Origin: Seleniivibrio woodruffii | Lineage (GTDB): Bacteria > Chrysiogenota > Deferribacteres > Deferribacterales > Geovibrionaceae | Reading direction: 5' to 3' | DNA: 64,000 bases | NCBI RefSeq assembly: GCF_004339245.1 | Contig: NZ_SMGG01000006.1 | Location: 186,001 to 250,000 of the forward strand | Shown here: one piece after another, positions 1-64,000 of the stretch | Numbering within the stretch: the first letter of the stretch is position 1 | Layout of the letters: every line of letters begins with the position of its first letter | Program-made: the position numbers and the translations under genes | Notes under the pieces: model-generated | Told to the model about the DNA's origin: nothing | The model's database searches: none | What the model saw: the letters and a program-made list of their open reading frames with translations, nothing else

Positions 1-134
1 CCCTTGTCGGTGAGAAAATAGCATTCGGTCTCGATTATCCTCAGTTTCAGCCCGTCTCTGACCAGAAATTTCCCCAGAAGCTCAATGGCCACCAGCATTG
101 CGTTGCGGTGAAAGAACTCCGGCGGAAGCATCAT
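1..134 (-). CDS. mpg: DNA-3-methyladenine glycosylase (AAG/MPG family), 5' part only
   Basis: The first 45 residues of a protein that runs off the window edge. It opens MMLPPEFF and then reads ELLGKFLVRDG and IIETECYF, which matches the start of the AAG/MPG family (LLGK.LV..G...IVETEAY), where the Glu of the ETE motif is in the active site. The family excises alkylated purines such as 3-methyladenine as a monofunctional base-excision repair glycosylase. The ATG overlaps the TGA of the upstream ankyrin gene (ATGA), so the two are translationally coupled. The second ATG, three bases on, could also be the start. The family call is fairly secure from this short stretch; the rest of the gene is not visible. 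Confidence 0.75.
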   Translation of the reverse strand, partial: MMLPPEFFHRNAMLVAIELLGKFLVRDGLKLRIIETECYFLTDK

Positions 135-1156
135 CTCAGGTTGCTCCGCACAGGTTCGCCGTTCATAGGCATCGGCTGAGCCTGCATTGGCTGTGTCTGT
201 GGTCTGCCTGCCTGCTGAGGCATCGGCTGTGTGCCGTCCGGAGGCAGAGGAGCGTTGGCCGGGGGAAGAGGGACTATGGGATTTCCGGCAGGGTCGACAC
301 CCTCCGGCATCGGCTCGCCCACCACACCCTGATTCATATTGTCGCCCGCAAGTATCGCTGCCACCTCTTCGTGGCCGAAACGAAATGCATAGTCCTGTGC
401 CGTCTGGCCGGAATTGTCTCTGGCGGTTTTGTCCGCACCAAGACTGAGCAGAGAGAGAACTATCTTTGAATAACCGTTGGCGGAGGCTTCCATGAGAGCC
501 GTGCGCCCCAGTCTGTCTTTTGCGTTCACATTGGCCTTATTGCGCATCAGCAGGTCGGCCAGATCGTCGTGGCCGTACTTAGCCGCTATGATAAGCGGTG
601 TCTGGCCTTCGTTATTGGGTTTGTTAGGGTTAGCACCCCTTTCCAGCAGTATCTCGGCAAGTTTGATCCTCTGCTGTCTTGCGGCATGTGCTGTGGGGGT
701 CATTCCGTCGCTGTCGGCTATATTCGGGTTCGCTCCGCCCACCAGAAGGGTCTTCACCGCCGAATCCCTGCCCATGTAAACGGCGAGGTTAAGAGCTGTG
801 AAACCCAGGCTGTCCTGCCTGTTCAGATCCTCTCCGCTGGTTATGAGCTTTCTGAGCTTCGATTCGTCAGCTTTCAGAACCGCATCCATAACCTGCGTCC
901 GGCTCTCGGCCAGCCCCAGCGGCATAGGTTCGGAGTTCATGACATCAGGTGTCGGAGGCAGAATGTCCCCTGTATCCTGTACAGGCTCAGATTCGGCATC
1001 GGCCTCACCCTTCTTTTTTTCGGGGTTCCAGTCGGGATATATTGCTTTGATTATTTTATTTGTAACCAGAGGGCGTTCCAGCGTTGAATCGACTATCAGA
1101 AGAACTATCAAAACAGCAAGCAGAACTGCTGAGACGCTCAGAATTTTATTGTTCAT
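131..1156 (-). CDS. membrane-anchored ankyrin-repeat protein
   Basis: 341 residues from the ATG at 1156, chosen because GGAG lies five bases upstream; an in-frame ATG at 1192 has no ribosome site. A single hydrophobic segment at residues 5-22 (ILSVSAVLLAVLIVLLIVD) anchors the protein, followed by a short acidic linker. Five or so ankyrin repeats follow at roughly 90-265, recognisable as G.TAL..A...G....V..LL..GA. blocks (GFTALNLAVYMG, GMTPTAHAA, GQTPLIIAAKYG, GRTALMEASANG). The C-terminal 80 residues are Pro/Gln/Met-rich and probably disordered (PMPQQAG, QPMQAQPMPM). Ankyrin stacks bind protein partners; the partner is unknown. The N-in signal anchor suggests a periplasmic repeat domain. It is coupled to mpg downstream, but no functional link is apparent. 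Confidence 0.8.
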   Translation of the reverse strand: MNNKILSVSAVLLAVLIVLLIVDSTLERPLVTNKIIKAIYPDWNPEKKKGEADAESEPVQDTGDILPPTPDVMNSEPMPLGLAESRTQVMDAVLKADESKLRKLITSGEDLNRQDSLGFTALNLAVYMGRDSAVKTLLVGGANPNIADSDGMTPTAHAARQQRIKLAEILLERGANPNKPNNEGQTPLIIAAKYGHDDLADLLMRNKANVNAKDRLGRTALMEASANGYSKIVLSLLSLGADKTARDNSGQTAQDYAFRFGHEEVAAILAGDNMNQGVVGEPMPEGVDPAGNPIVPLPPANAPLPPDGTQPMPQQAGRPQTQPMQAQPMPMNGEPVRSNLR

Positions 1157-1225
1157 TGATGCTCCATGATTGTGATTATAATGATTAGACATTGATGAGG
1201 CAATAAAAATCAAAGTTATTCGGAG

Positions 1226-1360
1226 GGATTCTTCACCCTGCGGGTTCAGAATGACGGGAAAAAACCCTACAATGATGAAACCTTTCGGAGTGAAGCAAAG
1301 TTATATTGTCACTCTGAACGCAGTGAAGGGATGAGATTCTTCGCTTCGCTCAGAATGACA
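1226..1360. repeat. dispersed palindromic repeat, family A (GTCA-TCTGA)
   Basis: Two pieces lie between the ankyrin gene and the sfrA-like terminator. The right-hand copy, 1308-1359, starts GTCACTCTGA and ends TCAGAATGAC, so its ends are 10-base inverted repeats with one mismatch, with GAAGGGATGAGATTC in between. A partial copy (TTCAGAATGAC) ends at about 1255. Related copies are at 7287, 15467, 15625, 28787, 31035 and 36883. The rest of the 1157-1395 gap holds nothing else I can identify. Confidence 0.75.
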
Positions 1361-1395
1361 GGCACTTAAAAGTTGAGCTCGCCGGATGTATAAAC

Positions 1396-1425
1396 AAAAA
1401 GAAGCCCTGCCGAAGCAGGGCTCTT
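1396..1425 (-). terminator. rho-independent terminator after the sfrA-like gene
   Basis: On the minus strand the arms AGCCCTGC and GCAGGGCT enclose a TTCG tetraloop and are followed by TCTTTTTGTTT. It begins directly after the stop codon at 1427, ending the sfrB-sfrA operon. Confidence 0.85.
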
Positions 1426-1426
1426 A

Positions 1427-3622
1427 TCAGAATTCTTTTGTGACGTACAGAACGCCTTTTGCGATATCCGAACATTCAGCCGAGGTCAGCTTTTCAGCCG
1501 CCACCGGGAAGTGGTATTCCCTGTGGTTCTCGGTTGCGGGGAGATAGGATTTTGCGGTTCTGATGTCAGTATGATATCTGGGGTTAACGGGGATAACACA
1601 TTCCTTCTCTGCGGGTTTCGCATAGGTGTATTCCGTCTTGTCCCACTTGTTTGTCTTAACTTTGGCTATATGGCCGTCAACCTCGCCCATTTCCATGTCC
1701 TGTGCGCCAAAGATGGGAGCCACGTCACATCTGAAAGTGTCGTATGCACAAGAGCATACCTCAGCCCCGATTATGTCGCCCAGCCAGGCCGCTGTCTGAA
1801 CGTGGGTCTTCTGTGAGCCTTTCGCCGCAACTATGCGGTTAACGCCGACGAGTCTTCCGTCCAGAGTTGTGAACGTGCCCACTGTCTCAAGGCTGTCTTT
1901 GACACCCAGAACAACGGGAGCATCCTTTTTGAACAGGTCAACTGCGATGTAAGTGCCGGCCTTGCTGAACGAAGCCTCAAGCTCCTGTGCGGCAGGGCAG
2001 TTTTTAACACCGTTGAAACCTGCGTTTATGAGCAGTTTTATCTTTCCTGAGTCAAGGTCGCCTTTAAGCTGTTTTGTGGTGTAGCCGCCCATGAAGCCGC
2101 CTACTATCGCACCCATGTAGTTCACCTGATCGTTAAGAACTATCACGGATTTCAGCTTGTCCTGACCGATGAAGTCGCAGAACGCCAGCACAGCCTCTGC
2201 GGGTGTGCCGGACATCATATATTCGCTGCCGATCACAACTGTAACCTTTTCAGCCTTTGCAAGGTGAGCGGGGATATACACGTTGGGATCGTTCTCAACC
2301 TCAATAACTTTGGGGTTTGAAGAGGGCTTGGGTGCGGGTGCATCCTGTTTAACCTTCTCCAGAGCGGTTGCGAAGTCGCCGTATTCCGCCATGAAAGATT
2401 TTGCCACAAACGTGTCGTATTCGTACTTTCTGACGCCCACAGTGTAGAGCTTCGCACCGTTTTTAACCACGGCGTTCATTACCTTGTGCTTCACGCCAAC
2501 GCAGTCTCTGCGGAAGTCCGCACCGATAACGAATACCATATCGCTTGATGCCACGTCGTCCAGCGTGCCTATGTTCTCCATAGTGCCGAATTTGGCGGCA
2601 TATTTTCTGTAGAAATCGCCGTAGTAAAGGTCTGTTTCAGCCACAAAATTTGTTGAACCCACGGATGTCATGAGTTTTTTGTATGCGGCGTAGGCCTCGT
2701 TTGTGAGTGATGAGGAGGCGATAAGCGCAACCTCAGAACCTTTAAGGCCTGCTATTTTGCCTTTCAGAAGAGCTGTGACCTCGTCCCAGTTAGTCTCCTT
2801 TCCGTTCACAAGGGGGTTAAGCGCTCTTGATTCGTGGTCAAGGTATTTGTAGGCGAATCTGTCGTTGGATGATATCTGGCCGCTGCCCACGTTGATCGCA
2901 CGCATTATTCTGCCTTCCAGTGTGCCGTATTCCACCTGTTCGCCGCAGGGTGAGAACACTGAGGAGGTCACTGTGTTTTCCAGATCCCACACTCTGGCAG
3001 AGTGGTGGAACTGGGAATCCAGAAGTGCGCCTACGGGGCATCTGTCGATGCATGATCCGCAGAAGTCACATTTCAGAGTGTCGCCTCTGGAGGGTGTAAC
3101 GTGGTTAAAGAATCCTCTGTCCTCCATTTTAAGTGCGGAACAGCCTGTCATTTCGTGGCAGGTTTTGATGCACTTTTCGCAGAGAACGCAGAGGTTCTGG
3201 TTATAAACTATCTTATTCCACTTAACTATCGGGTCCTTGGGTTTGTCGGAAGAGACTATCTCGTCCATCATTCCGAAGTCATATGCTGTGTTCTGAAGCT
3301 CGCACTCGCCCGCTTTGTCGCAAACGGGGCAGTCCAGCGGGTGCTTGATGAGGATGAAGTCCAGCATCTGCTTTCTGTTCTTCCAGACCCTTTCGTTTTC
3401 GGTGTCTATCTTCATTCCGTCCATTGCGTAGGTAACGCAGGCGGCCTGAAGTCTGTCCAGTCCCTCAACCTCAACAAGGCAGAGTCTGCATGCGCCTGTG
3501 GGCGTTATGTCCTTAAGCCAGCAGAGGGTGGGGATCTTTATCCCGTTTCTGTTTGCGACATCGAGAATGGACTCTCCCTCGCTGAAAGAATAGGGTTTAT
3601 TGTTGATGATTATTTCAGCCAT
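1427..3622 (-). CDS. sfrA: NuoG-like Fe-S oxidoreductase alpha subunit (SfrA-like)
   Basis: 731 residues from the ATG at 3622 (MAEIIINNKPY). The N-terminus is a 2Fe-2S ferredoxin domain (CWLKDITPTGACRLC, later AACVTY), then a HPLDCPVCDKAGEC cluster motif of the NuoG/hydrogenase type (His-Cys3), then two 4Fe-4S motifs (CVLCEKCIKTC and CDFCGSCIDRCP). The remaining ~500 residues resemble the molybdopterin-oxidoreductase fold as in NuoG, with no sign of a metal-ligand Cys/Sec. Together with the GltD-like partner 14 bases upstream this is the architecture of the soluble NADPH oxidoreductase SfrAB described from Geobacter sulfurreducens; the predicted sizes (about 80 and 72 kDa) are near those subunits. 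It probably passes electrons from NAD(P)H to an acceptor or ferredoxin pool. It is not part of a nuo operon here. A NAD-dependent formate dehydrogenase or hydrogenase diaphorase-type role is the alternative. Confidence 0.7.
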   Translation of the reverse strand: MAEIIINNKPYSFSEGESILDVANRNGIKIPTLCWLKDITPTGACRLCLVEVEGLDRLQAACVTYAMDGMKIDTENERVWKNRKQMLDFILIKHPLDCPVCDKAGECELQNTAYDFGMMDEIVSSDKPKDPIVKWNKIVYNQNLCVLCEKCIKTCHEMTGCSALKMEDRGFFNHVTPSRGDTLKCDFCGSCIDRCPVGALLDSQFHHSARVWDLENTVTSSVFSPCGEQVEYGTLEGRIMRAINVGSGQISSNDRFAYKYLDHESRALNPLVNGKETNWDEVTALLKGKIAGLKGSEVALIASSSLTNEAYAAYKKLMTSVGSTNFVAETDLYYGDFYRKYAAKFGTMENIGTLDDVASSDMVFVIGADFRRDCVGVKHKVMNAVVKNGAKLYTVGVRKYEYDTFVAKSFMAEYGDFATALEKVKQDAPAPKPSSNPKVIEVENDPNVYIPAHLAKAEKVTVVIGSEYMMSGTPAEAVLAFCDFIGQDKLKSVIVLNDQVNYMGAIVGGFMGGYTTKQLKGDLDSGKIKLLINAGFNGVKNCPAAQELEASFSKAGTYIAVDLFKKDAPVVLGVKDSLETVGTFTTLDGRLVGVNRIVAAKGSQKTHVQTAAWLGDIIGAEVCSCAYDTFRCDVAPIFGAQDMEMGEVDGHIAKVKTNKWDKTEYTYAKPAEKECVIPVNPRYHTDIRTAKSYLPATENHREYHFPVAAEKLTSAECSDIAKGVLYVTKEF

Positions 3623-3636
3623 TTGTCCGCTCCGCC

Positions 3637-5604
3637 TTACTTCGTTCCGAGACCGACCATAGCCATACGCACGCAGCGTAAGCATCTGGTGGCTTCGTCA
3701 TAAGCCTGCTGAAGTGTGAAGGGTTTCTCCACCTCTTCATAGTTGTTGCGTCTGTCCTCGCCCGACATCTTCTCCTGATGAACCCTGTGGATGGTGGGTG
3801 TCTCCATTGAGCAGACCTTTTCGGCCTTGTCGAACACCTTGTTCTTATAAAGGGAAACTTCAAGGGTCTCCTGCTCTGTGAGATAGGGCTGTCCGGACTC
3901 AAGGAAGCGGTCTATCATGATCGCCGACCAGCGGGCTGCGCCGATGGCCTTAACAACCGTCATGGGACCCCATTCGCAGTCGCCTGCGGAGAATACTTTC
4001 GGGTCTGTGGTATCGTAAAGGTCGTCTCTGACCTTGAATGTGTTCCATTTTGTAACGGCGATGCCGTCTTTTTCCGTCAGGAAGGTCAGGTCTGTGAACT
4101 GACCGATGGCGGGAATGATAACGTCGCAGGGGATTATCTTTTCAGAACCTGCTTTGGGTTCGGGTTTGCGTCTGCCGGATTCGTCCGGTTCGCCCAGAAC
4201 CATCTCGACAACCTCAACGCCCACAACCTTGCCGTTTTCGGCGATGATTTTCGTGGGGTTCCAGAGGAAGTGGAAATTTACTCCCTCTTCAATAGCATCG
4301 TCGATCTCCCACTGCTCGGCGGGCATTTCCGCACGGGAACGTCTGTAGACAAGGTTAACGTCTGTGGAGCCTTCACGCATGGCAACACGGACGCAGTCGA
4401 TGGCAGTGTTACCGCCGCCCACGACGATTACTTTCTTGCCCTTGACTCCTGTGTCCTTGCCCTCTGCCTGCTCACGCAGGAAACCGATACCGCTGGGGAA
4501 AACGCCTTCGTATCCGTCCTTCTCGCCTTCGATGCCCATGTCTCTGGACTTCCATGCACCGATGGTGATAAGCACCGCATCATAATTCTTTTTAAGATAA
4601 TCGAGGGTGATGTCGTCCTTATCACCGCCGAGTTTTTTACCGTATTCAATCTCAACGCCGAGTGACTGGATAACCTCCACCTCACGGCGCAGCAGGTGTC
4701 GGGGCTGTCTGTAGTCCGGAATACCCAGAGCCACCATTCCGCCCGGTTCCTGCATCCATTCGTATATCTTCACCGAATAGCCCATGAGCGCAAGATAGAA
4801 AGCCGCAGTGAGACCTGCGGGACCCGCACCCACGATTCCCACTTTTTTGCCCTTTGCGGGGGCTTTTGCGGGGAGTTTCGGAGCTTTGTTGTTGTAATAT
4901 TCAAAATCCCAGGGGGCACGCTTGAGCACCATGATGCTGACAGGTGTGTCGTCAACAAGTCCACGGCGGCAGTTTGCCTCGCAGGGGTGGGGGCAGACAC
5001 GTCCGCAGACGCCGGGAAGCGGCATGGTCTCTCTGATGATAGCCAGCGCATCCTCATATCTGTGGTCTTTTATCTGCTCAATGAACTCGGGGATCTGAAC
5101 GTTGGCAGGACATCCGGCCGTGCAGGGTGCTGTCACCTTGCGGAAAAACTCCATTCCGTCCTTGCTGGCCTGTTTTGATATCTGATCCTTGAAGTGTGTC
5201 AGGAAAAGCCTGACAGGGATGGTGGATGTGGGTGCCACTGTACATTTGGCAGAATTGAATATGGAGTCCGACATCTCCACCGCTTTTTCAATATCGGAGC
5301 TTTCGCAGGCGCCTGCCCGCATTTTCATAAGCTGTTCGGCCAGAAGGCGTGTACCTACTCTGCCGGGGAAACAGCGTCCGCAGCAGCCGAAACCGCTTAT
5401 CTCAAGCATGTAGTTGGCAAGAGCCGCCAGAATGTCGGCATTTTCGTCAAACACCAGAAAGCCGTCCCAGTCAATAAATACTTTAAGGGGTTTGTCTCTG
5501 TACTCATCAGGCGTCTTAAAAGGCGATTCTGTCCACTCCGCCTTCTCTTTGCCTCTGTTGTCTATTTTGGTATCCTTATAGTACCCGTAGCAAACTTGTG
5601 CCAT
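3637..5604 (-). CDS. sfrB: NuoF/GltD-like NAD(P)H oxidoreductase beta subunit (SfrB-like)
   Basis: 655 residues from the ATG at 5604, which has GGAG six bases upstream; the in-frame GTG at 5616 lacks one. The N-terminal ~150 residues resemble the C-terminal Fe-S domain of NuoF (CCGRCFPGRVGT, then KCTVAPTSTIP), although the last Cys of the usual CxxCxxC is Gly. Next is the glutamate-synthase small-subunit domain: Cys pairs APCTAGCPANVQIP and VCGRVCPHPCEANCRRG, the FAD motif VGIVGAGPAGLTAA, and a second nucleotide site VIVVGGGNTAID for NAD(P)H. The C-terminus adds ATRCLRCV. It should be the flavoprotein that oxidises NAD(P)H and feeds the Fe-S chain of the downstream subunit. Promoter candidates lie in the 290-base divergent gap upstream. 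Confidence 0.7.
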   Translation of the reverse strand: MAQVCYGYYKDTKIDNRGKEKAEWTESPFKTPDEYRDKPLKVFIDWDGFLVFDENADILAALANYMLEISGFGCCGRCFPGRVGTRLLAEQLMKMRAGACESSDIEKAVEMSDSIFNSAKCTVAPTSTIPVRLFLTHFKDQISKQASKDGMEFFRKVTAPCTAGCPANVQIPEFIEQIKDHRYEDALAIIRETMPLPGVCGRVCPHPCEANCRRGLVDDTPVSIMVLKRAPWDFEYYNNKAPKLPAKAPAKGKKVGIVGAGPAGLTAAFYLALMGYSVKIYEWMQEPGGMVALGIPDYRQPRHLLRREVEVIQSLGVEIEYGKKLGGDKDDITLDYLKKNYDAVLITIGAWKSRDMGIEGEKDGYEGVFPSGIGFLREQAEGKDTGVKGKKVIVVGGGNTAIDCVRVAMREGSTDVNLVYRRSRAEMPAEQWEIDDAIEEGVNFHFLWNPTKIIAENGKVVGVEVVEMVLGEPDESGRRKPEPKAGSEKIIPCDVIIPAIGQFTDLTFLTEKDGIAVTKWNTFKVRDDLYDTTDPKVFSAGDCEWGPMTVVKAIGAARWSAIMIDRFLESGQPYLTEQETLEVSLYKNKVFDKAEKVCSMETPTIHRVHQEKMSGEDRRNNYEEVEKPFTLQQAYDEATRCLRCVRMAMVGLGTK

Positions 5605-5658
5605 TACACACTCCACGGAATTTTATCCTGATGCACGGATATGCACCAATACGCAATG

Positions 5659-5684
5659 GTATACTGTATACAATTTCGTATAAC
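5659..5684. promoter_or_regulatory. GTATAC palindrome upstream of sfrB-like gene
   Basis: GTATAC-T-GTATAC (5659-5671) is a 13-base palindrome, followed by a related CGTATAAC at 5677. It lies 55 bases upstream of the sfrB-like ATG in the divergent gap 5605-5893. It could be a repressor or activator site; no factor can be named. Confidence 0.35.
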
Positions 5685-5893
5685 ACAATTATAATTCCGT
5701 GTCTAGAATTTTGTTAGTTTTCCGATGCCCCTTAAGAGGTGGCGAAAAATCAGCATAAAATGCGTAAAACACGCTATTTACAGGGTTTCGGAGACCAACT
5801 TAAACATGAACTTATGCTCTGGTGGAATAGTGCTGTTTTTTTTGGTATATTTAAAACGGTTGCAATGTTCTATAATTTCCGGGGTTTAATATC

Positions 5894-6409
5894 ATGAAAA
5901 ATATAATATTTATGTTCATTATTCTGTGGTCGGTTCAGGTTTTCGCTTCGGCCGAGGTGGATATCAACATAATACACGAACGCTCATCCTTTGAAGTTAA
6001 AGAGACGATTTGCGGCTGGACACCCGATCCGGAAAAAGGATTTCTGGAAGACGACAACGGATGTTTCTACACAACATATAAAATGGATGCCCCTGTGTAC
6101 GGGTTCGATTTCAAACCCAGAATGGAGGATGTTCTCCAGCCCGCCAGAGTGGCCTACTACGTCCAGTTCCTCGGACCGAACATTCCCGCCGAACAGAAGC
6201 TCCACGCCGAAGTAACCTCCGGCGGCAAAAAAAACAGAGAGATAGTCTCAATCTTCCACGACAATACCCTTCAGGGCGTGGGAATGCTTAAAACCGGAGA
6301 GAATATCCGCATATACAGCGACAAAGAGCCGTCATATATATACATATACGTCATAGCTGTTGTTGTTATTATAACCGGACTGACGCTCATTGTGAGACGC
6401 AGAAAGTGA
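5894..6409 (+). CDS. secreted protein with C-terminal membrane anchor, unknown function
   Basis: 171 residues. Residues 1-18 look like a cleavable signal peptide (MKNIIFMFIILWSVQVFA). The mature domain is about 120 residues with two Cys (ICGW, GCFY) that may form a periplasmic disulfide. Residues 147-165 (YIYIYVIAVVVIITGLTL) are a transmembrane helix ending in RRRK, which fits the positive-inside rule and a periplasmic domain. I do not recognise the family. Its stop codon overlaps the GTG of the next gene (GTGA), so it is co-translated with the formyltransferase-like protein and may act with it. A TATAAT box lies at 5871. Confidence 0.75.
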   Translation: MKNIIFMFIILWSVQVFASAEVDINIIHERSSFEVKETICGWTPDPEKGFLEDDNGCFYTTYKMDAPVYGFDFKPRMEDVLQPARVAYYVQFLGPNIPAEQKLHAEVTSGGKKNREIVSIFHDNTLQGVGMLKTGENIRIYSDKEPSYIYIYVIAVVVIITGLTLIVRRRK

Positions 6410-7296
6410 CGGACATAACTCTTTTCACGGCGAACGTGACCGGAATGATGCTTCTTGAAGACCTGCGGGCGGCGGGGATATTCCCCCGTGTGGTGACCTA
6501 TGCCAAAGGGTTCCAGCGTACAGGGCTTGCCTGCGATTTCAGCAGATTTGAAAGGGATTTTATAATAACCTACCTCAGCACAAACAATTATGATGAATGC
6601 AGGGACGTTCTCGGCGAGACGGGACTGCCTGTCTGCGTTGATTTCACAAAGGATTTTTTCGAGACGGCAGACTTTCCAGTTGTCTATGCCCACCCTTCAC
6701 TTCTGCCGCTCTACAGAGGCTACAGCGCCGTTACAGAGCAGTTTGAGCGTGGTGCGGCCATAGGCGGAGCTACCTTTTATATACGCAGCGAGCGGGTGGA
6801 CGGCGGCGACATCATTTATCAAACGCCGTTACGCATCGACTTCGAAGACTATCCGGAAGACTATCTGGCAAAGTACGCCATAGCCTGCGCGGATTTCATA
6901 AAGGAACTTACCGGAAAACCTCTGGACGCTTTCGATAAAAGACCTCAGGACGAAGCGGCGGCGGTCTATCTGCAAAGAAAGCGCACTAGGGATGCACTAA
7001 TAGACTTCAACAGGGACGCATTCAGTCTCTATAACCATATCAGGGCATACAGCAAACCCTATTTCGGGGCATATTTCCTCTGCAAAGGCGAAAAATATAC
7101 TGTCTGGCGAGCAAAACCCGAGAAATGGCAGGGGGATTACGGCGATGCGGGCAGTGTTCTGTCCGTTTCAGATGACGGTGTGGAGATAGCCTGCGGCAGC
7201 GGAACCATACTGCTCACAGAGATAGAAGGCTTCCGCAACGAGGATTTTCCATATGCCGTCGGAGAGAATATCGGGCTATTCAGATTGTCATTCTGA
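6406..7296 (+). CDS. formyltransferase-family protein with altered active site
   Basis: 296 residues from a GTG that overlaps the previous stop. The fold motifs of the N10-formyltetrahydrofolate-dependent formyltransferases are present: AHPSLLPLYRG at 95-105 and VDGGDIIYQ at 131-139. A later segment (AYSKPYFGAYF, about 214-224) resembles the second domain of Fmt and sugar N-formyltransferases. Family enzymes use an Asn-x-His...Asp triad. Here His96 and Asp132 are kept with the usual spacing of 36, but the Asn position is Tyr94. It is therefore probably not the housekeeping Fmt; a sugar or surface-glycan modifying role, or loss of activity, is possible. The last codons and the stop are formed by a family A repeat. 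Confidence 0.7.
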   Translation: MTDITLFTANVTGMMLLEDLRAAGIFPRVVTYAKGFQRTGLACDFSRFERDFIITYLSTNNYDECRDVLGETGLPVCVDFTKDFFETADFPVVYAHPSLLPLYRGYSAVTEQFERGAAIGGATFYIRSERVDGGDIIYQTPLRIDFEDYPEDYLAKYAIACADFIKELTGKPLDAFDKRPQDEAAAVYLQRKRTRDALIDFNRDAFSLYNHIRAYSKPYFGAYFLCKGEKYTVWRAKPEKWQGDYGDAGSVLSVSDDGVEIACGSGTILLTEIEGFRNEDFPYAVGENIGLFRLSF

Positions 7297-7394
7297 ATGA
7301 AATGAAGAATCTCTAATCATTAATGAGACTCTTCGCTTGATCGTCAATAAACCAAAATGGACTCATACAGCCAAATGCTGACGCTCAGAGTGAC
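7287..7394. repeat. family A palindromic repeat overlapping a stop codon
   Basis: A 108-base element starting GTCATTCTGA and ending TCAGAGTGAC (one mismatch between the inverted ends). Inside are GAAGAATCTC and GAGACTCTTC, another inverted pair. The first 10 bases include the TGA at 7294-7296 that ends the formyltransferase-like gene. The stretch GACTCATACAGCC at 7354 recurs at 36830. Confidence 0.75.
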
Positions 7395-7403
7395 GAAATC
7401 CCA

Positions 7404-8696
7404 TTATTTAACGAACAGGTCGGCGGGATAGGGAACAAAGCCGATGTTGTCCGAGCTGTCGGCAAGTCTGCGGATTGCGGAGAGGTCGGCGAGCTTTTTA
7501 AAGCCCATCCTCTCGCAGTCATATTCAGAAAAATCCGAATACAGAAACACTTCGTAGCGTTCCAGATTCGATTTCAGGTTGAAAGCCGTCTGGCGGTTTA
7601 TCTTATAGTCGTGTATCAGCCCGTTCAGCATATCCGAGCTGAGCTTAACATCGAAAAAGTCCTCAAAAAACTTGTTGCCGTATCCGTCCGGACACTGGGC
7701 GAAAAAGACAATCCGTCCGCCCTCCGAAACCAGCGGAAGAACCCTGTCCAGATATTTTTGTGACTGTATCATATTGATATCTTTCGGGTAGCCGCCTGCG
7801 CTCACCAGAAGCAGATCAAATTTTTTCTCAGGTTCATAAAGGCAGTAGGAATCCAGTCTGCTGCACGCCTCCAGATGTGAAAGGAAAAGGTCGCCGCAGA
7901 CCATGTCCGCAATTTCCCCCTCCTCTGTCAGGATGGTGTTCACCGCATAAAAGTTATGTCCGGCTCTGGCTATCATAACAGATTCCACCAGATCATCGTG
8001 GACGGGATTGTTTTTCAGATTGCCTGTGACGGCATATTCGTGTCTCTGCTTTTTTACCGGATCAATGGCCAGCTTATGGTTGGCCGTTATTGCCTTGTGA
8101 CCGCCTATCCCCGGAAAAATGAGCTTTCTTCCGCCGCCGTAGCCTGCGAAATAGTGATAGCTGACGGAACCGATGGTTATTATTGTGTCGTGCTCCCTGT
8201 ATGCCTTGTTCAGAAGCACGGTGGTCTTGCGCTTGGTTATGCCGTAAAAGTCCATGTCGGCATAATTTTCGCTGTCGTGGCGAAGGATATTGCCTGAATA
8301 CTCTTCGTATATCTCAGAGGTCATTATCTTTCTGAGTTCAGCCTCAGTGGGCTGTCTGTGGGTTCCCACAGCGATTATGAAATTAAGGGTTTTGCCCTTC
8401 TGTTTTGCGTACGCAGTGATATTGGGCAGGAATTTCTCCGCACCGGACTTGCGGGTGGCATCCGGAAGGATCACCAGAATCTTCTGTGCTTCGTCGATGA
8501 CATCGTAAAGGCAGGGGCTCATCACCCCTTCGGATACGAGAACTTCCTCGATCTGGGCATCCGTCATGGGAAACATCCGTTTCTCAGGTTTAACGACGGC
8601 GGCAGGTTTGCCGAGGAAGACATCTATATGAGAGTTTCCGCAGGGGATGCGGAAATTATCCTCCGATCTTTGACATTGTCCGTTTAAATCCCTCAT
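7404..8696 (-). CDS. larA: LarA-family nickel-pincer racemase (lactate racemase-like)
   Basis: 430 residues from the ATG at 8696, which has GGAG seven bases upstream inside moaA. LarA interconverts L- and D-lactate, or acts on related 2-hydroxyacids, using a nickel-pincer nucleotide. All signature positions are visible: PDATR (Asp79, Arg82), GTHR (His113), YHY (His181), GGGRK (Lys191) and ANHK (His207). The spacing His-10-Lys-16-His equals that of the Lactiplantibacillus enzyme (His174, Lys184, His200). The cofactor genes larB, larC and larE are not in the window. It is the last gene of the tatA-tatC-moaA-larA operon and overlaps moaA by 41 bases. Its substrate cannot be fixed, since the family is broader than lactate. 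Confidence 0.85.
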   Translation of the reverse strand: MRDLNGQCQRSEDNFRIPCGNSHIDVFLGKPAAVVKPEKRMFPMTDAQIEEVLVSEGVMSPCLYDVIDEAQKILVILPDATRKSGAEKFLPNITAYAKQKGKTLNFIIAVGTHRQPTEAELRKIMTSEIYEEYSGNILRHDSENYADMDFYGITKRKTTVLLNKAYREHDTIITIGSVSYHYFAGYGGGRKLIFPGIGGHKAITANHKLAIDPVKKQRHEYAVTGNLKNNPVHDDLVESVMIARAGHNFYAVNTILTEEGEIADMVCGDLFLSHLEACSRLDSYCLYEPEKKFDLLLVSAGGYPKDINMIQSQKYLDRVLPLVSEGGRIVFFAQCPDGYGNKFFEDFFDVKLSSDMLNGLIHDYKINRQTAFNLKSNLERYEVFLYSDFSEYDCERMGFKKLADLSAIRRLADSSDNIGFVPYPADLFVK

Positions 8697-9645
8697 CACG
8701 CTTCTCCGAAAGCAGATGGTGCTCCTTCTCTTTCAGGTTCAGACCTTTGATAATCTCCTGAATCACAGCCTCTTTGTTTCCGCTGCGGATGACGGGAAGA
8801 AGGTCTATCTCGGCATCAGAAAGCAGGCAGGGGCGGAGTTTTCCGTCCGCTGTGATGCGCAGTTTGTCGCAGTCGGAGCAAAAGTGGTTCGAGATGGGCG
8901 TTATGATGCCTATCTTTGCGCCGTTTGACAGTCTGTAGTTAACAGCAGGACCTGAAAGTTTCTCTTTTTGTATCTGCTCGTATGTATATTTGGTTCCGAT
9001 AATATCCAGAATCTCTTTTCCGGTGATGGTTCCTGTGTCCTTCCACTCCTCAAAGTTACCCACGGGCATGAACTCGATGAAGCGGACGTTTATGTCGTTT
9101 TCAACTGCGAACTCGCAGAAGTCCAGAATCTCATCATGGTTAAAGTTGCGGATGGCCACCGTGTTGGTCTTAACACCAAGCCCTATGCTTTTCGCATATT
9201 TGATGCCGGCCAGGATCTGCGCCATGCCGAATCCGCCTGTGATGGAGGAGTAACGCTCCTCTTTCAGCGAATCCAGACTGACGTTTATACGTTTTATCCC
9301 GGCGGCTTTGATGCTGTCGGCATGCTTCTTCAGCAGAGAGCCGTTTGTGGTGAGGGTAACCTCTTCGATGCCGGGGAGTTTGCCCACCTTTTCCAGAAAA
9401 ATATCGACTCCCCGCCTCACCAGCGGTTCGCCTCCGGTCACCCGCACCTTGCGGACACCCAGAGCAACAAAAGCCTCCACCGCAAGCATCATCTCTTCAT
9501 AAGACAGGATGTCGGGATGGGGAATAACATTAAAATCGTGTATCGGCATGCAGTATTTGCAGCGGAAGTTGCACCTGTCGGTGATGGATATCCGCAGATA
9601 TCTTATCTCCCTGCCGAATTTATCTTTTATATCAGGCGTAGACAT
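8656..9645 (-). CDS. moaA: GTP 3',8-cyclase (molybdenum cofactor step 1)
   Basis: 329 residues, the usual length. The radical-SAM cysteines are in CNFRCKYC (residues 26-33), the SAM motif is TGGEPLVR, and the second cluster is CSDCDKL followed by RPCLL. The C-terminus ends in Gly-Gly (SKIGG), as in active MoaA enzymes. It converts GTP to 3',8-cyclo-GTP in molybdopterin synthesis. It overlaps the end of tatC by 14 bases and the start of larA by 41. Association with Tat genes makes sense because molybdoenzymes are exported folded through Tat. Confidence 0.95.
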   Translation of the reverse strand: MSTPDIKDKFGREIRYLRISITDRCNFRCKYCMPIHDFNVIPHPDILSYEEMMLAVEAFVALGVRKVRVTGGEPLVRRGVDIFLEKVGKLPGIEEVTLTTNGSLLKKHADSIKAAGIKRINVSLDSLKEERYSSITGGFGMAQILAGIKYAKSIGLGVKTNTVAIRNFNHDEILDFCEFAVENDINVRFIEFMPVGNFEEWKDTGTITGKEILDIIGTKYTYEQIQKEKLSGPAVNYRLSNGAKIGIITPISNHFCSDCDKLRITADGKLRPCLLSDAEIDLLPVIRSGNKEAVIQEIIKGLNLKEKEHHLLSEKRDEGFKRTMSKIGG

Positions 9646-10402
9646 CTTCTTCTTTTATAACCCTTTTGCGTCCGAAGAGTTTTGCAACCCTGACGCTTAC
9701 TTCGTACAGTATTATCATGGGGCAGGCCATCATCATCTGCGAGAAAACATCAGGCGGAGTCAGAATGGCGGCGATAATAAATATTCCCAGATAAGAGTAC
9801 TTTCTGTATTTATTCATCATATGCGAAGTGACAAATCCCATCTTTGCAAGGAAAAAGGTGAACACGGGCATTTCGAAAACCAGTCCGAACGCCAGCACCA
9901 TCTTAACAAAGAAATCAAGATATTCCTGAAGCGAAAGAGTGGCAGTTATGTTGCCGCCCTGCGCATAGGTCAGGAAGAATTTGAAACCGAAGGGGAAAGC
10001 ACCGTAATATGCGAATGCCGCACCGCCCACAAAGAGCAGAGAAGCAAAAACCACGAATGACACCACATATTTTTTCTCCTGAGCATAAAGCCCGGGAGCA
10101 ATGAATTTCCAGAGTTCATAAAAAACGAACGGCATACCGAAGAACAGAGCAACCATCGCACAGAGTTTAAGCTCAACGAAGAATCCCTCGGTAAGCTTAA
10201 TCATTGAGAGTGTTGCATGCTCCGGCAGAGCCTTGATAAGCGGAGCCGTGACAAAATCCATAAAAAACTGACTCTGGTTATAGACCACGCAGAAGATCAA
10301 CAGCAGAATAATGGCGACCCGGATGAGCCTTTTTCTCAGCTCCTCCAGATGGGTCATAAGCGGCAGTTTGGCTTCAACACCTGTTTCTTTCTCGTTAGGC
10401 AT
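9632..10402 (-). CDS. tatC: Sec-independent translocase TatC
   Basis: 256 residues with six predicted transmembrane helices and the family N-terminus LMTHLEELRKRLI, whose conserved Glu contacts the twin-arginine signal. Later FVFYELWKFIAPGL is also typical. It is the receptor of the twin-arginine translocation complex in the inner membrane. It overlaps the tatA-like gene by 8 bases and moaA by 14. Confidence 0.95.
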   Translation of the reverse strand: MPNEKETGVEAKLPLMTHLEELRKRLIRVAIILLLIFCVVYNQSQFFMDFVTAPLIKALPEHATLSMIKLTEGFFVELKLCAMVALFFGMPFVFYELWKFIAPGLYAQEKKYVVSFVVFASLLFVGGAAFAYYGAFPFGFKFFLTYAQGGNITATLSLQEYLDFFVKMVLAFGLVFEMPVFTFFLAKMGFVTSHMMNKYRKYSYLGIFIIAAILTPPDVFSQMMMACPMIILYEVSVRVAKLFGRKRVIKEEDVYA

Positions 10403-10712
10403 CCTGCTTCTTCTCCTGTGTTTTCACTGGTTCGGCATCAACCGTAACGGACTGCGCTTTAACCTCTGAGGGTTCGTCTTTAACTGTATCCTTGTAGTGC
10501 TCTTCATAAACTTTCTGAGCTGCGGTGGGTTTGGGCTTGTCCACCTCGTCGATACCGACGTTTACAGCGTCTTTAAACTCATTCATATACTTACGGAATT
10601 CTCCGTAACCCTTGCCCAGTCCCTTGGCTATCTCGGGCAATTTTTTAGGACCGACCACCACTAAAGCGATGGCAAGAATCAATATAATTTCACCAAATCC
10701 AAGTCCAAACAT
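10395..10712 (-). CDS. tatA: TatA/TatB-family translocase subunit
   Basis: 105 residues from the ATG at 10712, preceded by GGAGG eight bases away; an in-frame GTG at 10721 is too near that site. One N-terminal helix (GFGEIILILAIALVVVG), the hinge GPKKLPEIAKGLGKG, an amphipathic helix and a charged Lys/Glu-rich tail. The Glu at position 8 (GFGE) is TatB-like, but only one such gene is here and many bacteria use a single bifunctional TatA. First gene of the tat-moaA-larA operon. Confidence 0.85.
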   Translation of the reverse strand: MFGLGFGEIILILAIALVVVGPKKLPEIAKGLGKGYGEFRKYMNEFKDAVNVGIDEVDKPKPTAAQKVYEEHYKDTVKDEPSEVKAQSVTVDAEPVKTQEKKQDA

Positions 10713-10731
10713 TGTCCTCACCTCCCAAATG

Positions 10732-10759
10732 ATAATATTAAATTGACGGCAAAATGCAA
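10732..10759 (-). promoter_or_regulatory. sigma-70 promoter of the tat operon
   Basis: On the minus strand TTGCAT (10759-10754), a 16-base spacer and TATTAT (10737-10732), about 20 bases before the tatA ATG, leaving a short leader with GGAGG. Confidence 0.55.
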
Positions 10760-10775
10760 GAAAGGTTTTCCTTCA

Positions 10776-10805
10776 TTTACACATTTAACCTGATTATGAT
10801 ATATT
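10776..10805 (+). promoter_or_regulatory. radC promoter, possibly leaderless
   Basis: TTTACA (10776-10781), 18-base spacer, TATATT (10800-10805). The radC ATG is at 10812 with no Shine-Dalgarno sequence before it, so transcription would begin at or next to the start codon. Confidence 0.45.
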
Positions 10806-10811
10806 TACATT

Positions 10812-11477
10812 ATGAAAGAGCACTATACCGGACACAGAAAGAGGCTTAAAGACAGGTTTGCAAAAGAGCCTGAATCCCTCTATGATTATGAAATTGTCGA
10901 ACTCCTTCTGGGATACGTCATCAGGGGAAGGGATGTTAAGCCGCAGGCCAAGGCGCTCATTGAAAAGGCCGGAGGCATAAGCGGCGTTGCCGGATACGGT
11001 ATGGCAGACGTTGACGGGCTGGGTGATGAGGCGAAACTCTTTTTCTCCGTTCTGAAGGAACTCTATGCCAGAATAGGCTACGAGGATATGGAACAGGAGG
11101 CCATCACCATCGACAAGCCGGAAAAAGCGGCGTCTTTCCTCCGTTTCCGAATAGGCTATGAGCAGAAGGAGCAGTTCTTCGCACTGTTCATGGACGTTAA
11201 CAAAAAACTGCTTGGTTATAAAAACTTTTTCAAAGGCACAATAGACAGGCTTTCGGTCTATCCCAGAGAGATAGCCGAAGAAGCCCTGAAAAAGAAGGCC
11301 AGTTTCGTTGTAGTTGCACATAACCATCCCTCGGGCAACCTGAACCCGTCCGAGGATGATATAATACTTACTGACAAGCTCATAAAGGCTCTGGGAGCCC
11401 TTGATATTGTTATGGCGGATCATATTATTGTCAGCAGGACCGGATTTTTCAGCTTTAAAAAGGAGCATGTGATATGA
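10812..11477 (+). CDS. radC: RadC/JAB-domain protein
   Basis: 221 residues. The N-terminal half carries a helix-hairpin-helix-like region (YEIVELLLGYVI, then GLGDEAKLFFSVLKEL) and the C-terminal half the JAMM metal motif, His-Asn-His-Pro-Ser-Gly followed seven residues later by Asp (HNHPSGNLNPSEDD). RadC proteins were linked to DNA repair, but the role is not settled; the JAB fold suggests a metal-dependent hydrolase. No ribosome site precedes the ATG. The end overlaps the next gene by 4 bases. Confidence 0.85.
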   Translation: MKEHYTGHRKRLKDRFAKEPESLYDYEIVELLLGYVIRGRDVKPQAKALIEKAGGISGVAGYGMADVDGLGDEAKLFFSVLKELYARIGYEDMEQEAITIDKPEKAASFLRFRIGYEQKEQFFALFMDVNKKLLGYKNFFKGTIDRLSVYPREIAEEALKKKASFVVVAHNHPSGNLNPSEDDIILTDKLIKALGALDIVMADHIIVSRTGFFSFKKEHVI

Positions 11478-12361
11478 AAAAGGTTCTTATAACGGGTGCA
11501 ACCGGATTTGTCGGAAATGCGGTCATAGAATCGCTGAACAGACACGGATACGTTCCTTATGCGCTGGTCCGCAGAGGCAGCGAAGGCAAACTGAAACATC
11601 CGGCTGTAGAGCTTTACGGCGACGTGCTGAAACCTGACACACTGAAAAAAGCCATGCACGGAATGGACGCCGTCATCCACCTCGTGGGTATAATCCGTGA
11701 GCAGCCTTCAAAATGGATAACATTTGAGAATATGCACACCAGGGCATCGGAGAACGTTGCCTCTGCCGCTGCGGAATGCGGAGTAAAAAGGTTCATCCAT
11801 ATGTCGGCGAACGGAACCCGTGAGAATGCCGTCAGCATGTATCACATCACAAAATGCAGGGGCGAATCCGCCGTTATGACAAAAAATCTGGACTATACCA
11901 TCTTCCGTCCGTCACTCATATTCGGACAGAGGGACGCATTCATAAACATGCTGGCGGATTACATGAAAAAAACTCCGGTCTTCAGCTACTTCGGCGATGG
12001 TTCATACCCAATGCAGCCTGTGTATGTGCGGGATGTTGCGGACTGCTTCGTAAAAGCCATCGACAATTCAGAAACCGTCGGCAAAACTTTCGGACTTTGC
12101 GGGCCGGAAGTTTTCACATATAAACAGCTTCTTCAGGTGATAAGCAGAGCGCTGGGCAAGCACCATATCCTGCTCCCTGTTCCTGAAATTTTCATAAAAA
12201 CGGCCATAGGCATGTTCGGAAAGGCCGAATGGTTCCCCATCACAAAAGATCAGTTCATAATGCTGAAAGAGGGGAACGTCTGCTCCGACGACAGCGCATT
12301 CAGAATTCTGGGGGTCGAAAGACACAGGCTGGAAGAGACTGTGCGCAGCTATCTGAAATAA
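11474..12361 (+). CDS. NAD(P)-binding epimerase-like protein, NDUFA9-type
   Basis: 295 residues of the atypical short-chain dehydrogenase class. The Rossmann motif TGATGFVGNAV is at residues 7-17, DVLKPDTL binds the cofactor edge, and HMSANGT plus YHITKCRGE stand for the active-site Ser and YxxxK, where the Tyr-x-x-x-Lys is read as Tyr-His-Ile-Thr-Lys. The C-terminal half with FRPSLIFGQRD and PVYVRDVADC resembles the complex I NDUFA9 and ubiquinone-related family. The substrate is unknown. ATGA overlap couples it to radC. Confidence 0.75.
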   Translation: MKKVLITGATGFVGNAVIESLNRHGYVPYALVRRGSEGKLKHPAVELYGDVLKPDTLKKAMHGMDAVIHLVGIIREQPSKWITFENMHTRASENVASAAAECGVKRFIHMSANGTRENAVSMYHITKCRGESAVMTKNLDYTIFRPSLIFGQRDAFINMLADYMKKTPVFSYFGDGSYPMQPVYVRDVADCFVKAIDNSETVGKTFGLCGPEVFTYKQLLQVISRALGKHHILLPVPEIFIKTAIGMFGKAEWFPITKDQFIMLKEGNVCSDDSAFRILGVERHRLEETVRSYLK

Positions 12362-12461
12362 GATCGCTTTTTTGCAGGTCGCCCAAAAAAAATTGCATAT
12401 ATCCTTAACTTGTGATAGAGCATACATGCACAATTAAAACAAACGAACAAGAGGATCAATG

Positions 12462-12875
12462 ATGGAAAGAACATTCGCAATCATCAAACCCGATGCAACT
12501 GCAAAAGGCTTTGCCGGAGCAATCATCAGCAGAATTGAAAAAGAGGGCTTCAAAATAGTAGGTCTCAAGAAAATGCACATGACAAAGGCTGAGGCTGAAG
12601 GCTTCTACGCTGTTCATGCCGCACGTCCCTTCTTCAACGACCTGACAAACTTTATGTGCAGCGCCCCCTGCATCGTTATGGTTCTTGAGAAAGACGGCGC
12701 TATCAAAGCATGGCGTGACCTTATGGGATCTACAAACCCCAAAGACGCCGCTGAAGGCACACTGAGAAAAGAGTTCGGCGAAAGCATCGACAACAACGCA
12801 ACTCACGGCTCAGACGCTCCCGAAACAGCTGCACAGGAGATAGCTTACTTCTTCTCTCAGCTTGAACTTGTTTAA
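12462..12875 (+). CDS. ndk: nucleoside diphosphate kinase
   Basis: 137 residues from the second of two adjacent ATGs (GAGG seven bases upstream). TFAIIKPDA at the start and [10 protein letters not shown] with the phospho-accepting His define the family. It moves the gamma-phosphate from ATP to other NDPs to balance nucleotide pools. Cytoplasmic, monocistronic. Confidence 0.97.
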
Positions 12876-12937
12876 TAACTGAATCCAAAACGAATATAAA
12901 CGGGGGCTGATTGCCCGCCTTGCAGGAAATTTAATGT

Positions 12938-13014
12938 AAATCCCTCCAAACCTCCCTTTATTTAAGGGAGGCTTAAAACTCCCTCCTTTAACAAAGGAGG
13001 GTCGGGGTGGATTT
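12938..13014. repeat. palindromic repeat, family B (AAATCC...GGATTT)
   Basis: About 77 bases between ndk and thrC. Ends AAATCCCTCC and GGGGTGGATTT form imperfect inverted repeats. Inside are two hairpins, CCTCCCTTTA/TTTAAGGGAGG and CCTCCTTT/AAAGGAGG. It resembles a purine/pyrimidine-skewed intergenic repeat common in many bacterial genomes. Only one copy is in the window. Confidence 0.6.
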
Positions 13015-13070
13015 TCATTCCTTCTTCGGGCGGGTACACTGCCCCCTGTTTTTTCAGAAAGAGGCTACGG

Positions 13071-14447
13071 ATGAAATATATCAGCACAAGAGGAAAAACT
13101 GCACCGGTCGGTTTCAAGGATGCCGTGATGATGGGTCTGGCGGAGGACGGAGGGCTTCTGCTCCCCGAATCCATCCCTGCCCTGACAAAAGACGAACTGG
13201 CGGCGATGGCAAAAATGACGTACCCCGAACTTGCCTATGCCGTGCTCAGCAAATTTGCTGACGACATCCCTGAAAATGACCTTAAAGAGCTGATAAACAA
13301 AAGCTATGCCTCGTTTGAAACTCCGGAGGTGGCTCCCGTTGTCAAAAAGGGCGAAGTCTTCATTCAGGAGCTGTTCCACGGCCCCACTTTCGCCTTTAAA
13401 GACGTTGCACTTCAGCTTCTCGGCAATCTTTTCGAGTACATTCTGAAAGAGCGCAACGAAAAGCTGAACATCATCGGCGCAACCAGCGGCGACACAGGAT
13501 CTGCGGCTATCTACGGCGTACGTGGAAAAGACAATATAAATATTTTCATCCTCCATCCCGAAGGCAGGGTCAGCCGTGTGCAGAAGATGCAGATGACCTC
13601 CGTCACCGACGACAACGTTTTCAACATCGCAGTGAACGGCACTTTCGACGACTGTCAGGACATAGTTAAAGAGATTTTCGCCGACGTTGAGTTCAAAAAG
13701 CAGAACAAGCTCGGCGCAGTGAACTCCATCAACTGGGCAAGGGTTCTGGCGCAGGTGGTCTACTACTTTTACGGATACTTCCGTGCGGTGGAGAAAGGTG
13801 CGGAAAAAGTCCGCTTCGTTGTGCCCACAGGAAACTTCGGCAACATCTTCGCAGGCTATTTCGCAACCAGAATGGGACTTAAAATAGACAAGCTCATCCT
13901 CGCCACCAACGAGAACAACATCCTGTCACGCTTCATAAACAGCGGCGACTACAGCATAAAAGAGGTTGTGATAACACACAGCCCCAGCATGGACATCCAG
14001 ATAGCATCCAACTTCGAAAGGTTTTTATATTACCTTTATAATGAGAACAGCTCCAAAGTTGTCGAAAAGATGGCCGAGCTGAAATCCACAGGTAAAATAA
14101 CTTTCACAGACAAAGAGATAGAGGACACCCAGAAACTGTTCGGAACGTTCAGCACGTCCAACATGCTCACTGAAACCGTAATTCAGTATTTCTACAACAC
14201 ATTCAAATATATCCTCGACCCCCACACTGCGTGCGGCGTTGCGGCAGCGCTTGAGTTTCATGATGCGAACTACGTCTGCCTGTCCACAGCACATCCGGCA
14301 AAGTTCCCTGAGGTGGCAAAGAAGGCGGCAGGAGTTTCACCTGTAGTACCTGCCGGAATATCGAAGCTGGAGAATCTGGAGAAAAAGTGCATCCTGATGG
14401 ACTGCGACACCGCAAAGGTAAAAAAGTATCTTGCAGACAACATCTAA
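13071..14447 (+). CDS. thrC: threonine synthase
   Basis: 458 residues, the long form shared by Escherichia coli and yeast. The pyridoxal phosphate Lys lies in FAFKDVALQ (about residue 112), with GATSGDTGSAA binding the phosphate. It converts O-phosphohomoserine to threonine. A GAGG six bases before the ATG supports the start. It overlaps queA by 17 bases. Confidence 0.95.
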   Translation: MKYISTRGKTAPVGFKDAVMMGLAEDGGLLLPESIPALTKDELAAMAKMTYPELAYAVLSKFADDIPENDLKELINKSYASFETPEVAPVVKKGEVFIQELFHGPTFAFKDVALQLLGNLFEYILKERNEKLNIIGATSGDTGSAAIYGVRGKDNINIFILHPEGRVSRVQKMQMTSVTDDNVFNIAVNGTFDDCQDIVKEIFADVEFKKQNKLGAVNSINWARVLAQVVYYFYGYFRAVEKGAEKVRFVVPTGNFGNIFAGYFATRMGLKIDKLILATNENNILSRFINSGDYSIKEVVITHSPSMDIQIASNFERFLYYLYNENSSKVVEKMAELKSTGKITFTDKEIEDTQKLFGTFSTSNMLTETVIQYFYNTFKYILDPHTACGVAAALEFHDANYVCLSTAHPAKFPEVAKKAAGVSPVVPAGISKLENLEKKCILMDCDTAKVKKYLADNI

Positions 14448-15456
14448 GACTCCGGTCTCCGCATACGACTTTCATCTGCCAGAAGAGCTGATAGCTCAGT
14501 CTCCGGCGGCGGACAGAGGAACATCCAGACTTCTGCGCATTACCCGGTCGGATGGCGGCATAAAAGACGGCACGTTCACGGATATTGTTGGTCTGATAGA
14601 TGATTCCTGCTTTCTGGTGGTCAACTCCACCAGAGTTATGAAGGCTCGTCTTTATGGCCGGAAGCCCACGGGCGGCATGGTTGAGATTCTTGTTCTGGAG
14701 AAACTTGAGGACAATTTCTGTCTCTGCCTGACAAAAGGCAATGTAAAAACCGGAACAATACTGAATTTTCCTGACGCTTCGGCTGTCATTGAACAGATGC
14801 GGGAGGACGGAACACGTCTCATCCGTTTCAGCGAAGAGCCGTCGGATGTTATGAACCGCCACGGTCACATCCCCCTGCCACCCTATATCCGCAGGGAGGA
14901 CACTCAGGACGACGCATCCAGATATCAGACTGTATACTCGGCCGACGAGGCATCGGTTGCGGCTCCCACAGCGGGACTGCACTTCACTCAGGAGATTCTG
15001 GACAGGCTGAAAGCCAAAGGGGTTCAGATTCTTGAGCTGTCGCTGAACATAGGCATAGGGACTTTCAGACCCGTCAAGGCGGACTATCTGGAAGACCACG
15101 ACATGCACACCGAGAAGTATTTCATATCGGCGGACACCGCCGCAGAGATAAACAGACTGAAAGCCGGAGGCAAAAAGCTGGTTGCCGTGGGAACCACCGC
15201 AGTAAGAGCTTTGGAATCGGCATCAGCGGGCGGACAGGTCAGAGCCGGATACGGCGAGACCGACCTTTTTATAAAGCCAGGCTACAGTTTCAGGGTGATC
15301 GACAGGCTGATAACCAACTTTCACCTGCCGAAATCCACACTTCTGGTGCTGGTGACCATGTTTGCCGGCTACGACCTTACCATGCAGGCTTACGCACACG
15401 CCGTTGAGAACGGATACCGCTTCTTCTCCTACGGCGATGCGATGTTTATTGAATAG
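14431..15456 (+). CDS. queA: S-adenosylmethionine:tRNA ribosyltransferase-isomerase
   Basis: 341 residues. YDFHLPEELIAQSPA at the start, then GMVEILVLE, GHIPLPPYI, AAPTAGLHFT and NFHLPKSTLL are all QueA hallmarks. It adds the epoxycyclopentane part of the SAM ribosyl group to preQ1 in tRNA, forming epoxyqueuosine. No ATG precedes the conserved N-terminus; the only good start is a TTG at 14431 inside thrC, with AAAGG some bases upstream. tgt follows after a repeat-filled gap. Confidence 0.93.
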   Translation: MQTTSKTPVSAYDFHLPEELIAQSPAADRGTSRLLRITRSDGGIKDGTFTDIVGLIDDSCFLVVNSTRVMKARLYGRKPTGGMVEILVLEKLEDNFCLCLTKGNVKTGTILNFPDASAVIEQMREDGTRLIRFSEEPSDVMNRHGHIPLPPYIRREDTQDDASRYQTVYSADEASVAAPTAGLHFTQEILDRLKAKGVQILELSLNIGIGTFRPVKADYLEDHDMHTEKYFISADTAAEINRLKAGGKKLVAVGTTAVRALESASAGGQVRAGYGETDLFIKPGYSFRVIDRLITNFHLPKSTLLVLVTMFAGYDLTMQAYAHAVENGYRFFSYGDAMFIE

Positions 15457-15466
15457 ATTATTTGTT

Positions 15467-15654
15467 GTCATCCTGAGGCTTACGCCGAAGGATCTCACCT
15501 CAGAGATTCTTCACTGCGTTCAGAATGACCTTTTTGTTGAATAGAATAGATTTGGAAGACTGCTTCGTCATGTCATTCCTCGCAGTGACGTTTGCTGTTC
15601 GTCATATTAGAATAGAATGTTGCTGTCATCCTGAGGCCTAAGCCTCAGAATGAC
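15467..15654. repeat. family A palindromic repeats, two copies
   Basis: The 218 bases between queA and tgt hold two copies. One is at 15467-15529 (GTCATCCTGAGG to TCAGAATGAC, with GAAGGATCTC inside). The other, at 15625-15654, is a minimal form of two 13-base arms with one mismatch and a four-base centre. Between them lies a degenerate piece (TCATTCCTCGCAGTGACG) like one at 36755. Confidence 0.75.
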
Positions 15655-15665
15655 AAAATATATAA

Positions 15666-16784
<1,119 letters not shown>

Positions 16785-17108
16785 ATGTTCAATAGTATCG
16801 CTTACGCAGCAGATGCAGCAGCACCCGCACAGGGAAGCCCTTTTGCCCCCATGCTGATGATGGTTGTCATCTTCGGTATCTTCTATTTTCTGCTTATCAG
16901 ACCCCAGCAGAAAAAACAGAAAGAGCATATTAACATGCTCAACGCCATTAAAGCTGGTGACGAGATAATCACCGGCGGCGGTATCTATTGCAAGGTGACA
17001 AAAGTTCTCGACAACAACACATTCCTCGTTGAAATTGCTGACGGTGTTACCGTTAAAATGAGCAAAAACGGAATCGCACAGAAAGTTACCGAACAGGAGA
17101 ATAAATAA
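16785..17108 (+). CDS. yajC: Sec translocase accessory subunit YajC
   Basis: 107 residues with one transmembrane helix (MLMMVVIFGIFYFLLI) followed by RPQQKKQKEH, the family signature, and a small beta-rich cytoplasmic part (GDEIITGGGIYCKV). It associates with SecDF-YidC in the inner membrane. Zero gap to tgt, two bases to secD. Confidence 0.95.
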   Translation: MFNSIAYAADAAAPAQGSPFAPMLMMVVIFGIFYFLLIRPQQKKQKEHINMLNAIKAGDEIITGGGIYCKVTKVLDNNTFLVEIADGVTVKMSKNGIAQKVTEQENK

Positions 17109-17110
17109 GT

Positions 17111-18655
17111 ATGAACCTGAAAGTCCGCTGGGCAGTAATTATAATTGTTCTCGGCTGGTCGCTTTTCTCAATGTTTCCGCTGGACAAAAAGATCAACCTT
17201 GGTCTTGACCTTCAGGGGGGTATGCACGTTGTTCTCGGTGTTGACACAGAAAAGGCGGTTGACGCCAAGATCGACAGCACCGTTGTTCAGCTTCGAAAAG
17301 AGCTTGCAGCTGAAAAGATAAACTTTAATTTCGTACAGAAAGCAAGCGGCGGGAAGATAAACATAGCTCTGAAAGCCCCCGCCGATTACAAAAAAGCACA
17401 GGATATCATTAAAAAGAACTATCCTAACCTTCAGAACGTGACCATCTCCGATGCGAACACCCTCTCTTTCATCTTCGATGCGAAGTATGTTAAAGAGATC
17501 AAGGATTCCGCAGTGGAGCAGTCGCTTGAAGTTGTGCGCAACAGGGTTGACCAGTTCGGCGTTTCCGAACCCATCATCCAGAGACAGGGCATCAATCAGG
17601 TAGTTGTTCAGCTCCCCGGAATCACTGATCCCGAAAGAGCTATCAACCTCATCGGAAAGACAGCTCAGCTCAGATTCCACATAGTGGACGACACCGTTTC
17701 CCAGAAAGATGCGGACAGCGGCAACATCCCCTTTGATGACGTCATCCTCTATCAGAAACATGAAGACCCCGCCACAGGCGCAGTCAGCAGAGTTCCCTAT
17801 GTGCTCAAGCAGGAAGTTGTGCTCACCGGAGACTATCTGACAGACGCTCAGGTCAGCCTTTCAAACACATACGGCCAGCCCGTTGTCGAGTTTAAACTCG
17901 ATGCCGCAGGCAGCAAGCTGTTTGAAGAGCTCACAGGCGAAAACATCGGCAAGCGCATGGCCATCGTCCTTGACGACAACGTATACAGCGCTCCCGTTAT
18001 CAAATCAAAAATCCCCGGCGGTTCAGCATACATCGACGGTATGTCGAACATGCAGGAGGCAAAGGATCTGGCCATCGTTCTTCGTGCCGGTTCTCTGCCC
18101 GCCCCCGTTAAGATCGAAGAGAACAGAACAGTCGGACCCTCTCTGGGTCAGGACTCCATCAAAGCCGGCATCAACGCATGCATCATAGGCTTTGTTCTCA
18201 TCGTTGCTTTCATGGGCGTATATTACAGACTCAGCGGCTGGGTTGCAAACCTTGCACTGTTCACCAACTTCGTAATAATTCTCGGAGTAATGGCGCAGTT
18301 CGGCGCAACGCTCACCATGCCCGGTATTGCAGGTATCATCCTGACAGTGGGTATGGCCATCGATGCGAACGTGCTTATCTTCGAGCGTGTGCGAGAGGAA
18401 CTGAGACAGGGCAGAACACCCATGAACGCTATGGAGCGCGGATACGATAAGGCATTCTCTTCCATCATAGATGCCCACGTCACCAACATCGTATCAGCAG
18501 TGGTGCTTTACCAGTTCGGTACGGGACCAATCAAAGGCTTCGCAGTGACACTGGCCATCGGTATCATAGCGTCCCTTTTCACGGCTATCTTTGTAACCCG
18601 TGTGATCTTCTGGTCATACATGGGCAGAAAAGAAGTCAAATCACTTAGCATATAG
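17111..18655 (+). CDS. secD: protein translocase subunit SecD
   Basis: 514 residues. TM1 is followed by LGLDLQGGMHV, the large periplasmic domain, then five more helices. RNRVDQFGVSEP and PGIAGIILTVGMAIDANVL with the membrane Asp are typical of this proton-driven RND-like subunit, which with SecF pulls preproteins out of SecYEG. Confidence 0.97.
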   Translation: MNLKVRWAVIIIVLGWSLFSMFPLDKKINLGLDLQGGMHVVLGVDTEKAVDAKIDSTVVQLRKELAAEKINFNFVQKASGGKINIALKAPADYKKAQDIIKKNYPNLQNVTISDANTLSFIFDAKYVKEIKDSAVEQSLEVVRNRVDQFGVSEPIIQRQGINQVVVQLPGITDPERAINLIGKTAQLRFHIVDDTVSQKDADSGNIPFDDVILYQKHEDPATGAVSRVPYVLKQEVVLTGDYLTDAQVSLSNTYGQPVVEFKLDAAGSKLFEELTGENIGKRMAIVLDDNVYSAPVIKSKIPGGSAYIDGMSNMQEAKDLAIVLRAGSLPAPVKIEENRTVGPSLGQDSIKAGINACIIGFVLIVAFMGVYYRLSGWVANLALFTNFVIILGVMAQFGATLTMPGIAGIILTVGMAIDANVLIFERVREELRQGRTPMNAMERGYDKAFSSIIDAHVTNIVSAVVLYQFGTGPIKGFAVTLAIGIIASLFTAIFVTRVIFWSYMGRKEVKSLSI

Positions 18656-18667
18656 TGGAGGGGCGAA

Positions 18668-19561
18668 ATGTTTGAACTGATTAAACAGGGTACAAAAATT
18701 GACTTCATGGGAAAGGCGTATATTTTCTTCGCCATTTCCGGATTTTTTATACTCATAAGCCTCGGTCTCATTTTTACAAAGGGATTTACATACGGCATCG
18801 ACTTCGCAGGCGGTACTGTTTTTCAGGTTGAGTTTGAAAAAACCCCCAATCTGGATACAATCCGCAATGTTATGAACAAGGCGAACGTCGGCGAGGCCGT
18901 AATTCAGAACTTCGGTTCCGACAGGGATGTTCTCATCCGTGTTGAAAAGAACGACGAGGATCTTAAAAGGGTCAGCGAATCCATCGAAAACGGTCTTACT
19001 CAGGAAATGAAAGACAATAAGTTTCAGGTGGTGCGTGTTGAGCAGGTGGGCCCGCAGGTGGGTAAGGATCTGAAGAAAATGGCGTTCAACGCCGTTATCT
19101 ACTCCATAATCGCCGTTCTTATATACGTCGCTGTCAGGTTCCAGTTTGTTTTCGCTTCTGCGGCGATAATAGCCCTTGTACACGACGTTATCATCACTCT
19201 CGGATTCTTCAGCCTTCTGGGCAAAGAGATAAGCATTTCGGTCATTGCTGCGGTTCTCACTCTGGTGGGTTATTCGCTTAACGACACCATCGTTATCTTC
19301 GACCGTATCAGAGAGAAGATGCGTGAGGACAAAGAGGGCAAGATATCGCTCAGAGACCTTATGAACAACAGTATCAACGAAACACTGAGCCGTACGATAA
19401 TAACGTCTTTCCTGACGTTCCTTTCTGTTATAGCTCTGTATTTCTTCGGCGGAGAGGTTATCAACGGCTTCTCATTCGCACTCATGGTGGGTATCATCGT
19501 CGGATCATACTCCTCTATCGCCTGTGCGAGCGCACTCATTTACGTTATCAAGAAAAAATAA
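18668..19561 (+). CDS. secF: protein translocase subunit SecF
   Basis: 297 residues with six helices. GIDFAGGTVFQV after TM1 and GYSLNDTIVIFDRIRE in the fourth helix region are family markers. A strong GGAGGGG precedes the ATG. It ends the thrC-queA-tgt-yajC-secDF run, and a clear terminator follows. Confidence 0.97.
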   Translation: MFELIKQGTKIDFMGKAYIFFAISGFFILISLGLIFTKGFTYGIDFAGGTVFQVEFEKTPNLDTIRNVMNKANVGEAVIQNFGSDRDVLIRVEKNDEDLKRVSESIENGLTQEMKDNKFQVVRVEQVGPQVGKDLKKMAFNAVIYSIIAVLIYVAVRFQFVFASAAIIALVHDVIITLGFFSLLGKEISISVIAAVLTLVGYSLNDTIVIFDRIREKMREDKEGKISLRDLMNNSINETLSRTIITSFLTFLSVIALYFFGGEVINGFSFALMVGIIVGSYSSIACASALIYVIKKK

Positions 19562-19567
19562 CTCTTT

Positions 19568-19606
19568 ACGGGGCTTGTGATCTATTCACACGCCCCGTTT
19601 CTTTTC
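19568..19606 (+). terminator. rho-independent terminator after secF
   Basis: Arms ACGGGGCTTGTG and CACACGCCCCGT (one mismatch), seven-base loop, then TTTCTTTTC. Confidence 0.9.
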
Positions 19607-19619
19607 TCTCCATTTTCAT

Positions 19620-19649
19620 TTGATTAGTCAAAGTTTAAAGGGCTATACT
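19620..19649 (+). promoter_or_regulatory. promoter of the first sensor kinase, possibly leaderless
   Basis: TTGATT (19620-19625), 18-base spacer, TATACT (19644-19649); the ATG follows five bases later at 19655. The -35 lies in the palindrome TTTGA-TTAG-TCAAA (19619-19632), a possible operator for a CRP/FNR-type or other dimeric regulator. Confidence 0.5.
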
Positions 19650-19654
19650 GTGTA

Positions 19655-21868
19655 ATGATAAACAATCAGGGCGTCCAGCACCGCATCTTCATATATGTCA
19701 GTGTGGTTCTTATTACACTATGCGTCATTTTCGCATTCATCAATATTACTGTAAGATATTTCGAATACAGAAACGACATCACCCGCCAGAGCTATCTGGT
19801 TGAAAACAACCACAGGCTTCTGGCGTCACGTCTTTCGGGGGTTTTGAAATCAAACCTGACCCGTGCGGCGGCCGACCATGAGCTTCTGGAGGCCGTTGAA
19901 ACCGGAAATATGCCGCTGTTGTCAGGCAGAATGTCTGTCCATTCAAACGCCATGGACATAGAGTTTCCGGATGATGTCTTCGTTTACAGGGTGATATCCT
20001 CCGACGGCAAGACGCTGTTTTCCGGAGGCAAGCTCGACCGATGCCAGAGCAGATATTCAAAGGCCGTAACAAACGCTCTGAACAGCATCTCCGCCAGCAC
20101 CTCATACGAGCTTTGCGGCAGACAGATGATGCAGTTCTCCGCTATACCCATATACTCTGACGGAGGCATCATAGCCGCTGTGGAACTGGGAACCTCACTG
20201 TCTTTCTACGGAAGGGGCATGGAGCAGTCCACCGGCTACAGCATGGCTGTTCTTTTGGAAAAGGACAACCTGAAACCCGAAGGGATGCAGTCATACGGAA
20301 GATACTATCTTATGCCAGAGGGGAACATGTCCATGTTCCGCAGGATATTCGATTCTGCCAGGGGCAGCATAGACAAACTGCCGGAGACGATGCATGTGGG
20401 CGACGTTCACTACAGGGTTCTGGACGATATCCGCTTTTACAGCGGCACAGGACAGGAACTGGGCAGGTTTGTGTATGCAAAGGACGTGACCTCCTCCGTA
20501 TCATCCATCCTGACCTACACGCTCAACACAATCTTCATAACGCTCTTCTTCTGCGTGGCCTCGCTGGTTATCATCGGCATAGGTTTCAGCAGAACGGTCG
20601 GCACTCTGGAAAAATCCCACACCGACACCATAAACAGGCTGGCCGTCAACGAACGGAAGTATCGTGAATATATCGACAACTCACCCATGTCCATCTTTAC
20701 GGCCAACGATTCGAAGATGTTCATTGAGACCAACAAGCGTTTCTGCGAAGTTCTGGGTGCGGAAAAGAGAGACGTAACAGGTCACACCTTCTACGACTTC
20801 ATGACCGAAGACAACAGAGCGGAAATAAACAAATTCTATTCAATAGCCATGCACGAGGGGAGCAATTCCGGAATACTGCACATAGTCACCCGCAGGGGCA
20901 AGGAGATAGCCCTGATGGCGAAGGCTGTCAAAATTGACGAGTCCTCCCTGCTGTTCAACTGCCTTAACATAACCGACAACATAGCTATGGAAAAACGGCT
21001 CAGAGAGCTTAATCTGGAGCTTGAGAACGTCAACAGGAACCTGCAGATACGCATTGAGGATGAGGTTGAGAAGAACCGGAGACAGTCTCACGTTCTGGCA
21101 GAGCAGAAAAAATTCGCCGACATGGCCATGATGATGAGCGCAATCGCCCATCAGTGGCGTCAGCCTCTGAACGCTCTGGGGCTTATGATACAGACCATGC
21201 CCGACACCCTCGGCATTGACGAAAACTCAGAAGGCTACGTCAGATTTGAAGAGACCGCCATGGAACTGGTCGGAAACATGTCAAACACCATCGACAACTT
21301 CCGCCTTTTCTTCGAAACCGGAGCGAACAAGGAACCTTTCAACGTGATAGAGGAGCTTAAGAACACCTACTCCGTGATGGCTGTCAGACTGGCATCACAC
21401 AACATAAAGACCCGTTTCATGTGCCGCAGGGAGGAGGATATGCACTTCTCGCCCTGTCAGAACTGCGGGTTATGCCACGAGATAAATCTGTTCGGTTCCG
21501 CCGGAGAGTTCCGCCAGATGGTGGTGAACATCTTCAACAACAGCTTTGAGGCAATAAACGACAGGATGGGAAAAATTCCAGGCATGGAGGGGAGCATTAC
21601 GGTTAACATCGTCTGTTCCGACACAAGGGTGACCGTAAGTATTGAAGACAACGGAACAGGAATAGCCCCCGAGCTTATCGGCCGGATATTCGAGCCGTAT
21701 TTCAGTACAAAAAACGATGCGAACTCCTCCGGAATAGGCCTTTACATGGTAAAAGTGCTCACCGAGCAGAGCATGGGCGGAAAAGTGGCGGCATTTAACA
21801 ACCATCTGGGCGGACTTACCGTCGTGATGGATTTTACACTCTACAAAGGTGATTCTAAGCAGGCTTAA
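19655..21868 (+). CDS. membrane sensor histidine kinase with PAS domain and cysteine cluster
   Basis: 737 residues. TM1 at about 10-32, a periplasmic sensor of roughly 250 residues (Cache-like by layout), TM2 at 289-311, a PAS domain at 330-445, a coiled coil to 490, then the H-box [11 protein letters not shown] with His499. The N-box NIFNNSFEAIND (about 625-636) and DNGTGI, SSGIGLYM complete the ATPase domain. Just before the N-box sits Cys590, Cys601, Cys604 and Cys607 (SPCQNCGLC), in a place where such kinases usually have a plain strand and loop. No response regulator is adjacent. The 3' end overlaps the convergent kinase gene by 14 bases. The signal sensed is unknown; the cysteines suggest metal or redox control. 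Confidence 0.88.
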   Translation: MINNQGVQHRIFIYVSVVLITLCVIFAFINITVRYFEYRNDITRQSYLVENNHRLLASRLSGVLKSNLTRAAADHELLEAVETGNMPLLSGRMSVHSNAMDIEFPDDVFVYRVISSDGKTLFSGGKLDRCQSRYSKAVTNALNSISASTSYELCGRQMMQFSAIPIYSDGGIIAAVELGTSLSFYGRGMEQSTGYSMAVLLEKDNLKPEGMQSYGRYYLMPEGNMSMFRRIFDSARGSIDKLPETMHVGDVHYRVLDDIRFYSGTGQELGRFVYAKDVTSSVSSILTYTLNTIFITLFFCVASLVIIGIGFSRTVGTLEKSHTDTINRLAVNERKYREYIDNSPMSIFTANDSKMFIETNKRFCEVLGAEKRDVTGHTFYDFMTEDNRAEINKFYSIAMHEGSNSGILHIVTRRGKEIALMAKAVKIDESSLLFNCLNITDNIAMEKRLRELNLELENVNRNLQIRIEDEVEKNRRQSHVLAEQKKFADMAMMMSAIAHQWRQPLNALGLMIQTMPDTLGIDENSEGYVRFEETAMELVGNMSNTIDNFRLFFETGANKEPFNVIEELKNTYSVMAVRLASHNIKTRFMCRREEDMHFSPCQNCGLCHEINLFGSAGEFRQMVVNIFNNSFEAINDRMGKIPGMEGSITVNIVCSDTRVTVSIEDNGTGIAPELIGRIFEPYFSTKNDANSSGIGLYMVKVLTEQSMGGKVAAFNNHLGGLTVVMDFTLYKGDSKQA

Positions 21869-23831
21869 CAGGCAGACTTATAAAAAAGCATACCCCGTTC
21901 TCGGTATTCTCGAAGAAGATCCTGCCGTTCATATAGTTTTCCACAATATTCTTGGTAAGATACAGACCTATCCCCGTCCCCTTGCCTTCGCCCTTTGTGG
22001 TGAAATAGGGATGGAAGATGCGCTCGGCAACGTATGCAGGAATAGGCTTTCCGTTGTTGAATATGCCTATCTCGATCCTGTCCTCTTTCATGCCGATGCT
22101 GACGCTGATTATCTTCTCAAGGCATTCGTTGCTCTCAAACTCTTCCTGAACTGCGTCCACCGCATTCTGAAGTATGTTTATGAAGCCCTGCTTGAACTCG
22201 TCCCTGTATCCCTCCACTCTCGCTTCATTATAGCGGCAGCGAAGCTGGTCGACATATTCGCCGCAGTCCATAAAGTTGTCTCCGCAGACGCAGGAGGCTC
22301 TGAAGGTTATGCCCAGATAGGCCATTTTCGCTTCATATATTTTCAGGATATCCCTTACCTCAAGCATTACGTTGAATGTTATCAGCTTACTCTCAGGTTT
22401 GAAGAAATCTCCGAAGTTATCGATTGTGGACGAAAGCCCGCATATAATGTTCATGCAGGTAGTCTCGAATCCGTTTATGTATTCGCTGTCCAGAAGACCG
22501 TCCCTGTGGGTCTGGCTGACATCCTGAACATACAGCCCCAAAGCGTTCAGCGGCTGACGCCAGTGGTGGGCAATGGCGCTCACCATGTTTCCGAGATCCG
22601 CCAGTTTTTTCTGGTTGAATATCATCTGTTCATACTTTCTGTTCTTCTCCGTCTCCTTCTGAATGGTTTCGTGGAGGGTGGAGTTTATGTTCTGAAGCTC
22701 CAGAGTCTTTTTGTGCAGTTCGGTTATGTCCCGGCAGATGCCCATGACTCCCTTCAACTCGCCGTCGGCTCCGCAGAAGGGGAATTTAACTGTGAGCATC
22801 AGTCTTTTTCTGCCGTCCTTGAACTGAACCCACTCCTCGTTCTGCCGCTTCTGCATCATGGCAAGGGTGACTCTGTCGTTGGCGATATACTCATCGGCAA
22901 CGCTCTTTTCAAATATTTCGTGGTCGGTTTTGCCCATCAGCTCGCTTTGAGACATACCCGCAAGCTCTTCAAAGGCCTTGTTGCATCCCATGTACCGACC
23001 GTCGGTCCCCTTGAAGAACACCAGATCGTCAATGGCGTTGAAAAGGGAGTTTATAAGCCCCGACTGCCTGTTTATCTCATCCTGAATTAACTTCTGTTCG
23101 GTTATATCTCTGCCCAGAACAACGATGCCTTTGCGCTTTGTCTTCTCCTCATCGTAATAAAGAGGAACCTTGATAACATCAAAAATTCTCGGCGTACCGT
23201 CAGGTTTGGGGATAAGTTCCTCCTCTCTGCTCATGACACCGCTCTGCCATGTCCTCTCGTCGGAATCCGCACACCAGAGGAAAGATTCCCTGTATACCGG
23301 AAGGGTGCTCTCGGCCAGTTCCAGTTCATCCTTGCCGACAAAATCCACATCCTGAAGGGAGAATATCTCCAGATTGCTCCTGTTGGCCTCAAGCCATCTG
23401 CCCTTGCTGTCCTTAAAACAGATAAGGTCGGGTGTTGCGTTTATAAGTGTTTTAAGCTGTTCCTGCTTCTGTTTCAGAGTTTCATAGGCTGTCCGCATGG
23501 AAGTGTCGTCACGGACTATTATGGCAAGCTCTGTGCCCGAAGCCACAGCCTCCACATGGAACCCCCTGCCGAAAGACGGCACGAAGTGATATACCTTTGT
23601 GGTGAGTGCATCTTTTACAAGAATGGGAAAATCTGACGTGAAAAAAGGGCAGCTGAGGTCTCCCAGACGTTTGTTGAGCATCTGATCTTTAATGCAGCCT
23701 GTAATTTTGAGAAATGAGTCATTGACATCGGCGACAACAGCAGATTCAAAATCGGGCGAACCGTCTGTGTTGAAGAAGACACAGCCGAAATATGCCTTCT
23801 GAATTATTTGCCCAAGGAGACTTTTTAGCAT
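21855..23831 (-). CDS. soluble sensor histidine kinase with three PAS domains and cysteine cluster
   Basis: 658 residues without membrane segments. Three PAS regions at about 5-110, 125-245 and 255-370 (FKDSKGRWLEAN, FKGTDGRYMGCN, each followed by a GRDITE- or CRDITE-like end), a coiled coil, then [11 protein letters not shown] with His422. N-box NILQNAVDAVQE and GTGIGLYL follow. Ahead of the N-box are Cys514, Cys516, Cys523 and Cys532 (CVCGDNFMDC), aligned in position with the cluster of the two other kinases here. Being cytoplasmic, it should sense an internal cue such as redox state or a small molecule. Orphan, with no regulator nearby. Confidence 0.87.
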   Translation of the reverse strand: MLKSLLGQIIQKAYFGCVFFNTDGSPDFESAVVADVNDSFLKITGCIKDQMLNKRLGDLSCPFFTSDFPILVKDALTTKVYHFVPSFGRGFHVEAVASGTELAIIVRDDTSMRTAYETLKQKQEQLKTLINATPDLICFKDSKGRWLEANRSNLEIFSLQDVDFVGKDELELAESTLPVYRESFLWCADSDERTWQSGVMSREEELIPKPDGTPRIFDVIKVPLYYDEEKTKRKGIVVLGRDITEQKLIQDEINRQSGLINSLFNAIDDLVFFKGTDGRYMGCNKAFEELAGMSQSELMGKTDHEIFEKSVADEYIANDRVTLAMMQKRQNEEWVQFKDGRKRLMLTVKFPFCGADGELKGVMGICRDITELHKKTLELQNINSTLHETIQKETEKNRKYEQMIFNQKKLADLGNMVSAIAHHWRQPLNALGLYVQDVSQTHRDGLLDSEYINGFETTCMNIICGLSSTIDNFGDFFKPESKLITFNVMLEVRDILKIYEAKMAYLGITFRASCVCGDNFMDCGEYVDQLRCRYNEARVEGYRDEFKQGFINILQNAVDAVQEEFESNECLEKIISVSIGMKEDRIEIGIFNNGKPIPAYVAERIFHPYFTTKGEGKGTGIGLYLTKNIVENYMNGRIFFENTENGVCFFISLPVKPA

Positions 23832-23951
23832 TAGGCAGACCCCGAAAATAATAAGATGTTACATAATCTAATTATACACACACAAATAGGGTCTGAGCAA
23901 ATCTTTGTTAAGAAAGATTAAAAAAATCTAATTATTTTTATTTAGTATACT

Positions 23952-24431
23952 TTAAGTGTTCCAGAACAGGCTGTCCTGATTATCGATAAGTGTTCCGAGG
24001 ATCTTGTTGTCGTCCTCGTTTATGTGTGTCCTGTCGACACAGCAGGCGGGGCAGAGGATGTCGTCCTCAACATACACCGGAACGCCCATTCTGAGCGCAA
24101 GGGTTATGCCGTCTGAGGGGCGGCAGTCGATACGCTTTTCAGATTTATTGCATATAACGTATATGCTGGCTTTGTAATTTCCGTTCTCATATCTGTCAAC
24201 AACCACACGGTCGATGTTCGCATCGTCGATGCTGTCGAGTATGCGGGCGATGAATTCATATGTCATGGGTCTGGGGGTGTTTATTCTGTTCAGAACGCAG
24301 TAGATGGATTCAGCTTCGAAATCCCCCACGTTGACGGGGATAAGATAATGTCCGCAAAGTGTTTCGAGAAGAAGCACATATCTGGAAGTGAGGGGTTCTC
24401 TGATAACGCACTTGACCGTTGTCTCTATCAT
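23952..24431 (-). CDS. bifunctional nuclease-family (DUF151) protein
   Basis: 159 residues. The DUF151 core is visible as HYLIPVNVGDFEAESI, MTYEFIARILDSI and DCRPSDGITLALR, then VPVYVEDDI. The family includes plant and bacterial proteins with RNase/DNase activity, but the role in bacteria is not settled. The C-terminus has an extra CPACC motif that might bind a metal. GGAGG eight bases before the ATG. The 120 bases beyond its stop (23832-23951) hold only AT-rich sequence with a weak hairpin (AATCTTT/AAAGATT). Confidence 0.85.
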   Translation of the reverse strand: MIETTVKCVIREPLTSRYVLLLETLCGHYLIPVNVGDFEAESIYCVLNRINTPRPMTYEFIARILDSIDDANIDRVVVDRYENGNYKASIYVICNKSEKRIDCRPSDGITLALRMGVPVYVEDDILCPACCVDRTHINEDDNKILGTLIDNQDSLFWNT

Positions 24432-24605
24432 TTAGGGAGCCTCCGCAATCTGTTCATCTTTCGCAAAAATAAAATTGGTTCATGTTTAACTAATTCCTGC
24501 ACGGGTCAATCCGTGTATCGTTCACTCACCCGCCCTATTTAAACGGCGGTTCTTCATTGATAAAAATAGATTGGCCGATAATAAAATCAATGGCAAATCT
24601 GCGTT

Positions 24606-25082
24606 TTATTTCAATTTAGTGGCGATATATTCCAGCTGTGTCGGGGAAAGGGGGCCTTCGACCCTTTCGAACAGTTGTCCGTCCGGTTTGAAGATGAAAG
24701 AGGCCGGAATGGTGTATATGTTCATTTCCATGCCGAGGTTTGAATCCGCATGGAAAACGGGATAGGTTATCTTGTGTTCGTCCACAAACTTCTGGGCATC
24801 CTCAAGGGTTTTGTCGACAGATATGCCCACGATAACAAAGTCATCGCCTTTATATTTTTCGTATGCCTCAATAAAATCCGGAGTCTCCTTTATGCAGGGG
24901 GGGCACCATGAGCCGAAAAAGTTAACGATTATCGCTTTGCCCGCATACTGCTTCTTAAGCTCGTCCACAAATCCCTTTGAAACGGTGGTGACCTTGTTTG
25001 CGGAACCTTCCGATTCCTTTTTGCTGCCGAAACAGCCGGACATGAGAACAACGGTGAGAAGCAGAAGTATCAGTTTTTTCAT
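24606..25082 (-). CDS. TlpA-like thioredoxin-fold lipoprotein
   Basis: 158 residues from the ATG at 25082 (GGAGG five bases upstream). A lipoprotein signal ends at LMSGC with Cys17 as lipid site. The thioredoxin-fold domain has WCPPC (FFGSWCPPCIKE), GISVDKTLEDAQKFV and PASFIFKPDG with the cis-Pro. It is a membrane-tethered periplasmic disulfide reductase of the TlpA/ResA type, used in cytochrome c or copper-site maturation. The CsoR-family gene is divergent 140 bases away and may share control. Confidence 0.88.
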   Translation of the reverse strand: MKKLILLLLTVVLMSGCFGSKKESEGSANKVTTVSKGFVDELKKQYAGKAIIVNFFGSWCPPCIKETPDFIEAYEKYKGDDFVIVGISVDKTLEDAQKFVDEHKITYPVFHADSNLGMEMNIYTIPASFIFKPDGQLFERVEGPLSPTQLEYIATKLK

Positions 25083-25187
25083 TTCATCCTCCAGATGCGC
25101 AGGCATGGCCTTTTCCCCATGCCTCTACGAATATGCATTTTGCGATATATTCCGTCAAGGATTTTCGCTGTACCTTTGTTTTTTTGA

Positions 25188-25217
25188 TTGACATATCCTA
25201 TCCTACAGGATAGGATA
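25188..25217 (+). promoter_or_regulatory. promoter with nested palindromic operator of the CsoR-family gene
   Basis: TTGACA (25188-25193), 17-base spacer, TAGGAT (25211-25216). The spacer and -10 are covered by a palindrome with 10-base perfect arms, TATCCTATCC (25194-25203) and GGATAGGATA (25208-25217), around TACA. A bound repressor would block RNA polymerase directly. Confidence 0.7.
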
Positions 25218-25222
25218 CTCGC

Positions 25223-25459
25223 ATGGAACAGAAGGCTAACGAAGAAATTGTTAAAAGACTTCAAAGAGCTAACGGTCATTTGTCTAAAGTTATCGAAATG
25301 ATAATGGAGGGGGATGCCGATATTGACGTTGCCCAGCAGATGCAGGCCGTATCAAAGGCGGTTATAAACGCCAAGAACCTCTACATCCGCAACAGCATCG
25401 ATTCAAGACTGGAAGGTTCCGCAGCCAGAGATCTGGCTGAGCTTTCTAAATTTTTATAA
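25223..25459 (+). CDS. CsoR/RcnR/FrmR-family repressor lacking the usual ligands
   Basis: 78 residues, all-helical, aligning with FrmR and CsoR: RLQRANGHLSKVIEMI (helix 1, DNA contact), GDADIDVAQQMQAVSKAV, and a third helix to RNSIDSRL. Family members sense copper, nickel, formaldehyde or sulfide through a Cys in helix 2 and a His in helix 2/3. Here the Cys position is Ile (DADI versus DAEC in FrmR) and the His position is not His; there is no Cys at all. The inducer is therefore unclear. It is preceded by a strong palindrome, so self-repression is likely. The ATG lies six bases after the -10 box, with only AGGA inside the operator as a possible ribosome site. Confidence 0.8.
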   Translation: MEQKANEEIVKRLQRANGHLSKVIEMIMEGDADIDVAQQMQAVSKAVINAKNLYIRNSIDSRLEGSAARDLAELSKFL

Positions 25460-25522
25460 AGTTTTTCAAAGGTCTGTGGATGCTGCGAACTCCACAGACA
25501 TGTGCTCATATCATACCTCGAT

Positions 25523-25553
25523 AAAAAAAGCGGGCTTTCACACCCGCTTTTTT
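25523..25553. terminator. bidirectional terminator between csoR-like gene and lipoprotein gene
   Basis: AAAAAAAGCGGG and CCCGCTTTTTT arms around an eight-base loop; it has a U-tract on both strands. A second hairpin without U-tract lies at about 25472-25499 (GTCTGTGGA/TCCACAGAC). Confidence 0.85.
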
Positions 25554-25582
25554 CAATCAGCCCCAAGGGCAAAGTTGTATCA

Positions 25583-27223
25583 TCAGGGAATTTTTACTCC
25601 GCTGACGTTATAGGGTATTCCGTATACCAGATATCCGCTTATCGATATTACTCCGGTTATGCTTCCGGAAAATCTGAGATATTCACCGCTGCTTGAACCG
25701 TAGGCATCCATTGTCGCTGAATCGAACACAAAGTAGCCCGCCGCAGCTGTTGAATATATTATCGGCGTGCCTGAGTCTGTCTGCCAGATCCTTATTACGG
25801 CTGTCATGCCTGTGGCATCGGGGTTGGATTCGGGATTGGCAACACTCATGGTCACGTTGTAATAGCCCAGTATGTCTCCTATGGTCAAAGGTACGTCGCT
25901 GTCATTTTCACCGGGATCCGTGCTCGGGTCTTCATCGACCTCACCGTCGTCGTCACCGCCTGTGTCTCCTCCCGAATCATCTCCTCCGGTGTCACCCCCG
26001 GTGTCGCCTCCGGTATCCCCCTCTCCGGGATCTTCGCCGCCGGTATCTCCGCCTTCATCATCAGTGTCGTCGGCAGGAACCACTCCCGCAAGAAGGTCGT
26101 CCATTATTGCGCTGATCTCATCAAAACTGATGTCAAAGCCTTCCTCTATAAGCTCCGCAAGGCTTTCCGCAGTGGTTTCCAGAGTCTCCTCATCGACTTC
26201 GAACCCCTGCTGTTTCAGCTCGTTCACAACAGTTTGCAGTGTTCTTCCGTCCAGAGGTATCTCTGTTATATCTATTGCCGAAGGAGCGCCGTTCTCCCAC
26301 TTTATAAGTCCGCCCAGGATCTTGCCGTCATTAACAAAATCCAGAATGGTATCACCGAGATATGAAAGCTGTTCGCCTGTCTCCGCAGGGTTGAAGGTCA
26401 TGAGTCCCACAACGGAAGAGAGCGGCCCCAGTTTCTCTTTTATGTCGTTAAAACCTATCGTGACCCTGTTGTTCTCTCCCAGAATTATGGTGCTTGAAGT
26501 TGCGCCGATATCCACCAGAGTATCAGCTCCGCCTACTATTATGCCCCCTGCTGTCATAAGGGATGTTGATCCCCCTGCAAGAGCACCAAGACTGCCGCCT
26601 GTGGATATCACTCCCGCAACGAACAGTCCTGTTTTGCAGACTGTTTTGGTTGCCATTGCCGCCTTCATCAGATTGTCATACATCTCCGCATCGGCTTCGG
26701 CATCGGAATTTATTATCTGTTTCGCAAGTTCAAGCTGTTCGTTGGCCTGCTGTGCGTCCACACCCAGCTGTGCCGCCAGACCTCTTATCTTCTTGCCCGC
26801 CGGATATGCATCGAAACTGCCTATAAGCTCCTCTGCCCAGTCCTGAGGCGACTGCTCAGCCCTTGAGGCTATCCGCTTTTTCTCTTTCGCCTCAACTGCG
26901 GCGGCTATGGCTTCGGCTTTCCCTGCCGTTGCTTCGGCCTGCGCCCATGCGGCCAGTGCATCGTCTATCAGGGTTTTAAGCTCTTCCCTGTCCGCATTTG
27001 AAAAGTCGTATGTTATGAATTTCTCTGTTTTCAGTCTCGCCAGAACGTACTGACGAACGGCTATCGCTCCGGCCTTTTCCGCCGCCGCTCTGTCTCCGCT
27101 CACCTGAGGAAGGGAGACACTCTGCTTTGTTGCAGGCTCGGCTGTGCCGGAGCCCCCTCCGCATCCCGAAAGGATGAAAACGGAGATAAGACCGCTTAAT
27201 GCCAATATCAAAACCCTTCTCAT
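25583..27223 (-). CDS. lipoprotein with acidic Gly-Asp repeat, unknown function
   Basis: 546 residues from the ATG at 27223, preceded by AGAGG. A lipoprotein signal ends at LSGC (Cys21). Residues about 50-130 are Ala/Glu/Lys-rich and helical. Residues about 195-240 are Gly/Ala/Ser-rich with hydrophobic stretches (VAGVISTGGSLGALAGGS). Residues about 390-440 form a low-complexity acidic repeat, GDTGGDTGG and variants, probably a flexible, calcium-binding-like spacer. The last 100 residues are beta-rich and may be a small surface domain. No family recognised. It may be an outer-membrane surface protein. It lies 93 bases downstream of the membrane LuxR gene on the same strand. Confidence 0.75.
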   Translation of the reverse strand: MRRVLILALSGLISVFILSGCGGGSGTAEPATKQSVSLPQVSGDRAAAEKAGAIAVRQYVLARLKTEKFITYDFSNADREELKTLIDDALAAWAQAEATAGKAEAIAAAVEAKEKKRIASRAEQSPQDWAEELIGSFDAYPAGKKIRGLAAQLGVDAQQANEQLELAKQIINSDAEADAEMYDNLMKAAMATKTVCKTGLFVAGVISTGGSLGALAGGSTSLMTAGGIIVGGADTLVDIGATSSTIILGENNRVTIGFNDIKEKLGPLSSVVGLMTFNPAETGEQLSYLGDTILDFVNDGKILGGLIKWENGAPSAIDITEIPLDGRTLQTVVNELKQQGFEVDEETLETTAESLAELIEEGFDISFDEISAIMDDLLAGVVPADDTDDEGGDTGGEDPGEGDTGGDTGGDTGGDDSGGDTGGDDDGEVDEDPSTDPGENDSDVPLTIGDILGYYNVTMSVANPESNPDATGMTAVIRIWQTDSGTPIIYSTAAAGYFVFDSATMDAYGSSSGEYLRFSGSITGVISISGYLVYGIPYNVSGVKIP

Positions 27224-27316
27224 GTCGGCCACCTCTTTTCTTCAAGTGTAGAAGATTAAAGCCGCAAAAGCATCATCCGGAAGGCTGAAATTGAGTAGTA
27301 CTAAAGTATGAAACGG

Positions 27317-28681
27317 TTATTTCTGACGGTTTGACAGGAGGATACTGATCAGCTCCGCACGGGTTGCCACACCGAACTTTGAAAAGATATTCCGGACATG
27401 AGACTTCACCGTGCTCTCGCTTATGAAGAGGGAATCCGCAATGGCCTTGTTTGATTTTCCTGAGAGAATGAGAGGAAGCACCTCCTGCTCCCTTGCTGTG
27501 AGGGGTTCCGGAGGGGTTATCACAGGTGTTTCGTCTGCTGTTTCATCCATAAGATATGCGTGGTTTCTAAGCCTGCGAACAAGCACCGTGTTCACAAGAG
27601 GGAGCATTGCCAGAGTAACGCACACAACAGACAGGGCTATCACCGCCACCTCCGAATCGGGAAATTCCGCCGAGGTTATCGCCATCCCCGCCGCACCTCC
27701 TGTCAGAATGCCCAGAACGTTTGCGGACAGGTTTATCCCGAAAGTTTTCGCAGGGTTTTCAGTATGCTCCATCATCTCGCCTATGATGCTCCACCAGAAC
27801 AGATCGAATATGCCGCAGGCTCCCAGCATAAGAGTGTTCACCGCCAGATAGTCGGCAACTCCCCTGCCCAGAACCATAAACAGTATGAACGACAGAATTA
27901 TAAGCCCCATGCCGATATAGAGCACCACAAACCTTTTAACCCTGTCGGGCAGGTTGCGCATTATAAGCAGTGCACCGATGTAGGGAACCGACCAGTACCA
28001 GCTTGTAAGGGAGGAAAGATGCCCGAATGCGGGGTTCATCACCTGATACATAAGACCTGAGTTGATGGTGATTATGAAGACGAAAAGAAAAAGAACTACC
28101 ATAGGTTTTCTCGTATCCCACACAGGCGCAGGTCTTTTTTCAGAGAGAACCTGCTCAGCCGGAAGCCGCCTGATAAGCAGCATACCCGACCCCACAAAAA
28201 TCAGCGACAGAACCAGTCCGGCATAGTGTGAAACCTGGACGGCAGTGATATTTATTATTATCATCAGCAAATTTGAAAATATGAGCACATCTGCACATGT
28301 TTTTATGCGTCTGTTTGCAGGTGTGAACGCTTTAAGAAAATAGCCCCATGCGGCAACTGCACATCCGGAGGCGTATCCCCCTGCGGCCAGTGCGGCGATC
28401 CAGAGAAAATTCGGCGGAAAGAAAAAGGGAACGGTTATGATGAAACAGACGGCCATTCCCGCAAGAACGGTGCGCTTTGCCTGATTAAGACTGCGGACGA
28501 AAAAACCGCAGGAGACCAGTCCTGCGAAATGCGCAATTATTGCAATAATTACATACCGGCCTTCATATGCGCCGTGATATTCCATGACGCTGTAAAGCAC
28601 CCTCCCCTCAAAGAGAAAGGACAGCAGATATGAAAAAACAAGGGAAAAACCGGCCACAGAAACCACTCTGCTGTTGAACAT
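27317..28681 (-). CDS. membrane-embedded LuxR-type regulator (12-TM domain plus HTH)
   Basis: 454 residues. The first ~380 contain about twelve hydrophobic helices, in MFS-like order (for example AVLLAVL-type stretches at 10-30, 40-60, 75-90, 190-210 and so on). The C-terminal 65 residues are a LuxR/FixJ helix-turn-helix: LTAREQEVLPLILSG, KAIADSLFISESTVKSHV. A transporter-like sensor that tethers its own DNA-binding domain is a one-component design known chiefly from some Actinobacteria; the ligand is unknown. The HTH is cytoplasmic if the TM count is even. Likely targets are its own promoter and the lipoprotein gene downstream. Confidence 0.82.
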   Translation of the reverse strand: MFNSRVVSVAGFSLVFSYLLSFLFEGRVLYSVMEYHGAYEGRYVIIAIIAHFAGLVSCGFFVRSLNQAKRTVLAGMAVCFIITVPFFFPPNFLWIAALAAGGYASGCAVAAWGYFLKAFTPANRRIKTCADVLIFSNLLMIIINITAVQVSHYAGLVLSLIFVGSGMLLIRRLPAEQVLSEKRPAPVWDTRKPMVVLFLFVFIITINSGLMYQVMNPAFGHLSSLTSWYWSVPYIGALLIMRNLPDRVKRFVVLYIGMGLIILSFILFMVLGRGVADYLAVNTLMLGACGIFDLFWWSIIGEMMEHTENPAKTFGINLSANVLGILTGGAAGMAITSAEFPDSEVAVIALSVVCVTLAMLPLVNTVLVRRLRNHAYLMDETADETPVITPPEPLTAREQEVLPLILSGKSNKAIADSLFISESTVKSHVRNIFSKFGVATRAELISILLSNRQK

Positions 28682-28770
28682 TTAACCCTCTTTTCAGATT
28701 CGCAGAAATATACAACAGTAGTTTAGCGGCTATATGAACCTTAGTCAAAACAAAATGAAACCAGTGTTCG

Positions 28771-28816
28771 CAGTGACGTTATTTCAGTCACTCTGAGGTT
28801 TCAGCCGAAGAGTCTC
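28771..28816. repeat. family A repeat, half copy
   Basis: CGCAGTGACG, then GTCACTCTGAGG (28787) through GAAGAGTCTC. The matching right end is absent. It lies in the 181-base gap upstream of the LuxR gene, in which I see no other feature. Confidence 0.6.
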
Positions 28817-28862
28817 TGCATTTGAAACTTTCTCCAGAGTCTGCGAAGCATATAAGCCTCAA

Positions 28863-29351
28863 TTATTTATCTATGGCGACTTCGACTTCAACAGGTTTCA
28901 AAATTCTTATAACTTCGCTCACCGCAATATTCACCAGAAAGCCCCTCTTGCCGCCGTTTATAAATATTCTGGGCAGATCGGCTATGGTCTTTTCCATATA
29001 AACCTTCATCGCCCTTTTTGTGCCGAAGGGGGATGTTCCGCCCACCAGATATCCGGTGTGTCTGTTAGCCGTGTCAGGCTCGCAGGGTTTTAAGGTTTTA
29101 ACGTTTATATCTCTGGCAAGCTTCTTTAGGGATATCTCCTTGTCACCGTGCATAAGCACCACAATGGGGGTCTTGGTATCATCCTCAAGGATGATCGTCT
29201 TTATTACGGTGTGTATGTCCGCACCCAGAGACTCGCTTGAGTGTTTTGTGCCGCCTTTTTCAACATAGTCGTAAAGGTGCGGCTCAAACTCCGCCTTGTT
29301 GTCCCTCAGAACCCTTACGGCCTGTGTTACCGGATATTTCTCCTTAGACAT
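28863..29351 (-). CDS. ybaK: YbaK-type aminoacyl-tRNA deacylase
   Basis: 162 residues from the ATG at 29351. KYPVTQAVRVLRDNKAEF at the start, the conserved Lys in TIILEDD-type context, GTSPFGTKRAMKVYM and FINGGKRGFLVNI match the Cys-tRNA(Pro)/Cys-tRNA(Cys) deacylase family. It removes misattached Cys from tRNA. A GTG at 29393 would add 14 residues inside the upstream gene and is less likely by family length. It lies 2 bases after the flavin-protein gene. Confidence 0.88.
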   Translation of the reverse strand: MSKEKYPVTQAVRVLRDNKAEFEPHLYDYVEKGGTKHSSESLGADIHTVIKTIILEDDTKTPIVVLMHGDKEISLKKLARDINVKTLKPCEPDTANRHTGYLVGGTSPFGTKRAMKVYMEKTIADLPRIFINGGKRGFLVNIAVSEVIRILKPVEVEVAIDK

Positions 29352-29353
29352 GA

Positions 29354-29821
29354 TCAGAGCACCGAAGGCGCAGGGGATATTTTCCCTGAGCACTCTTTAA
29401 CAGTGAGTTTCAGAACACAGGTAACGTCCATCATCTCGTCGGGATAGCTGTTGTCGAACTTGCCGTAATGCTCCATCAGAACGTTGAGTGCGGCTCTTTT
29501 TCCTTCAGCGTCGGTCACAAACTCCACATTTCCTGAGCCGGAAACGCTCTCGAAGTTAAATGTCCAGCCGCAGGATGTATCCTTTTTTATCAGCTCACAG
29601 GAGGGAACAATGCTGAACGCCGCTTCGGCATTCTTTTTAAGCATATCAAGCTTACGGCCTTCGTTTGCGCAGTGCATGTATATCACTCCGTCCCTGTAGC
29701 CGTAGCTCATGGGCACAACATAGGGAATGTTTCCGTCGGCCAGTGCCAGATAGAGCACCTTGCCGCTTCTGAGCATCATTTCCGTCTGTTCTGCGCTTGC
29801 ACGCTTCTTACTTCTTCTCAT
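29354..29821 (-). CDS. pyridoxamine 5'-phosphate oxidase-fold flavoprotein (NimA-like)
   Basis: 155 residues. Split-barrel flavin fold: LYLALADGNIPYVVPMSYGY, IYMHCANEGRKLDML and FESVSGSGNVEFV. Related proteins include NimA, which reduces 5-nitroimidazoles, and many unassigned FMN or heme-binding reductases. Overlaps the EVE gene by 14 bases in a three-gene minus operon. Confidence 0.82.
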   Translation of the reverse strand: MRRSKKRASAEQTEMMLRSGKVLYLALADGNIPYVVPMSYGYRDGVIYMHCANEGRKLDMLKKNAEAAFSIVPSCELIKKDTSCGWTFNFESVSGSGNVEFVTDAEGKRAALNVLMEHYGKFDNSYPDEMMDVTCVLKLTVKECSGKISPAPSVL

Positions 29822-30284
29822 CGTAACCTGCCATTCTGAGTATTGTTTTATATTCGTTCTCCGAAACGGGCTGAACGGAGAGCCTTGAGCCCTTCCGCAC
29901 CAGTTCCATGCCGGACAGTCTGTCGTCCGCTTTTATCTCTTTCAGGGTCACGACCCTGTCGAACTTGTCCACCAGTTTAACATCCACCATCATCCAGACG
30001 GGCTTTTCCGGAACGGATTTCGGGTCGTAGTGCTTCTCGGCGGGGTTGAACGCCGTATAGTCCGCATAGGCTTCGCAGGCTATCTCCGCCAGTCCCGCAA
30101 CGCCCGGCTCCTCGCAGTTTGAGTGATAAAAAAGCACCCTGTCGCCCGCCTTCATATCATCCCGCATAAAGTTGCGTGCCTGATAGTTTCTCACGCCGTC
30201 CCATGGAGTTGTGCTGTCGGGTCTTTCCGCCAGATCGTCAACGGAGAAACAGCCGGGTTCGGATTTCATAAGCCAGTAGCGCAT
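29808..30284 (-). CDS. EVE-domain protein (modified-base reader fold)
   Basis: 158 residues. YWLMKSEPGCFSVDDL and WDGVRNYQARNFM are the EVE/thymocyte nuclear protein 1 signature; the PUA-like fold has an aromatic cage for modified bases. GDRVLFYHSN and VRKGSRLSVQPV follow. Bacterial EVE proteins are suspected to bind methylated or otherwise modified DNA or RNA. No restriction or modification genes are adjacent. Confidence 0.88.
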   Translation of the reverse strand: MRYWLMKSEPGCFSVDDLAERPDSTTPWDGVRNYQARNFMRDDMKAGDRVLFYHSNCEEPGVAGLAEIACEAYADYTAFNPAEKHYDPKSVPEKPVWMMVDVKLVDKFDRVVTLKEIKADDRLSGMELVRKGSRLSVQPVSENEYKTILRMAGYDEKK

Positions 30285-30360
30285 GTCAGCCTCACATTTA
30301 TCTGGATTTTTGCTTCCGTTCGGAATATATTCCGCCTTTATACATCAAAAAGAGGAAAAA

Positions 30361-30999
30361 ATGAACGACAGAAGTCTTGCCATCTTAACGGCAGTATTCA
30401 TTTCTTCGCTGACCATAGCCTCCGTGCTTGCCAGCAAGATCATTACAATTGCGGGAGTGGTTGTCCCTGCGGGCATCCTTGCATATTCGGTCACATTCGT
30501 AATCTCCGATACCATTACGGAGATATGGGGCAGAAAAACGGCTAATAACGTTGTTATCGGCGGTTTTTTCAGCCTTGTCATTGTTGCTGTTCTCATCCAG
30601 ATATCAATAGCTCTGCCCTCGGCACCCTTCTGGCAGAATCAGGACGCATATTCGTCAGTTCTTTCCACATCCGCCAGAATAATTTTCGCATCTCTGGTGG
30701 CATATCTCATCAGCCAGTATAATGACGTGTGGCTGTTCCATCTGATAAAAACGAAAACAGGCCAGAAACACCTCTGGCTGCGCAATAACCTTTCCACAGC
30801 CATGTCGCAGCTTCTGGATTCGGTTATCTTCATATTAATAGCTTTCTACGGAACAATGCCCGTTGTGCCGCTTATTCTCGGCCAATGGCTCATCAAACTG
30901 GTGATAGCGCTTGTCGACACACCGATAGTCTACCTTATGGTGCACCTTCTGCGCCACAAAAGACAGCCCGAAGCATCTGCTCAGGCTGAAACGGTATAA
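30361..30999 (+). CDS. yhhQ: queuosine precursor transporter (YhhQ family)
   Basis: 212 residues with six helices from the ATG at 30361 (AGAGG upstream). ASKIITIAGVVVPAGIL and the charged FVISDTITEIWG are family markers. YhhQ imports preQ0/preQ1 or related bases across the inner membrane. With tgt and queA at 14.4-16.8 kb, it gives the organism a salvage route to queuosine tRNA. I see no preQ1 riboswitch in the short upstream gap. Confidence 0.88.
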   Translation: MNDRSLAILTAVFISSLTIASVLASKIITIAGVVVPAGILAYSVTFVISDTITEIWGRKTANNVVIGGFFSLVIVAVLIQISIALPSAPFWQNQDAYSSVLSTSARIIFASLVAYLISQYNDVWLFHLIKTKTGQKHLWLRNNLSTAMSQLLDSVIFILIAFYGTMPVVPLILGQWLIKLVIALVDTPIVYLMVHLLRHKRQPEASAQAETV

Positions 31000-31002
31000 A
31001 CA

Positions 31003-31033
31003 AAAAAAGGCGGCCTTCAGGCCGCCTTATTAT
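31003..31033 (+). terminator. terminator after yhhQ
   Basis: Nine-base perfect arms AAGGCGGCC and GGCCGCCTT with TTCA loop, then ATTATTATC; the reverse strand ends in TTTTTTT, so it may serve both directions. Confidence 0.75.
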
Positions 31034-31034
31034 T

Positions 31035-31066
31035 ATCATCCTGAGGCAAAAGCCGAAGGATCTCTC
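31035..31066. repeat. family A repeat, half copy
   Basis: TATCATCCTGAGG through GAAGGATCTC, directly abutting the stop codon (31067) of the ABC ATPase gene. Confidence 0.6.
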
Positions 31067-31864
31067 TCAGACTCCCAGAAGGAGCTTATCGTCGTCGATT
31101 CCGCTTCCCTTCACCTGCTCGAACATCTGCAACAGGTCTTTAACCGTCAGCCCCTTCTTGTCAGCACCCTTAACATCCACAACAATCTCGCCGCCGTGCA
31201 TCATTATGATGCGTGAGCCGAACTCGATTGCCTGTTTCATGTTGTGGGTAACCATCAGACAGGTAAGGTTCATTTCATCCGCCAGACGCTTGGTCAGGTT
31301 CATGACCAGTTCGGCTGTCTTCGGGTCAAGCGCCGCAGTGTGCTCGTCCAGAAGCAGAATCTCCGGATTCGCCATTACAGCCATCAGCAGGGTGAGGCAC
31401 TGTCTCTGTCCGCCGGAGAGAAGACCTGCGTTGGTCTTGAGCCTGTTTTCAAGCCCCAGCCCCAGATCCGCCAGTTTCTCTGCGAAATAATGCCTGTTCT
31501 TTCTGTTGACCCCTTTGGCAAACCACCTGCCCTGTCCTCTTTTATGGGCAATGGCCATGTTCTCCTCAATGGTGAGGGATTTTGCAGTGCCGCTCAGCGG
31601 ATCCTGAAAAACGGAACCGATGAACTTTGCTCTTTTATAATCAGGCATCTTTGTGATGTCCCTGCCGTTTACGACAACGTTTCCGCCATCGGGGGTAAGT
31701 ATTCCTGCGATAAGGTTGAGCATGGTTGATTTTCCCGCACCGTTGCTGCCGATGACGGTCACGAACTCACCTTTTTCTATGTTGAGACTAAGGTCGCCGA
31801 TGGCGACGTTCTCGTTAACTGTTCCTGCGTTGAAAACCTTGCGCACGTTCATAAGATCGATCAT
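31067..31864 (-). CDS. ABC importer ATPase subunit
   Basis: 265 residues. Walker A GSNGAGKST, signature LSGGQRQ, Walker B ILLLDEHTAALD and switch His in VTHN. The ATG overlaps the permease stop (ATGA). With the LivH-like permease and PF04392-type binding protein it forms an importer of the class that includes tryptophan/tyrosine uptake systems; the substrate here is not evident from sequence. Confidence 0.9.
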   Translation of the reverse strand: MIDLMNVRKVFNAGTVNENVAIGDLSLNIEKGEFVTVIGSNGAGKSTMLNLIAGILTPDGGNVVVNGRDITKMPDYKRAKFIGSVFQDPLSGTAKSLTIEENMAIAHKRGQGRWFAKGVNRKNRHYFAEKLADLGLGLENRLKTNAGLLSGGQRQCLTLLMAVMANPEILLLDEHTAALDPKTAELVMNLTKRLADEMNLTCLMVTHNMKQAIEFGSRIIMMHGGEIVVDVKGADKKGLTVKDLLQMFEQVKGSGIDDDKLLLGV

Positions 31865-32751
31865 TTGGCCACCCCTATGTTCTTGCGAAGTTTGGGGAAT
31901 GTCAGAGCCAGAACCACTATCACCGCTGTGATGAGGTTAAGGTCGCCGGGGGAGAACCGGAACTCGCCTATCTGGAACGACAGGGCATAGGCTATCGCCA
32001 TGCGGTACAGCATGGAGCCTAAAATTACTCCGACAACCGCACGCAGAACGCTCCGGCTGGAGAGCAGAGCTTCGCCCACTATTACCGATGCCAGACCCGC
32101 AACCACGGTTCCTATTCCCATGTTAACGTCCGCAAAACCCAGAAACTGGGCCGCCAAAGCTCCGCAGAGAGCAACAAGACCGTTGCTGAAGGATACTCCG
32201 ATGAATATCATTCTGTCTGTGCTTATCCCCTGCGCACGAACCATCTTCATGTTGTCGCCTGTGGCTCTGAGCGCAAGCCCCATGTCTGTGTGAAAAAACC
32301 AGATGAGAAACAGCGCCGCCAGAAAAGCCGCCGCCGCAAACACCAGTATTCCAGCCGTCTGAGGCGAAAAACCCATGTTTTCGATGGGCGTGAAGATAGT
32401 GTCATAACCCAGAAGGGGCATGTTCGGCATCCCCATTATCCTCAGGATAATGGAATATGACGCTATCATGGTCAGGATCCCCGCCAGCAGGTTCAGAATC
32501 TTAAGCCTTGTGTTCAGAAACGCAGTGACAAATCCGGCGCACGCACCAGCAAGCCCCGCCGCAGCGACGGCATACCACGGGTTAACGCCCTTTGTTATCA
32601 GAACTGCGCACACAGCAGCGCCCAGAGGAAACGAACCGTCCACCGAAAGATCGGGGAAATCCAGTGCTCTGAATGTAAGAAAAACACCGAGAGCCATCAG
32701 GCTGAACACAAGCCCGTGCTCGATGGCTCCCAAAAATGCATATTGTGTCAT
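31861..32751 (-). CDS. ABC importer permease (LivH/branched-chain class)
   Basis: 296 residues with about eight or nine helices. LTFRALDFPDLSVDGSFPLGA and GISTDRMIFIGVSFSNGLVALCGA are typical of this permease class. The start overlaps the binding-protein stop (TAATG). Single permease gene, so it probably homodimerises. Confidence 0.9.
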   Translation of the reverse strand: MTQYAFLGAIEHGLVFSLMALGVFLTFRALDFPDLSVDGSFPLGAAVCAVLITKGVNPWYAVAAAGLAGACAGFVTAFLNTRLKILNLLAGILTMIASYSIILRIMGMPNMPLLGYDTIFTPIENMGFSPQTAGILVFAAAAFLAALFLIWFFHTDMGLALRATGDNMKMVRAQGISTDRMIFIGVSFSNGLVALCGALAAQFLGFADVNMGIGTVVAGLASVIVGEALLSSRSVLRAVVGVILGSMLYRMAIAYALSFQIGEFRFSPGDLNLITAVIVVLALTFPKLRKNIGVAK

Positions 32752-33716
32752 TATTTTATAACTTCATCCGCTTTTTTGAGCAGCGCCGAAGGGATCTTTG
32801 CCCCTATCTTTGCGGCTGCTTTCTCGTTTATAACCAGTTCCAGATCTTTCTGGAACTCAACAGGGGTAACGGCGGGTTTAGCACCTTTCAGCACTCTGCA
32901 CACCATGTTTCCTGTCTGGAGTCCGTGTTTGTAATAGTCGAACCCGTATGCCGCCAGTGCGCCCCTTTTAACGGAGTCGGTGTCGGACATTACAACGGGA
33001 ATCTTGTTGGCTTCGGCAACCTTAAGCACGGATTCCATAGCGGAAACCACTGTGTTGTCGGTTGTTATGAATATTGCGCCGACCAGACCCACAAGTCCGT
33101 TTGCGGCGGCGGAGATATCCGCTGTGCTGGCTATGGCACGCTCAACCAGCTTAACCTTTCTGGCGGCGGCAGCCTTTCTGGTCAGCTCAAGCTGGGAGCG
33201 GCTGTTCTGCTCGCCTGCGTTATAGATTATACCCACTGCCTTGGGCTTGTAGCCAAGGTCGAAGATAAGCTGAAACTGTGTGTCAATGGGGAGCATATCG
33301 CTGACACCCGTGATGTTTCCGCCGGGCTTTTTGATATCCTTAACCAGTTTTGCACCCACAGGGTCTGTGACCGCTGAGAAGATGACGGGAGTTTTGGGTG
33401 ATGATTTAGTGAAAGTGCTTGCCAGAGCAAGAGCTGTGGGGGTTGCGATTCCAACCACCAGATCCTTTTTGTCGCCCACAAACTTGTCGGCTATCTGTCC
33501 CGCAGTGACCATGTTTCCGTTGGCAAGCTGAACGTCGAAGACAACGTCTTTTCCGTTCTTCATGCCGCATTTTTCAACAGCGTCGATTATCCCCTTCTGA
33601 ACCGCATCCAGTGCAGGGTGCGCAACTATCTGGGAAATACCCACCTTTTTCGGCGCATCGGCCGCAAAAGCGGAAAAACATGCAAATGTAAGCAAAACTG
33701 CCATTATTTTTTTCAT
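32751..33716 (-). CDS. ABC importer substrate-binding protein (PF04392 type)
   Basis: 321 residues from the ATG at 33716 (AGGTG seven bases upstream). Signal peptide MKKIMAVLLTFACFSAFA, then KVGISQIVAHPALDAVQKG and the two-lobed fold with GIATPTALAL and IFSAVTDPVGAKLV. Orthologues bind aromatic amino acids or other small ligands. First gene of the operon and the promoter is visible upstream. Confidence 0.9.
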   Translation of the reverse strand: MKKIMAVLLTFACFSAFAADAPKKVGISQIVAHPALDAVQKGIIDAVEKCGMKNGKDVVFDVQLANGNMVTAGQIADKFVGDKKDLVVGIATPTALALASTFTKSSPKTPVIFSAVTDPVGAKLVKDIKKPGGNITGVSDMLPIDTQFQLIFDLGYKPKAVGIIYNAGEQNSRSQLELTRKAAAARKVKLVERAIASTADISAAANGLVGLVGAIFITTDNTVVSAMESVLKVAEANKIPVVMSDTDSVKRGALAAYGFDYYKHGLQTGNMVCRVLKGAKPAVTPVEFQKDLELVINEKAAAKIGAKIPSALLKKADEVIK

Positions 33717-33748
33717 ATTTATCACCTTTTAAACATTTGGAGATAACG

Positions 33749-33776
33749 ATTGTAAACTCTTGGGCATAAATTTCAA
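33749..33776 (-). promoter_or_regulatory. sigma-70 promoter of the ABC importer operon
   Basis: On the minus strand TTGAAA (33776-33771), 16-base spacer, TACAAT (33754-33749), followed by a ~25-base leader with AGGTG before the ATG at 33716. Confidence 0.65.
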
Positions 33777-33812
33777 GTGTTATGTCGGAATGCCCGAAAA
33801 GTAGCTTCTCAT

Positions 33813-33826
33813 TGTACAAATGTACA
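33813..33826. promoter_or_regulatory. TGTACA-AA-TGTACA palindrome
   Basis: A near-perfect inverted and direct repeat of TGTACA, 37 bases upstream of the importer -35 and 120 bases before the quinone oxidoreductase ATG. It is faintly like a TyrR-type half-site pair, which would suit an aromatic amino-acid importer, but this is inference. Confidence 0.4.
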
Positions 33827-33946
33827 TTTTAGCTAAACAGCGGGCACTCTTTTTTCGTATTTTCAAATCTGAGTTTTTGTGCAAAACTATTAAAATAAAT
33901 GGGATGATTTACTAATTGTTTAAATATATTATTGGAGGTTCAGTTT

Positions 33947-34939
33947 ATGAAGGCAGTTCTGCTCAAAGAGTTCGGCCCCGCAGAGAACATGTATGTGGGC
34001 GAAGCCGAAAAACCCGTTCCGGCGGCAGATCAGGTTCTGATAAAGGTTGCGGCTTCGTCAATCAACAGACCCGATCTGGTTCAGAGAGAAGGGAAGTATC
34101 CGCCCCCTCCCGGTGATTCCGAAATACTGGGACTTGAGGTTGCGGGAATAATCGAAGAACTGGGCAGCGAAGTGACCGGATGGAAGGTCGGCGACAGGGT
34201 CATGACCCTTGTTGGCGGCGGCGGATATGCCGAATATGCGGTGGCATACGGATGTCATCTTATGGCTATTCCCGAATCCATGTCTTTCGAAGAGGCGGCG
34301 TGCGTGTGCGAATCATACATAACGGCCTTCTCTAACGTCTTCATGATAGGCGGATTTAAAAACGGCGAAACGGCCATCTTCCACGGCGGAGGCGGCGGGG
34401 TTAACACTGCGGCCATCCAGCTGACGAACGCTCTGGCTCCCGACAGCAAATACATCATAACTGCGGCTCCCTCAAAGATTGAGGATGTGAAAAAGCTGGG
34501 TGCGGCTCTGGTAATAGACTACACCACAACTCCGGATTTCTCCGAAGCCGTTAAAGAATTTACGAAAAAGAAGGGCGTGGACGTGATCCTAGACCATGTG
34601 GGCGCAAAATATCTCAAGCCCAACATGGACTCTCTGGGCTATGCGGGCAGACTGGTGATAATCGGCGTTATCAGCGGAATCAAGGCCGAGCTTAACCTTG
34701 CGCTGATGATGGTTAAACGTCAGCAGATAATCGGCTCGGTGCTCAGAAGCAGACCTGTGCCCATGAAGGGCGAGATAGTGGCCGAGTTTACAAAGACGGC
34801 ACTGCCCAAATTCGCCGACAGAAGCATAGTACCCATCGTTTCAGCGGTCTTCCCCATCGAGCAGGTGGTAGAGGCGCACAAAATGATGGAAGCCGATGCC
34901 CATTTCGGCAAGATAGTGCTTAAGATTCAGGATATATAA
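33947..34939 (+). CDS. NAD(P)H:quinone oxidoreductase, zinc-free MDR family
   Basis: 330 residues from the ATG at 33947 (GGAGG seven bases upstream). MKAVLLKEFG, SSINRPDLVQREGKYPPPPG, GLEVAGIIEELG and GDRVMTLV are typical of quinone oxidoreductase/zeta-crystallin-like enzymes (also PIG3). The nucleotide motif is HGGGGGVNTAAIQ. No zinc-ligand Cys are at the usual places. It probably reduces quinones or enones with NADPH. Monocistronic or with phzF; between them is a ten-base-arm hairpin (GGCAGGCGTG/CACGCCTGCC) with no U-tract. Confidence 0.88.
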   Translation: MKAVLLKEFGPAENMYVGEAEKPVPAADQVLIKVAASSINRPDLVQREGKYPPPPGDSEILGLEVAGIIEELGSEVTGWKVGDRVMTLVGGGGYAEYAVAYGCHLMAIPESMSFEEAACVCESYITAFSNVFMIGGFKNGETAIFHGGGGGVNTAAIQLTNALAPDSKYIITAAPSKIEDVKKLGAALVIDYTTTPDFSEAVKEFTKKKGVDVILDHVGAKYLKPNMDSLGYAGRLVIIGVISGIKAELNLALMMVKRQQIIGSVLRSRPVPMKGEIVAEFTKTALPKFADRSIVPIVSAVFPIEQVVEAHKMMEADAHFGKIVLKIQDI

Positions 34940-35006
34940 ACACTACGGCAGGCGTGGAGCCATGAACTTCACGCCTGCCCGCTAAATAACGGAAAGAGGT
35001 ATTTTC

Positions 35007-35792
35007 ATGACGGATATCAGGTTTTATCAGGTTGACGCATTCACAGGCAATGTTTTCGGAGGCAACCCCGCAGGCGTTTGTCCGCTGGCAGAGGAACTGC
35101 CCGACGAGCTGATGCAGAAGATAGCCGCAGAGAACAACCTTTCCGAAACAGCTTTCATCTTCTCCCGTGAGGGAAGGCTCCACATCCGCTGGTTCACCCC
35201 CGAAACCGAGGTCGACCTCTGCGGACACGCAACCCTCGCCTCCGCCCACGTCATGTTCCACCACGAGGGCTTCACAGGGCAGATTCTGGAGTTCCAGTCG
35301 AAAAGCGGCGCTTTGAGAGTTAAGAACAAAGGGGATATTCTGGAACTGGATTTTCCCGTGGCAAAATATGAAAAATGCGAGGAGCCTGCGGGGCTGGCCG
35401 AAGCTCTTGGCTGTAAACCTGCCGAAGTTTACGCATCCGCAGACTACTTGGCAGTGTTTGAAAGCGATCAGGACATCATAAATATGAAGCCCGATTTCCG
35501 TGCACTGAAAAACATTCCCCTGCGAGGCGTGATAGTCACCGCCAAAGGATCGAACTGTGACTTTGTCAGCAGATTTTTCGGTCCCAACGTCGGCATCGAC
35601 GAAGATCCGGTGACAGGTTCCGCCCACACACTTCTCACACCCTACTGGACAGAGAGACTGAACAAAAAACTCCTCACCGCCAGACAGGTCTCCAAAAGGG
35701 GCGGACTGCTTTTCTGCACACTGGACTACGACAGAGTGCTCATCGCAGGACGCTGTGCGGACTATCTTAAAGGAACAATAAGCATCGGCTGA
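35007..35792 (+). CDS. PhzF-family isomerase
   Basis: 261 residues. The two-barrel PhzF fold shows at FYQVDAFTGNVFGGNPAGV, LSETAF with the catalytic Glu (about residue 45), WFTPETEVDLCGHAT and DPVTGSAHT. PhzF proper isomerises a phenazine precursor; most relatives, like this one with no phenazine genes near, have unknown substrates. AGAGG before the ATG. Confidence 0.88.
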   Translation: MTDIRFYQVDAFTGNVFGGNPAGVCPLAEELPDELMQKIAAENNLSETAFIFSREGRLHIRWFTPETEVDLCGHATLASAHVMFHHEGFTGQILEFQSKSGALRVKNKGDILELDFPVAKYEKCEEPAGLAEALGCKPAEVYASADYLAVFESDQDIINMKPDFRALKNIPLRGVIVTAKGSNCDFVSRFFGPNVGIDEDPVTGSAHTLLTPYWTERLNKKLLTARQVSKRGGLLFCTLDYDRVLIAGRCADYLKGTISIG

Positions 35793-35924
35793 AAATTTCC
35801 TGACAAATTAAGATAAAAACCGTGATTTTTACCGAAAAGCGGACTTTTGGCTATTTATTTCCATTTTAATATATTGTATCATATGGTTGGTTAACAACGC
35901 TTGTGCATATGGAGCATTACAACT

Positions 35925-36662
35925 ATGAAGACAATTTTGGTAACGGTATTAACATTTTTCACAATGTATGCTTTTGCCGATGTCACCCTGACAGAGAAAA
36001 CCGACGGCATAGTTTCCGTCAGCTATTTCTCCAAGAACAGGGTAGCTGTTCAGGAGAACGGCCAGATTCTTAACATAACCGATCTGAAAACCCAGACCAT
36101 CTATGGTTTTAATCCTGAAAATAAAACATATTTCAAGGCCACTTTCAAAGAACTGGCCGATATGAACAAGGCCGCAATGGCCGAGATGGATCCGGAAATG
36201 ATGGCTCAGTTCAACAGCGAAGCCGGACTGAAACAGCCCATCACCATCAAGAAGACAGGCAAGGGAGAATACGGCGGCTATCAGTGCGACAAATACGAAG
36301 TGGGATTTCAGGGCATGCCCGCAGCATCACAGATATGCGTTTCTCCGCAGGTTCGTCAGCTGATTCTGAACGAAATCGACACGAAAGCACTTAAAAGCTG
36401 GCTCAAAGTGATGGATTTCGAAGGGAACATTGACCCCATCCGCACCAAACTGGACGAAATATCCGAAAAGGTCGGCTACATCATCTATGAAAAAACAGTC
36501 CACAGCATCCCCGGCGTACCTATGGCCGCAGGAGCTGTCGATTCTTACACCACTGTGCTCCAGTCGGTGAACACCAAGCCCATCGACAACGGAAAATTCT
36601 CCGTGCCCGCAGGCTACAAAAAGGTGAGCATCGCCGAGGCTATGGGCGGCGAAGAACAGTAA
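35925..36662 (+). CDS. secreted protein, DUF4412-like
   Basis: 245 residues from the ATG at 35925. A signal peptide ends near MYAFA, residues 17-18. The rest alternates short beta strands (SYFSKNRVAVQENGQILNI) with a helical stretch (KELADMNKAAMAEMD) and has one Cys pair. The layout recalls periplasmic DUF4412 proteins, which fold like lipoprotein carriers, but the match is only by pattern. A terminator follows, so it is monocistronic. Confidence 0.7.
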   Translation: MKTILVTVLTFFTMYAFADVTLTEKTDGIVSVSYFSKNRVAVQENGQILNITDLKTQTIYGFNPENKTYFKATFKELADMNKAAMAEMDPEMMAQFNSEAGLKQPITIKKTGKGEYGGYQCDKYEVGFQGMPAASQICVSPQVRQLILNEIDTKALKSWLKVMDFEGNIDPIRTKLDEISEKVGYIIYEKTVHSIPGVPMAAGAVDSYTTVLQSVNTKPIDNGKFSVPAGYKKVSIAEAMGGEEQ

Positions 36663-36684
36663 GTCTTTTTTATGACGACATACA

Positions 36685-36720
36685 AAAGCCCCTTAGCTAA
36701 TAGCTAAAGGGCTTTTTTTA
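36685..36720 (+). terminator. terminator after the DUF4412-like gene
   Basis: AAAAGCCC...TTAGCT and AGCTAA...GGGCTTTTT, a 15-base imperfect stem followed by Ts. Confidence 0.85.
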
Positions 36721-36754
36721 TTTGTATATTTACTTGTTACGCTGACCTGACATG

Positions 36755-36950
36755 TGAGACTGCCACGCCGATTGCATCGGCTCGCAGTGACGCAATTCAC
36801 GTCACCCTATTCGGCAATTACTATAAGTTGACTCATACAGCCTTCAGCCAGTGTTCAGAATGACCGCTGACTACAAAGAAACAGTCACTCTGAGTGCAAC
36901 GAAGAGTCTCATTAAAAACTGAGACCCTTCGGCATAAGCCTCAGGGTGAC
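36755..36950. repeat. cluster of family A repeats in a gene-free region
   Basis: Within the 530-base gap 36663-37192. One full copy is at 36883-36950 (GTCACTCTGAG to CTCAGGGTGAC, with GAAGAGTCTCA and TGAGACCCTTC as inner arms). Before it are a fragment sharing GACTCATACAGCC with the 7.3-kb copy (36830) and ending TTCAGAATGAC (36854), and a GCCGATTGCATCGGCTCGC piece ending in CAGTGACG at 36755-36792. The right half of the gap is described as a separate structured element. Confidence 0.7.
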
Positions 36951-37008
36951 GATAATTCTACCAGTCTTCGCAAAAAGCAAAGCCACGAAGCAAGCTGCAC
37001 ATAGAAGA

Positions 37009-37192
37009 CTCCGCACCGTCTTTTGAATTGCTGTTTAGAATCAAGCAATTCAAGGCTCACAAACTTCAGGATGAAGTTCGTGAAGCATTTACATTCTGCA
37101 TTTAAGCAGAATGTAAATGCGAAACGTGAGCGCAGGAAGGCTTTGCCGACCGGAGCGTTAGCGTCATTTTTCCATGGATGGAAAAAATGACG
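37009..37192. other. multi-hairpin element, potentially a branched RNA or DNA structure
   Basis: Four nested or successive perfect stems: TTGAATTGCT/AGCAATTCAA (37023-37053); GCTCAC (37055) with GTGAGC (37126) enclosing AACTTC/GAAGTT (37062-37078) and a 15-base stem (37085-37099 with 37106-37120). Outside, CTCCG (37009) can pair with CGGAG (37151). A further stem CGTCATTTTTCCAT/ATGGAAAAAATGACG (37162-37192) ends at the stop codon of the glutamate synthase gene. No tRNA, T-loop or known riboswitch pattern is visible. Confidence 0.55.
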
Positions 37193-39919
37193 TTATTCAT
37201 TTGACTCGGCGGTGAGGCTCGAAATGGGGATTATCTTGCAAAACCCGCTGAACACACTGTTAGGCTCGGCTTCATACTTCGCCCTGAACGCTTTCAGGCT
37301 TTCGTTGTATTCATTGTCGATATCAACGCCGCTGAACGCATCCAGAAATGCATCTATCTGGTTTTTCAGAAACTCTATGTCTGCCGTTGTGAGATAATCT
37401 ATCTTGCGGACACCCACGCCCAGCTGTTCTTCGGCGACGTTTCCACGAATATAGGCCGCTCCGGCGGTCATGCCGCTGCATACATAATAGCCGATGGGGT
37501 TCTCACGGTTCACTATGTTCAGGATAACGCCGATTCCGCCCTGCGCATACTCCATGAAATAGTCGCCCATCCCCTTTTCGTGTCCGAGGCCGTAAACCGC
37601 AACGGGAGGTTTTCTGTTGTGGAGTTTCTGTTCGAAATCCTTCAGGAAATCCTGCCATGTTGTGCGTGCACGTCTGGCTCTGCGTTTCTGATATCTGCGG
37701 GTCAGCTCGCTGAGAATAACGTTTTTATCCTCGCCGATAAACTTTTCCGCATCGGTCTTCTTCCATTCTTCGGGCAGTCCGGCCTTCATAAGCAGAAGGT
37801 TCCGCACGCCGCCGCTCTTTGCCACCCGGAAGGTTCCGCTGATGGCATATGCGGCGAAAAGGTCACTGACATCTCCGGCAATGTTTATCTCGGACGGGTT
37901 TGAAGTGTTGGCAACGCCCACCTGAGCGTTTGCGGGCACTGTTGTTATTGTGCTGTGATTGGGGATAACGTTAATCTTTACGTCACGCACAAATGCAAAC
38001 GAGTGGTTGCCCACCAGACCACGGACGGTTATCTCATCACATCTGATGCCCGTGCCTATGGTTCTCTGTCCCATGACGTTGTCGAGGAAGAATTTTTTAA
38101 CGCCTCTGTCAGCCGCCTCCTTCATCAGGTGGTTCAGCTGCATGGACTCTATCTGGTCGAAGCCTATGTCGATTTTAAGGCTGTCGCCTTCTATATTTTT
38201 CAGTATTTTCTCAAACCGCTCAGTATTTTCTGCGTATGATACCTCACGGGATTTGAATATCTTTTTGGTGCGCTCCCTCACATCCACATGGGGAACCTGC
38301 TTGGGTGTTTCGCCCCTGCCGAAGGTCTCGAAAAGGAGCGGGTCGCTTCCGTGATATCTGAAACGGCGTGCGCCTATGACATCCGCATGGTTCGACATGC
38401 CCAGTCCTGCCGCCATTCCCTCCATATCCTCGTGGAAGCTCTTTATCATCCGCACGATGCTGTCGCTGGCTGTTGCGGGGTCTATGCGGTGGCCGTATTT
38501 TCTGGAGGTGATGCCCCATGCGCACTGGCCTGTGTGGCATCTCTGGCAGAGGGTACAGCCCAGAACGTGGAGCGTACGCATGCCAAGCCCCACAAAGTCC
38601 GCACCCGCAAGCATGGCGAGCATTGCGCCGAATGAATCCATAATGCCGCCTTCGGCTATGATGGAAACATGCTCACGAAGGCCTTCCGAGCGGAGTGCGA
38701 GGTCTGCCTTGTGAGTGAGATAGATTATATTGAGGCCTCTGTTCTGGAGATCCACAAGGTGCGCCGCACCTGTGGAGCCGTCCCCGGCCTTGATTGTGAT
38801 ATAGTCGAAACCTGCCTTTGCTATGGCAACGCATATTTCGGGGAAGTTCCATGCCGTGCCGTAAACGTCGGCACCGATGAGTTTTTTATCGCCCAGAAGC
38901 GCACGGAGGGATTCCACACGCATGGGCAGTTCTTCGATGGAATATTGAAGATGCTGGGGGTTCGGAGAACTTAAATGTCTGAGTGCTTCCACACAGCGCA
39001 GAAGTGCTATCTCATAGTCGTTCTTCTTGTCCTGCAGTCTGCCGCCCTTACCCTTTTTGGCATCCTGACCGTATTTCATGGAAAACCCTGCGAACTTGTC
39101 CAACTCAACCCAGGGGCCGAAACCGCCGGAACCGAACTGGAGAATACAGTGGCTGGCGGCTGGCATCATATCGGGGTGGATGTAGCCTTCGCCTGTGAAA
39201 AAGGGTCTGCCGAGTTTGACGCAGGCCATCATTCTGGCGAGCACCGCCTCATGGCTGTTCGAGCCGTAAGACTGGTGAACGTCCATTATTGGAACATCGC
39301 ATTTGAAGCGTGCAAGTCTTTTGCCCAGCTCCATGCTGCGCATCTGTCCTGCGTATTCGTTCATGTGGTCACGGGTGGGCGAAAGTATCTCTGCGGCGTC
39401 TATCATCCAGTCGGTGTAGAGCTTTGACTTGCCCCTGCCCAGATGTGCGGATGAAATGCTGGATTTCCCCGCCGCACGGCTGATTATGTTGTTTATCTCT
39501 TCGTGGCCTGTCAGGGTCACGCCTATGTCGTGGTAGTCAGGGTTCTCATAAACCTTGATTGCCCGCTGGGGACACATTTTCACGCATCTTTTGCAGTTGC
39601 AGCACTCATCGGGGTTGATCCAGAGTATCTTTTCGATGAGCCGCACACTGTCCGCATCCTCCGAACGGACACGGTTGCCCTCCGCATCGTAGCAGACCTC
39701 CTCCATGGTGAAAACACCTGTGGCTGAGGCGGGGTTTGCGAGGTTGTGGGTGCAGGATTCAACGCAGGTTGAGCAATGGACGCACCCCCTGCCCGGCTCT
39801 TCAATCTCGTCCGTGACCTTCACCCAGTATTTTGCGCCCTGAGCAAAAATGCCCCTTGATTTCGGCTCGGTATATTTTATCTGTCTTTTAAAGACAACGT
39901 CTTTTCTTATCTCAGTCAT
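37193..39919 (-). CDS. gltB: glutamate synthase FMN/GXGXG subunit with ferredoxin domain
   Basis: 908 residues from the ATG at 39919. The N-terminal ~120 residues hold two 4Fe-4S motifs (CVHCSTCVESCTHN and CCNCKRCVKMCPQ). The middle is the TIM-barrel FMN domain with IKAGDGSTGAAHL, GGIMDSFGAMLAMLAGAD and GCTLCQRCHTGQCAWGI. The C-terminal third is the GXGXG beta-helix (VYGLGHEKGMGDYF). This is the archaeal-type layout, where amidotransferase and synthase parts are separate proteins. It converts 2-oxoglutarate plus ammonia to glutamate. Overlaps the amidotransferase gene by 8 bases. Confidence 0.88.
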   Translation of the reverse strand: MTEIRKDVVFKRQIKYTEPKSRGIFAQGAKYWVKVTDEIEEPGRGCVHCSTCVESCTHNLANPASATGVFTMEEVCYDAEGNRVRSEDADSVRLIEKILWINPDECCNCKRCVKMCPQRAIKVYENPDYHDIGVTLTGHEEINNIISRAAGKSSISSAHLGRGKSKLYTDWMIDAAEILSPTRDHMNEYAGQMRSMELGKRLARFKCDVPIMDVHQSYGSNSHEAVLARMMACVKLGRPFFTGEGYIHPDMMPAASHCILQFGSGGFGPWVELDKFAGFSMKYGQDAKKGKGGRLQDKKNDYEIALLRCVEALRHLSSPNPQHLQYSIEELPMRVESLRALLGDKKLIGADVYGTAWNFPEICVAIAKAGFDYITIKAGDGSTGAAHLVDLQNRGLNIIYLTHKADLALRSEGLREHVSIIAEGGIMDSFGAMLAMLAGADFVGLGMRTLHVLGCTLCQRCHTGQCAWGITSRKYGHRIDPATASDSIVRMIKSFHEDMEGMAAGLGMSNHADVIGARRFRYHGSDPLLFETFGRGETPKQVPHVDVRERTKKIFKSREVSYAENTERFEKILKNIEGDSLKIDIGFDQIESMQLNHLMKEAADRGVKKFFLDNVMGQRTIGTGIRCDEITVRGLVGNHSFAFVRDVKINVIPNHSTITTVPANAQVGVANTSNPSEINIAGDVSDLFAAYAISGTFRVAKSGGVRNLLLMKAGLPEEWKKTDAEKFIGEDKNVILSELTRRYQKRRARRARTTWQDFLKDFEQKLHNRKPPVAVYGLGHEKGMGDYFMEYAQGGIGVILNIVNRENPIGYYVCSGMTAGAAYIRGNVAEEQLGVGVRKIDYLTTADIEFLKNQIDAFLDAFSGVDIDNEYNESLKAFRAKYEAEPNSVFSGFCKIIPISSLTAESNE

Positions 39920-41102
39920 TTTTCTTCCACCCATAGTCCAGTTTGGAAACAGCTTTGTTCTTCACGGTGAAGCCAACTATCCGTCCCGCTTCGGGGTCGA
40001 ACATCTTAAGCTCCTCGTGCATGAAGTATGCGGCGGAGATAACCGCCCTCTGTTCCGAGCCCAGCAGGGCAATCTTGTCGTTCACACCGACGGAGAACGA
40101 CCTCAGGTGGTCTCTGTCGGTGAAGCCCACCAGAACATCATCCACAAGGGTGATAGCCGTTGCGGGGCCGCTCATCTTCATGCGGAAAAGGAGCGGATCG
40201 GACATCAGCTTCGCATACTGCTCCTGTTTCTCCTGAGCCATCAGACGGACTTCCTGCGGGAATTTGCGGCAGATTATCCACTCTATCTCCTCAAGGCTGT
40301 AGCCGCTTCTCAGCAGATATTCCACCGCAAGGAATATCGCCTCGGAGTCTGTGCCCACGGTGAGCATTATCTCAAGCTGTTCCAGAGCCCTTGCGTTTGC
40401 CATGTCGCTTGAGAGGTGGCCGTTGTGCACACCCGCAACCTCGCCCAGCGAAATGGGCTGAGGCCCCCACCAGAGTCCGCGGCCCTGACTTGTCGGCCAG
40501 CGGAGGTGGATGAGGCAGGCGTCATAGAACCTGTCCTCATACTGGGGCATGTCGTATATTGCGATTGTGTCCACAAGCTCGAAAGCGGTCAGAAAAGTTC
40601 CGTTGTATCTGGAACTTGAAAATATGCGTGCGTCATCCATGAACTGCTTATTGAATCTGGCAACGACAGTTTTGATATAAAGGCTCTCGTCCTTTATCTT
40701 CTCACGGAACATCATCTCCTCCGGCGAAGGGGGAATGATGCTGTAATGCATTATGACGGGCAGGTCATATTCGTAATAATATTTTCTCTGCACCATGTCC
40801 TTTTTCTCAAGGATCCGAAGCCCCATGGTGGTGAGCACCTGTTCCAGTTCGGCTATTTTGTCGGAACTGCGGAACATGATGTGAAAATTGAAGAAATTCG
40901 TATCTTTATAAATACTTTTCAGGGTGACTCCGGCTCCGGTTCTCCCTCTGTACTGGAGGCATCTGGCAGCCTTGAGCACTGCGCTGAGCTTGAAATCTCC
41001 CGCAACGGCAAGAAGTCCGCATGCGCCCTTGGGCAGTCCCAGTTCCCCGCCGGAGAAATCGTTCACGCTCAGATTTCGGGAGGTTGAATATTGATCAGTC
41101 AT
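39912..41102 (-). CDS. glutamate synthase glutaminase subunit
   Basis: 396 residues, class II glutamine amidotransferase (Ntn) domain. KGACGLLAV contains the catalytic Cys at about 28, so about 27 residues must be removed by maturation. LRWPTSQG, VAGVHNGHLSS and VGTDSEAIFLAV are the other family marks. It releases ammonia from glutamine for the FMN subunit. Overlaps both neighbours by 8 bases. Confidence 0.88.
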   Translation of the reverse strand: MTDQYSTSRNLSVNDFSGGELGLPKGACGLLAVAGDFKLSAVLKAARCLQYRGRTGAGVTLKSIYKDTNFFNFHIMFRSSDKIAELEQVLTTMGLRILEKKDMVQRKYYYEYDLPVIMHYSIIPPSPEEMMFREKIKDESLYIKTVVARFNKQFMDDARIFSSSRYNGTFLTAFELVDTIAIYDMPQYEDRFYDACLIHLRWPTSQGRGLWWGPQPISLGEVAGVHNGHLSSDMANARALEQLEIMLTVGTDSEAIFLAVEYLLRSGYSLEEIEWIICRKFPQEVRLMAQEKQEQYAKLMSDPLLFRMKMSGPATAITLVDDVLVGFTDRDHLRSFSVGVNDKIALLGSEQRAVISAAYFMHEELKMFDPEAGRIVGFTVKNKAVSKLDYGWKKND

Positions 41103-42810
41103 TGCTGTCCCCCTTTGCTATCTTTGCCGCCGAAATGTACTGACACTTCCGGAACTCATCCAGTCTGGAGCCTTCCGGAGTAACGGTCAGAGCGGAACGG
41201 GGGCAGGCCTCGACACTTTTATATGTGGCACTGCACAGATTCTCTTCTATAAATTCGTAATAATGTTCGTCTTTGGCAGGTTTCCACTCCTTGTCCAGCT
41301 TAACCAGCGAACCGTCGGAATAGAACCAGCACCAGTCGCACTTTATGCAGATCCCGCAGTTGAAGCATCTGGATGACATCAGCATCGCCATGTCGCTGTC
41401 AACCGTCTTTACTATCTCTTTGAAGTTGCCCACACGCTCGGACTGGGGAAGCTCCTCCTCAACCAGCCGGCCTGCGGTCTCGAAATATTTCAGGTTCAGC
41501 GTTTTGTAGAATGCTGTCTCCCGCTTTGTCTCCTGCGGAACGTTCTCGCCGAGAAATTCACGGACGGCTCTGACCGTGTCCTGAGCCAGCCCCACCACAC
41601 GGACGACCATTCCTGTACTCTCCACCGAACCCATGGCCGCATCGCCTGTTATGAATATCTTGCTGCTCTCGTCATGCTGAAGATCTGGGCAGACCATTCT
41701 GGGGAAATCCACCGAGAACCTCTCGCCCACGAAATGCAGGTCGGGTCGGTCGCCGATGGCAAGCACTATGCGATCGAAAATAAGCTCTTCCAGTGCGCCT
41801 GAAACAGCAAATGGTTTCGCCCTGCCGCTCTCGTCCACAGGCCCCAGCTTCATCACCTGAACAATCAGCTTCAGCTTGTCGCCGTGTTTTTCTATACGTA
41901 TGGGCTGACGGAGAAATCTGTACTCCACGCCCTCTTTTTTAGTATCCTCCACCTCGCCGGAATGAGCTGTCATTTCGCCCACTGTGCGGCGGTATACAAC
42001 TGTCGGGTTTGCCCCCAGACGCACACTGCATCTGGCAACGTCGATGGCGGAATAGCCGCCGCCGATAACCCCTATCTTTTCGCCCTTTTTGATTTTCAGT
42101 TCTTCCGCTCTGCCGAAGTTAACCCTCCGCAGGAATGGAATGGCAGATTCCACGCCGAGGGTCTTCTCTCCCTCAATGTTCAATTCCACAGGCTTATGTG
42201 CTCCGGTGGCAACTATCACGGCGTCGTAGTCACGGGCGATGTTCAGAAATCTGTTCTTGTCGATGGCCTCGCCGCATTTTATGTTCACACCCGCATCCTT
42301 TATGAATGCAAGCTCCTTCTCAAAAACGTCTCTGGGATAGCGGAATGCAGGGATACCCTGAGTCAGAAGTCCTCCGGCAACCGGCTGTTTTTCGTATACG
42401 TCGGTGCGGTAGCCGTGGCGCGCCAAAAAGTATGCCGCCGCAAGCCCCGCAGGTCCTGAGCCTATCACGGCCACTTTTTTTGTTTTGCTCTCCGAAAGCA
42501 TCTTCGGCTTAAGCCCGTTGGCATATCCATAGTCCGATACGAACCGTTCCATGGCCTTTATATCCACAGGCTGATCGAACTTTGTTCTGTTGCAGGCTGT
42601 TTCGCAGGGGTGGTCGCAAAATCTTCCGCAGCCGGAGCTGAAAGGGTTGGTCTCTTTTAAAACATAAAAGGCTTCCTCAAAACGCCCCTCGGAGGCGAGA
42701 AAGAGGAATCTGGGGATGTCGTTTCTGGCGTAGCACCCGTGGTTTCCCAGATGGTCTCTGGCGTAGCACGGGCTTACCTTGTTGTAGTACAACGGAAAAA
42801 GTTTTTTCAC
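41095..42810 (-). CDS. gltD: glutamate synthase NAD(P)H-oxidising (GltD-like) subunit with extra Fe-S domain
   Basis: 571 residues from a GTG at 42810 with GGAGGG upstream. Like the SfrB-like protein it has GltD Fe-S motifs (GCGRFCDHPCETACNR), FAD site VAVIGSGPAGLAAA and NAD(P) site IGVIGGGYSAIDV. Residues ~475-540 add RCFNCGICIKCDWC and a later C....EACP, a ferredoxin-like tail not present in classical GltD. First gene of the three-gene operon, so electrons flow NAD(P)H to FAD to Fe-S to the FMN subunit. Confidence 0.85.
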   Translation of the reverse strand: MKKLFPLYYNKVSPCYARDHLGNHGCYARNDIPRFLFLASEGRFEEAFYVLKETNPFSSGCGRFCDHPCETACNRTKFDQPVDIKAMERFVSDYGYANGLKPKMLSESKTKKVAVIGSGPAGLAAAYFLARHGYRTDVYEKQPVAGGLLTQGIPAFRYPRDVFEKELAFIKDAGVNIKCGEAIDKNRFLNIARDYDAVIVATGAHKPVELNIEGEKTLGVESAIPFLRRVNFGRAEELKIKKGEKIGVIGGGYSAIDVARCSVRLGANPTVVYRRTVGEMTAHSGEVEDTKKEGVEYRFLRQPIRIEKHGDKLKLIVQVMKLGPVDESGRAKPFAVSGALEELIFDRIVLAIGDRPDLHFVGERFSVDFPRMVCPDLQHDESSKIFITGDAAMGSVESTGMVVRVVGLAQDTVRAVREFLGENVPQETKRETAFYKTLNLKYFETAGRLVEEELPQSERVGNFKEIVKTVDSDMAMLMSSRCFNCGICIKCDWCWFYSDGSLVKLDKEWKPAKDEHYYEFIEENLCSATYKSVEACPRSALTVTPEGSRLDEFRKCQYISAAKIAKGDSND

Positions 42811-42916
42811 TATTCCCTCCGTTTCGTTCAGAAAATTCTATTGGGTAATTATAAGTATACTCCAAAAAAACGGGAGAATCACCACCAGACCTCATTAAAT
42901 GATAACTTTTACAGGT

Positions 42917-43339
42917 TTATGACTGTATGTTCTTTTCCAGAATAAGCAGTTTTTCTATGGCTTTGCGTATTGCTTTCAGCTTCACCTGACCGTCGGTATC
43001 TTTGAGAGCGTTCGAAACAGCCTCTGCACCGGCGGAGAGCACTTCGGCGGCGGCTTCGGCAGTGTTTTGTCCCGTATTGTGAACTTCCGGCAGTCTATAC
43101 ACGCTGTAGCCCATATCTTTTGCTATAAAGTCTAAAACCGTTTCACACCTGTAGGTTATGAGAACATGAAGAAAATTTTCCAGAGTGGCTGACTTTGTGC
43201 TGTCGTATGCATAGTTTTTTATCTGGTTTTCAGAGATGTTAAGCTCTTTTGCCAGCTTGTCTCTCCTGATTCCCTTTTTGTTCACATCCTTGAATAGTTT
43301 ACCGCTTATTTCACATGCATATTTTCTGTAGTCTGCCAT
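42917..43339 (-). CDS. small DNA-binding protein, phage CII-like layout
   Basis: 140 residues. An N-terminal helix-turn-helix is suggested by RRDKLAKELNISENQIKNYA, and the C-terminal half is helical and Ala/Glu-rich (TAEAAAEVLSAGAEAVSN). The arrangement recalls phage regulatory CII/CP76-type proteins, but the resemblance is weak. It is divergent from the small plus-strand gene at 43476 with a 136-base gap containing TATAAT, and may regulate it. Confidence 0.6.
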   Translation of the reverse strand: MADYRKYACEISGKLFKDVNKKGIRRDKLAKELNISENQIKNYAYDSTKSATLENFLHVLITYRCETVLDFIAKDMGYSVYRLPEVHNTGQNTAEAAAEVLSAGAEAVSNALKDTDGQVKLKAIRKAIEKLLILEKNIQS

Positions 43340-43475
43340 ATGACACCTTGAGTGGATATAAATAGATTTTATGTATCTGTGAATTTGCTAGCCATAGCGT
43401 ATAATTATGATTTATAACGCAAACCGGATATTTTGGCAACTTAATTTTCAGTTAGTGTATTATTTGGAGGTTCCC

Positions 43476-43745
43476 ATGAGATTATTTATAGTGAGCTGCG
43501 ATTTCAAAAACGATCTCAACATCGAATCGAAGATAACCGGAGAGCTGAACAAACACGATGGGGTTCGCTTTAAGAAGGATGCCTGGCTTCTGCGCACAGA
43601 GGCGACATCGGAGGATATCTATCTCTCGGTGCTCTCATATCTCAGACCGGAGACCTGCATAATCATTGCGGAGGTTCTCCCTGAACCGCACTATCACATG
43701 CCGCAGGGGATAACATCGTGGATCAAAAGAAATCCGGCTGTATGA
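43476..43745 (+). CDS. small ferredoxin-fold protein (SinR/Cas2-like shape)
   Basis: 89 residues from the ATG at 43476 (GGAGG five bases upstream). MRLFIVSCDFKND..., a middle strand WLLRTEATSEDIYLSVLSYL and CIIIAEVL give a beta-alpha-beta-beta-alpha-beta pattern like the SinR/Cas2/VapD fold, which starts M..F.VSYDL. I do not see Cas genes or repeats near. Function unknown. A TTGCGG/TATATT promoter and a structured transcript follow. Confidence 0.6.
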   Translation: MRLFIVSCDFKNDLNIESKITGELNKHDGVRFKKDAWLLRTEATSEDIYLSVLSYLRPETCIIIAEVLPEPHYHMPQGITSWIKRNPAV

Positions 43746-43779
43746 TAATTTTTCCTATTGCGGAAAAAATGCGTCATCA

Positions 43780-43958
43780 TATATTAGAAGTATCAGCCAA
43801 GGCGGGCAAAAAAAGTGGGAGACGCTTACAAAGTCTCGTGTGAAAGAAAGGCCTCGCACGGTTGTTAAAATAAATCAGGAGGTACGACGATTAATACCTC
43901 AGCTCAAAAAGGCCCCCGTTAAAACGGTCTTGATTACAAGGCGGTACGGGGGCTTTTT
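43780..43958 (+). ncRNA. candidate structured small RNA
   Basis: A promoter (TTGCGG 43758, 16-base spacer, TATATT 43780-43785) is followed by about 165 non-coding bases with three hairpins: GGAGAC...GTCTC, CGTGTG...CGCACG, and GAGGTA...TACCTC at about 43881-43902, which hides a GGAGG. It ends at the terminator 43906-43958. It matches no RNA family I know. It could equally be a long 3' untranslated region of the 89-residue gene. Confidence 0.35.
43906..43958. terminator. bidirectional terminator, long extended hairpin
   Basis: AAAAAGGCCCCCGT and ACGGGGGCTTTTT with an inner CTTG-ATTA-CAAG stem; U-tracts on both strands, serving the sRNA candidate and the convergent lpxK operon. Confidence 0.85.
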
Positions 43959-43969
43959 CATGTCCGTTT

Positions 43970-44866
43970 TTATCTCATATCCAGTATCTGAAAAAATCTG
44001 TCACGGTTGCGCAGTTCAATATCTATCTTGGTATATATCGTATCCTTCTTCATGTCGTCCGTAAGTTTGATGTAGTCCTTTTCCGTGGTCACCAGATAGT
44101 CAAGTTCCATCTCTGCGGCCTTTTTCTGCATGCTGTAGCCTTCACGATCCAGGTATATATGGTGGTCGCCGAATATCTTTCTGCGGGCGACCTTGAGTCC
44201 AAGTTTCTTCAGAAACTCAAAGAACTTATAGGGTGATGCTATTCCTGCAAAAGCCAGAACGCTCTTCCCTTTCAGATCTTCTTCTATACATCCGCCCTCG
44301 TTAAAAAACCCTTTGAACTCTATATTGCTGAAAAATACGGGTTTATCTTTGACATACTCCGCCGTTTTTTCAGGAATAGTGTCGTCCTCCGCACGGGTGA
44401 AGACAACAATGTCCGCCCTCTTTATGGCAGATGCGGGTTCACGCAGATAGCCGAAAGGGAACATCCATCCTGTGGAAACAGGTCTCTTGTGGTCAAGCAG
44501 GCAGATGTCGATATCCCTGCGCATTTTTTTATGCTGAAATCCGTCATCTAATATATATATGTCGGGCGCAAACTCTTCTTCCGCAAATTTGAAGGATTTG
44601 ACCCGTTCCTTTCCGGTGATCACGATGGCCTCCGGGCAGTTCACCGCTATCATATAGGGTTCATCCGCCGCCTTGTCGGGACCGATGAGAATATTTTTGC
44701 CGTCGCTTATCACATGGGTGTCGTAGCCGATTCGCCCTCTGTATCCTCTTGAAAGGATGCAGACCTTTTTTCCCTGCTCTATAAAATGTTTCGCTATCAT
44801 AATGGTGAACGGTGTCTTGCCCGTTCCTCCCAGCGAAATGTTACCTACGGATATTATCTTTGCCAT
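43970..44866 (-). CDS. lpxK: tetraacyldisaccharide 4'-kinase
   Basis: 298 residues from the ATG at 44866. P-loop GNISLGGTGKTPF at the very start, RGYRG, LDDGFQHKKMRRDIDI and VTTEKDYIKL are family marks. It phosphorylates the 4' position of the lipid A precursor. Unlike the E. coli enzyme it begins at the P-loop and has no N-terminal membrane helix. The ATG is inside the glycosyltransferase gene (26-base overlap), with AGGA eight bases upstream. Confidence 0.9.
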   Translation of the reverse strand: MAKIISVGNISLGGTGKTPFTIMIAKHFIEQGKKVCILSRGYRGRIGYDTHVISDGKNILIGPDKAADEPYMIAVNCPEAIVITGKERVKSFKFAEEEFAPDIYILDDGFQHKKMRRDIDICLLDHKRPVSTGWMFPFGYLREPASAIKRADIVVFTRAEDDTIPEKTAEYVKDKPVFFSNIEFKGFFNEGGCIEEDLKGKSVLAFAGIASPYKFFEFLKKLGLKVARRKIFGDHHIYLDREGYSMQKKAAEMELDYLVTTEKDYIKLTDDMKKDTIYTKIDIELRNRDRFFQILDMR

Positions 44867-45632
44867 TTTTCTCATCCTCATCAAGGAGTTCTTTCAGAAA
44901 CAGATATTTCAGATACACATATATAAATGAGCTGCACGCCACCGCAAAACCTGCATAGCCGTCCAGAAATCCGGCTTTCAGAATATATTTTTTGATAAAA
45001 GCGAATGCAGGCTTTATAACCAGATCGCAGTAGCAGAAGTCCTCGCCGTTTTTGTGATATGACTGGGCGGCGATCTTGGCGTATTTCACCAGACGCTGAT
45101 AGTGGTCGTATATATCCTTATATGAGTAGTGCAGAAGATGTCCGCCCCTTAGCTTCCCGGTTTTGCCATTGATCTTCAGAACATCATGGGGATCATAGCC
45201 GCCCCATTCGGGCTTGCTGTCACGCTTCACCAGACGCAGTTTCCAGTCAGGCTGCCATGAATGCTTCAGAAACTTTCCCATATAGAAAGTGCGCCTGTTC
45301 ACAGAATAGCCGTCCAGCTCCCCGCTGTTTACAGCCCTCTCAATATCCGCCCGCAGGCCTTCGTCCACAACCTCGTCACAGTCAAGACAAAGTATCCACG
45401 GCATAGTGCACTTTGCCAGTGCGGAATTTTTCTGGGCAATATGCCCCTTCCAGTCCTCATCATATACCTTTGCGCCAAGCATCCTTGCTATTTCGGGGGT
45501 GCCGTCAGTGGAGTGTGAATCCACAATGATGACCTCTGAAACAAAAGGGAGCACCGCTTTCAAAGTCCTTTCTATATTTTGCTCTTCGTTGAACGATATT
45601 ATCGCCACAGAAATCGGCAGTTTTTTTTCCAT
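44841..45632 (-). CDS. waaE: GT2 glycosyltransferase, WaaE/KdtX-like (LPS core)
   Basis: 263 residues from the ATG at 45632. ISVAIISFNEEQNIERTL, VDSHSTDGTPEIA, the DxD-like CLDCDEVVDEGL and GGYDPHDVLK are typical of the WaaE/KdtX beta-1,4-glucosyltransferase group. A C-terminal hydrophobic hairpin (AGFAVACSSFIYVYLKYLFL) may bind the membrane. It precedes and overlaps lpxK, fitting LPS assembly. Confidence 0.82.
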   Translation of the reverse strand: MEKKLPISVAIISFNEEQNIERTLKAVLPFVSEVIIVDSHSTDGTPEIARMLGAKVYDEDWKGHIAQKNSALAKCTMPWILCLDCDEVVDEGLRADIERAVNSGELDGYSVNRRTFYMGKFLKHSWQPDWKLRLVKRDSKPEWGGYDPHDVLKINGKTGKLRGGHLLHYSYKDIYDHYQRLVKYAKIAAQSYHKNGEDFCYCDLVIKPAFAFIKKYILKAGFLDGYAGFAVACSSFIYVYLKYLFLKELLDEDEKNGKDNIRR

Positions 45633-45836
45633 AATTTTCACCCTCGCAACTGGTGATTATATCAATATGGACAGAAGTTGAACAGACAATTGTTTCAAAG
45701 CCGTATTTTTCACACGTTTTTTTATAAATTTCACTTTCTTAATTTACAAAACTGTGGTTTACTCTTGCTAAAGATATAGGCAAATATTATAACGACTTTC
45801 TAATTTATTCACTAGTATGGCAAAGGAGTGATTGCT

Positions 45837-46625
45837 ATGGGATATAAGCCAGATGTTAAACCGGTTCAGTCAGTTTATCATGCGCTGCAGCTTTTCGAAG
45901 TTTTCCGCAACGCTGAAAATAAAGACGAATTTGGCGTGACCGAACTCAGCAAATCGCTGGGACTTCATAAAAACAATGTTTTCAGACTCCTCGCAACTCT
46001 CGCCTCAAGAGGGTATATCGAGCAGAATCTGAACACCGAGAACTACCGCCTCGGAATAGGCATCTTTAATCTTGGTCAGAAGTTTGTGAACAAACTCGGA
46101 ATTTTAAAACTTGCACGTCCGTTTATGGAAAAAATTGTTTCCGATGTCAACGAGTCCGTTTATATCGGAATCCTGCGTGAAGGAAACGTTATCTACCTCG
46201 ACATCGCCGAAACAAACCTCCCGGTTCGTGTCGTCTCCAGAGTGGGTAAGGACGTTCCCGCCTACTGCACCGCCATCGGCAAGGTTCAGCTGGCGTTCTC
46301 TTCCGAAGAGGAGATAAACAAGATATATATGGGCGCAAGGCTCAAAAGATACACCGACAACACAATAACCTCTCTTCCGGTTCTCAAGAAAGAGCTGAAA
46401 AGAGTGGCTGTTGACAACTATGCATTCGACAACGAGGAGTTTGAGCACAGAGTACGCTGTATAGCAGTTCCGGTTAAGGACTACCTCGGCGTGCCCGTTG
46501 CGGCTCTGTCTGTTACAGGCCCCGCATACCGGATGACCGACCACAGGATGGAAAAGGAGATACTGCCCATCGCAAGGAAATATGCGAGGGAGATCTCAAA
46601 ACGCCTCGGCTACCACGAACTGTAA
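45837..46625 (+). CDS. IclR-family transcription regulator
   Basis: 262 residues from the ATG at 45837 (AGGAG eight bases upstream). Winged helix ELSKSLGLHKNNVFRLLATL at about 37-56, then the ligand-binding domain with GTAIGK replaced by CTAIGK and the final EVR-type core EEFEHRVRCIAVPV. These sense small acids. No metabolic operon is adjacent, so the target is unknown. A clear terminator follows. Confidence 0.88.
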   Translation: MGYKPDVKPVQSVYHALQLFEVFRNAENKDEFGVTELSKSLGLHKNNVFRLLATLASRGYIEQNLNTENYRLGIGIFNLGQKFVNKLGILKLARPFMEKIVSDVNESVYIGILREGNVIYLDIAETNLPVRVVSRVGKDVPAYCTAIGKVQLAFSSEEEINKIYMGARLKRYTDNTITSLPVLKKELKRVAVDNYAFDNEEFEHRVRCIAVPVKDYLGVPVAALSVTGPAYRMTDHRMEKEILPIARKYAREISKRLGYHEL

Positions 46626-46630
46626 GATAC

Positions 46631-46657
46631 AAGCCCCGCTTCGGCGGGGCTTTTTTT
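46631..46657 (+). terminator. terminator after the iclR-family gene
   Basis: AAGCCCCGC and GCGGGGCTT with a TTCG loop, then TTTTTTT. Confidence 0.92.
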
Positions 46658-46696
46658 ATCTTGCTGATCATAGCCGGCGCATTTCTGCGTTGTCAT

Positions 46697-46745
46697 TCAA
46701 AAAATCTTTATCATGTACCCGATATGTACACTCAAAAGATTTTCC
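46697..46745. repeat. long imperfect hairpin, possible intergenic repeat
   Basis: AAAATCTTT (46701) and AAAGATTTT (46735) enclose TGTAC (46714) and GTACA (46726). Flanks CTGCGTTGTCATTC and CCGAATTCCGCCTTAAAC look like a repeat type spread in many proteobacteria, but no second copy is here. The rest of the 318-base gap has one more stem, ACATAC/GTATGT at 46865-46883, and the dnaX promoter. Confidence 0.5.
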
Positions 46746-46942
46746 GAATTCCGCCTTAAACTGCTTGGCTCTCATCAGCAAACAACCTTTAACACATAAT
46801 AACCCCTCTTAAAATTGCCGCTTAGATACGAGCAGTACAAGGAAACTCAACGAGCTGACTGCGAACATACATAAAAAGTATGTGAGCTGTTCCGAGGCAG
46901 AGCTGACGAAGTAATGCGAAGTATATAAACAGCAACTATACC

Positions 46943-46971
46943 TTGACGTTAAGGGCAACATAATTTACCTT
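46943..46971 (+). promoter_or_regulatory. dnaX promoter candidate, possibly leaderless
   Basis: TTGACG (46943-46948), 17-base spacer, TACCTT (46966-46971, weak); the dnaX ATG is six bases further at 46978 and has no Shine-Dalgarno. Confidence 0.35.
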
Positions 46972-46977
46972 CTACTT

Positions 46978-48642
46978 ATGTCATACATCGCACTAGCCAG
47001 AAAATTACGCCCGCAAAATTTTGACGAGCTTTCAGGTCAGGGGTTTGTTGTAACCACCCTGAAAAACTCCATCGAGATGGGGCGCATCGTTCACGCATAT
47101 CTTTTCACAGGCCCCAGAGGCGTGGGAAAGACCAGTGCCGCCCGTATTCTGGCAAAGGCTGTCAACTGTCTCGACCCTGACGGATGCAACCCCTGCAACA
47201 AATGCGAAAACTGCCTTGAGATAACAAGCGGAACCTCCATGGACGTTGCCGAGATCGACGGTGCATCAAACAGAGGTATCGACGAGATAAGAGATCTGCG
47301 GGAGGCCGTCCGCTTCCTGCCGATGAAGTGCAAATACAAAGTATACATAATAGACGAAGTGCACATGCTCACCGAGCACGCCTTCAACGCACTGCTCAAG
47401 ACCCTTGAGGAGCCGCCGGAATACGTCATCTTCATTCTGGCAACAACCGATCCCCACCGTATTCCTGCAACGATAATATCCCGCTGCCAGAAATACGATT
47501 TTAACAAAATACCCTTTGATATCATGTATAAAAGCCTTGCGAACGCTCTGGACAGCGAGGGCATAACCTATGAACCTGATGCCCTGAGCCTTGTCGTGCG
47601 AAACTCCGACGGGTGCATGAGGGACTCACTCTCGCTTCTGGATCAGATAATCGCATTCACCGGAGGCAGTCTGGACGAACAAAACACCTCGTTTCTGCTG
47701 GGCTACTCCGACAAGAGCATAATGAACAGACTGTTCGAAGCGGTCATAAAAGAGAATACACAGGACATTCCCCAGATATGCGCAGAGCTCACCGCCAAAG
47801 GCATAAACCATACCTTTGCGGCCGAAACCCTCATTGAGCATACGAGAAATCTGATGCTCCGCATAATCACAAAAAAGGACAATCCGGAGCTTACTTCCAA
47901 GGAGAACGAGTTCTATGCCTCTCTGGCACAGGCTTCCAGCGAACAGAGGCTTTTCGCTCTGTTTCAGGTTTTCCAGAAGCTTCTGAACGACATAAAGTTT
48001 TTCAGCTTCAGCCAGTATGTTTTCGAATTCGGAATGTATAAGGCCGCAAGCCTTTCAGGGCTTATATCCACAACGGGAATGGTTCCCGCAGGTTCGGCGA
48101 AGGCTCCTTCGGTTCCGCTTCAGTCTGCTGCGGCATCAGCACCCACAATGATACAGAAACCTCAGGCGGAGGTTTCCGCAAAGCCCACGCTCAACTCCAC
48201 CGACATTCAGCTCCAGAACATAATGAACGCACTGGAGGAGCAGAAGCAGCCCCTCGTAGCGTCAAACCTCAGCCACGGTTATATAATTCAGCTTGCTGGC
48301 GGGGTTCTATCCATCGGTTTCAGCACCGACAAAAAATTCCACTACGACTATATAGTCAGAAAACAGAACATCGACCTGCTCAACACCATAATACCGCAGG
48401 CCTTCCCCAACATTAAGGAAGTCGCAGTCACCCTTGAGCAGGATTCCAAAAAAAAAAGCATAATTGAAAAAAAGGAGCGTATTGAGACGTTCCACGACAT
48501 GCAGATCAAGAAGGAAGCCGAGCAGGACAGCATCGTAAAGCTTCTTCTGAATGAGTTTGACGGCAAGCTCCGTGACATAGACGTTCTCGCACGACCCAGT
48601 TTCGACAGCGAGGACGAAGAGCCTGATCCTGACGACATCTGA
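46978..48642 (+). CDS. dnaX: DNA polymerase III gamma/tau subunit
   Basis: 554 residues. Clamp-loader AAA+ ATPase with GPRGVGKTS, four zinc-ligand Cys (CLDPDGCNPCNKCENC), DEVHML and the SRC sensor ISRCQKYDF. The C-terminal ~190 residues are Pro/Ala/Gln-rich then charged, the tau extension. Loads the beta clamp on DNA. Five As in a row near 48451 could mark a frameshift site, but the usual A6-G signal is not clear. Confidence 0.95.
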   Translation: MSYIALARKLRPQNFDELSGQGFVVTTLKNSIEMGRIVHAYLFTGPRGVGKTSAARILAKAVNCLDPDGCNPCNKCENCLEITSGTSMDVAEIDGASNRGIDEIRDLREAVRFLPMKCKYKVYIIDEVHMLTEHAFNALLKTLEEPPEYVIFILATTDPHRIPATIISRCQKYDFNKIPFDIMYKSLANALDSEGITYEPDALSLVVRNSDGCMRDSLSLLDQIIAFTGGSLDEQNTSFLLGYSDKSIMNRLFEAVIKENTQDIPQICAELTAKGINHTFAAETLIEHTRNLMLRIITKKDNPELTSKENEFYASLAQASSEQRLFALFQVFQKLLNDIKFFSFSQYVFEFGMYKAASLSGLISTTGMVPAGSAKAPSVPLQSAAASAPTMIQKPQAEVSAKPTLNSTDIQLQNIMNALEEQKQPLVASNLSHGYIIQLAGGVLSIGFSTDKKFHYDYIVRKQNIDLLNTIIPQAFPNIKEVAVTLEQDSKKKSIIEKKERIETFHDMQIKKEAEQDSIVKLLLNEFDGKLRDIDVLARPSFDSEDEEPDPDDI

Positions 48643-48686
48643 TTTGACAATAATGTGAATTTTCTATGACCTTCCTGAGGTAAAAT

Positions 48687-48712
48687 CGCCCTAAAAAATA
48701 TTTTTCAGGGCG
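48687..48712 (+). promoter_or_regulatory. hairpin that covers the ribosome site of the next gene
   Basis: CGCCCT (48687) and AGGGCG (48707) pair around AAAAAATATTTTTC. The AGGG, eight bases before the ATG at 48719, is within the right arm, so the hairpin can hide the ribosome site. It might instead be a weak dnaX terminator. Confidence 0.45.
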
Positions 48713-48718
48713 TATTTA

Positions 48719-50824
48719 ATGTCCAAATCTAAGTTAATACTGACTTTTTTCTTTATTTTCCTCTTTTTAGACGCCAATGCCGCACAAAACCGTATAAATT
48801 TTTACGTGCCCTCTGAACTATTGTCAGACACCTCTGTCAATATAGCACTGGCAGACGCCGGAATGCTTCTGAAACAGAGCTTTCCTCATACAGCGGTTTC
48901 AATCAACGAAGTATCCGGCAATGTGAATATTCGGCTCAACGTCAGAGCCGTTAGACATAAATTGCTTCATAAACCTCCTTTTAAAGTTCTTACCAAGCTA
49001 CATGGCTACCATGTAACATCCGCCTCTATAGCCGAAGGGGCGGGTGTTACGGTGACCATCACCGCAGAAACACCTCAGGGCATTGTAAACGGAATCTACG
49101 GACTGCTTCAGCACAAGCTGGGGTTCAGGTTTTATCACCCCAAAGATACCTACGTTCCCATATACGAAAAATGGCCGCTTCCCTCACGGTTTGATTTCAG
49201 CGGGGAGCCTGTTTTTGCCAAACGGGGCTTTCACATGCACACCATGCATCCTGTGGAGCTTACCGAACCGCTTTTCGATCCGGACGTGCCTTTCGGAACC
49301 GATGAGGTGAAGCAGTATATCGACTGGCTGGTTCGCAACGGTCAGAACGTTTTCCAGTTCTGGGTTCTGCGCACTGCCGACCGCACAATCTGGCCGGAAT
49401 ACGCATCGCAGTACATCCGCTATGCAAAGGCGAGAGGGCTTGAGACGGGGGCGGTGATAAGCCTCTCCACTCTACAGCAAAAAGCGTTTCAGGCCATGGA
49501 GGTTCTGAGGCCGGAAAGTTATGAAAAGCAGATAGACAGGAACATAGGCTGGCTGATGCAGGTTCCTTTCGACTATGTATGCATAGATTTCACCATGGGC
49601 GAGTTTCTGCCCGATCTGGCTGTGCTGATGCCCGATAAGAAACGGTACATAATGGAGCTTATTTCAAAAAAATATCACCGTAAAGTGTTCGAAAACACCC
49701 ATGTCATAAAACGAAGACACTCTGAAACACCATCATATGCCGGCATGCTCATACATTCAGTAATGTTTTACGGACTGGCGGACAGCAAAGCTCCGGTATA
49801 CGGCAACGAAAATATACGGTTCATGTATGACCTGCTCCTTGAGAACAAGGACATAAGAGAGACATGGTACTGGCCGGAATCATCCTACTGGGTGACGTTC
49901 GACACATCCGTGCCCCTTTTTCTTCTGCCGTATCTGAAAAGCAGATATGAGGACATAGAGCTGTTGAAAGATGACGGAGCGGCAGGCCATGTCACCTTCA
50001 CCAGCGGCTGGGAGTGGGGTTACTGGCTCATAGACTACAGCATCGCACGGTTCACATGGCACTTGTATGAGAACGGACGGGAACTGAAGGTGCGGGAGGA
50101 TTTCGCCCTTACTGAGCTTTTCGGCAAGGATTCGGTCGGTCTCTGGCACAAGGCTGTCCTGATTCAGGAAAAATATCTGAAAAACGGAAATCTGATAGCT
50201 CTCATGGCCGCTAAGACGCCTTTCGAAGAGATGCCTTACCCTTTCAACCGGACATTTCAGCCGACTTCCGGAAGCTTTTCCGTTGTCAAGGCCGCCCTGC
50301 CCGTCATCGGGGACAGACACAGGGAGCGCATGAAAAAACAGGCGGCTCTTCTGGATGAGTTCTGGCAGCGGTTCTCCGCCGTCACGGATAAACTTGAAAA
50401 TATGCACGGCGACACAGAGTTCATGAAAGATACTCTGCGCGCCGAGATAATAAACGGCATGCGTGTCACAGCTCTCAGGGCAAAGCACCGTGAACTCACC
50501 CTTCTTGCCGCCGCCCACCGCAACACCAACCTCAGGGATTCATCGGAATATTATGTAGACAGCCTGCTGTCCCAAGCCGCAGACATACGAAAAAAGGCCG
50601 AGACCATTGTCAGACAGCAGGAACTGATCTACCGATATCCCCTCTCTCTCATCGCCAGAAAAACATCAACCCACACATCCTACACTTTCGGGTATTTATA
50701 CCCTGTCAGCGACCTGTACTTCTGGAAAAGGGAAGAGGAGCAGGTAAAGGTTTCCAGATTCGACGCTTTTTTTATGAACATATGGAATTTCACAAAAACT
50801 CTGGGGCTGGACGGACTTTTTTAG
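48719..50824 (+). CDS. secreted glycosidase-like protein (alpha-glucuronidase/DUF4838-like)
   Basis: 701 residues. A signal peptide ends near residue 22. At 115-145 the segment ETPQGIVNGIYGLLQHKLGF and FYHPKDTYVP resembles the N-terminal domain and active-site approach of GH67/GH20-like proteins, and the middle part (WLVRNGQNVFQFWVLRTADR, FTSGWEWGYWLIDYS) fits a TIM barrel. The C-terminal third is helical. It looks like a polysaccharide-acting enzyme, which is unexpected next to dnaX and a sensor kinase. No GH catalytic pair can be fixed by eye. Monocistronic; the ribosome site is in a hairpin. Confidence 0.6.
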   Translation: MSKSKLILTFFFIFLFLDANAAQNRINFYVPSELLSDTSVNIALADAGMLLKQSFPHTAVSINEVSGNVNIRLNVRAVRHKLLHKPPFKVLTKLHGYHVTSASIAEGAGVTVTITAETPQGIVNGIYGLLQHKLGFRFYHPKDTYVPIYEKWPLPSRFDFSGEPVFAKRGFHMHTMHPVELTEPLFDPDVPFGTDEVKQYIDWLVRNGQNVFQFWVLRTADRTIWPEYASQYIRYAKARGLETGAVISLSTLQQKAFQAMEVLRPESYEKQIDRNIGWLMQVPFDYVCIDFTMGEFLPDLAVLMPDKKRYIMELISKKYHRKVFENTHVIKRRHSETPSYAGMLIHSVMFYGLADSKAPVYGNENIRFMYDLLLENKDIRETWYWPESSYWVTFDTSVPLFLLPYLKSRYEDIELLKDDGAAGHVTFTSGWEWGYWLIDYSIARFTWHLYENGRELKVREDFALTELFGKDSVGLWHKAVLIQEKYLKNGNLIALMAAKTPFEEMPYPFNRTFQPTSGSFSVVKAALPVIGDRHRERMKKQAALLDEFWQRFSAVTDKLENMHGDTEFMKDTLRAEIINGMRVTALRAKHRELTLLAAAHRNTNLRDSSEYYVDSLLSQAADIRKKAETIVRQQELIYRYPLSLIARKTSTHTSYTFGYLYPVSDLYFWKREEEQVKVSRFDAFFMNIWNFTKTLGLDGLF

Positions 50825-50902
50825 TCGATAATCCGTTCAATCTTTGTTGCAATGTGTACTTTCATAATCTACTATTAAACTATTATATAATGCAGGCTCA
50901 GG

Positions 50903-52138
50903 ATGAACCCGAAACAGGACAGCACCGACTTACTGCGCACTGAAAACACAGCCCTAAGAGAACTGATCAGACGTTCATCAATAGGATACCATTCAATTGA
51001 CGATTCAGGCATTATCCTCGACATAAATCAGGTCTGGCTGGACACTCTGGGATATTCTCAGGATGAGGTTGTCGGCAGATGGTTCGGGGATTTCATACAC
51101 GAAACCTATCTGGAAAAATTCAAGGCCGGATTCTCCCGTCTGAAAGAGAAGGGAATAATCGAAAATTTCACTTTTGTTCTGAAACATAAGGACGGCAGTC
51201 CCGTTGAGCTTGTTTTCAACGGAACGGTGGAACGGGACGAGAACAGGCGCTTTATCAGAAGCCATTCGGCATTCCACAGACCCGAATCCGCCAGAATGTC
51301 CGCAGAAAACCGCATATACATGAACCTTGAAGAAAAAATACTCAGCAAGAGCCGTCTGGAGCTTATGGGCGACATGCTCTGCGCAGTTGCGCACCAGTGG
51401 CGCCAACCCCTGAACGCCCTTGCGCTTCTGGTTCAGGACACGCAGGAAATGGCCGATCTGGCAGGAATAGGCGCAGGGGAGATTAAGGACAACACGGTTC
51501 TTTCCATGGAACTGATAATGAAAATGTCCTCCACCATCGATGATTTCAGAAGTTTTTTCAGCAACAGACACGACGAAGAGCACATTCAGATAACCGATCT
51601 GCTGATGGAGTGCATCTCTCTGGTGTTCAGCCAGCTACAGCAGTCCGGGATAGATTTCTCGGTGATATGTGAATGCGAAAAGGACTATTTCTCATGCCGC
51701 AACGAACTGACCAGACCTGACTGCAAACAGACAGGCAGATATGTTCTGTGCAGCCGGATGGAGATGAAGCAGATAATCCTGAACATCATATCAAATGCAC
51801 GTTCCGCCATAATATCCTCAATTGAAAAGGGTCTGAAAAACAGGGGCGAAATGGAGTTCCATGTTAAATTTCTGAACGACAGCGTTGTGCTTTCAGTCAG
51901 GAACAACGGCGAACAGATAAAGGATGACGTTCTCAGCAGGATGTTCGAACCCTATTTCACAACAAGGGACGAGGGCGAAGGGATCGGGCTGGGGCTTTTT
52001 GTCTCAAAAACCATAATCGAAAAATACATGAAAGGCTCAATAGACATTCTTAACACCGATGCAGGGGTCATTGTGCGTATAGTTCTGCCCGTCCACAACA
52101 TGGAAACACAAACGGATAACATAATCACAAACTCATAA
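50903..52138 (+). CDS. soluble PAS sensor histidine kinase with cysteine cluster
   Basis: 411 residues, no membrane segment. One PAS domain at about 20-125 ([19 protein letters not shown]), H-box [15 protein letters not shown] with His164, N-box [12 protein letters not shown] and [10 protein letters not shown]. The region before the N-box holds Cys256, Cys258, Cys265, Cys274 and Cys283 ([11 protein letters not shown]), at the same site as in the two kinases at 19.7-23.8 kb. TATAAT at 50886 is 11 bases before the ATG, so the leader is very short. Orphan kinase; upstream of a chemoreceptor. Confidence 0.85.
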
Positions 52139-52244
52139 AATCTTAATATTCTTCATAAATCTTACAATTTTTACCTCCACTTTTAATATACAAAACTGTT
52201 TCAGACAGTTACTATCTTATTATGTATCAATGTGGGGGTTCCAA

Positions 52245-54218
52245 ATGAGTATTAAGAAAAAGATCACTCTGGCAGTGATTTTTCCGGTTGCTGCATTGCT
52301 TTTTTATTCTTTTTCGTCAATGTACAGCAACTATGCCAGCTACAAAGGAATGCAGCAGGTAAAAGCTCTGGTGGACACATCGTCAGTCATCAGCAGACTG
52401 GTTCATGAGCTTCAGAAAGAGCGTGGAATGACATCGGGATTCATCGCAAGCGGAGGAAACAAGTTCGCAGGCGAGCTTCCGGTTCAGCGTCAGGCCACCG
52501 ACAAGGCCGCAGAGGAGCTTTCTGTTTTCCTTGAGGAAGCGGACGTTCCTGTGGAGCTTAAAGCTGAAATATCATCAGTGCTTAACAAGGCATCAGGACG
52601 GAACGACATACGCCGCAAAGCAGATTCGGCTGATATTCCCGTTGCGGAAGCGGCCGGATTTTATACCGGCATAAACAACTCACTGCTTTCAGTGGTTTAC
52701 GGCGTTTCCGGAATAACCGACAACGCAGAGGTCTCACGCTCGATTCTCTCCTATGCGGGATTTCTTTATGCAAAAGAGAAAGCGGGGCTTGAGAGAGCGT
52801 TTCTCACAACCGTGCTCAGCAAGGGAAATTTCGGTTCAGGGGATTTCGGCAGATACAGCGGCATAAACGCCGAGCAGAACACATATATCTCTCTGTTTCT
52901 CAGTACGGCATCAAAAGAACTGAAAGAGATCTACGCCCAGACGGCGGGAAGCGAGGAGTTCCGCAGGGTGGATGAGCTGAGAAAGTCTGTTGCGTCAAAG
53001 TCTGACGGACAGGCCATCGGCATCGACCCGGAGGAATGGTTCAGCGCATCCACAGCCAGAATAAATCAGCTGAAAGCGGCCGACGACAAAATAGCACTCA
53101 GCATTGAAGACAAGACCAATTCACTGGTGAAAATGTCTCTTGCGGCACTCATCACAAACATTGTGATAGCCGTCGCCTCGATGGCGGCTCTTCTGGTTCT
53201 GGTATACATCATACACTTCTCAATTGTTTCGAGCATCGCAAGGCTCACAAAACTGACAGCGGCTCTGAACAGTTCAGACGCCGACCTGACCAGCAGACTG
53301 AACATTACCACCAAAGACGAGCTTCAGGAACTTGCGGAGAACGTTAACACCTTCATCGCAGGCATAGGAAATATCGTTTCCGAGGTCAAACACACCGCCG
53401 CAGTTCTGGCATCCAGCAGTTCCGAGCTAGCCGCAACGGCAGAACAGCTTACAGCCACCGTGGCCGACCAGTCCGGACAGGTTTCCGACATCGCCTCGGC
53501 AATGGAGGAGATGAACGTCACCTCCCACACCATAAACAGCCACATAGGCGAGGCGCAGCAGCTCACCGACGAAGCGTTCGACTCCACCGACAAAGGCTCA
53601 AGACAGCTTCAGACAGCTGTAAACATGGTCGACGGAATAAGGGTCAGCACCGACAACCTATCAAAAGCCATAAACAGGCTGAACGTTTCATCAGGCAAGA
53701 TAGGCGACATAGTGTTCGCCATTTCAGACATCGCAGACCAGACAAACCTTCTGGCTCTGAACGCCGCCATCGAAGCGGCAAGAGCGGGGGATGCGGGCAG
53801 AGGATTTGCCGTTGTTGCCGATGAGGTGCGCAAACTGGCAGAAAAAACACAGACAGCCACGCAGGAGATAGTCTCTATCATAAAGCAGCTCTCCGATGAT
53901 GCGAAATCCGCAGACAGCGTTATGACGGATGCCAAGCGCAACGTTGAGAACGGCGTTAGAGCTATCATGGATACAGATGTTATCTTCGGTCAGATACAGA
54001 CCGCCGTCGGCAGCGTGAAGGAATCAAACGATTTTGTAAGCGTATCCATAGGCGAACAGAGCTGTGCCATCGAAAACTCCACCGAAAATACGGCAAAATT
54101 TTCTAAGGGTATTCAGGAGAGTGCGGCGGCCGTCACCCAGATAAGCATGACAGTTGCGGATCTGGAAAGGCAGGCAGTGGAGCTTAACTCCCTTATGGAG
54201 AGGTTCAAGACAGCTTAA
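52245..54218 (+). CDS. methyl-accepting chemotaxis protein with NIT sensor domain
   Basis: 657 residues from the ATG at 52245 (GGGGG upstream). TM1 at about 10-28; a periplasmic helical domain with [17 protein letters not shown] and a second [12 protein letters not shown] repeat marks the NIT nitrate/nitrite-sensing domain. TM2 at about 300-325, HAMP, then the MCP signalling helix with the hairpin tip [22 protein letters not shown]. It would report nitrate or nitrite to CheA, sensible for a denitrifying or nitrate-ammonifying anaerobe. Confidence 0.9.
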
Positions 54219-54253
54219 TACCCAATATTAAACTACAGGCTAAACAATAGCCG

Positions 54254-54281
54254 TTGAAATATTTTCTAAACGTGATTTAAT
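54254..54281 (+). promoter_or_regulatory. promoter of the secreted nuclease gene, possibly leaderless
   Basis: TTGAAA (54254-54259), 16-base spacer, TTTAAT (54276-54281); the ATG is five bases further at 54287, with no Shine-Dalgarno. Confidence 0.5.
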
Positions 54282-54286
54282 TCAGC

Positions 54287-54652
54287 ATGAGGTTAATACA
54301 GATATTACTCATGCTGTTTTTTTGCGTACCGGTTTTCGCCGCCACCTATGGAGATGCGGACTGCTCTCTGGTGGAGGTTATCGACGGCGATACCATCAGG
54401 TGCGATATAAAAGGCTATCCGGATATCATCGGAAAAGGGATATCCGTGCGTTTTCGTGACATTAACACTCCGGAGATAAAAGGGGAACAGAGACCTCTAG
54501 GGCTTATCTCGAAAAAGAAACTGGAGGCTCTTCTGGCGGGAGCGGAAACCGTTACGCTGAAAGATATTTCCAGGGATAAATATTTCAGGATAGATGCGGA
54601 TATCTACCATAACGGACGAAAGATAAACACAAACGAGCTGCTACAACCTTAA
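54287..54652 (+). CDS. secreted thermonuclease-like (SNase) protein, short
   Basis: 121 residues. Signal peptide to about residue 18 (VFA). SNase-fold motifs VEVIDGDTIRC, VRFRDINTPEIKG and DKYFRIDADIYHNG provide the calcium-binding Asp and Glu and the two catalytic Arg positions. It stops at ELLQP soon after the last strand, shorter than the ~150-residue mature family size, so the C-terminal helix is missing. It is likely periplasmic. Confidence 0.82.
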   Translation: MRLIQILLMLFFCVPVFAATYGDADCSLVEVIDGDTIRCDIKGYPDIIGKGISVRFRDINTPEIKGEQRPLGLISKKKLEALLAGAETVTLKDISRDKYFRIDADIYHNGRKINTNELLQP

Positions 54653-54656
54653 TTAC

Positions 54657-54684
54657 AAAAGCCGCCCTTTGAGGCGGCTTTTTA
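54657..54684. terminator. bidirectional terminator between nuclease and hisD genes
   Basis: AAAGCCGCC and GGCGGCTTT around CTTTGA, with T-runs on both sides. Confidence 0.92.
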
Positions 54685-54687
54685 TTG

Positions 54688-55959
54688 TTAGTCCTCTCTG
54701 ATTATCACAGAGTTTCTGTGGGCTATCAGCTCTTCTGATTCAGCCAGAACACGGATATCGTCCATGTCGGCCATGAGCTGTTCCTTCGAGTAATAGATTA
54801 TGCTGGACTTCTTCTGGAAGTCGTATGTTCCCAGAGGGCTGAAAAACTTTGCAGTGCCGCCTGTGGGCAGAACGTGGTTGGGACCTGCGAAATAATCGCC
54901 GACGGGTTCCGGTGTGTTCTGACCGAGGAAGATGGCTCCTGCGTTGCGTATTTTCAGCATGAACTCCATGGGGTGTTCCACGCAAAGCTCAAGGTGCTCA
55001 ACGGCTATATCGTTAACAATGTCCGCCGCTTCCTCAAGGTTATCCGTTACGATTATCGCACCGAAACGCTCAAGGGATTTCGCGGCTATCTCTTTTTTAG
55101 GAAGCTCCGCAAGCTGTGCATACACGCTGTTTTCAATCTCTTTCGCAAGCTCCATGCTGTCGGTTACTACAATTGCGCTGGCAAGCTCGTCGTGTTCCGC
55201 CTGAGACAGCATGTCCGCCGCAACGTAGTCGGGGTCGGCTGTGCTGTCGGCAACAATCAGAACCTCGCTGGGGCCTGCTATCATATCTATATCAACCTTG
55301 CCGAACACCATCTTTTTGGCCAGAGCCACATAGATGTTTCCAGGACCGGTTATCTTGCAGACTTTAGGGATGCTCGCAGTTCCGTAGGCAAGGGCCGCAA
55401 CAGCCTGTGCGCCGCCGACCTTGAATCCTCTGTCCACTCCCGCCAGATAGGCCGCCGCAAGCACCACAGGGTTCACCTGTCCGCCTGTTGCGGGGGTAAC
55501 CATCACAATCTCATCCACGCCCGCCACCTTGGCAGGCAGAACGTTCATAAGCACGCTGGAGGGATAAACAGCCTTTCCGCCCGGCACATACACACCAACG
55601 CTCTCAAGAGCGGTGACCTTCTGTCCCAGAAAAGTTCCTTTGGATTTTTCATACATCCAGGTGGCTTCAAGCTGTTTCTCATGGAACTGAACAACGTTCT
55701 TTTTTGCATTCTCAAGAGCGGTTTTCAGTCTTTCGGGCAGATTGTCCCATGCGGCCTTCATCTCGTCCTTAGATATCTCTATTCCGCTCTTCTTAATGTC
55801 GTATCGGTCAAACTTAAGGGTGTATTCCGCCAGAGCCTCGTCACCGTTTTTGCGGACGTTTGCGATTATATCCAGAACCGTCTGGAGGTATTCACCCTCC
55901 ATAATGTCGCCTCTGTCCAGAATCTCCTGAAGTTTTTTATCTGTCTTTTTAATTATCAT
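54688..55959 (-). CDS. hisD: histidinol dehydrogenase
   Basis: 423 residues, usual length. GVYVPGGKAVYPSSVLM, KITGPGNIYVALAKK, DMIAGPSEVLIVAD and the zinc and catalytic residues in SQAEHD are all present. Last two oxidation steps of histidine synthesis. It starts right after the stop of the diguanylate cyclase gene, with no gap; no other his genes are in the window. Confidence 0.97.
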   Translation of the reverse strand: MIIKKTDKKLQEILDRGDIMEGEYLQTVLDIIANVRKNGDEALAEYTLKFDRYDIKKSGIEISKDEMKAAWDNLPERLKTALENAKKNVVQFHEKQLEATWMYEKSKGTFLGQKVTALESVGVYVPGGKAVYPSSVLMNVLPAKVAGVDEIVMVTPATGGQVNPVVLAAAYLAGVDRGFKVGGAQAVAALAYGTASIPKVCKITGPGNIYVALAKKMVFGKVDIDMIAGPSEVLIVADSTADPDYVAADMLSQAEHDELASAIVVTDSMELAKEIENSVYAQLAELPKKEIAAKSLERFGAIIVTDNLEEAADIVNDIAVEHLELCVEHPMEFMLKIRNAGAIFLGQNTPEPVGDYFAGPNHVLPTGGTAKFFSPLGTYDFQKKSSIIYYSKEQLMADMDDIRVLAESEELIAHRNSVIIRED

Positions 55960-57009
55960 TTAAACACCTGTAAAGAATCCCTTTCCGTTCTTTTTGCTGT
56001 AATACAGCCTGCCGTCGGCTATCCGCACAACATCCTCCGGCGAATCCTCAGGCTTGATATCCCCCGGAACAGCGACAACGCCGCCCGACATGCTGGCAAA
56101 ATCGAATCCGTAAGTATTGAACACTTTTTTGCCTATATCCTGAAGCCTCTCCACCAGAGTGAACATGTCCGATGTCTCGTGGTTTGGCAGGATTAGGAAA
56201 TATTCGTCACCGCCGAACCTGCCGAGAACGTCGCTGGTGCGAAGCCCCGCCTTTATCTCCTCTGCGATCTCACGGATAACGTTGTCACCCGTCAGGTGGC
56301 CGCAGGAATCGTTTATCTGCTTAAAGTTGTCTATATCCAGCAGGACAAAATAGAATCCCCTGCCGTATCGTCTGTATTCTGCCATGAGCTTTTCCAGAAA
56401 CTCAGCCATGGCAAGCTTGTTGTAAGTCCCTGTCATGAAGTCCGTGCGGGTCTGGCGGAAGATAAGCTCTGTGTTGTACATCTTCTGCAGAGAGACAGAA
56501 ACGATTGCCGACAGATCCTTCATGAAATCAGTGGAAACCTCGCCGCCGTATTTTGAGGCCTCTTTGCTGTAAAGGTTGATGCTGCCGATGATGTCCTCCC
56601 CGTGGAAAAGGGGTGCGATGAGGTATGACTCCATATCCTCATACACATCGAACTCACTCACAAGATTCAGCCTGCTTTCCCCTGTGTAGGGGCGTCTTTC
56701 CAGAAAGAAAGCCTTGAAAGCGGAGGAATCCATGAAATATACCCTGTGGCCTATGTTGTCCGTTTCACGGTCAAAGTTCATGATGTCCTTGTTGACACAC
56801 AGCACTGCTCTGTCCACATCGAATATATCTTCAAGATAATGAAGGGGCTTTTCAATTATCTCCCTGAGGCTCTCCGCCAGAAGAAAAGAGAACTCAACGG
56901 TGCGGAAGCCTTCATGCTTCACCTGATTCCGCTTAACAAGCTCCATCAGCCTGTTCATCTCCTCTTTCAGCTCGGCGTTCTCACGGATAATATTGTTCAG
57001 CTTATTCAT
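55960..57009 (-). CDS. GAF-GGDEF diguanylate cyclase
   Basis: 349 residues. A short coiled coil, a GAF-like domain at about 40-175, then GGDEF with GRFGGDEYFLILP; the last residue of the signature is Tyr rather than Phe. The inhibition site RTSD lies five residues before it. FYFVLLDIDNFKQIND binds metal. It should make cyclic di-GMP with feedback control. It overlaps polA by one base (TAATG). See the ComFB protein nearby. Confidence 0.9.
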   Translation of the reverse strand: MNKLNNIIRENAELKEEMNRLMELVKRNQVKHEGFRTVEFSFLLAESLREIIEKPLHYLEDIFDVDRAVLCVNKDIMNFDRETDNIGHRVYFMDSSAFKAFFLERRPYTGESRLNLVSEFDVYEDMESYLIAPLFHGEDIIGSINLYSKEASKYGGEVSTDFMKDLSAIVSVSLQKMYNTELIFRQTRTDFMTGTYNKLAMAEFLEKLMAEYRRYGRGFYFVLLDIDNFKQINDSCGHLTGDNVIREIAEEIKAGLRTSDVLGRFGGDEYFLILPNHETSDMFTLVERLQDIGKKVFNTYGFDFASMSGGVVAVPGDIKPEDSPEDVVRIADGRLYYSKKNGKGFFTGV

Positions 57010-59417
57010 TATTTCAACTCTCCAAGATTATTTCCCGCCGCTCCGTTCACCACCAGAGGAACCTCAAGAGTGACAACACTCTCCATTATCCTCTGCATGA
57101 CGGGCGCAAACTCTTCGGCCTGTTCGGCTTTCACCTCAAAGACCAGTTCATCGTGCACCTGAAGCACCATTCGGGCATCGTATTTATTATCGGCAATAAC
57201 CCGCCCGCACTCAACCATGGCCAGCTTTATTATGTCTGCGGCGGAACCCTGCATGGGTACGTTGACCGCTATCCGCTCGCCCCGCATGGCAATGGTCTTG
57301 TTTCTGCTGTTTATCTCTTTAATATATCTTCTGCGCCCTGCTATGGTCTCCGCATAGCCTTTCGTGCGGGTCTCCTTCACGGTTTTATCGATGAAGGTGC
57401 GCACCTCGGGATAAGCCGCAAAATATCTTTCTATGAAGGTTTTCGCCTCTTTCTGGGCTATGCCTGTGTCTCTGGACAGACCGAACGCCGAAAGTCCGTA
57501 GAGGATTCCGAAGTTGACGGCCTTTGCCAGACGGCGCATGTGGGATGTCACCTGATCATGGGCAACATGGAAAATTCCCGCCGCAGTCTTTGTGTGGATA
57601 TCCTCATTGTTCCTGTATGCCTCTCTGAGGTTTGCGTCCCCTGTCAGGTGGGCAAGGATCCGAAGCTCTATCTGTGAATAGTCGAACGACACGAATTTAT
57701 ATCCCTCCGCAGGCACGAAGGCACTGCGCAGAAGCACGCCGTAGTCCCCTTTCATGGGGATGTTCTGCATGTTCGGGTTAACGGACGAAAGCCTGCCCGT
57801 TGCTGTCCCCGTCTGCTTGAACGATGTATGTATCCTGCCGTCCGCTCCCGCATAGTCGCAAAGGGGCAGAGCATAGGTAGAGAGCAGTTTCGTCAGCTCT
57901 CTGTATTTCAGTATATTTTCCAGAACCGACGTGTACATGGGGTTCAGCGAAATAAGAGCTTTCAGCGCCTCCTCATCCGTCGAGTTACCCGTTTTGGTTT
58001 TTTTCAGCGGAACCAGCGACAGCTCATCAAACAGAAAACTCTGGAGCTGTTTGGGGGAGTTGAGGTTAATGTCGTGTCCGATGAAGTTTTTGATATCATC
58101 GCTGACCTTTCCCACCTCGTCACGAAGTCTGTCGGCAACAGCCTCCATAACGCTCTTGTCGAGAGCTATTCCCGCAATCTCCATGTCCGCCAGAACGTAG
58201 GCGCAGGGGAGCTCCATATCAAAATAGATGCTCTCCAGCCTGTTGTCGGCCAGAGCCTGAACCTCTTTCTCCGCCATTGACAGGAGCCTCGCTATGAACG
58301 CCGGAAGCTCTTCCGTCTTCGCCCGCTCAAGACCGCCTGTGTCGGCATCGTTCAGCCAGCTCACAAGCATCAGGTCGTAAATCTTTTCCGACCTGAAACC
58401 CGTCAGCTTGTATATATGCTTTATGTCATAGAAGTATTTAACGTTTTCAAGGGGCTGATCCGTATATTCGCAGTAACAGCCGTCTCCCGCCGCATAGAGT
58501 TTTCCGTTGTCATAAGCCACAAGACTGACCTTGGAAGGCGTGCACTCCTTTATCTCTATGATCTCCGGCTGAATTTCCTCATCCTCCTGAACCTCTTCGG
58601 AGCTTCTGGACACCTTGTCATAAATGCTTTTCAGTTCGTACTCCTGAAGTTTTTCCAGAAGCTTTGCCCTGTCTTCGCCGTCAGCAGGTTCGGGATCTTT
58701 CGGGAGAATATCAAGCTCAACCAGTCTGCGGCTGAGATATGCATTGTCTTTATTGTTCTCCAGATTCTCTTTCAGCTTGCCTTTGAGCTTGTCCAGATTG
58801 GCATAGATGCCGTCCAGATCGCCGTAGTCCGCCAGCAGTTTTGCCGCAGTCTTAGGCCCCACTCCCGCAACACCGGGAATATTGTCCGAAGTGTCTCCCG
58901 CCAGAGCAAGCAGGTCGCCCATGTGCTCCGGATATACGCCGTATTTCTCGAAAACAAGCTCCCTGCCGCCGAATTCGTTGGTCTGGGAGTCATATATCTT
59001 TATTCTGCCGTCAACAAGCTGAAAGACGTCCTTGTCCTTTGTGAGGAGCCCCACCTCGCCCTCTGCGTTCACCGCCAAAGTGGCCATGATGTCGTCGCCC
59101 TCGTAGCCTTCAACACGGTAATAGGCTATTCCCATCAGCGGGATAAGCTCATCCATTATCTGAAACTGGATATTGAGGTCTTCGGGCGTTGCGTCCCTTG
59201 TGGCCTTATATTCGGGGAAAATGTCGTGACGTCTGTTCTTGCCTTTGTGGTCGAAAACTATTGCCACGTTCTCCTTGCCGAATCTGCCCGATAGTGTCAG
59301 CAGAACGTTCAGCACTCCGTGCACAACGGATGTGGGCACGCCCTTCGAGTTTGTCAGAGGGGGTGATTTGTGGAATGTGCGGAATGCAATGTAACTGCCG
59401 TCTATGATTATTTTCAT
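57009..59417 (-). CDS. polA: DNA polymerase I with degenerate proofreading domain
   Basis: 802 residues, about 120 shorter than E. coli. The 5' nuclease occupies about 1-290 with the Asp-rich sites (VEGYEGDDIMA, LLALAGDTSDNIPGV). The middle region, about 290-430, lacks the DxE and other metal residues of a working 3'-5' exonuclease. The polymerase domain shows SFKQTGTATGRLSS, DYSQIELRILAHL, LAKAVNFGILYG and VHDELVFEV. It should fill gaps and remove primers without proofreading. It overlaps gpsA by four bases. Confidence 0.95.
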   Translation of the reverse strand: MKIIIDGSYIAFRTFHKSPPLTNSKGVPTSVVHGVLNVLLTLSGRFGKENVAIVFDHKGKNRRHDIFPEYKATRDATPEDLNIQFQIMDELIPLMGIAYYRVEGYEGDDIMATLAVNAEGEVGLLTKDKDVFQLVDGRIKIYDSQTNEFGGRELVFEKYGVYPEHMGDLLALAGDTSDNIPGVAGVGPKTAAKLLADYGDLDGIYANLDKLKGKLKENLENNKDNAYLSRRLVELDILPKDPEPADGEDRAKLLEKLQEYELKSIYDKVSRSSEEVQEDEEIQPEIIEIKECTPSKVSLVAYDNGKLYAAGDGCYCEYTDQPLENVKYFYDIKHIYKLTGFRSEKIYDLMLVSWLNDADTGGLERAKTEELPAFIARLLSMAEKEVQALADNRLESIYFDMELPCAYVLADMEIAGIALDKSVMEAVADRLRDEVGKVSDDIKNFIGHDINLNSPKQLQSFLFDELSLVPLKKTKTGNSTDEEALKALISLNPMYTSVLENILKYRELTKLLSTYALPLCDYAGADGRIHTSFKQTGTATGRLSSVNPNMQNIPMKGDYGVLLRSAFVPAEGYKFVSFDYSQIELRILAHLTGDANLREAYRNNEDIHTKTAAGIFHVAHDQVTSHMRRLAKAVNFGILYGLSAFGLSRDTGIAQKEAKTFIERYFAAYPEVRTFIDKTVKETRTKGYAETIAGRRRYIKEINSRNKTIAMRGERIAVNVPMQGSAADIIKLAMVECGRVIADNKYDARMVLQVHDELVFEVKAEQAEEFAPVMQRIMESVVTLEVPLVVNGAAGNNLGELK

Positions 59418-60406
59418 ATTCTTTCGCTCGTGAGCCTGCGGCTCATAAGGTCTTTTACCGAATCCAGCGGTTTTTTATTGTTGTAGAGGATCTCGTAGAC
59501 CTCGTTTATGATGGGAGTGTCAACTCCCAGCCTTTTTGCCAGAAGATATGCCGCCTTGGTTGTGTATACCCCTTCGGCAACGTTGTTCGTTGAAGCAGTG
59601 ACTTCGGCCAGTGTCATTCCGGAGGCTATCTTAAGCCCTGCCTGCCTGTTTCTGGAGAGATCACCCGTACAGGTGAGCACAAGGTCGCCCATGCCCGAAA
59701 GTCCCATGAAAGTCTCAGCCTTGCCTCCGAGAGCTATGCCAAGCCTTGCCATCTCTGTCAGACCTCTTGTGATGAGTCCCGCTCTGGCATTATGACCGAA
59801 CCCAAGCCCGTCGGATATCCCTGTGGCAATGGCCATTACGTTCTTGATTGCTCCGCCCACCTCAACCCCGATCATGTCATCGCAGTAATAGCAGCGGAAA
59901 TAGTTGTTCGAAAGGAGGTTCTGCCACCATTTGGCTTCCTCTTCGTCTGCGGCGGCGATGCTCACCGCTGTGGGCATTCTGCCAGCCACCTCTTTTGCGA
60001 ATGAGGGGCCAGAGAGAACGGAAAACTTTCCGTCGAACTCACGCTCCAGAATATGCACAACAAGGTCGCCGGTGTCTATCTCGATACCCTTTGTGGCAAT
60101 AAGGATGCTCTTGCCGCTGAAAGCGGATGCATACTGCTTTGCAACCCTGCCGGAAAACTGTGTGGGCACCGTCCAGATTATATGGTCGCAGTCTATATTC
60201 GCTATCTCTGAAAAATGCTTTGAACCGATATTTTCAGGAAGCTTTATCCCCTTCATGTAAAGGGTGTTTTCGTTACTTTCGTTGATACTTTTGACGACCT
60301 CGTCCTCCAGAGCGTAAATAACCACCCTCTCTGAAGATTCCGCCGCCAGAGCCGCCAGAGCCGTGCCCCAGTTGCCGGCGCCGATGACAGCCGTTTTTCC
60401 TTGCAT
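59414..60406 (-). CDS. gpsA: glycerol-3-phosphate dehydrogenase (NAD(P)+)
   Basis: 330 residues from the ATG at 60406 (GGGGG upstream). VIGAGNWGTALA binds NAD; KGIEIDT, SGPSFAKEV, VEVGGAIKNVMAIA with the catalytic Lys and GLGFGHNARAGLITRG are standard. Makes sn-glycerol 3-phosphate for phospholipids. First gene of gpsA-polA-GGDEF-hisD. Confidence 0.96.
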   Translation of the reverse strand: MQGKTAVIGAGNWGTALAALAAESSERVVIYALEDEVVKSINESNENTLYMKGIKLPENIGSKHFSEIANIDCDHIIWTVPTQFSGRVAKQYASAFSGKSILIATKGIEIDTGDLVVHILEREFDGKFSVLSGPSFAKEVAGRMPTAVSIAAADEEEAKWWQNLLSNNYFRCYYCDDMIGVEVGGAIKNVMAIATGISDGLGFGHNARAGLITRGLTEMARLGIALGGKAETFMGLSGMGDLVLTCTGDLSRNRQAGLKIASGMTLAEVTASTNNVAEGVYTTKAAYLLAKRLGVDTPIINEVYEILYNNKKPLDSVKDLMSRRLTSERI

Positions 60407-60464
60407 AGAGTCCCCCGCAATGTTATATTTCAATGCATATACAAAGAAAATTGTAGGTGCTTTT

Positions 60465-60749
60465 ATGCTTAAAATCAATCAATATGACATAGAGCTTCTG
60501 AAAAACGTCAACGAACAGAGAGCATGGGAGATTTTCCCTGTGTTCCTTGAGCACAACCCCGAAGTCTGCACCTGCTCCAGCTGTATACTTGATATTATGG
60601 CCATCACCCTGAACAGCCTGCCCCCCTGCTATCAGACAAACGAGCACAATGTGAACGCCGCACGCAACAAGGTTTCCGATGAAGAGATTTACAGAAAGAT
60701 GAAGGAAGCCTCAATAGTGGTTAAACAGAGACCCAGACACAACAGATAG
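60465..60749 (+). CDS. ComFB-domain protein
   Basis: 94 residues from the ATG at 60465 (AGGTG upstream). EVCTCSSCILDIMAITLNSL followed by PPCY is the Cys motif of the ComFB (late competence protein) family. Some cyanobacterial ComFB proteins are reported to bind cyclic di-GMP. It is divergent from gpsA and the operon that includes a diguanylate cyclase. Its stop is one base from that of the convergent membrane-protein gene. Confidence 0.78.
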   Translation: MLKINQYDIELLKNVNEQRAWEIFPVFLEHNPEVCTCSSCILDIMAITLNSLPPCYQTNEHNVNAARNKVSDEEIYRKMKEASIVVKQRPRHNR

Positions 60750-60750
60750 G

Positions 60751-62178
60751 CTATTGCTTCTCGAAGTAGTAGTAGATATCCTGACCGATTATCCTTTTCA
60801 GCATAACGGCTCTGGCCGAACGGTTCACGGGTTTTGCGAACTGATAGATTATTTTTCCGTCAGAAGACTTTACAGCACCCTCTTTCAGCATGAAAACATG
60901 GTCGCATGATGCGGGCTTTTCCTCCGGAACACCTTCCGTGCCGGCCGCAGTGAAATATTTTATCTTAAGATCAAGATCCAGAAAATATCCCTTTCCTTCC
61001 TTCACACAGACCTGATTCAAAGCGGGAGAACCAAGCATAACATTCTGTCTGTAGACCTCCTGAAGATCCACAAACGATAGCACACCCTCTTTTTTCAGGA
61101 ACAGCATGCTCTCGGAATACAAGCCGGAATCAGCCTGAGCGGGGGATTTCTTCGCCGTGTCAACATCGGTTATGTAGCCGTCACAGAACATTTTTCCGCT
61201 TCGTTTCAGAAAGAAACAGCCGTCCTTGCCCTGCATCTGCCCGACCTTTTTAAGCACTCCCGTGCCTGTTTCCGGCTGAAGCTGGATGAGTTTGTTATCC
61301 ACTGTATAAACGAATATATTATCTGCCGAATACTGAATTGCTTTTATCCTGTAGGCTTCGGAAGAGATAGCACTGAACTTGCCGTCACGCATGTTCAGCA
61401 GAGCCAGTTTTCCGCTGTCCGTTGCAAACAGAAGGTGGGTCGATCCTACAGCACCGTATACCACATATCCCATGAAGTCGCCCTCATGGTAGATAGTTGC
61501 CTTGAATTTATCGCTGAACACATAGTGTCTGGGTGTGAACTCCAGAAGTCCCGCACTGCCGAGATAAAATCCTTTGCCCTCGGCGGGGAACTTTTTAATT
61601 GTCCCGCACCTGCCGATATCCGCTATCAGAGCCTCTTTTTTACCTGTCAGAAGTACGGAGTCTCCGCTCAGCTGGATGCCTGTAAAGTCACCTTCGACAT
61701 ATATCTCGGGACATTTAGTATAGTTGCTTTCAATTTTATCTTTTTTCAGGATAACAAGGCGGCCGTTCTCATAGTCCATATCGATTGCGTCCTGAGATAC
61801 GGTGAGCACGGTGGGTTCTTTGGAATATTTATAGATGGAGGCAAGGGAAACGTCGGATTCCGGCATTTCCAGTTCAAAAAGAGCAGGTTCATCCGGCTTG
61901 GTTATGCCGTTCTTTATTGTCATCGAGATGAGATTCTGCTGATCATCCGATGGCGCAGAGGTATCAGGAACAGCCTTCCGAGGCGCATCCACAGTGGCAC
62001 AGGCAACACAGAGCAGCAGCATCACAGCGGATGCCGACAGCCTGAAGAACCTGACCAGAGGATGCTTTTTGCGGTTTTTGAGGGCGGGGAAAACTTTGGA
62101 GCTTAGCTCCTGTTTCTCCTGATCCGTAATTTCCGCCGATTTCAGCTTAGAAGCCAATGAATCTAACCTCTCTTTCAA
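60751..62178 (-). CDS. membrane protein with periplasmic propeller-like domain, unknown function
   Basis: About 475 residues if translation starts at the TTG at 62178 (AGGGA six bases upstream) or at the TTG at 62157. Either start lies in the end of murB (overlap 32 or 11 bases). Cytoplasmic N-terminal ~50 residues (SLASKLKSAEITDQEKQEL), one helix at about 58-75 (SASAVMLLLCVAC), then a long periplasmic part with repeated beta strands such as NGRLVILKKDKI, KLALLNMRDGKF and DNKLIQLQPETG, suggesting a beta-propeller. The topology recalls anti-sigma factors, but the N-terminus has no zinc-finger motif. No family is assigned. Confidence 0.65.
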   Translation of the reverse strand: MKERLDSLASKLKSAEITDQEKQELSSKVFPALKNRKKHPLVRFFRLSASAVMLLLCVACATVDAPRKAVPDTSAPSDDQQNLISMTIKNGITKPDEPALFELEMPESDVSLASIYKYSKEPTVLTVSQDAIDMDYENGRLVILKKDKIESNYTKCPEIYVEGDFTGIQLSGDSVLLTGKKEALIADIGRCGTIKKFPAEGKGFYLGSAGLLEFTPRHYVFSDKFKATIYHEGDFMGYVVYGAVGSTHLLFATDSGKLALLNMRDGKFSAISSEAYRIKAIQYSADNIFVYTVDNKLIQLQPETGTGVLKKVGQMQGKDGCFFLKRSGKMFCDGYITDVDTAKKSPAQADSGLYSESMLFLKKEGVLSFVDLQEVYRQNVMLGSPALNQVCVKEGKGYFLDLDLKIKYFTAAGTEGVPEEKPASCDHVFMLKEGAVKSSDGKIIYQFAKPVNRSARAVMLKRIIGQDIYYYFEKQ

Positions 62179-63004
62179 GTCTGATCCCTGTTTCCTTCTC
62201 CACAGTGTCCTGCACATGGAGTATAAGTGAATATATATCGTCCGATGCGGCATTGTCCACATTCAGAATGAAATTCGCATGTTTTTCCGAAACAACAGCC
62301 CCGCCGATCCGGAATCCTTTCAGCCCACATTTCTCAATGAGGGTTCCTGCATAGTTCCCCTCAGGTCTCTTAAAAACCGACCCGCACGAGGGAAAATCCA
62401 GCGGCTGCTTTTCGTCCCTCTTGGCCAGTATCTCAGCTCTTCTGACCTTGATAGCCTCCGGTTCGCCCTGTTTCAGCCGGAACATAGCTCCGGTGACAAC
62501 CCCTTTCAGTCCGTCAGCCCTGCGGTAGCCGAATCCGGCGTCCGCATTCTGAACCCTGTATCTTCTGCCGTCCCAGTCCATCATGTCGACGCAGACAGCT
62601 ATATCTTTTATCTCGGTTGCAAAGGCTCCGGCATTCATGCGCACAGCCCCGCCGACAGTTCCCGGAATGCCCGACATATCCTCCATGCCGCAAAGTCCTG
62701 CCTGAGCGGTCATTTCCGCCAGATCGTCTATCATTATCCCCGCTCCGGCATATACCTCGGTTCCGTTCACAGTGGTGTGGCAGTTAAGCCCCGCAGTGTT
62801 TATCACAATACCGCTGACACCCTTATCACTTATCAGCACGTTGTAGCCGCCGCCAAGAATGGTTATTTCAAGGCCTTTCTCTGCGGCAAATGCCAGCGCC
62901 TCAGCCAGTTCATCGTCGGTCTGAACTGCGGCATAAAACTCAGCCGCACCGCCCGTTCTGTAACTGCAGAGGTCTTTGAGTATTCTGTTCTGTTCTATCA
63001 TCAT
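62147..63004 (-). CDS. murB: UDP-N-acetylenolpyruvoylglucosamine reductase
   Basis: 285 residues, type II MurB. YRTGGAAEFYAAV, the FAD site ILGGGYNVLISD, GIPGTVGGAVRMNAGA and the active-site Ser in SCGSVFKRP are visible, then HANFILN. Second committed step of peptidoglycan synthesis. It overlaps mtnP by 4 bases and the next gene by 11 to 32. Confidence 0.96.
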   Translation of the reverse strand: MMIEQNRILKDLCSYRTGGAAEFYAAVQTDDELAEALAFAAEKGLEITILGGGYNVLISDKGVSGIVINTAGLNCHTTVNGTEVYAGAGIMIDDLAEMTAQAGLCGMEDMSGIPGTVGGAVRMNAGAFATEIKDIAVCVDMMDWDGRRYRVQNADAGFGYRRADGLKGVVTGAMFRLKQGEPEAIKVRRAEILAKRDEKQPLDFPSCGSVFKRPEGNYAGTLIEKCGLKGFRIGGAVVSEKHANFILNVDNAASDDIYSLILHVQDTVEKETGIRLEREVRFIGF

Positions 63005-63792
63005 TTGCTGATCTTTGTGCCTTCAAGTGCTGTCACACAGCCGCAGTTCCTGTCGCTGTGATATACGGCAGGCAGGTTTCTCATCAGCCTCTTCAGCTTC
63101 TCGCCCGCCCTGTGCATCTCGGCAACCACTTCATCCGATGTGAGTTTCTCTGTTGTGGTGCCCGCCGCAAAGTTGGTGATGACGCTGATGTTCGTATAGC
63201 ATATCTCCTTCTCTCTGGCCAGTGCGCACTCGGGGAATAGGGTCATGCCCACGAGGTCTGCACCCCAGCGGTCAAACGCCCGTATTTCAGCCGCTGTCTC
63301 CAGTCGGGGGCCGTTTGTGCAAAGATAGGTTCCACCCCTGTAAGCAGGAACGTTAGCCCTTTCAGCTGCCTCAGCCATTATGCCTCTGAGGACGGGACAG
63401 AAAGGCTCTGTGAAGTCTATATGGTGAACGTTGTTCTCTTCAAAATAGGTGTGTCTGCGCCCGTTTGTAAAATCTATTCCGTTGCCGGGGATTACTATGT
63501 CTCCCGGTCGGTAGCTCCTGTTTATGCCGCCTGTGGCTGTAAAGCTGAAAATATTCTTTATACCCAGCTGGCTGAATCCGTCGATATTCGCTCTGTAGTT
63601 GACCAGATGGGGCGGAAACGAATGGTTTCTGCCGTGTCTGTTAAGGAAGTACAGCTCCAGATCCCCGAAATGGAAACAGCGGTAGCTGTCGGATGGGTCT
63701 CCGTATTCAGTGGAAACTTTTATCTCATTGATAAATTCAAAACCTTCAATCTCATATAATCCGCTTCCGCCGATTATGCCGACCTTCGTCAT
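63001..63792 (-). CDS. mtnP: 5'-methylthioadenosine (or methylthioinosine) phosphorylase
   Basis: 263 residues. VGIIGGSGLYEIEG, LNRHGRNHSFPPHLVNYRAN, TNGPRLETAAEI and VGMTLFPECALARE are the family core. It cleaves methylthioadenosine from polyamine synthesis to recover adenine and methylthioribose-1-phosphate. The choice between adenosine and inosine substrate is not clear from the residues seen. ATGA overlap with the ABC gene upstream. Confidence 0.9.
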   Translation of the reverse strand: MTKVGIIGGSGLYEIEGFEFINEIKVSTEYGDPSDSYRCFHFGDLELYFLNRHGRNHSFPPHLVNYRANIDGFSQLGIKNIFSFTATGGINRSYRPGDIVIPGNGIDFTNGRRHTYFEENNVHHIDFTEPFCPVLRGIMAEAAERANVPAYRGGTYLCTNGPRLETAAEIRAFDRWGADLVGMTLFPECALAREKEICYTNISVITNFAAGTTTEKLTSDEVVAEMHRAGEKLKRLMRNLPAVYHSDRNCGCVTALEGTKISK

Positions 63793-64000
63793 GCTTTCTC
63801 CATTTTGATAACCCTGTCGCAGGACTCAGCTATCTCATCATCATGGGTAACTATTAATACAGTAATACCATCATTTTTCAGAGAATCAAACATTGATAAC
63901 ACTTCTGCGCTGTTTTTTTTATCCAGACTGCCTGTGGGTTCATCAGCAAGTATCATGGAAGGCCTGTTCATGAGTGCTCTGGCAAGTGCTGTCCTCTGCT
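63789..64000 (-). CDS. ABC transporter ATPase, LolD/MacB-like, 3' part only
   Basis: The last 70 residues of an ATPase whose start is beyond the window. QRTALARALMNRP, Walker B MILADEPTGSLD and the switch His in VLIVTHDDEIAESCDRVI are present. The DEPTGSLD wording is typical of the LolD/MacB/FtsE group, here next to cell-wall genes. Confidence 0.85.
   Translation of the reverse strand, partial: QRTALARALMNRPSMILADEPTGSLDKKNSAEVLSMFDSLKNDGITVLIVTHDDEIAESCDRVIKMEKA

Follow-up and report, generated by a model that had tools for sequence, protein, structure and literature searches.

A cysteine-less putative DUF156 repressor of the NreA/NcrB clade and its conserved predicted operator in Seleniivibrio

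What does a repressor of the CsoR/RcnR family do once the residues with which its relatives sense their effectors have gone? This question is raised by a small gene of Seleniivibrio woodruffii (25223–25459, plus strand), located in a 64,000-nucleotide stretch of contig NZ_SMGG01000006.1 (hereafter the window), which encodes a 78-residue DUF156 protein with one histidine and no cysteine. An initial annotation had pointed to a cysteine-less DUF156 protein behind a palindrome, with a divergent gene for a TlpA-like lipoprotein, and the open reading frame (ORF), its PF02583 match and the inverted repeat are all present. Its description of a CsoR-family repressor without metal ligands is supported here and can be sharpened to the NreA/NcrB clade. 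We favour, with slightly better than even confidence, the explanation that an NreA-clade repressor has here lost its nickel pocket and acts as an effector-blind autorepressor on its own, presumably leaderless, promoter.

Family and clade

The PF02583 profile matches the protein with 48 bits (E = 1.7e-12) in the window and 48.2 bits in a genome search, against a cut-off of 22.8. An AlphaFold single-chain model (pLDDT 87.8) contains helices at residues 2–29, 33–62 and 66–75, and FrmR, CstR, CsoR and InrS chains make up eight of its best nine structural matches (Z 8.0–8.8), with unrelated helical bundles within 1 of these. CsoR-family chains head the fold list at Z 7.3–8.8, again with helical bundles at most 1 Z behind, and the best Foldseek match to the model had an E-value of 0.11, with nothing at 0.001 or better. 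Because helical bundles tie with the CsoR family within 1 Z, the fold match strengthens the sequence-based assignment only slightly.

A tree of 76 DUF156 sequences, computed from only 86 columns after removal of the ligand columns, places the genus inside a 41-member NreA/NcrB/MreA clade together with plasmid NcrB and NreA-like proteins, with support of 95/96; the bootstrap had not settled, many forks are open, and so is the branching order inside the clade. The CsoR-type paralogue of the same genome (L001, G000:C4) falls outside. By its sequence, the window protein is a member of the NreA/NcrB clade.

The ligand-less gene is present in all five genomes of the Seleniivibrio-like genus, with 81–83% identity to the window protein in three of them and 61–64% in the genome G001, and in 5 of 12 genomes of the family. 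A search across the phylum covered 50 genomes, of which 27 had DUF156 matches (34 of 35 matches read), and found the ligand-less group in no other genus. Among mobile elements, relatives came from one phage record (44.8% identity), from viral contigs (five, all with C38, H63 and C67) and from 528 plasmid records, every one below 60% identity. With phage and plasmid relatives this distant and viral-contig relatives that retain the ligands, we rejected a mobile origin of exactly this gene.

Sensor pocket and DNA-contact residues

For Mesorhizobium NreA, Jensen and Griffitts reported that alanine at C38, H63 or C67 leads to super-repression, with a partial effect at H66, and that alanine at R17, R20, Q44 or K91 leads to mostly or fully constitutive expression (PMC12724321). 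At the positions of the nickel ligands C38, H63 and C67, the window protein carries D33, S58 and R62; in the genomes G000, G002, G003, G004 and G001, in this order, the three columns read D/E/E/E/G, S/S/S/S/Q and R/R/R/R/A. The alignment of the window protein with the NreA clade is gap-free between R12 and R62, so that Asp33 sits at the sensor cysteine, correcting the isoleucine that had been placed there. R17, R20, Q44 and K91 are retained as R12, R15, Q39 and K76; in the last column the C-terminal lysine aligns, with two of four genus sequences gapped there by hmmalign.

The sensing sites described for the family are likewise missing. The formaldehyde site of FrmR comprises Pro2 and Cys35, and the window protein has Glu2 and no cysteine. 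CstR proteins are defined by two cysteines for persulfide, neither of which the window protein can offer. At the start of helix 2, Asp33 takes the place of the DUF156 effector cysteine (Cys35 in FrmR), a residue said to be "conserved in all DUF156 proteins" in the abstract of PMC5016687, whose text refers to all characterized members. Sensing of metals, aldehydes or persulfide through known ligands is therefore ruled out by the residues of the window protein.

To place this loss among relatives, we used 77 distinct DUF156 ORFs gathered by similarity from parts of two phyla, plasmid samples and viral contigs, a collection that is no census. C38, H63 and C67 occur together in 71 of them, and the six exceptions are four distinct sequences of the genus (five genomes, two merged by the duplicate filter), G005/L060 and G261/L162. 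The initial annotation had suggested a check of whether cysteine-less DUF156 proteins share the operator; in this set, two further lineages lack the sensor cysteine and one of them has an NreA-like site. L060 (G005:C1:2474061–2474306, minus strand), a second cysteine-less DUF156 protein, comes from a sister genus; it has glutamate at C38 and histidine at C67 and groups apart from the Seleniivibrio-like proteins, on a very long branch. Its gene adjoins a His-rich ORF that, by reading, resembles a cation diffusion facilitator of the DmeF type, and is preceded by a G6 tract between TATAGTATA and TATACTATA arms. L162 (G261:C149, ORF 831–1199, plus strand) represents another DUF156 lineage that lacks the sensor cysteine; it has isoleucine instead and lysine at C67, retains H63, and carries the NreA-like site TAACC-N9-GGATA immediately before its likely start codon.

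In four genomes of the genus, the loop that once held the sensor site varies at 7 of its 9 positions, versus 1 of 43 in the two helices (Fisher p = 2e-6, with borders set post hoc); adding G001 weakens the contrast to 8 of 9 versus 11 of 43. Loop drift next to a fixed DNA-binding face suggests that sensing has been lost in the genus rather than rebuilt. G001 has one cysteine two residues before the old cysteine site and one histidine at H66, and a remnant metal site is possible in that protein. Among the four closer genomes, dN is 0.01–0.13 and dS, computable for three of six pairs, is 1.5–1.7, giving dN/dS of 0.03–0.08 for these three pairs only. An effector-blind autorepressor would agree both with the low dN/dS and with the variability of the ex-sensor loop.

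The main rival to a super-repressor is a pocket that has been re-lined and still responds to a non-thiol effector such as a hard metal, an oxyanion or pH. Such a pocket would use the acid at the old cysteine site, the arginine at old C67 and Asn6 at the old N-terminal histidine site. In its favour, a regulator with no other target shows low dN/dS, and Asn6 is kept in all five genomes; acid and arginine moreover occur together in four of them and are both absent (G, A) in G001, but this pairing rests on a single difference between lineages. The loop with the old cysteine site is also the most variable part of the protein, at the 7 of 9 sites counted in four genomes, and the operon contains no transporter or enzyme that would reveal a substrate. 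We consider a re-lined pocket conceivable but unlikely. Of the two options raised in the initial annotation, a constitutive repressor is better supported, because NreA with alanine at its ligands represses persistently (PMC12724321) and because the ex-sensor loop is variable where the helices hardly change; a new effector is also possible.

The same data bear on whether the protein still functions. It could be a remnant in decay, unable to bind DNA, or be locked in the released form by a D33–R62 salt bridge mimicking the metal, as might be expected from the loss of three interior ligands and of the partner exporter, and from the short gene product (78 residues, 82 in G001, versus 85–101 in 14 relatives outside the genus). 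Yet all four mapped DNA-contact residues are kept, the helices are nearly invariant in four genomes with low dN/dS, and the operator described below matches its consensus at 23 or 24 of 24 bases in five genomes, and we find a remnant or locked form improbable.

Operator and promoter

A promoter scan placed a −35 box, TTGACA, at 25188–25193 (plus strand; TTGACA in four of five genus genomes, TTGACT in one) and, after a spacer of 17, a −10 box, TAGGAT, at 25211–25216 (plus strand), which has the TAGNAT form of the NreA promoter (PMC12724321). The scan by itself is weak evidence, with 2 promoters found versus 1.0 expected in shuffles. Directly after TTGACA lies a predicted 24-bp palindromic operator, TATCC TATCC TACA GGATA GGATA (25194–25217, strandless), a perfect inverted repeat with 11-bp arms 2 nt apart (25194–25204 and 25207–25217), rather than the 10-base arms first reported. 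It does cover the spacer and the −10 box, as noted earlier, though not exactly, since it extends one base further. The start codon (25223–25225, plus strand) begins 7 nt past the −10 box, and this spacing predicts transcription from the A of the ATG and hence a leaderless mRNA. A search of the window for RNA elements gave no Rfam match at gathering scores.

Comparable repeats were rare in randomized sequence. Copies within three mismatches were absent from 100 dinucleotide shuffles of the window, and 11-bp arms with a gap of at most 4 appeared in 2 of 20,000 first-order Markov versions of the 116-bp intergenic stretch. The initial annotation had named absence of the operator upstream of orthologues as grounds for discarding its reading; the palindrome is found upstream of the gene in all five genus genomes, with diverged flanks. 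Three other genomes carry TATCCTATCCTATAGGATAGGATA, from which the window and G001 each differ by one base. In G001, a GGAG is present and the leader is 13 nt longer, so that the leaderless layout is found in four of the five genomes.

The arrangement follows that of NreA. For NreA, an operator of the form TATCC-N9-GGATA has been described between −35 and −10, and 5′-RACE in Agrobacterium placed the transcription start of a Mesorhizobium nreA promoter fusion at the A of the ATG (PMC12724321). In the window, TATCC-N9-GGATA is present between the −35 and −10 boxes in two copies, with the ATG near +1: register A (25194–25212, strandless) begins at −29 from the ATG, and register B (25199–25217, strandless), shifted by 5 bp, begins at −24 and overlaps the −10 box. 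A start of the first 19-mer at −29 is shared with relatives from Sulfitobacter, Roseinatronobacter, Shinella, Citrobacter and Methylobacterium. Across the clade, an upstream half-site match of at least 8/10 was found for 43 of 43 genes and a full 10/10 match for 29 of them. The corresponding numbers are 612 and 1 among 8600 Markov versions, and 10 and 0 among 38 DUF156 genes from outside the clade. The site starts 23–31 nt before the start codon chosen by our script in 36 of the 43.

Of 38 clade operators outside the genus, 20 have a second register (score at least 7/10) at an offset of +5 or −5, and none has one at any of the remaining offsets up to 9; many of the 38 belong to close relatives and so represent fewer independent lineages. 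We therefore no longer regard the doubled operator as peculiar to the genus, and the site of TTHA1953 is likewise doubled, with a 4-nt centre (PMC10318464). An Oligoflexia relative (L012; 41–42% identity, cysteine kept) shows the same 5-5-4-5-5 plan, TAACC TATCC CCCT TGATA GGTTA. Downstream of it lies a transporter-like ORF with a His-rich tail at its end. For CsoR of Streptomyces lividans, two tetramers per operator have been reported (PMC3902906). We infer that two tetramers could sit on opposite faces of the doubled operator, and a second register at exactly 5 bp in NreA-clade operators more generally suggests the idea of two tetramers sharing one site.

At the level of sequence, clade, ligand loss, retained DNA-contact residues, operator/promoter layout and conservation are thus established, and the simplest account would be a natural super-repressor that closes its own promoter. 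The protein would form a CsoR-type tetramer and occupy the 24-bp palindrome that lies between the −35 and −10 boxes of its own promoter. Two tetramers would probably be bound there, on the TATCC-N9-GGATA registers that are half a turn apart, and the bound repressor would keep RNA polymerase off this presumably leaderless promoter. Without C38, H63 and C67, no ligand would be expected to release it, and it would behave like the C38A, H63A and C67A super-repressor mutants of Mesorhizobium NreA, its level set by negative feedback alone. We read the protein as a natural effector-blind autorepressor because alanine at any one of these three positions super-represses NreA (PMC12724321).

Neighbouring genes, other targets and known systems

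The divergent gene (24606–25082, minus strand) encodes a TlpA/ResA-like thioredoxin lipoprotein, starting with MKKLI after GGAGG, with its longest frame reaching 25106. The regulator might serve this gene and thereby be tied to envelope redox, as the initial annotation proposed for periplasmic redox: tlpA is the divergent neighbour in all five genus genomes, and the CsoR-family protein TTHA1953 controls sox genes including that of the thioredoxin SoxW (PMC10318464). However, tlpA has a conserved promoter of its own outside the operator (25130–25158, minus strand; TTGACG at 25158–25153, 17 nt, CATATT at 25135–25130), with the operator 35 bp behind it, and the regulator has no thiol for redox sensing. 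Moreover, tlpA is present in 12 of 12 family genomes versus 5 of 12 for the regulator, and in 7 genomes of three other genera it follows an ORF reading like an NAD-dependent epimerase, a name taken from the ORF alone. The separate promoter, and the occurrence of tlpA in sister genera that lack the regulator, make the redox link weak, and we give this explanation little credence.

At this locus the regulator's operon contains no metal exporter, and the gene that follows points towards it and gave no match to a transporter. Between these two genes, a perfect hairpin with 11-bp arms and A and T runs (25524–25553), unlisted by a consensus terminator scan, is perhaps a two-way terminator. The longest perfect inverted repeat of the window at a gap of at most 8 (37085–37120; 15-bp arms, GCATTTACATTCTGC) lies just downstream of a 913-residue ORF reading like glutamate synthase (37193–39934, minus strand), and is possibly a terminator or a binding site.

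Searches of the genome and the genus found no second conserved operator. With the 18-bp core at up to three mismatches, one other site recurred in four of five genomes; it lies within a coding frame, which we take to be that of ribosomal protein S13, and was rejected as a second target. A 16-base half-site pattern at up to three mismatches occurs at 12 or more places in the genome, the operator's own places lying outside those listed, versus 8 for its mirror control. Exact TATCC-N9-GGATA occurs at five places, namely the two operator registers, two sites inside long ORFs and one intergenic site (L083, G000:C3:807505–807523). The last is a palindrome situated some 31 nt upstream of the start codon of a histidine kinase gene without a visible ribosome-binding site; it is absent upstream of four histidine-kinase orthologues and was likewise rejected. 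Spacings N4–N14 together give at least 82 places in the genome, 7.5 per spacing, with no enrichment of N9. Mirror controls are much lower, at 0 for N9 and 20 for N4–N14 in the window genome, and across five genomes the N9 control gives 0–1 versus 5–13 for the true pattern, the N9 sites of the four other genomes having been read in part. Codon usage may account for this excess; real operator-like sites may also contribute to it. These searches yielded no conserved target besides the gene itself, and that selection should keep a fixed repressor of no evident benefit counts against our account.

One speculative possibility, to which we assign very little probability, is that a mobile nickel sensor has become, throughout the genus, a repressor that needs no effector and is kept by selection as a standing silencer of NreA-type promoters, its own and those of incoming nre/ncr operons. 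If true, such a silencer would shut incoming nickel-resistance operons bearing TATCC-N9-GGATA. More generally, a conserved lineage with its interior ligands gone and its operator and DNA surface kept is a natural counter-example to a universal helix-2 cysteine. If a super-repressor, the protein would be a natural version of the laboratory mutants, and the ligand-less lineage would allow the poorly understood DNA binding of the family to be studied without the sensor. The family is known and its ligand-less form appears to be new: a literature search, covering mostly papers outside subscription, showed no report of a naturally ligand-less CsoR/RcnR protein among the papers listed.

Known systems resemble the window gene to differing degrees. 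The paralogue L001 shares only the DUF156 family; unlike the window protein it keeps C38, H63 and C67, belongs to a separate branch, and has a different palindrome (ATACCCCTATAGGGGTAT) and a GGAGG ribosome-binding site. TTHA1953, the Thermus CsoR-family Sox repressor, likewise prefers a doubled inverted repeat that has a 4-nt centre and lacks a G/C tract, whereas two cysteines matter for its DNA binding, its repeats are TAC/GTA and its targets are sox genes (PMC10318464). NcrB of nickel-resistance plasmids (L113) and five NreA-like proteins are 40–47% identical to the window protein, and NcrB/NreA-like genes of Rhodobacterales and rhizobia share its operator family, at a similar distance to the ATG; in contrast, their proteins keep C38, H63 and C67, and the genes lie near MFS, CDF, RcnA-type, HupE or other transporter genes (13 annotated records). 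Mesorhizobium NreA shares TATCC-N9-GGATA between −35 and −10, the TAGNAT −10 box, the leaderless layout and R17, R20, Q44 and K91, and the clade is shared via NcrB/NreA-like relatives, the Mesorhizobium sequence itself being outside our alignment; G-poor variants of its operator remain functional (PMC12724321). Unlike it, the window protein lacks C38, H63, H66, C67 and the N-terminal histidine cluster, and its operon has no nreX/nreY-like exporter genes, a doubled operator and a perfect TTGACA −35 box.

Follow-up and report, generated by a model that had tools for sequence, protein, structure and literature searches.

A dispersed, probably mobile repeat of Seleniivibrio woodruffii and its relatives with two predicted CsrA-type RNA hairpins

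The window analysed, i.e. the whole stretch of 64,000 nucleotides from S. woodruffii (contig NZ_SMGG01000006.1, positions 186,001 to 250,000), contains a gene-free gap of 530 bases (36663-37192), the length that the first-pass annotation had stated. It is bordered by a DUF4412 gene on the + strand and by the 3' end of a - strand glutamate synthase gene. This gap ends in a whole copy of a dispersed repeat. The unit that is common to relatives extends from hairpin H1 (37062) through hairpin H2 (37192), in the order H1, variable hairpin, H3, H2. Since the stop codon of gltB, on the - strand, abuts H2, the repeat strand with the GGA loops (GGA strand) is antisense to gltB. The features of the locus are as follows:

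35940-36662, + strand: upstream DUF4412 gene, its stop 395 bases before the element
36684-36716, between the DUF4412 gene and the element: inverted repeat I1, followed by T's, a probable terminator of the + strand gene
37023-37053, no strand assigned: 10-bp hairpin TTGAATTGCT...AGCAATTCAA, similar to another dispersed repeat, with separate matches in L006, L007 and L008
37058-37192, + strand: whole repeat copy (GGA strand), 127.5 bits and E 8.7e-29 with covariance model R1, a score that is not independent as this copy is one of the 20 seed sequences of R1
37062-37078, + strand: hairpin H1, AACTTC-AGGAU-GAAGUU, loop 37068-37072 with a C-G closing pair, based on covariation and loop conservation in 35 H1 sequences
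37079-37126, + strand: stem CGU (37079-37081) / ACG (37124-37126) around the variable hairpin 37085-37120, its pairs covarying in 20 copies
37135-37151, + strand: hairpin H3, GG-AA-GGC-UUU-GCC-GA-CC, based on the conserved core and the consensus fold
37162-37192, + strand: hairpin H2, CGTCATTTTTCC-AUGGAU-GGAAAAAATGACG, loop 37174-37179, an ANGGAX hexaloop
37193-39934, - strand: glutamate synthase gene gltB (PF01645 with 4Fe-4S), stop codon 37193-37195

The two perfect stems reported earlier, of 10 bp (37023-37032/37044-37053) and 15 bp (37085-37099/37106-37120), are both 100% complementary, and the last hairpin described was located at 37162-37192. The regularity of this region had rightly been placed far above chance, as its folding differed from that of shuffled sequences with z = -8.6 (+ strand) and -9.6 (- strand), none of 200 shuffles being equally good; folding energy alone did not discriminate between the strands. 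The arrangement of these stems into a single branched element did not hold, the conserved unit being a row of hairpins (37062-37192) instead. Indeed, the six-base stem GCTCAC/GTGAGC is present (37055-37060/37126-37131) and encloses 37062-37078 and 37085-37120, but it lies outside the fold kept in relatives, and the possible outer pairing CTCCG/CGGAG, although located at 37009-37013/37151-37155, is absent from that fold. The three-way junction was therefore rejected as the functional fold, being not conserved and an alternative open only to the window copy. Similarly, the 10-bp stem (37023-37053) was rejected as a part of the element, as it falls outside the family unit and resembles another dispersed repeat, represented by TTGCTGTTTAGATGCAAG in L008 and by further matches in three other genomes of the genus (G001, G003 and G004). 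The rest of the gap (36740-36960) carries other dispersed repeats too, among them GACTGCCACG...CGCAGTGACG and a second type, GTCACTCTGAG...CGAAGAGTCTCA / TGAGACCCTTCGG...CCTCAGGGTGAC, which also occurs at window positions 15462, 15620, 28782 and 31030; sequences like these gap repeats are found beside L003 and L007.

Searched with this region, the own genome yielded several partial copies, and many more were retrieved from the genomes of its four congeners (G001-G004). Matches to R1 (E up to 0.1) occurred in all 12 genomes tested of the family, comprising Seleniivibrio and its relatives within the Deferribacterota. With up to 66 candidates scored per genome, their numbers were at least 9 in the own genome, at least 25, 33, 37, 43 and 65 in G001 to G005, and at least 15, 3, 47, 14, 33 and 8 in G006 to G011, respectively. 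Outside the family, weak relatives were represented by at least five matches in G023 and at least one in G047 (another family); none of the remaining 37 genomes was among the matches listed, and samples of G020 and G025, both lacking csrA, gave none. The units of G023 show a similar order, namely a GGA hairpin, GTGAGCG, AGAGCGTG and a GGA hairpin. The same genome, which belongs to another family, contains direct repeats of approximately 274 bp with two GGA-loop hairpins in each (L201, 560-1400). Copies from other genera, which are not part of the R1 seed, mostly kept GGA-type loops at H1 and H2. Some copies are decayed, such as L005, retaining only H1, and L090, without the variable hairpin.

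The alignment of 20 full copies yielded a consensus of 31 pairs, 26 of which showed compensatory changes, so that the covariation proposed as a check was found. Over the full element in these 20 copies, double-change cells amounted to 136, versus 40.8±6.3 in shuffles, and 92.7% of the cells were paired, versus 29-45% in slid controls. The consensus fold consists of H1, the CGU/ACG stem with the internal loop and variable hairpin that it closes, H3, and H2. Copies thus diverge in sequence yet share one RNA fold. The earlier fallback reading as decayed repeats only does not fit the family, since second copies in the own genome, homologues in relatives and covariation were all found. In the middle stems, conserved GA steps were seen by eye to face each other (e.g. 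GTGA...GAAC and GGGAGGC...GCCGACC), which is consistent with tandem G.A pairs; in that case, the + strand would be the functional one, as the other strand would place TC against TC.

The main feature of the repeat, the A(N)GGA loops of H1 and H2, had been overlooked in the first-pass annotation. According to structures of RsmE-RsmZ hairpins, a high-affinity site consists of A(N)GGAX placed directly on a C-G closed stem, N being optional (PMC4005645), and the motifs given are RUACARGGAUGU, by SELEX, for CsrA of E. coli and mAwGGAs for CsrA of Campylobacter (PMC6692469). Both loops match the A(N)GGAX rule, with A and GGA fixed, N optional and free, X free, and a C-G closing pair, and almost every full copy has such hairpins at both positions. 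The H1 pentaloop set comprised 35 distinct sequences on 19 different six-base-pair stems, with 98.1% of the cells paired, 57 double-change cells (versus 16±3.9), the A of the loop in 35/35 and each GGA base in 34/35, and H2 possessed GGA at the loop in 34 of 40 sequences, on 21 distinct inner stems; these counts do not represent independent events, because the sequences are interrelated and were found by similarity. Hexaloop forms of H1, e.g. ACGGAT and ATGGAT, occur as well. Between orthologous copies of two species, loop differences mostly concerned N and X (about ten groups, counted by eye), as in the series ATGGAA/ACGGAA/AGGGAT, ATGGAA/ATGGAC and AAGGAG/AAGGAA, with few changes of the core (ATGAT versus AGGAT; ACGAC versus AGGAC). 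Orthologous stems were compensated, as illustrated by the H2 inner stem of L002 and L056 (GCAC/GTGC and GTGC/GCAC, respectively), which carries the same AGGAC loop. The middle hairpins bear loops of the UUUA, UUUG or UUCA type, without A(N)GGAX.

One csrA gene was present per family genome. That of the own genome lies next to fliW and encodes a protein of 76 amino acids with L4, R6 and R44 (E. coli numbering). A model-free scan of 400-kb samples of six genomes tabulated the triplet at the GGA position in loops beginning with A, considering perfect hairpins with a stem of at least 6 bp and a loop of 5-6 nt. GGA was enriched about tenfold in the family genomes G005 (27, versus a mean of 2.8 for the other triplets) and G008 (31 versus 3.2), and in G023 of another family the numbers were 10 versus 1.2 with stems of at least 8 bp. 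No enrichment occurred in G020 (4 versus 3.8) and G025 (2 versus 5.8), considered as lacking csrA because no PF02599 match was found in these near-complete genomes, nor in the csrA-bearing G017 (1 versus 4.1). The last genome contradicts csrA as a sufficient predictor of GGA loops. Among the six genomes sampled, enrichment was thus confined to those with csrA, without being found in every one of these. This association is supporting but not decisive, because it concerns six genomes, both csrA-lacking ones come from other families and ancestry was not corrected for. In G003, two convergent repeat copies follow csrA directly (L038, 1176-1420). A special tie of the repeat to the csrA locus was rejected, since the own genome has none there and G004 at most an H2-like remnant.

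Mobility of the repeat is probable, because about a third of the Seleniivibrio copies are bordered by long direct repeats. Indeed, direct repeats in both flanks (score of 14 or more) were found for 17 of the 47 Seleniivibrio copies with usable flanks, versus 1 of 184 mismatched flank pairs. A few of these 17 cases represent tandem element copies, whereas most concern host DNA of 16-62 bp near the ends. Many duplications comprise the very end of the upstream gene, including the stop codon, with H1 directly after (L099, L116, L060, L059, L097 and L064). Duplications of host DNA were also found in other genera (L237, L120, L121 and L108), where the control was inflated by flank repeats. Target-site duplication of the MITE type is seen in part of the family, and the window copy has no flanking duplication. 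The orthologous gltB 3' site was without the element in all four congeners. A clean empty site was not obtained at this locus, as the congeners have other sequence there, so that no exact junction is readable. Elsewhere, three tandem copies in G004 (L098, 3425-3819) correspond to one copy at the matching site of G003 (L093, 6781-6911), which suggests local expansion by duplication.

Copies are mainly situated at gene 3' ends. Among the Seleniivibrio intergenic regions, each counted once and based on simple ORF calling, 14 had the repeat in sense with respect to both neighbours and 8 in antisense, whereas 13 were convergent, as in the case of the window copy, and 2 divergent. Strict sense orientation was therefore rejected as proof of an RNA role, the bias being only moderate. 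In three species (L085, L097 and L005), copies lie between genes read by eye as guaB and guaA, the last site, in the own genome, containing only an H1 remnant.

The explanation that we favour, and hold to be fairly probable, is that the repeat is a non-autonomous mobile element, that its sense strand encodes an RNA module with two predicted CsrA-type hairpins, and that its copies act as distributed CsrA decoys. H1 and H2 would represent two CsrA-type sites, spaced by two structural hairpins. Insertion would often occur just past a stop codon, duplicating tens of bp of the gene end, so that the mRNA of the upstream gene would carry the repeat in its 3' UTR. A sense-transcribed copy should bind one CsrA dimer, and many transcribed copies together would constitute a distributed decoy; the fate of the carrier mRNA may be altered too. 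What the sequences show is the repeat family with its conserved fold and loops, the long flanking duplications and the presence of csrA; CsrA binding, transcription and the decoy effect are inferred. Several points argue against this explanation. Besides the insufficiency of csrA and the comparison with just two csrA-lacking genomes of other families, these are the moderate orientation bias and the window copy being antisense to gltB, without flanking duplication and absent from the corresponding site of the congeners. Furthermore, selection per copy should be weak if a single decoy role is divided over dozens of copies. Selection could favour either a benefit to the host or propagation of the element.

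For the window copy itself, the chances are about even that it is an inert remnant, with a silent GGA strand and no effect, within a family of CsrA-site repeats. It may indeed be silent on that strand, because it runs antisense to gltB and lies 395 bases from the stop of the upstream gene, beyond the probable terminator I1 (an inverted repeat that the terminator scan did not list). In addition, promoter-like sites at the element were at chance level in a consensus scan (1 versus 0.6 expected), and its absence from the congeners fits a remnant as well. Against inertness, the stems and the two GGA loops are all intact, and the copy is among the better-scoring ones, be it as a member of the R1 seed.

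A REP- or MITE-like selfish DNA repeat, with hairpins and loops as signals for a mobilising enzyme and an incidental match to the CsrA site, is considered unlikely. It would account for the probable mobility, the long flanking duplications, the species-specific site, the good folding of both strands and the frequency of antisense and convergent copies. It does not explain why the loops obey the CsrA rule in detail, down to the C-G closure, nor why GGA enrichment is missing in the sampled csrA-lacking genomes, and no match to a Y1/RAYT transposase (PF01797) was found in the own genome (G000), G001 and G003-G006. A more far-reaching reading, which we regard as doubtful, is that of a new class of mobile elements, inserting in sense orientation after stop codons with long and variable target duplications, perhaps via an RNA intermediate; its paired CsrA-binding hairpins would be selected in the life cycle of the element, and its spread would rewire or buffer the CsrA network of the host. 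A set of 3' end hairpins that stabilises or processes mRNAs without CsrA agrees with the frequent position right after stop codons, but is improbable, as it leaves unexplained why fixed A-GGA loops sit on variable end stems and are missing from the middle hairpins. Finally, a free-standing CsrB-like sRNA gene at the window locus is very improbable: the single module with two A(N)GGA hairpins would suit it, but the copies are dispersed, no Rfam family matched (Csr/Rsm families included), and the consensus scan, with promoter-like sites at chance level and nothing resembling a terminator at the 3' end, gave no sign of a discrete gene carrying a promoter and a terminator of its own.

Compared with known systems, the repeat resembles the CsrB/CsrC and RsmX/Y/Z decoys in its several A(N)GGAX hairpins on C-G closed stems, its covarying stems and the csrA gene in the same genome. 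It differs from them in being mobile and dispersed in many copies at gene 3' ends, with two main sites per unit, and in its lack of Rfam matches and of a promoter and terminator of its own, as far as the consensus scan detects these. With REP/BIME sequences mobilised by RAYT it shares short palindromic units that are repeated between genes, near gene ends and partly in tandem; the conserved loops, RNA-type covariation and long duplications of host DNA set it apart, and a RAYT-driven REP was rejected, as no Y1 transposase gene was found in the own genome. MITEs, BOX, ERIC and NEMIS, compared by description only, are non-autonomous, modular, RNA-foldable and intergenic, as is the repeat; relative to these descriptions, the repeat has duplications of variable length, about 16-70 bp, and loops that fit the binding site of a known RNA-binding protein. 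No inverted repeat joins the two ends of the window copy. Earlier descriptions of dispersed CsrA-site repeats, or of repeats in Seleniivibrio or Denitrovibrio, were not found in the searchable open-access literature, which is part of the whole.

To our knowledge, CsrA decoys described so far are encoded by a small number of dedicated sRNA genes. In contrast to these, a mobile repeat placing CsrA-type sites behind many genes would, if confirmed, be a different route to setting free CsrA levels and would bring new mRNAs into the CsrA regulon by insertion. It would also exemplify a mobile element organised around an RNA-binding protein of its host. The repeat makes post-transcriptional control in the Deferribacterota accessible to testing, and the long duplications found at stop codons represent an insertion signature in their own right. 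As separate observations, contig C2 of G025 carries 17 Y1 transposase genes of equal score on one strand, and the window contains an 80-base inverted repeat (21104-21183 / 22534-22613), the arms of which are 79% complementary and 1350 bases apart.
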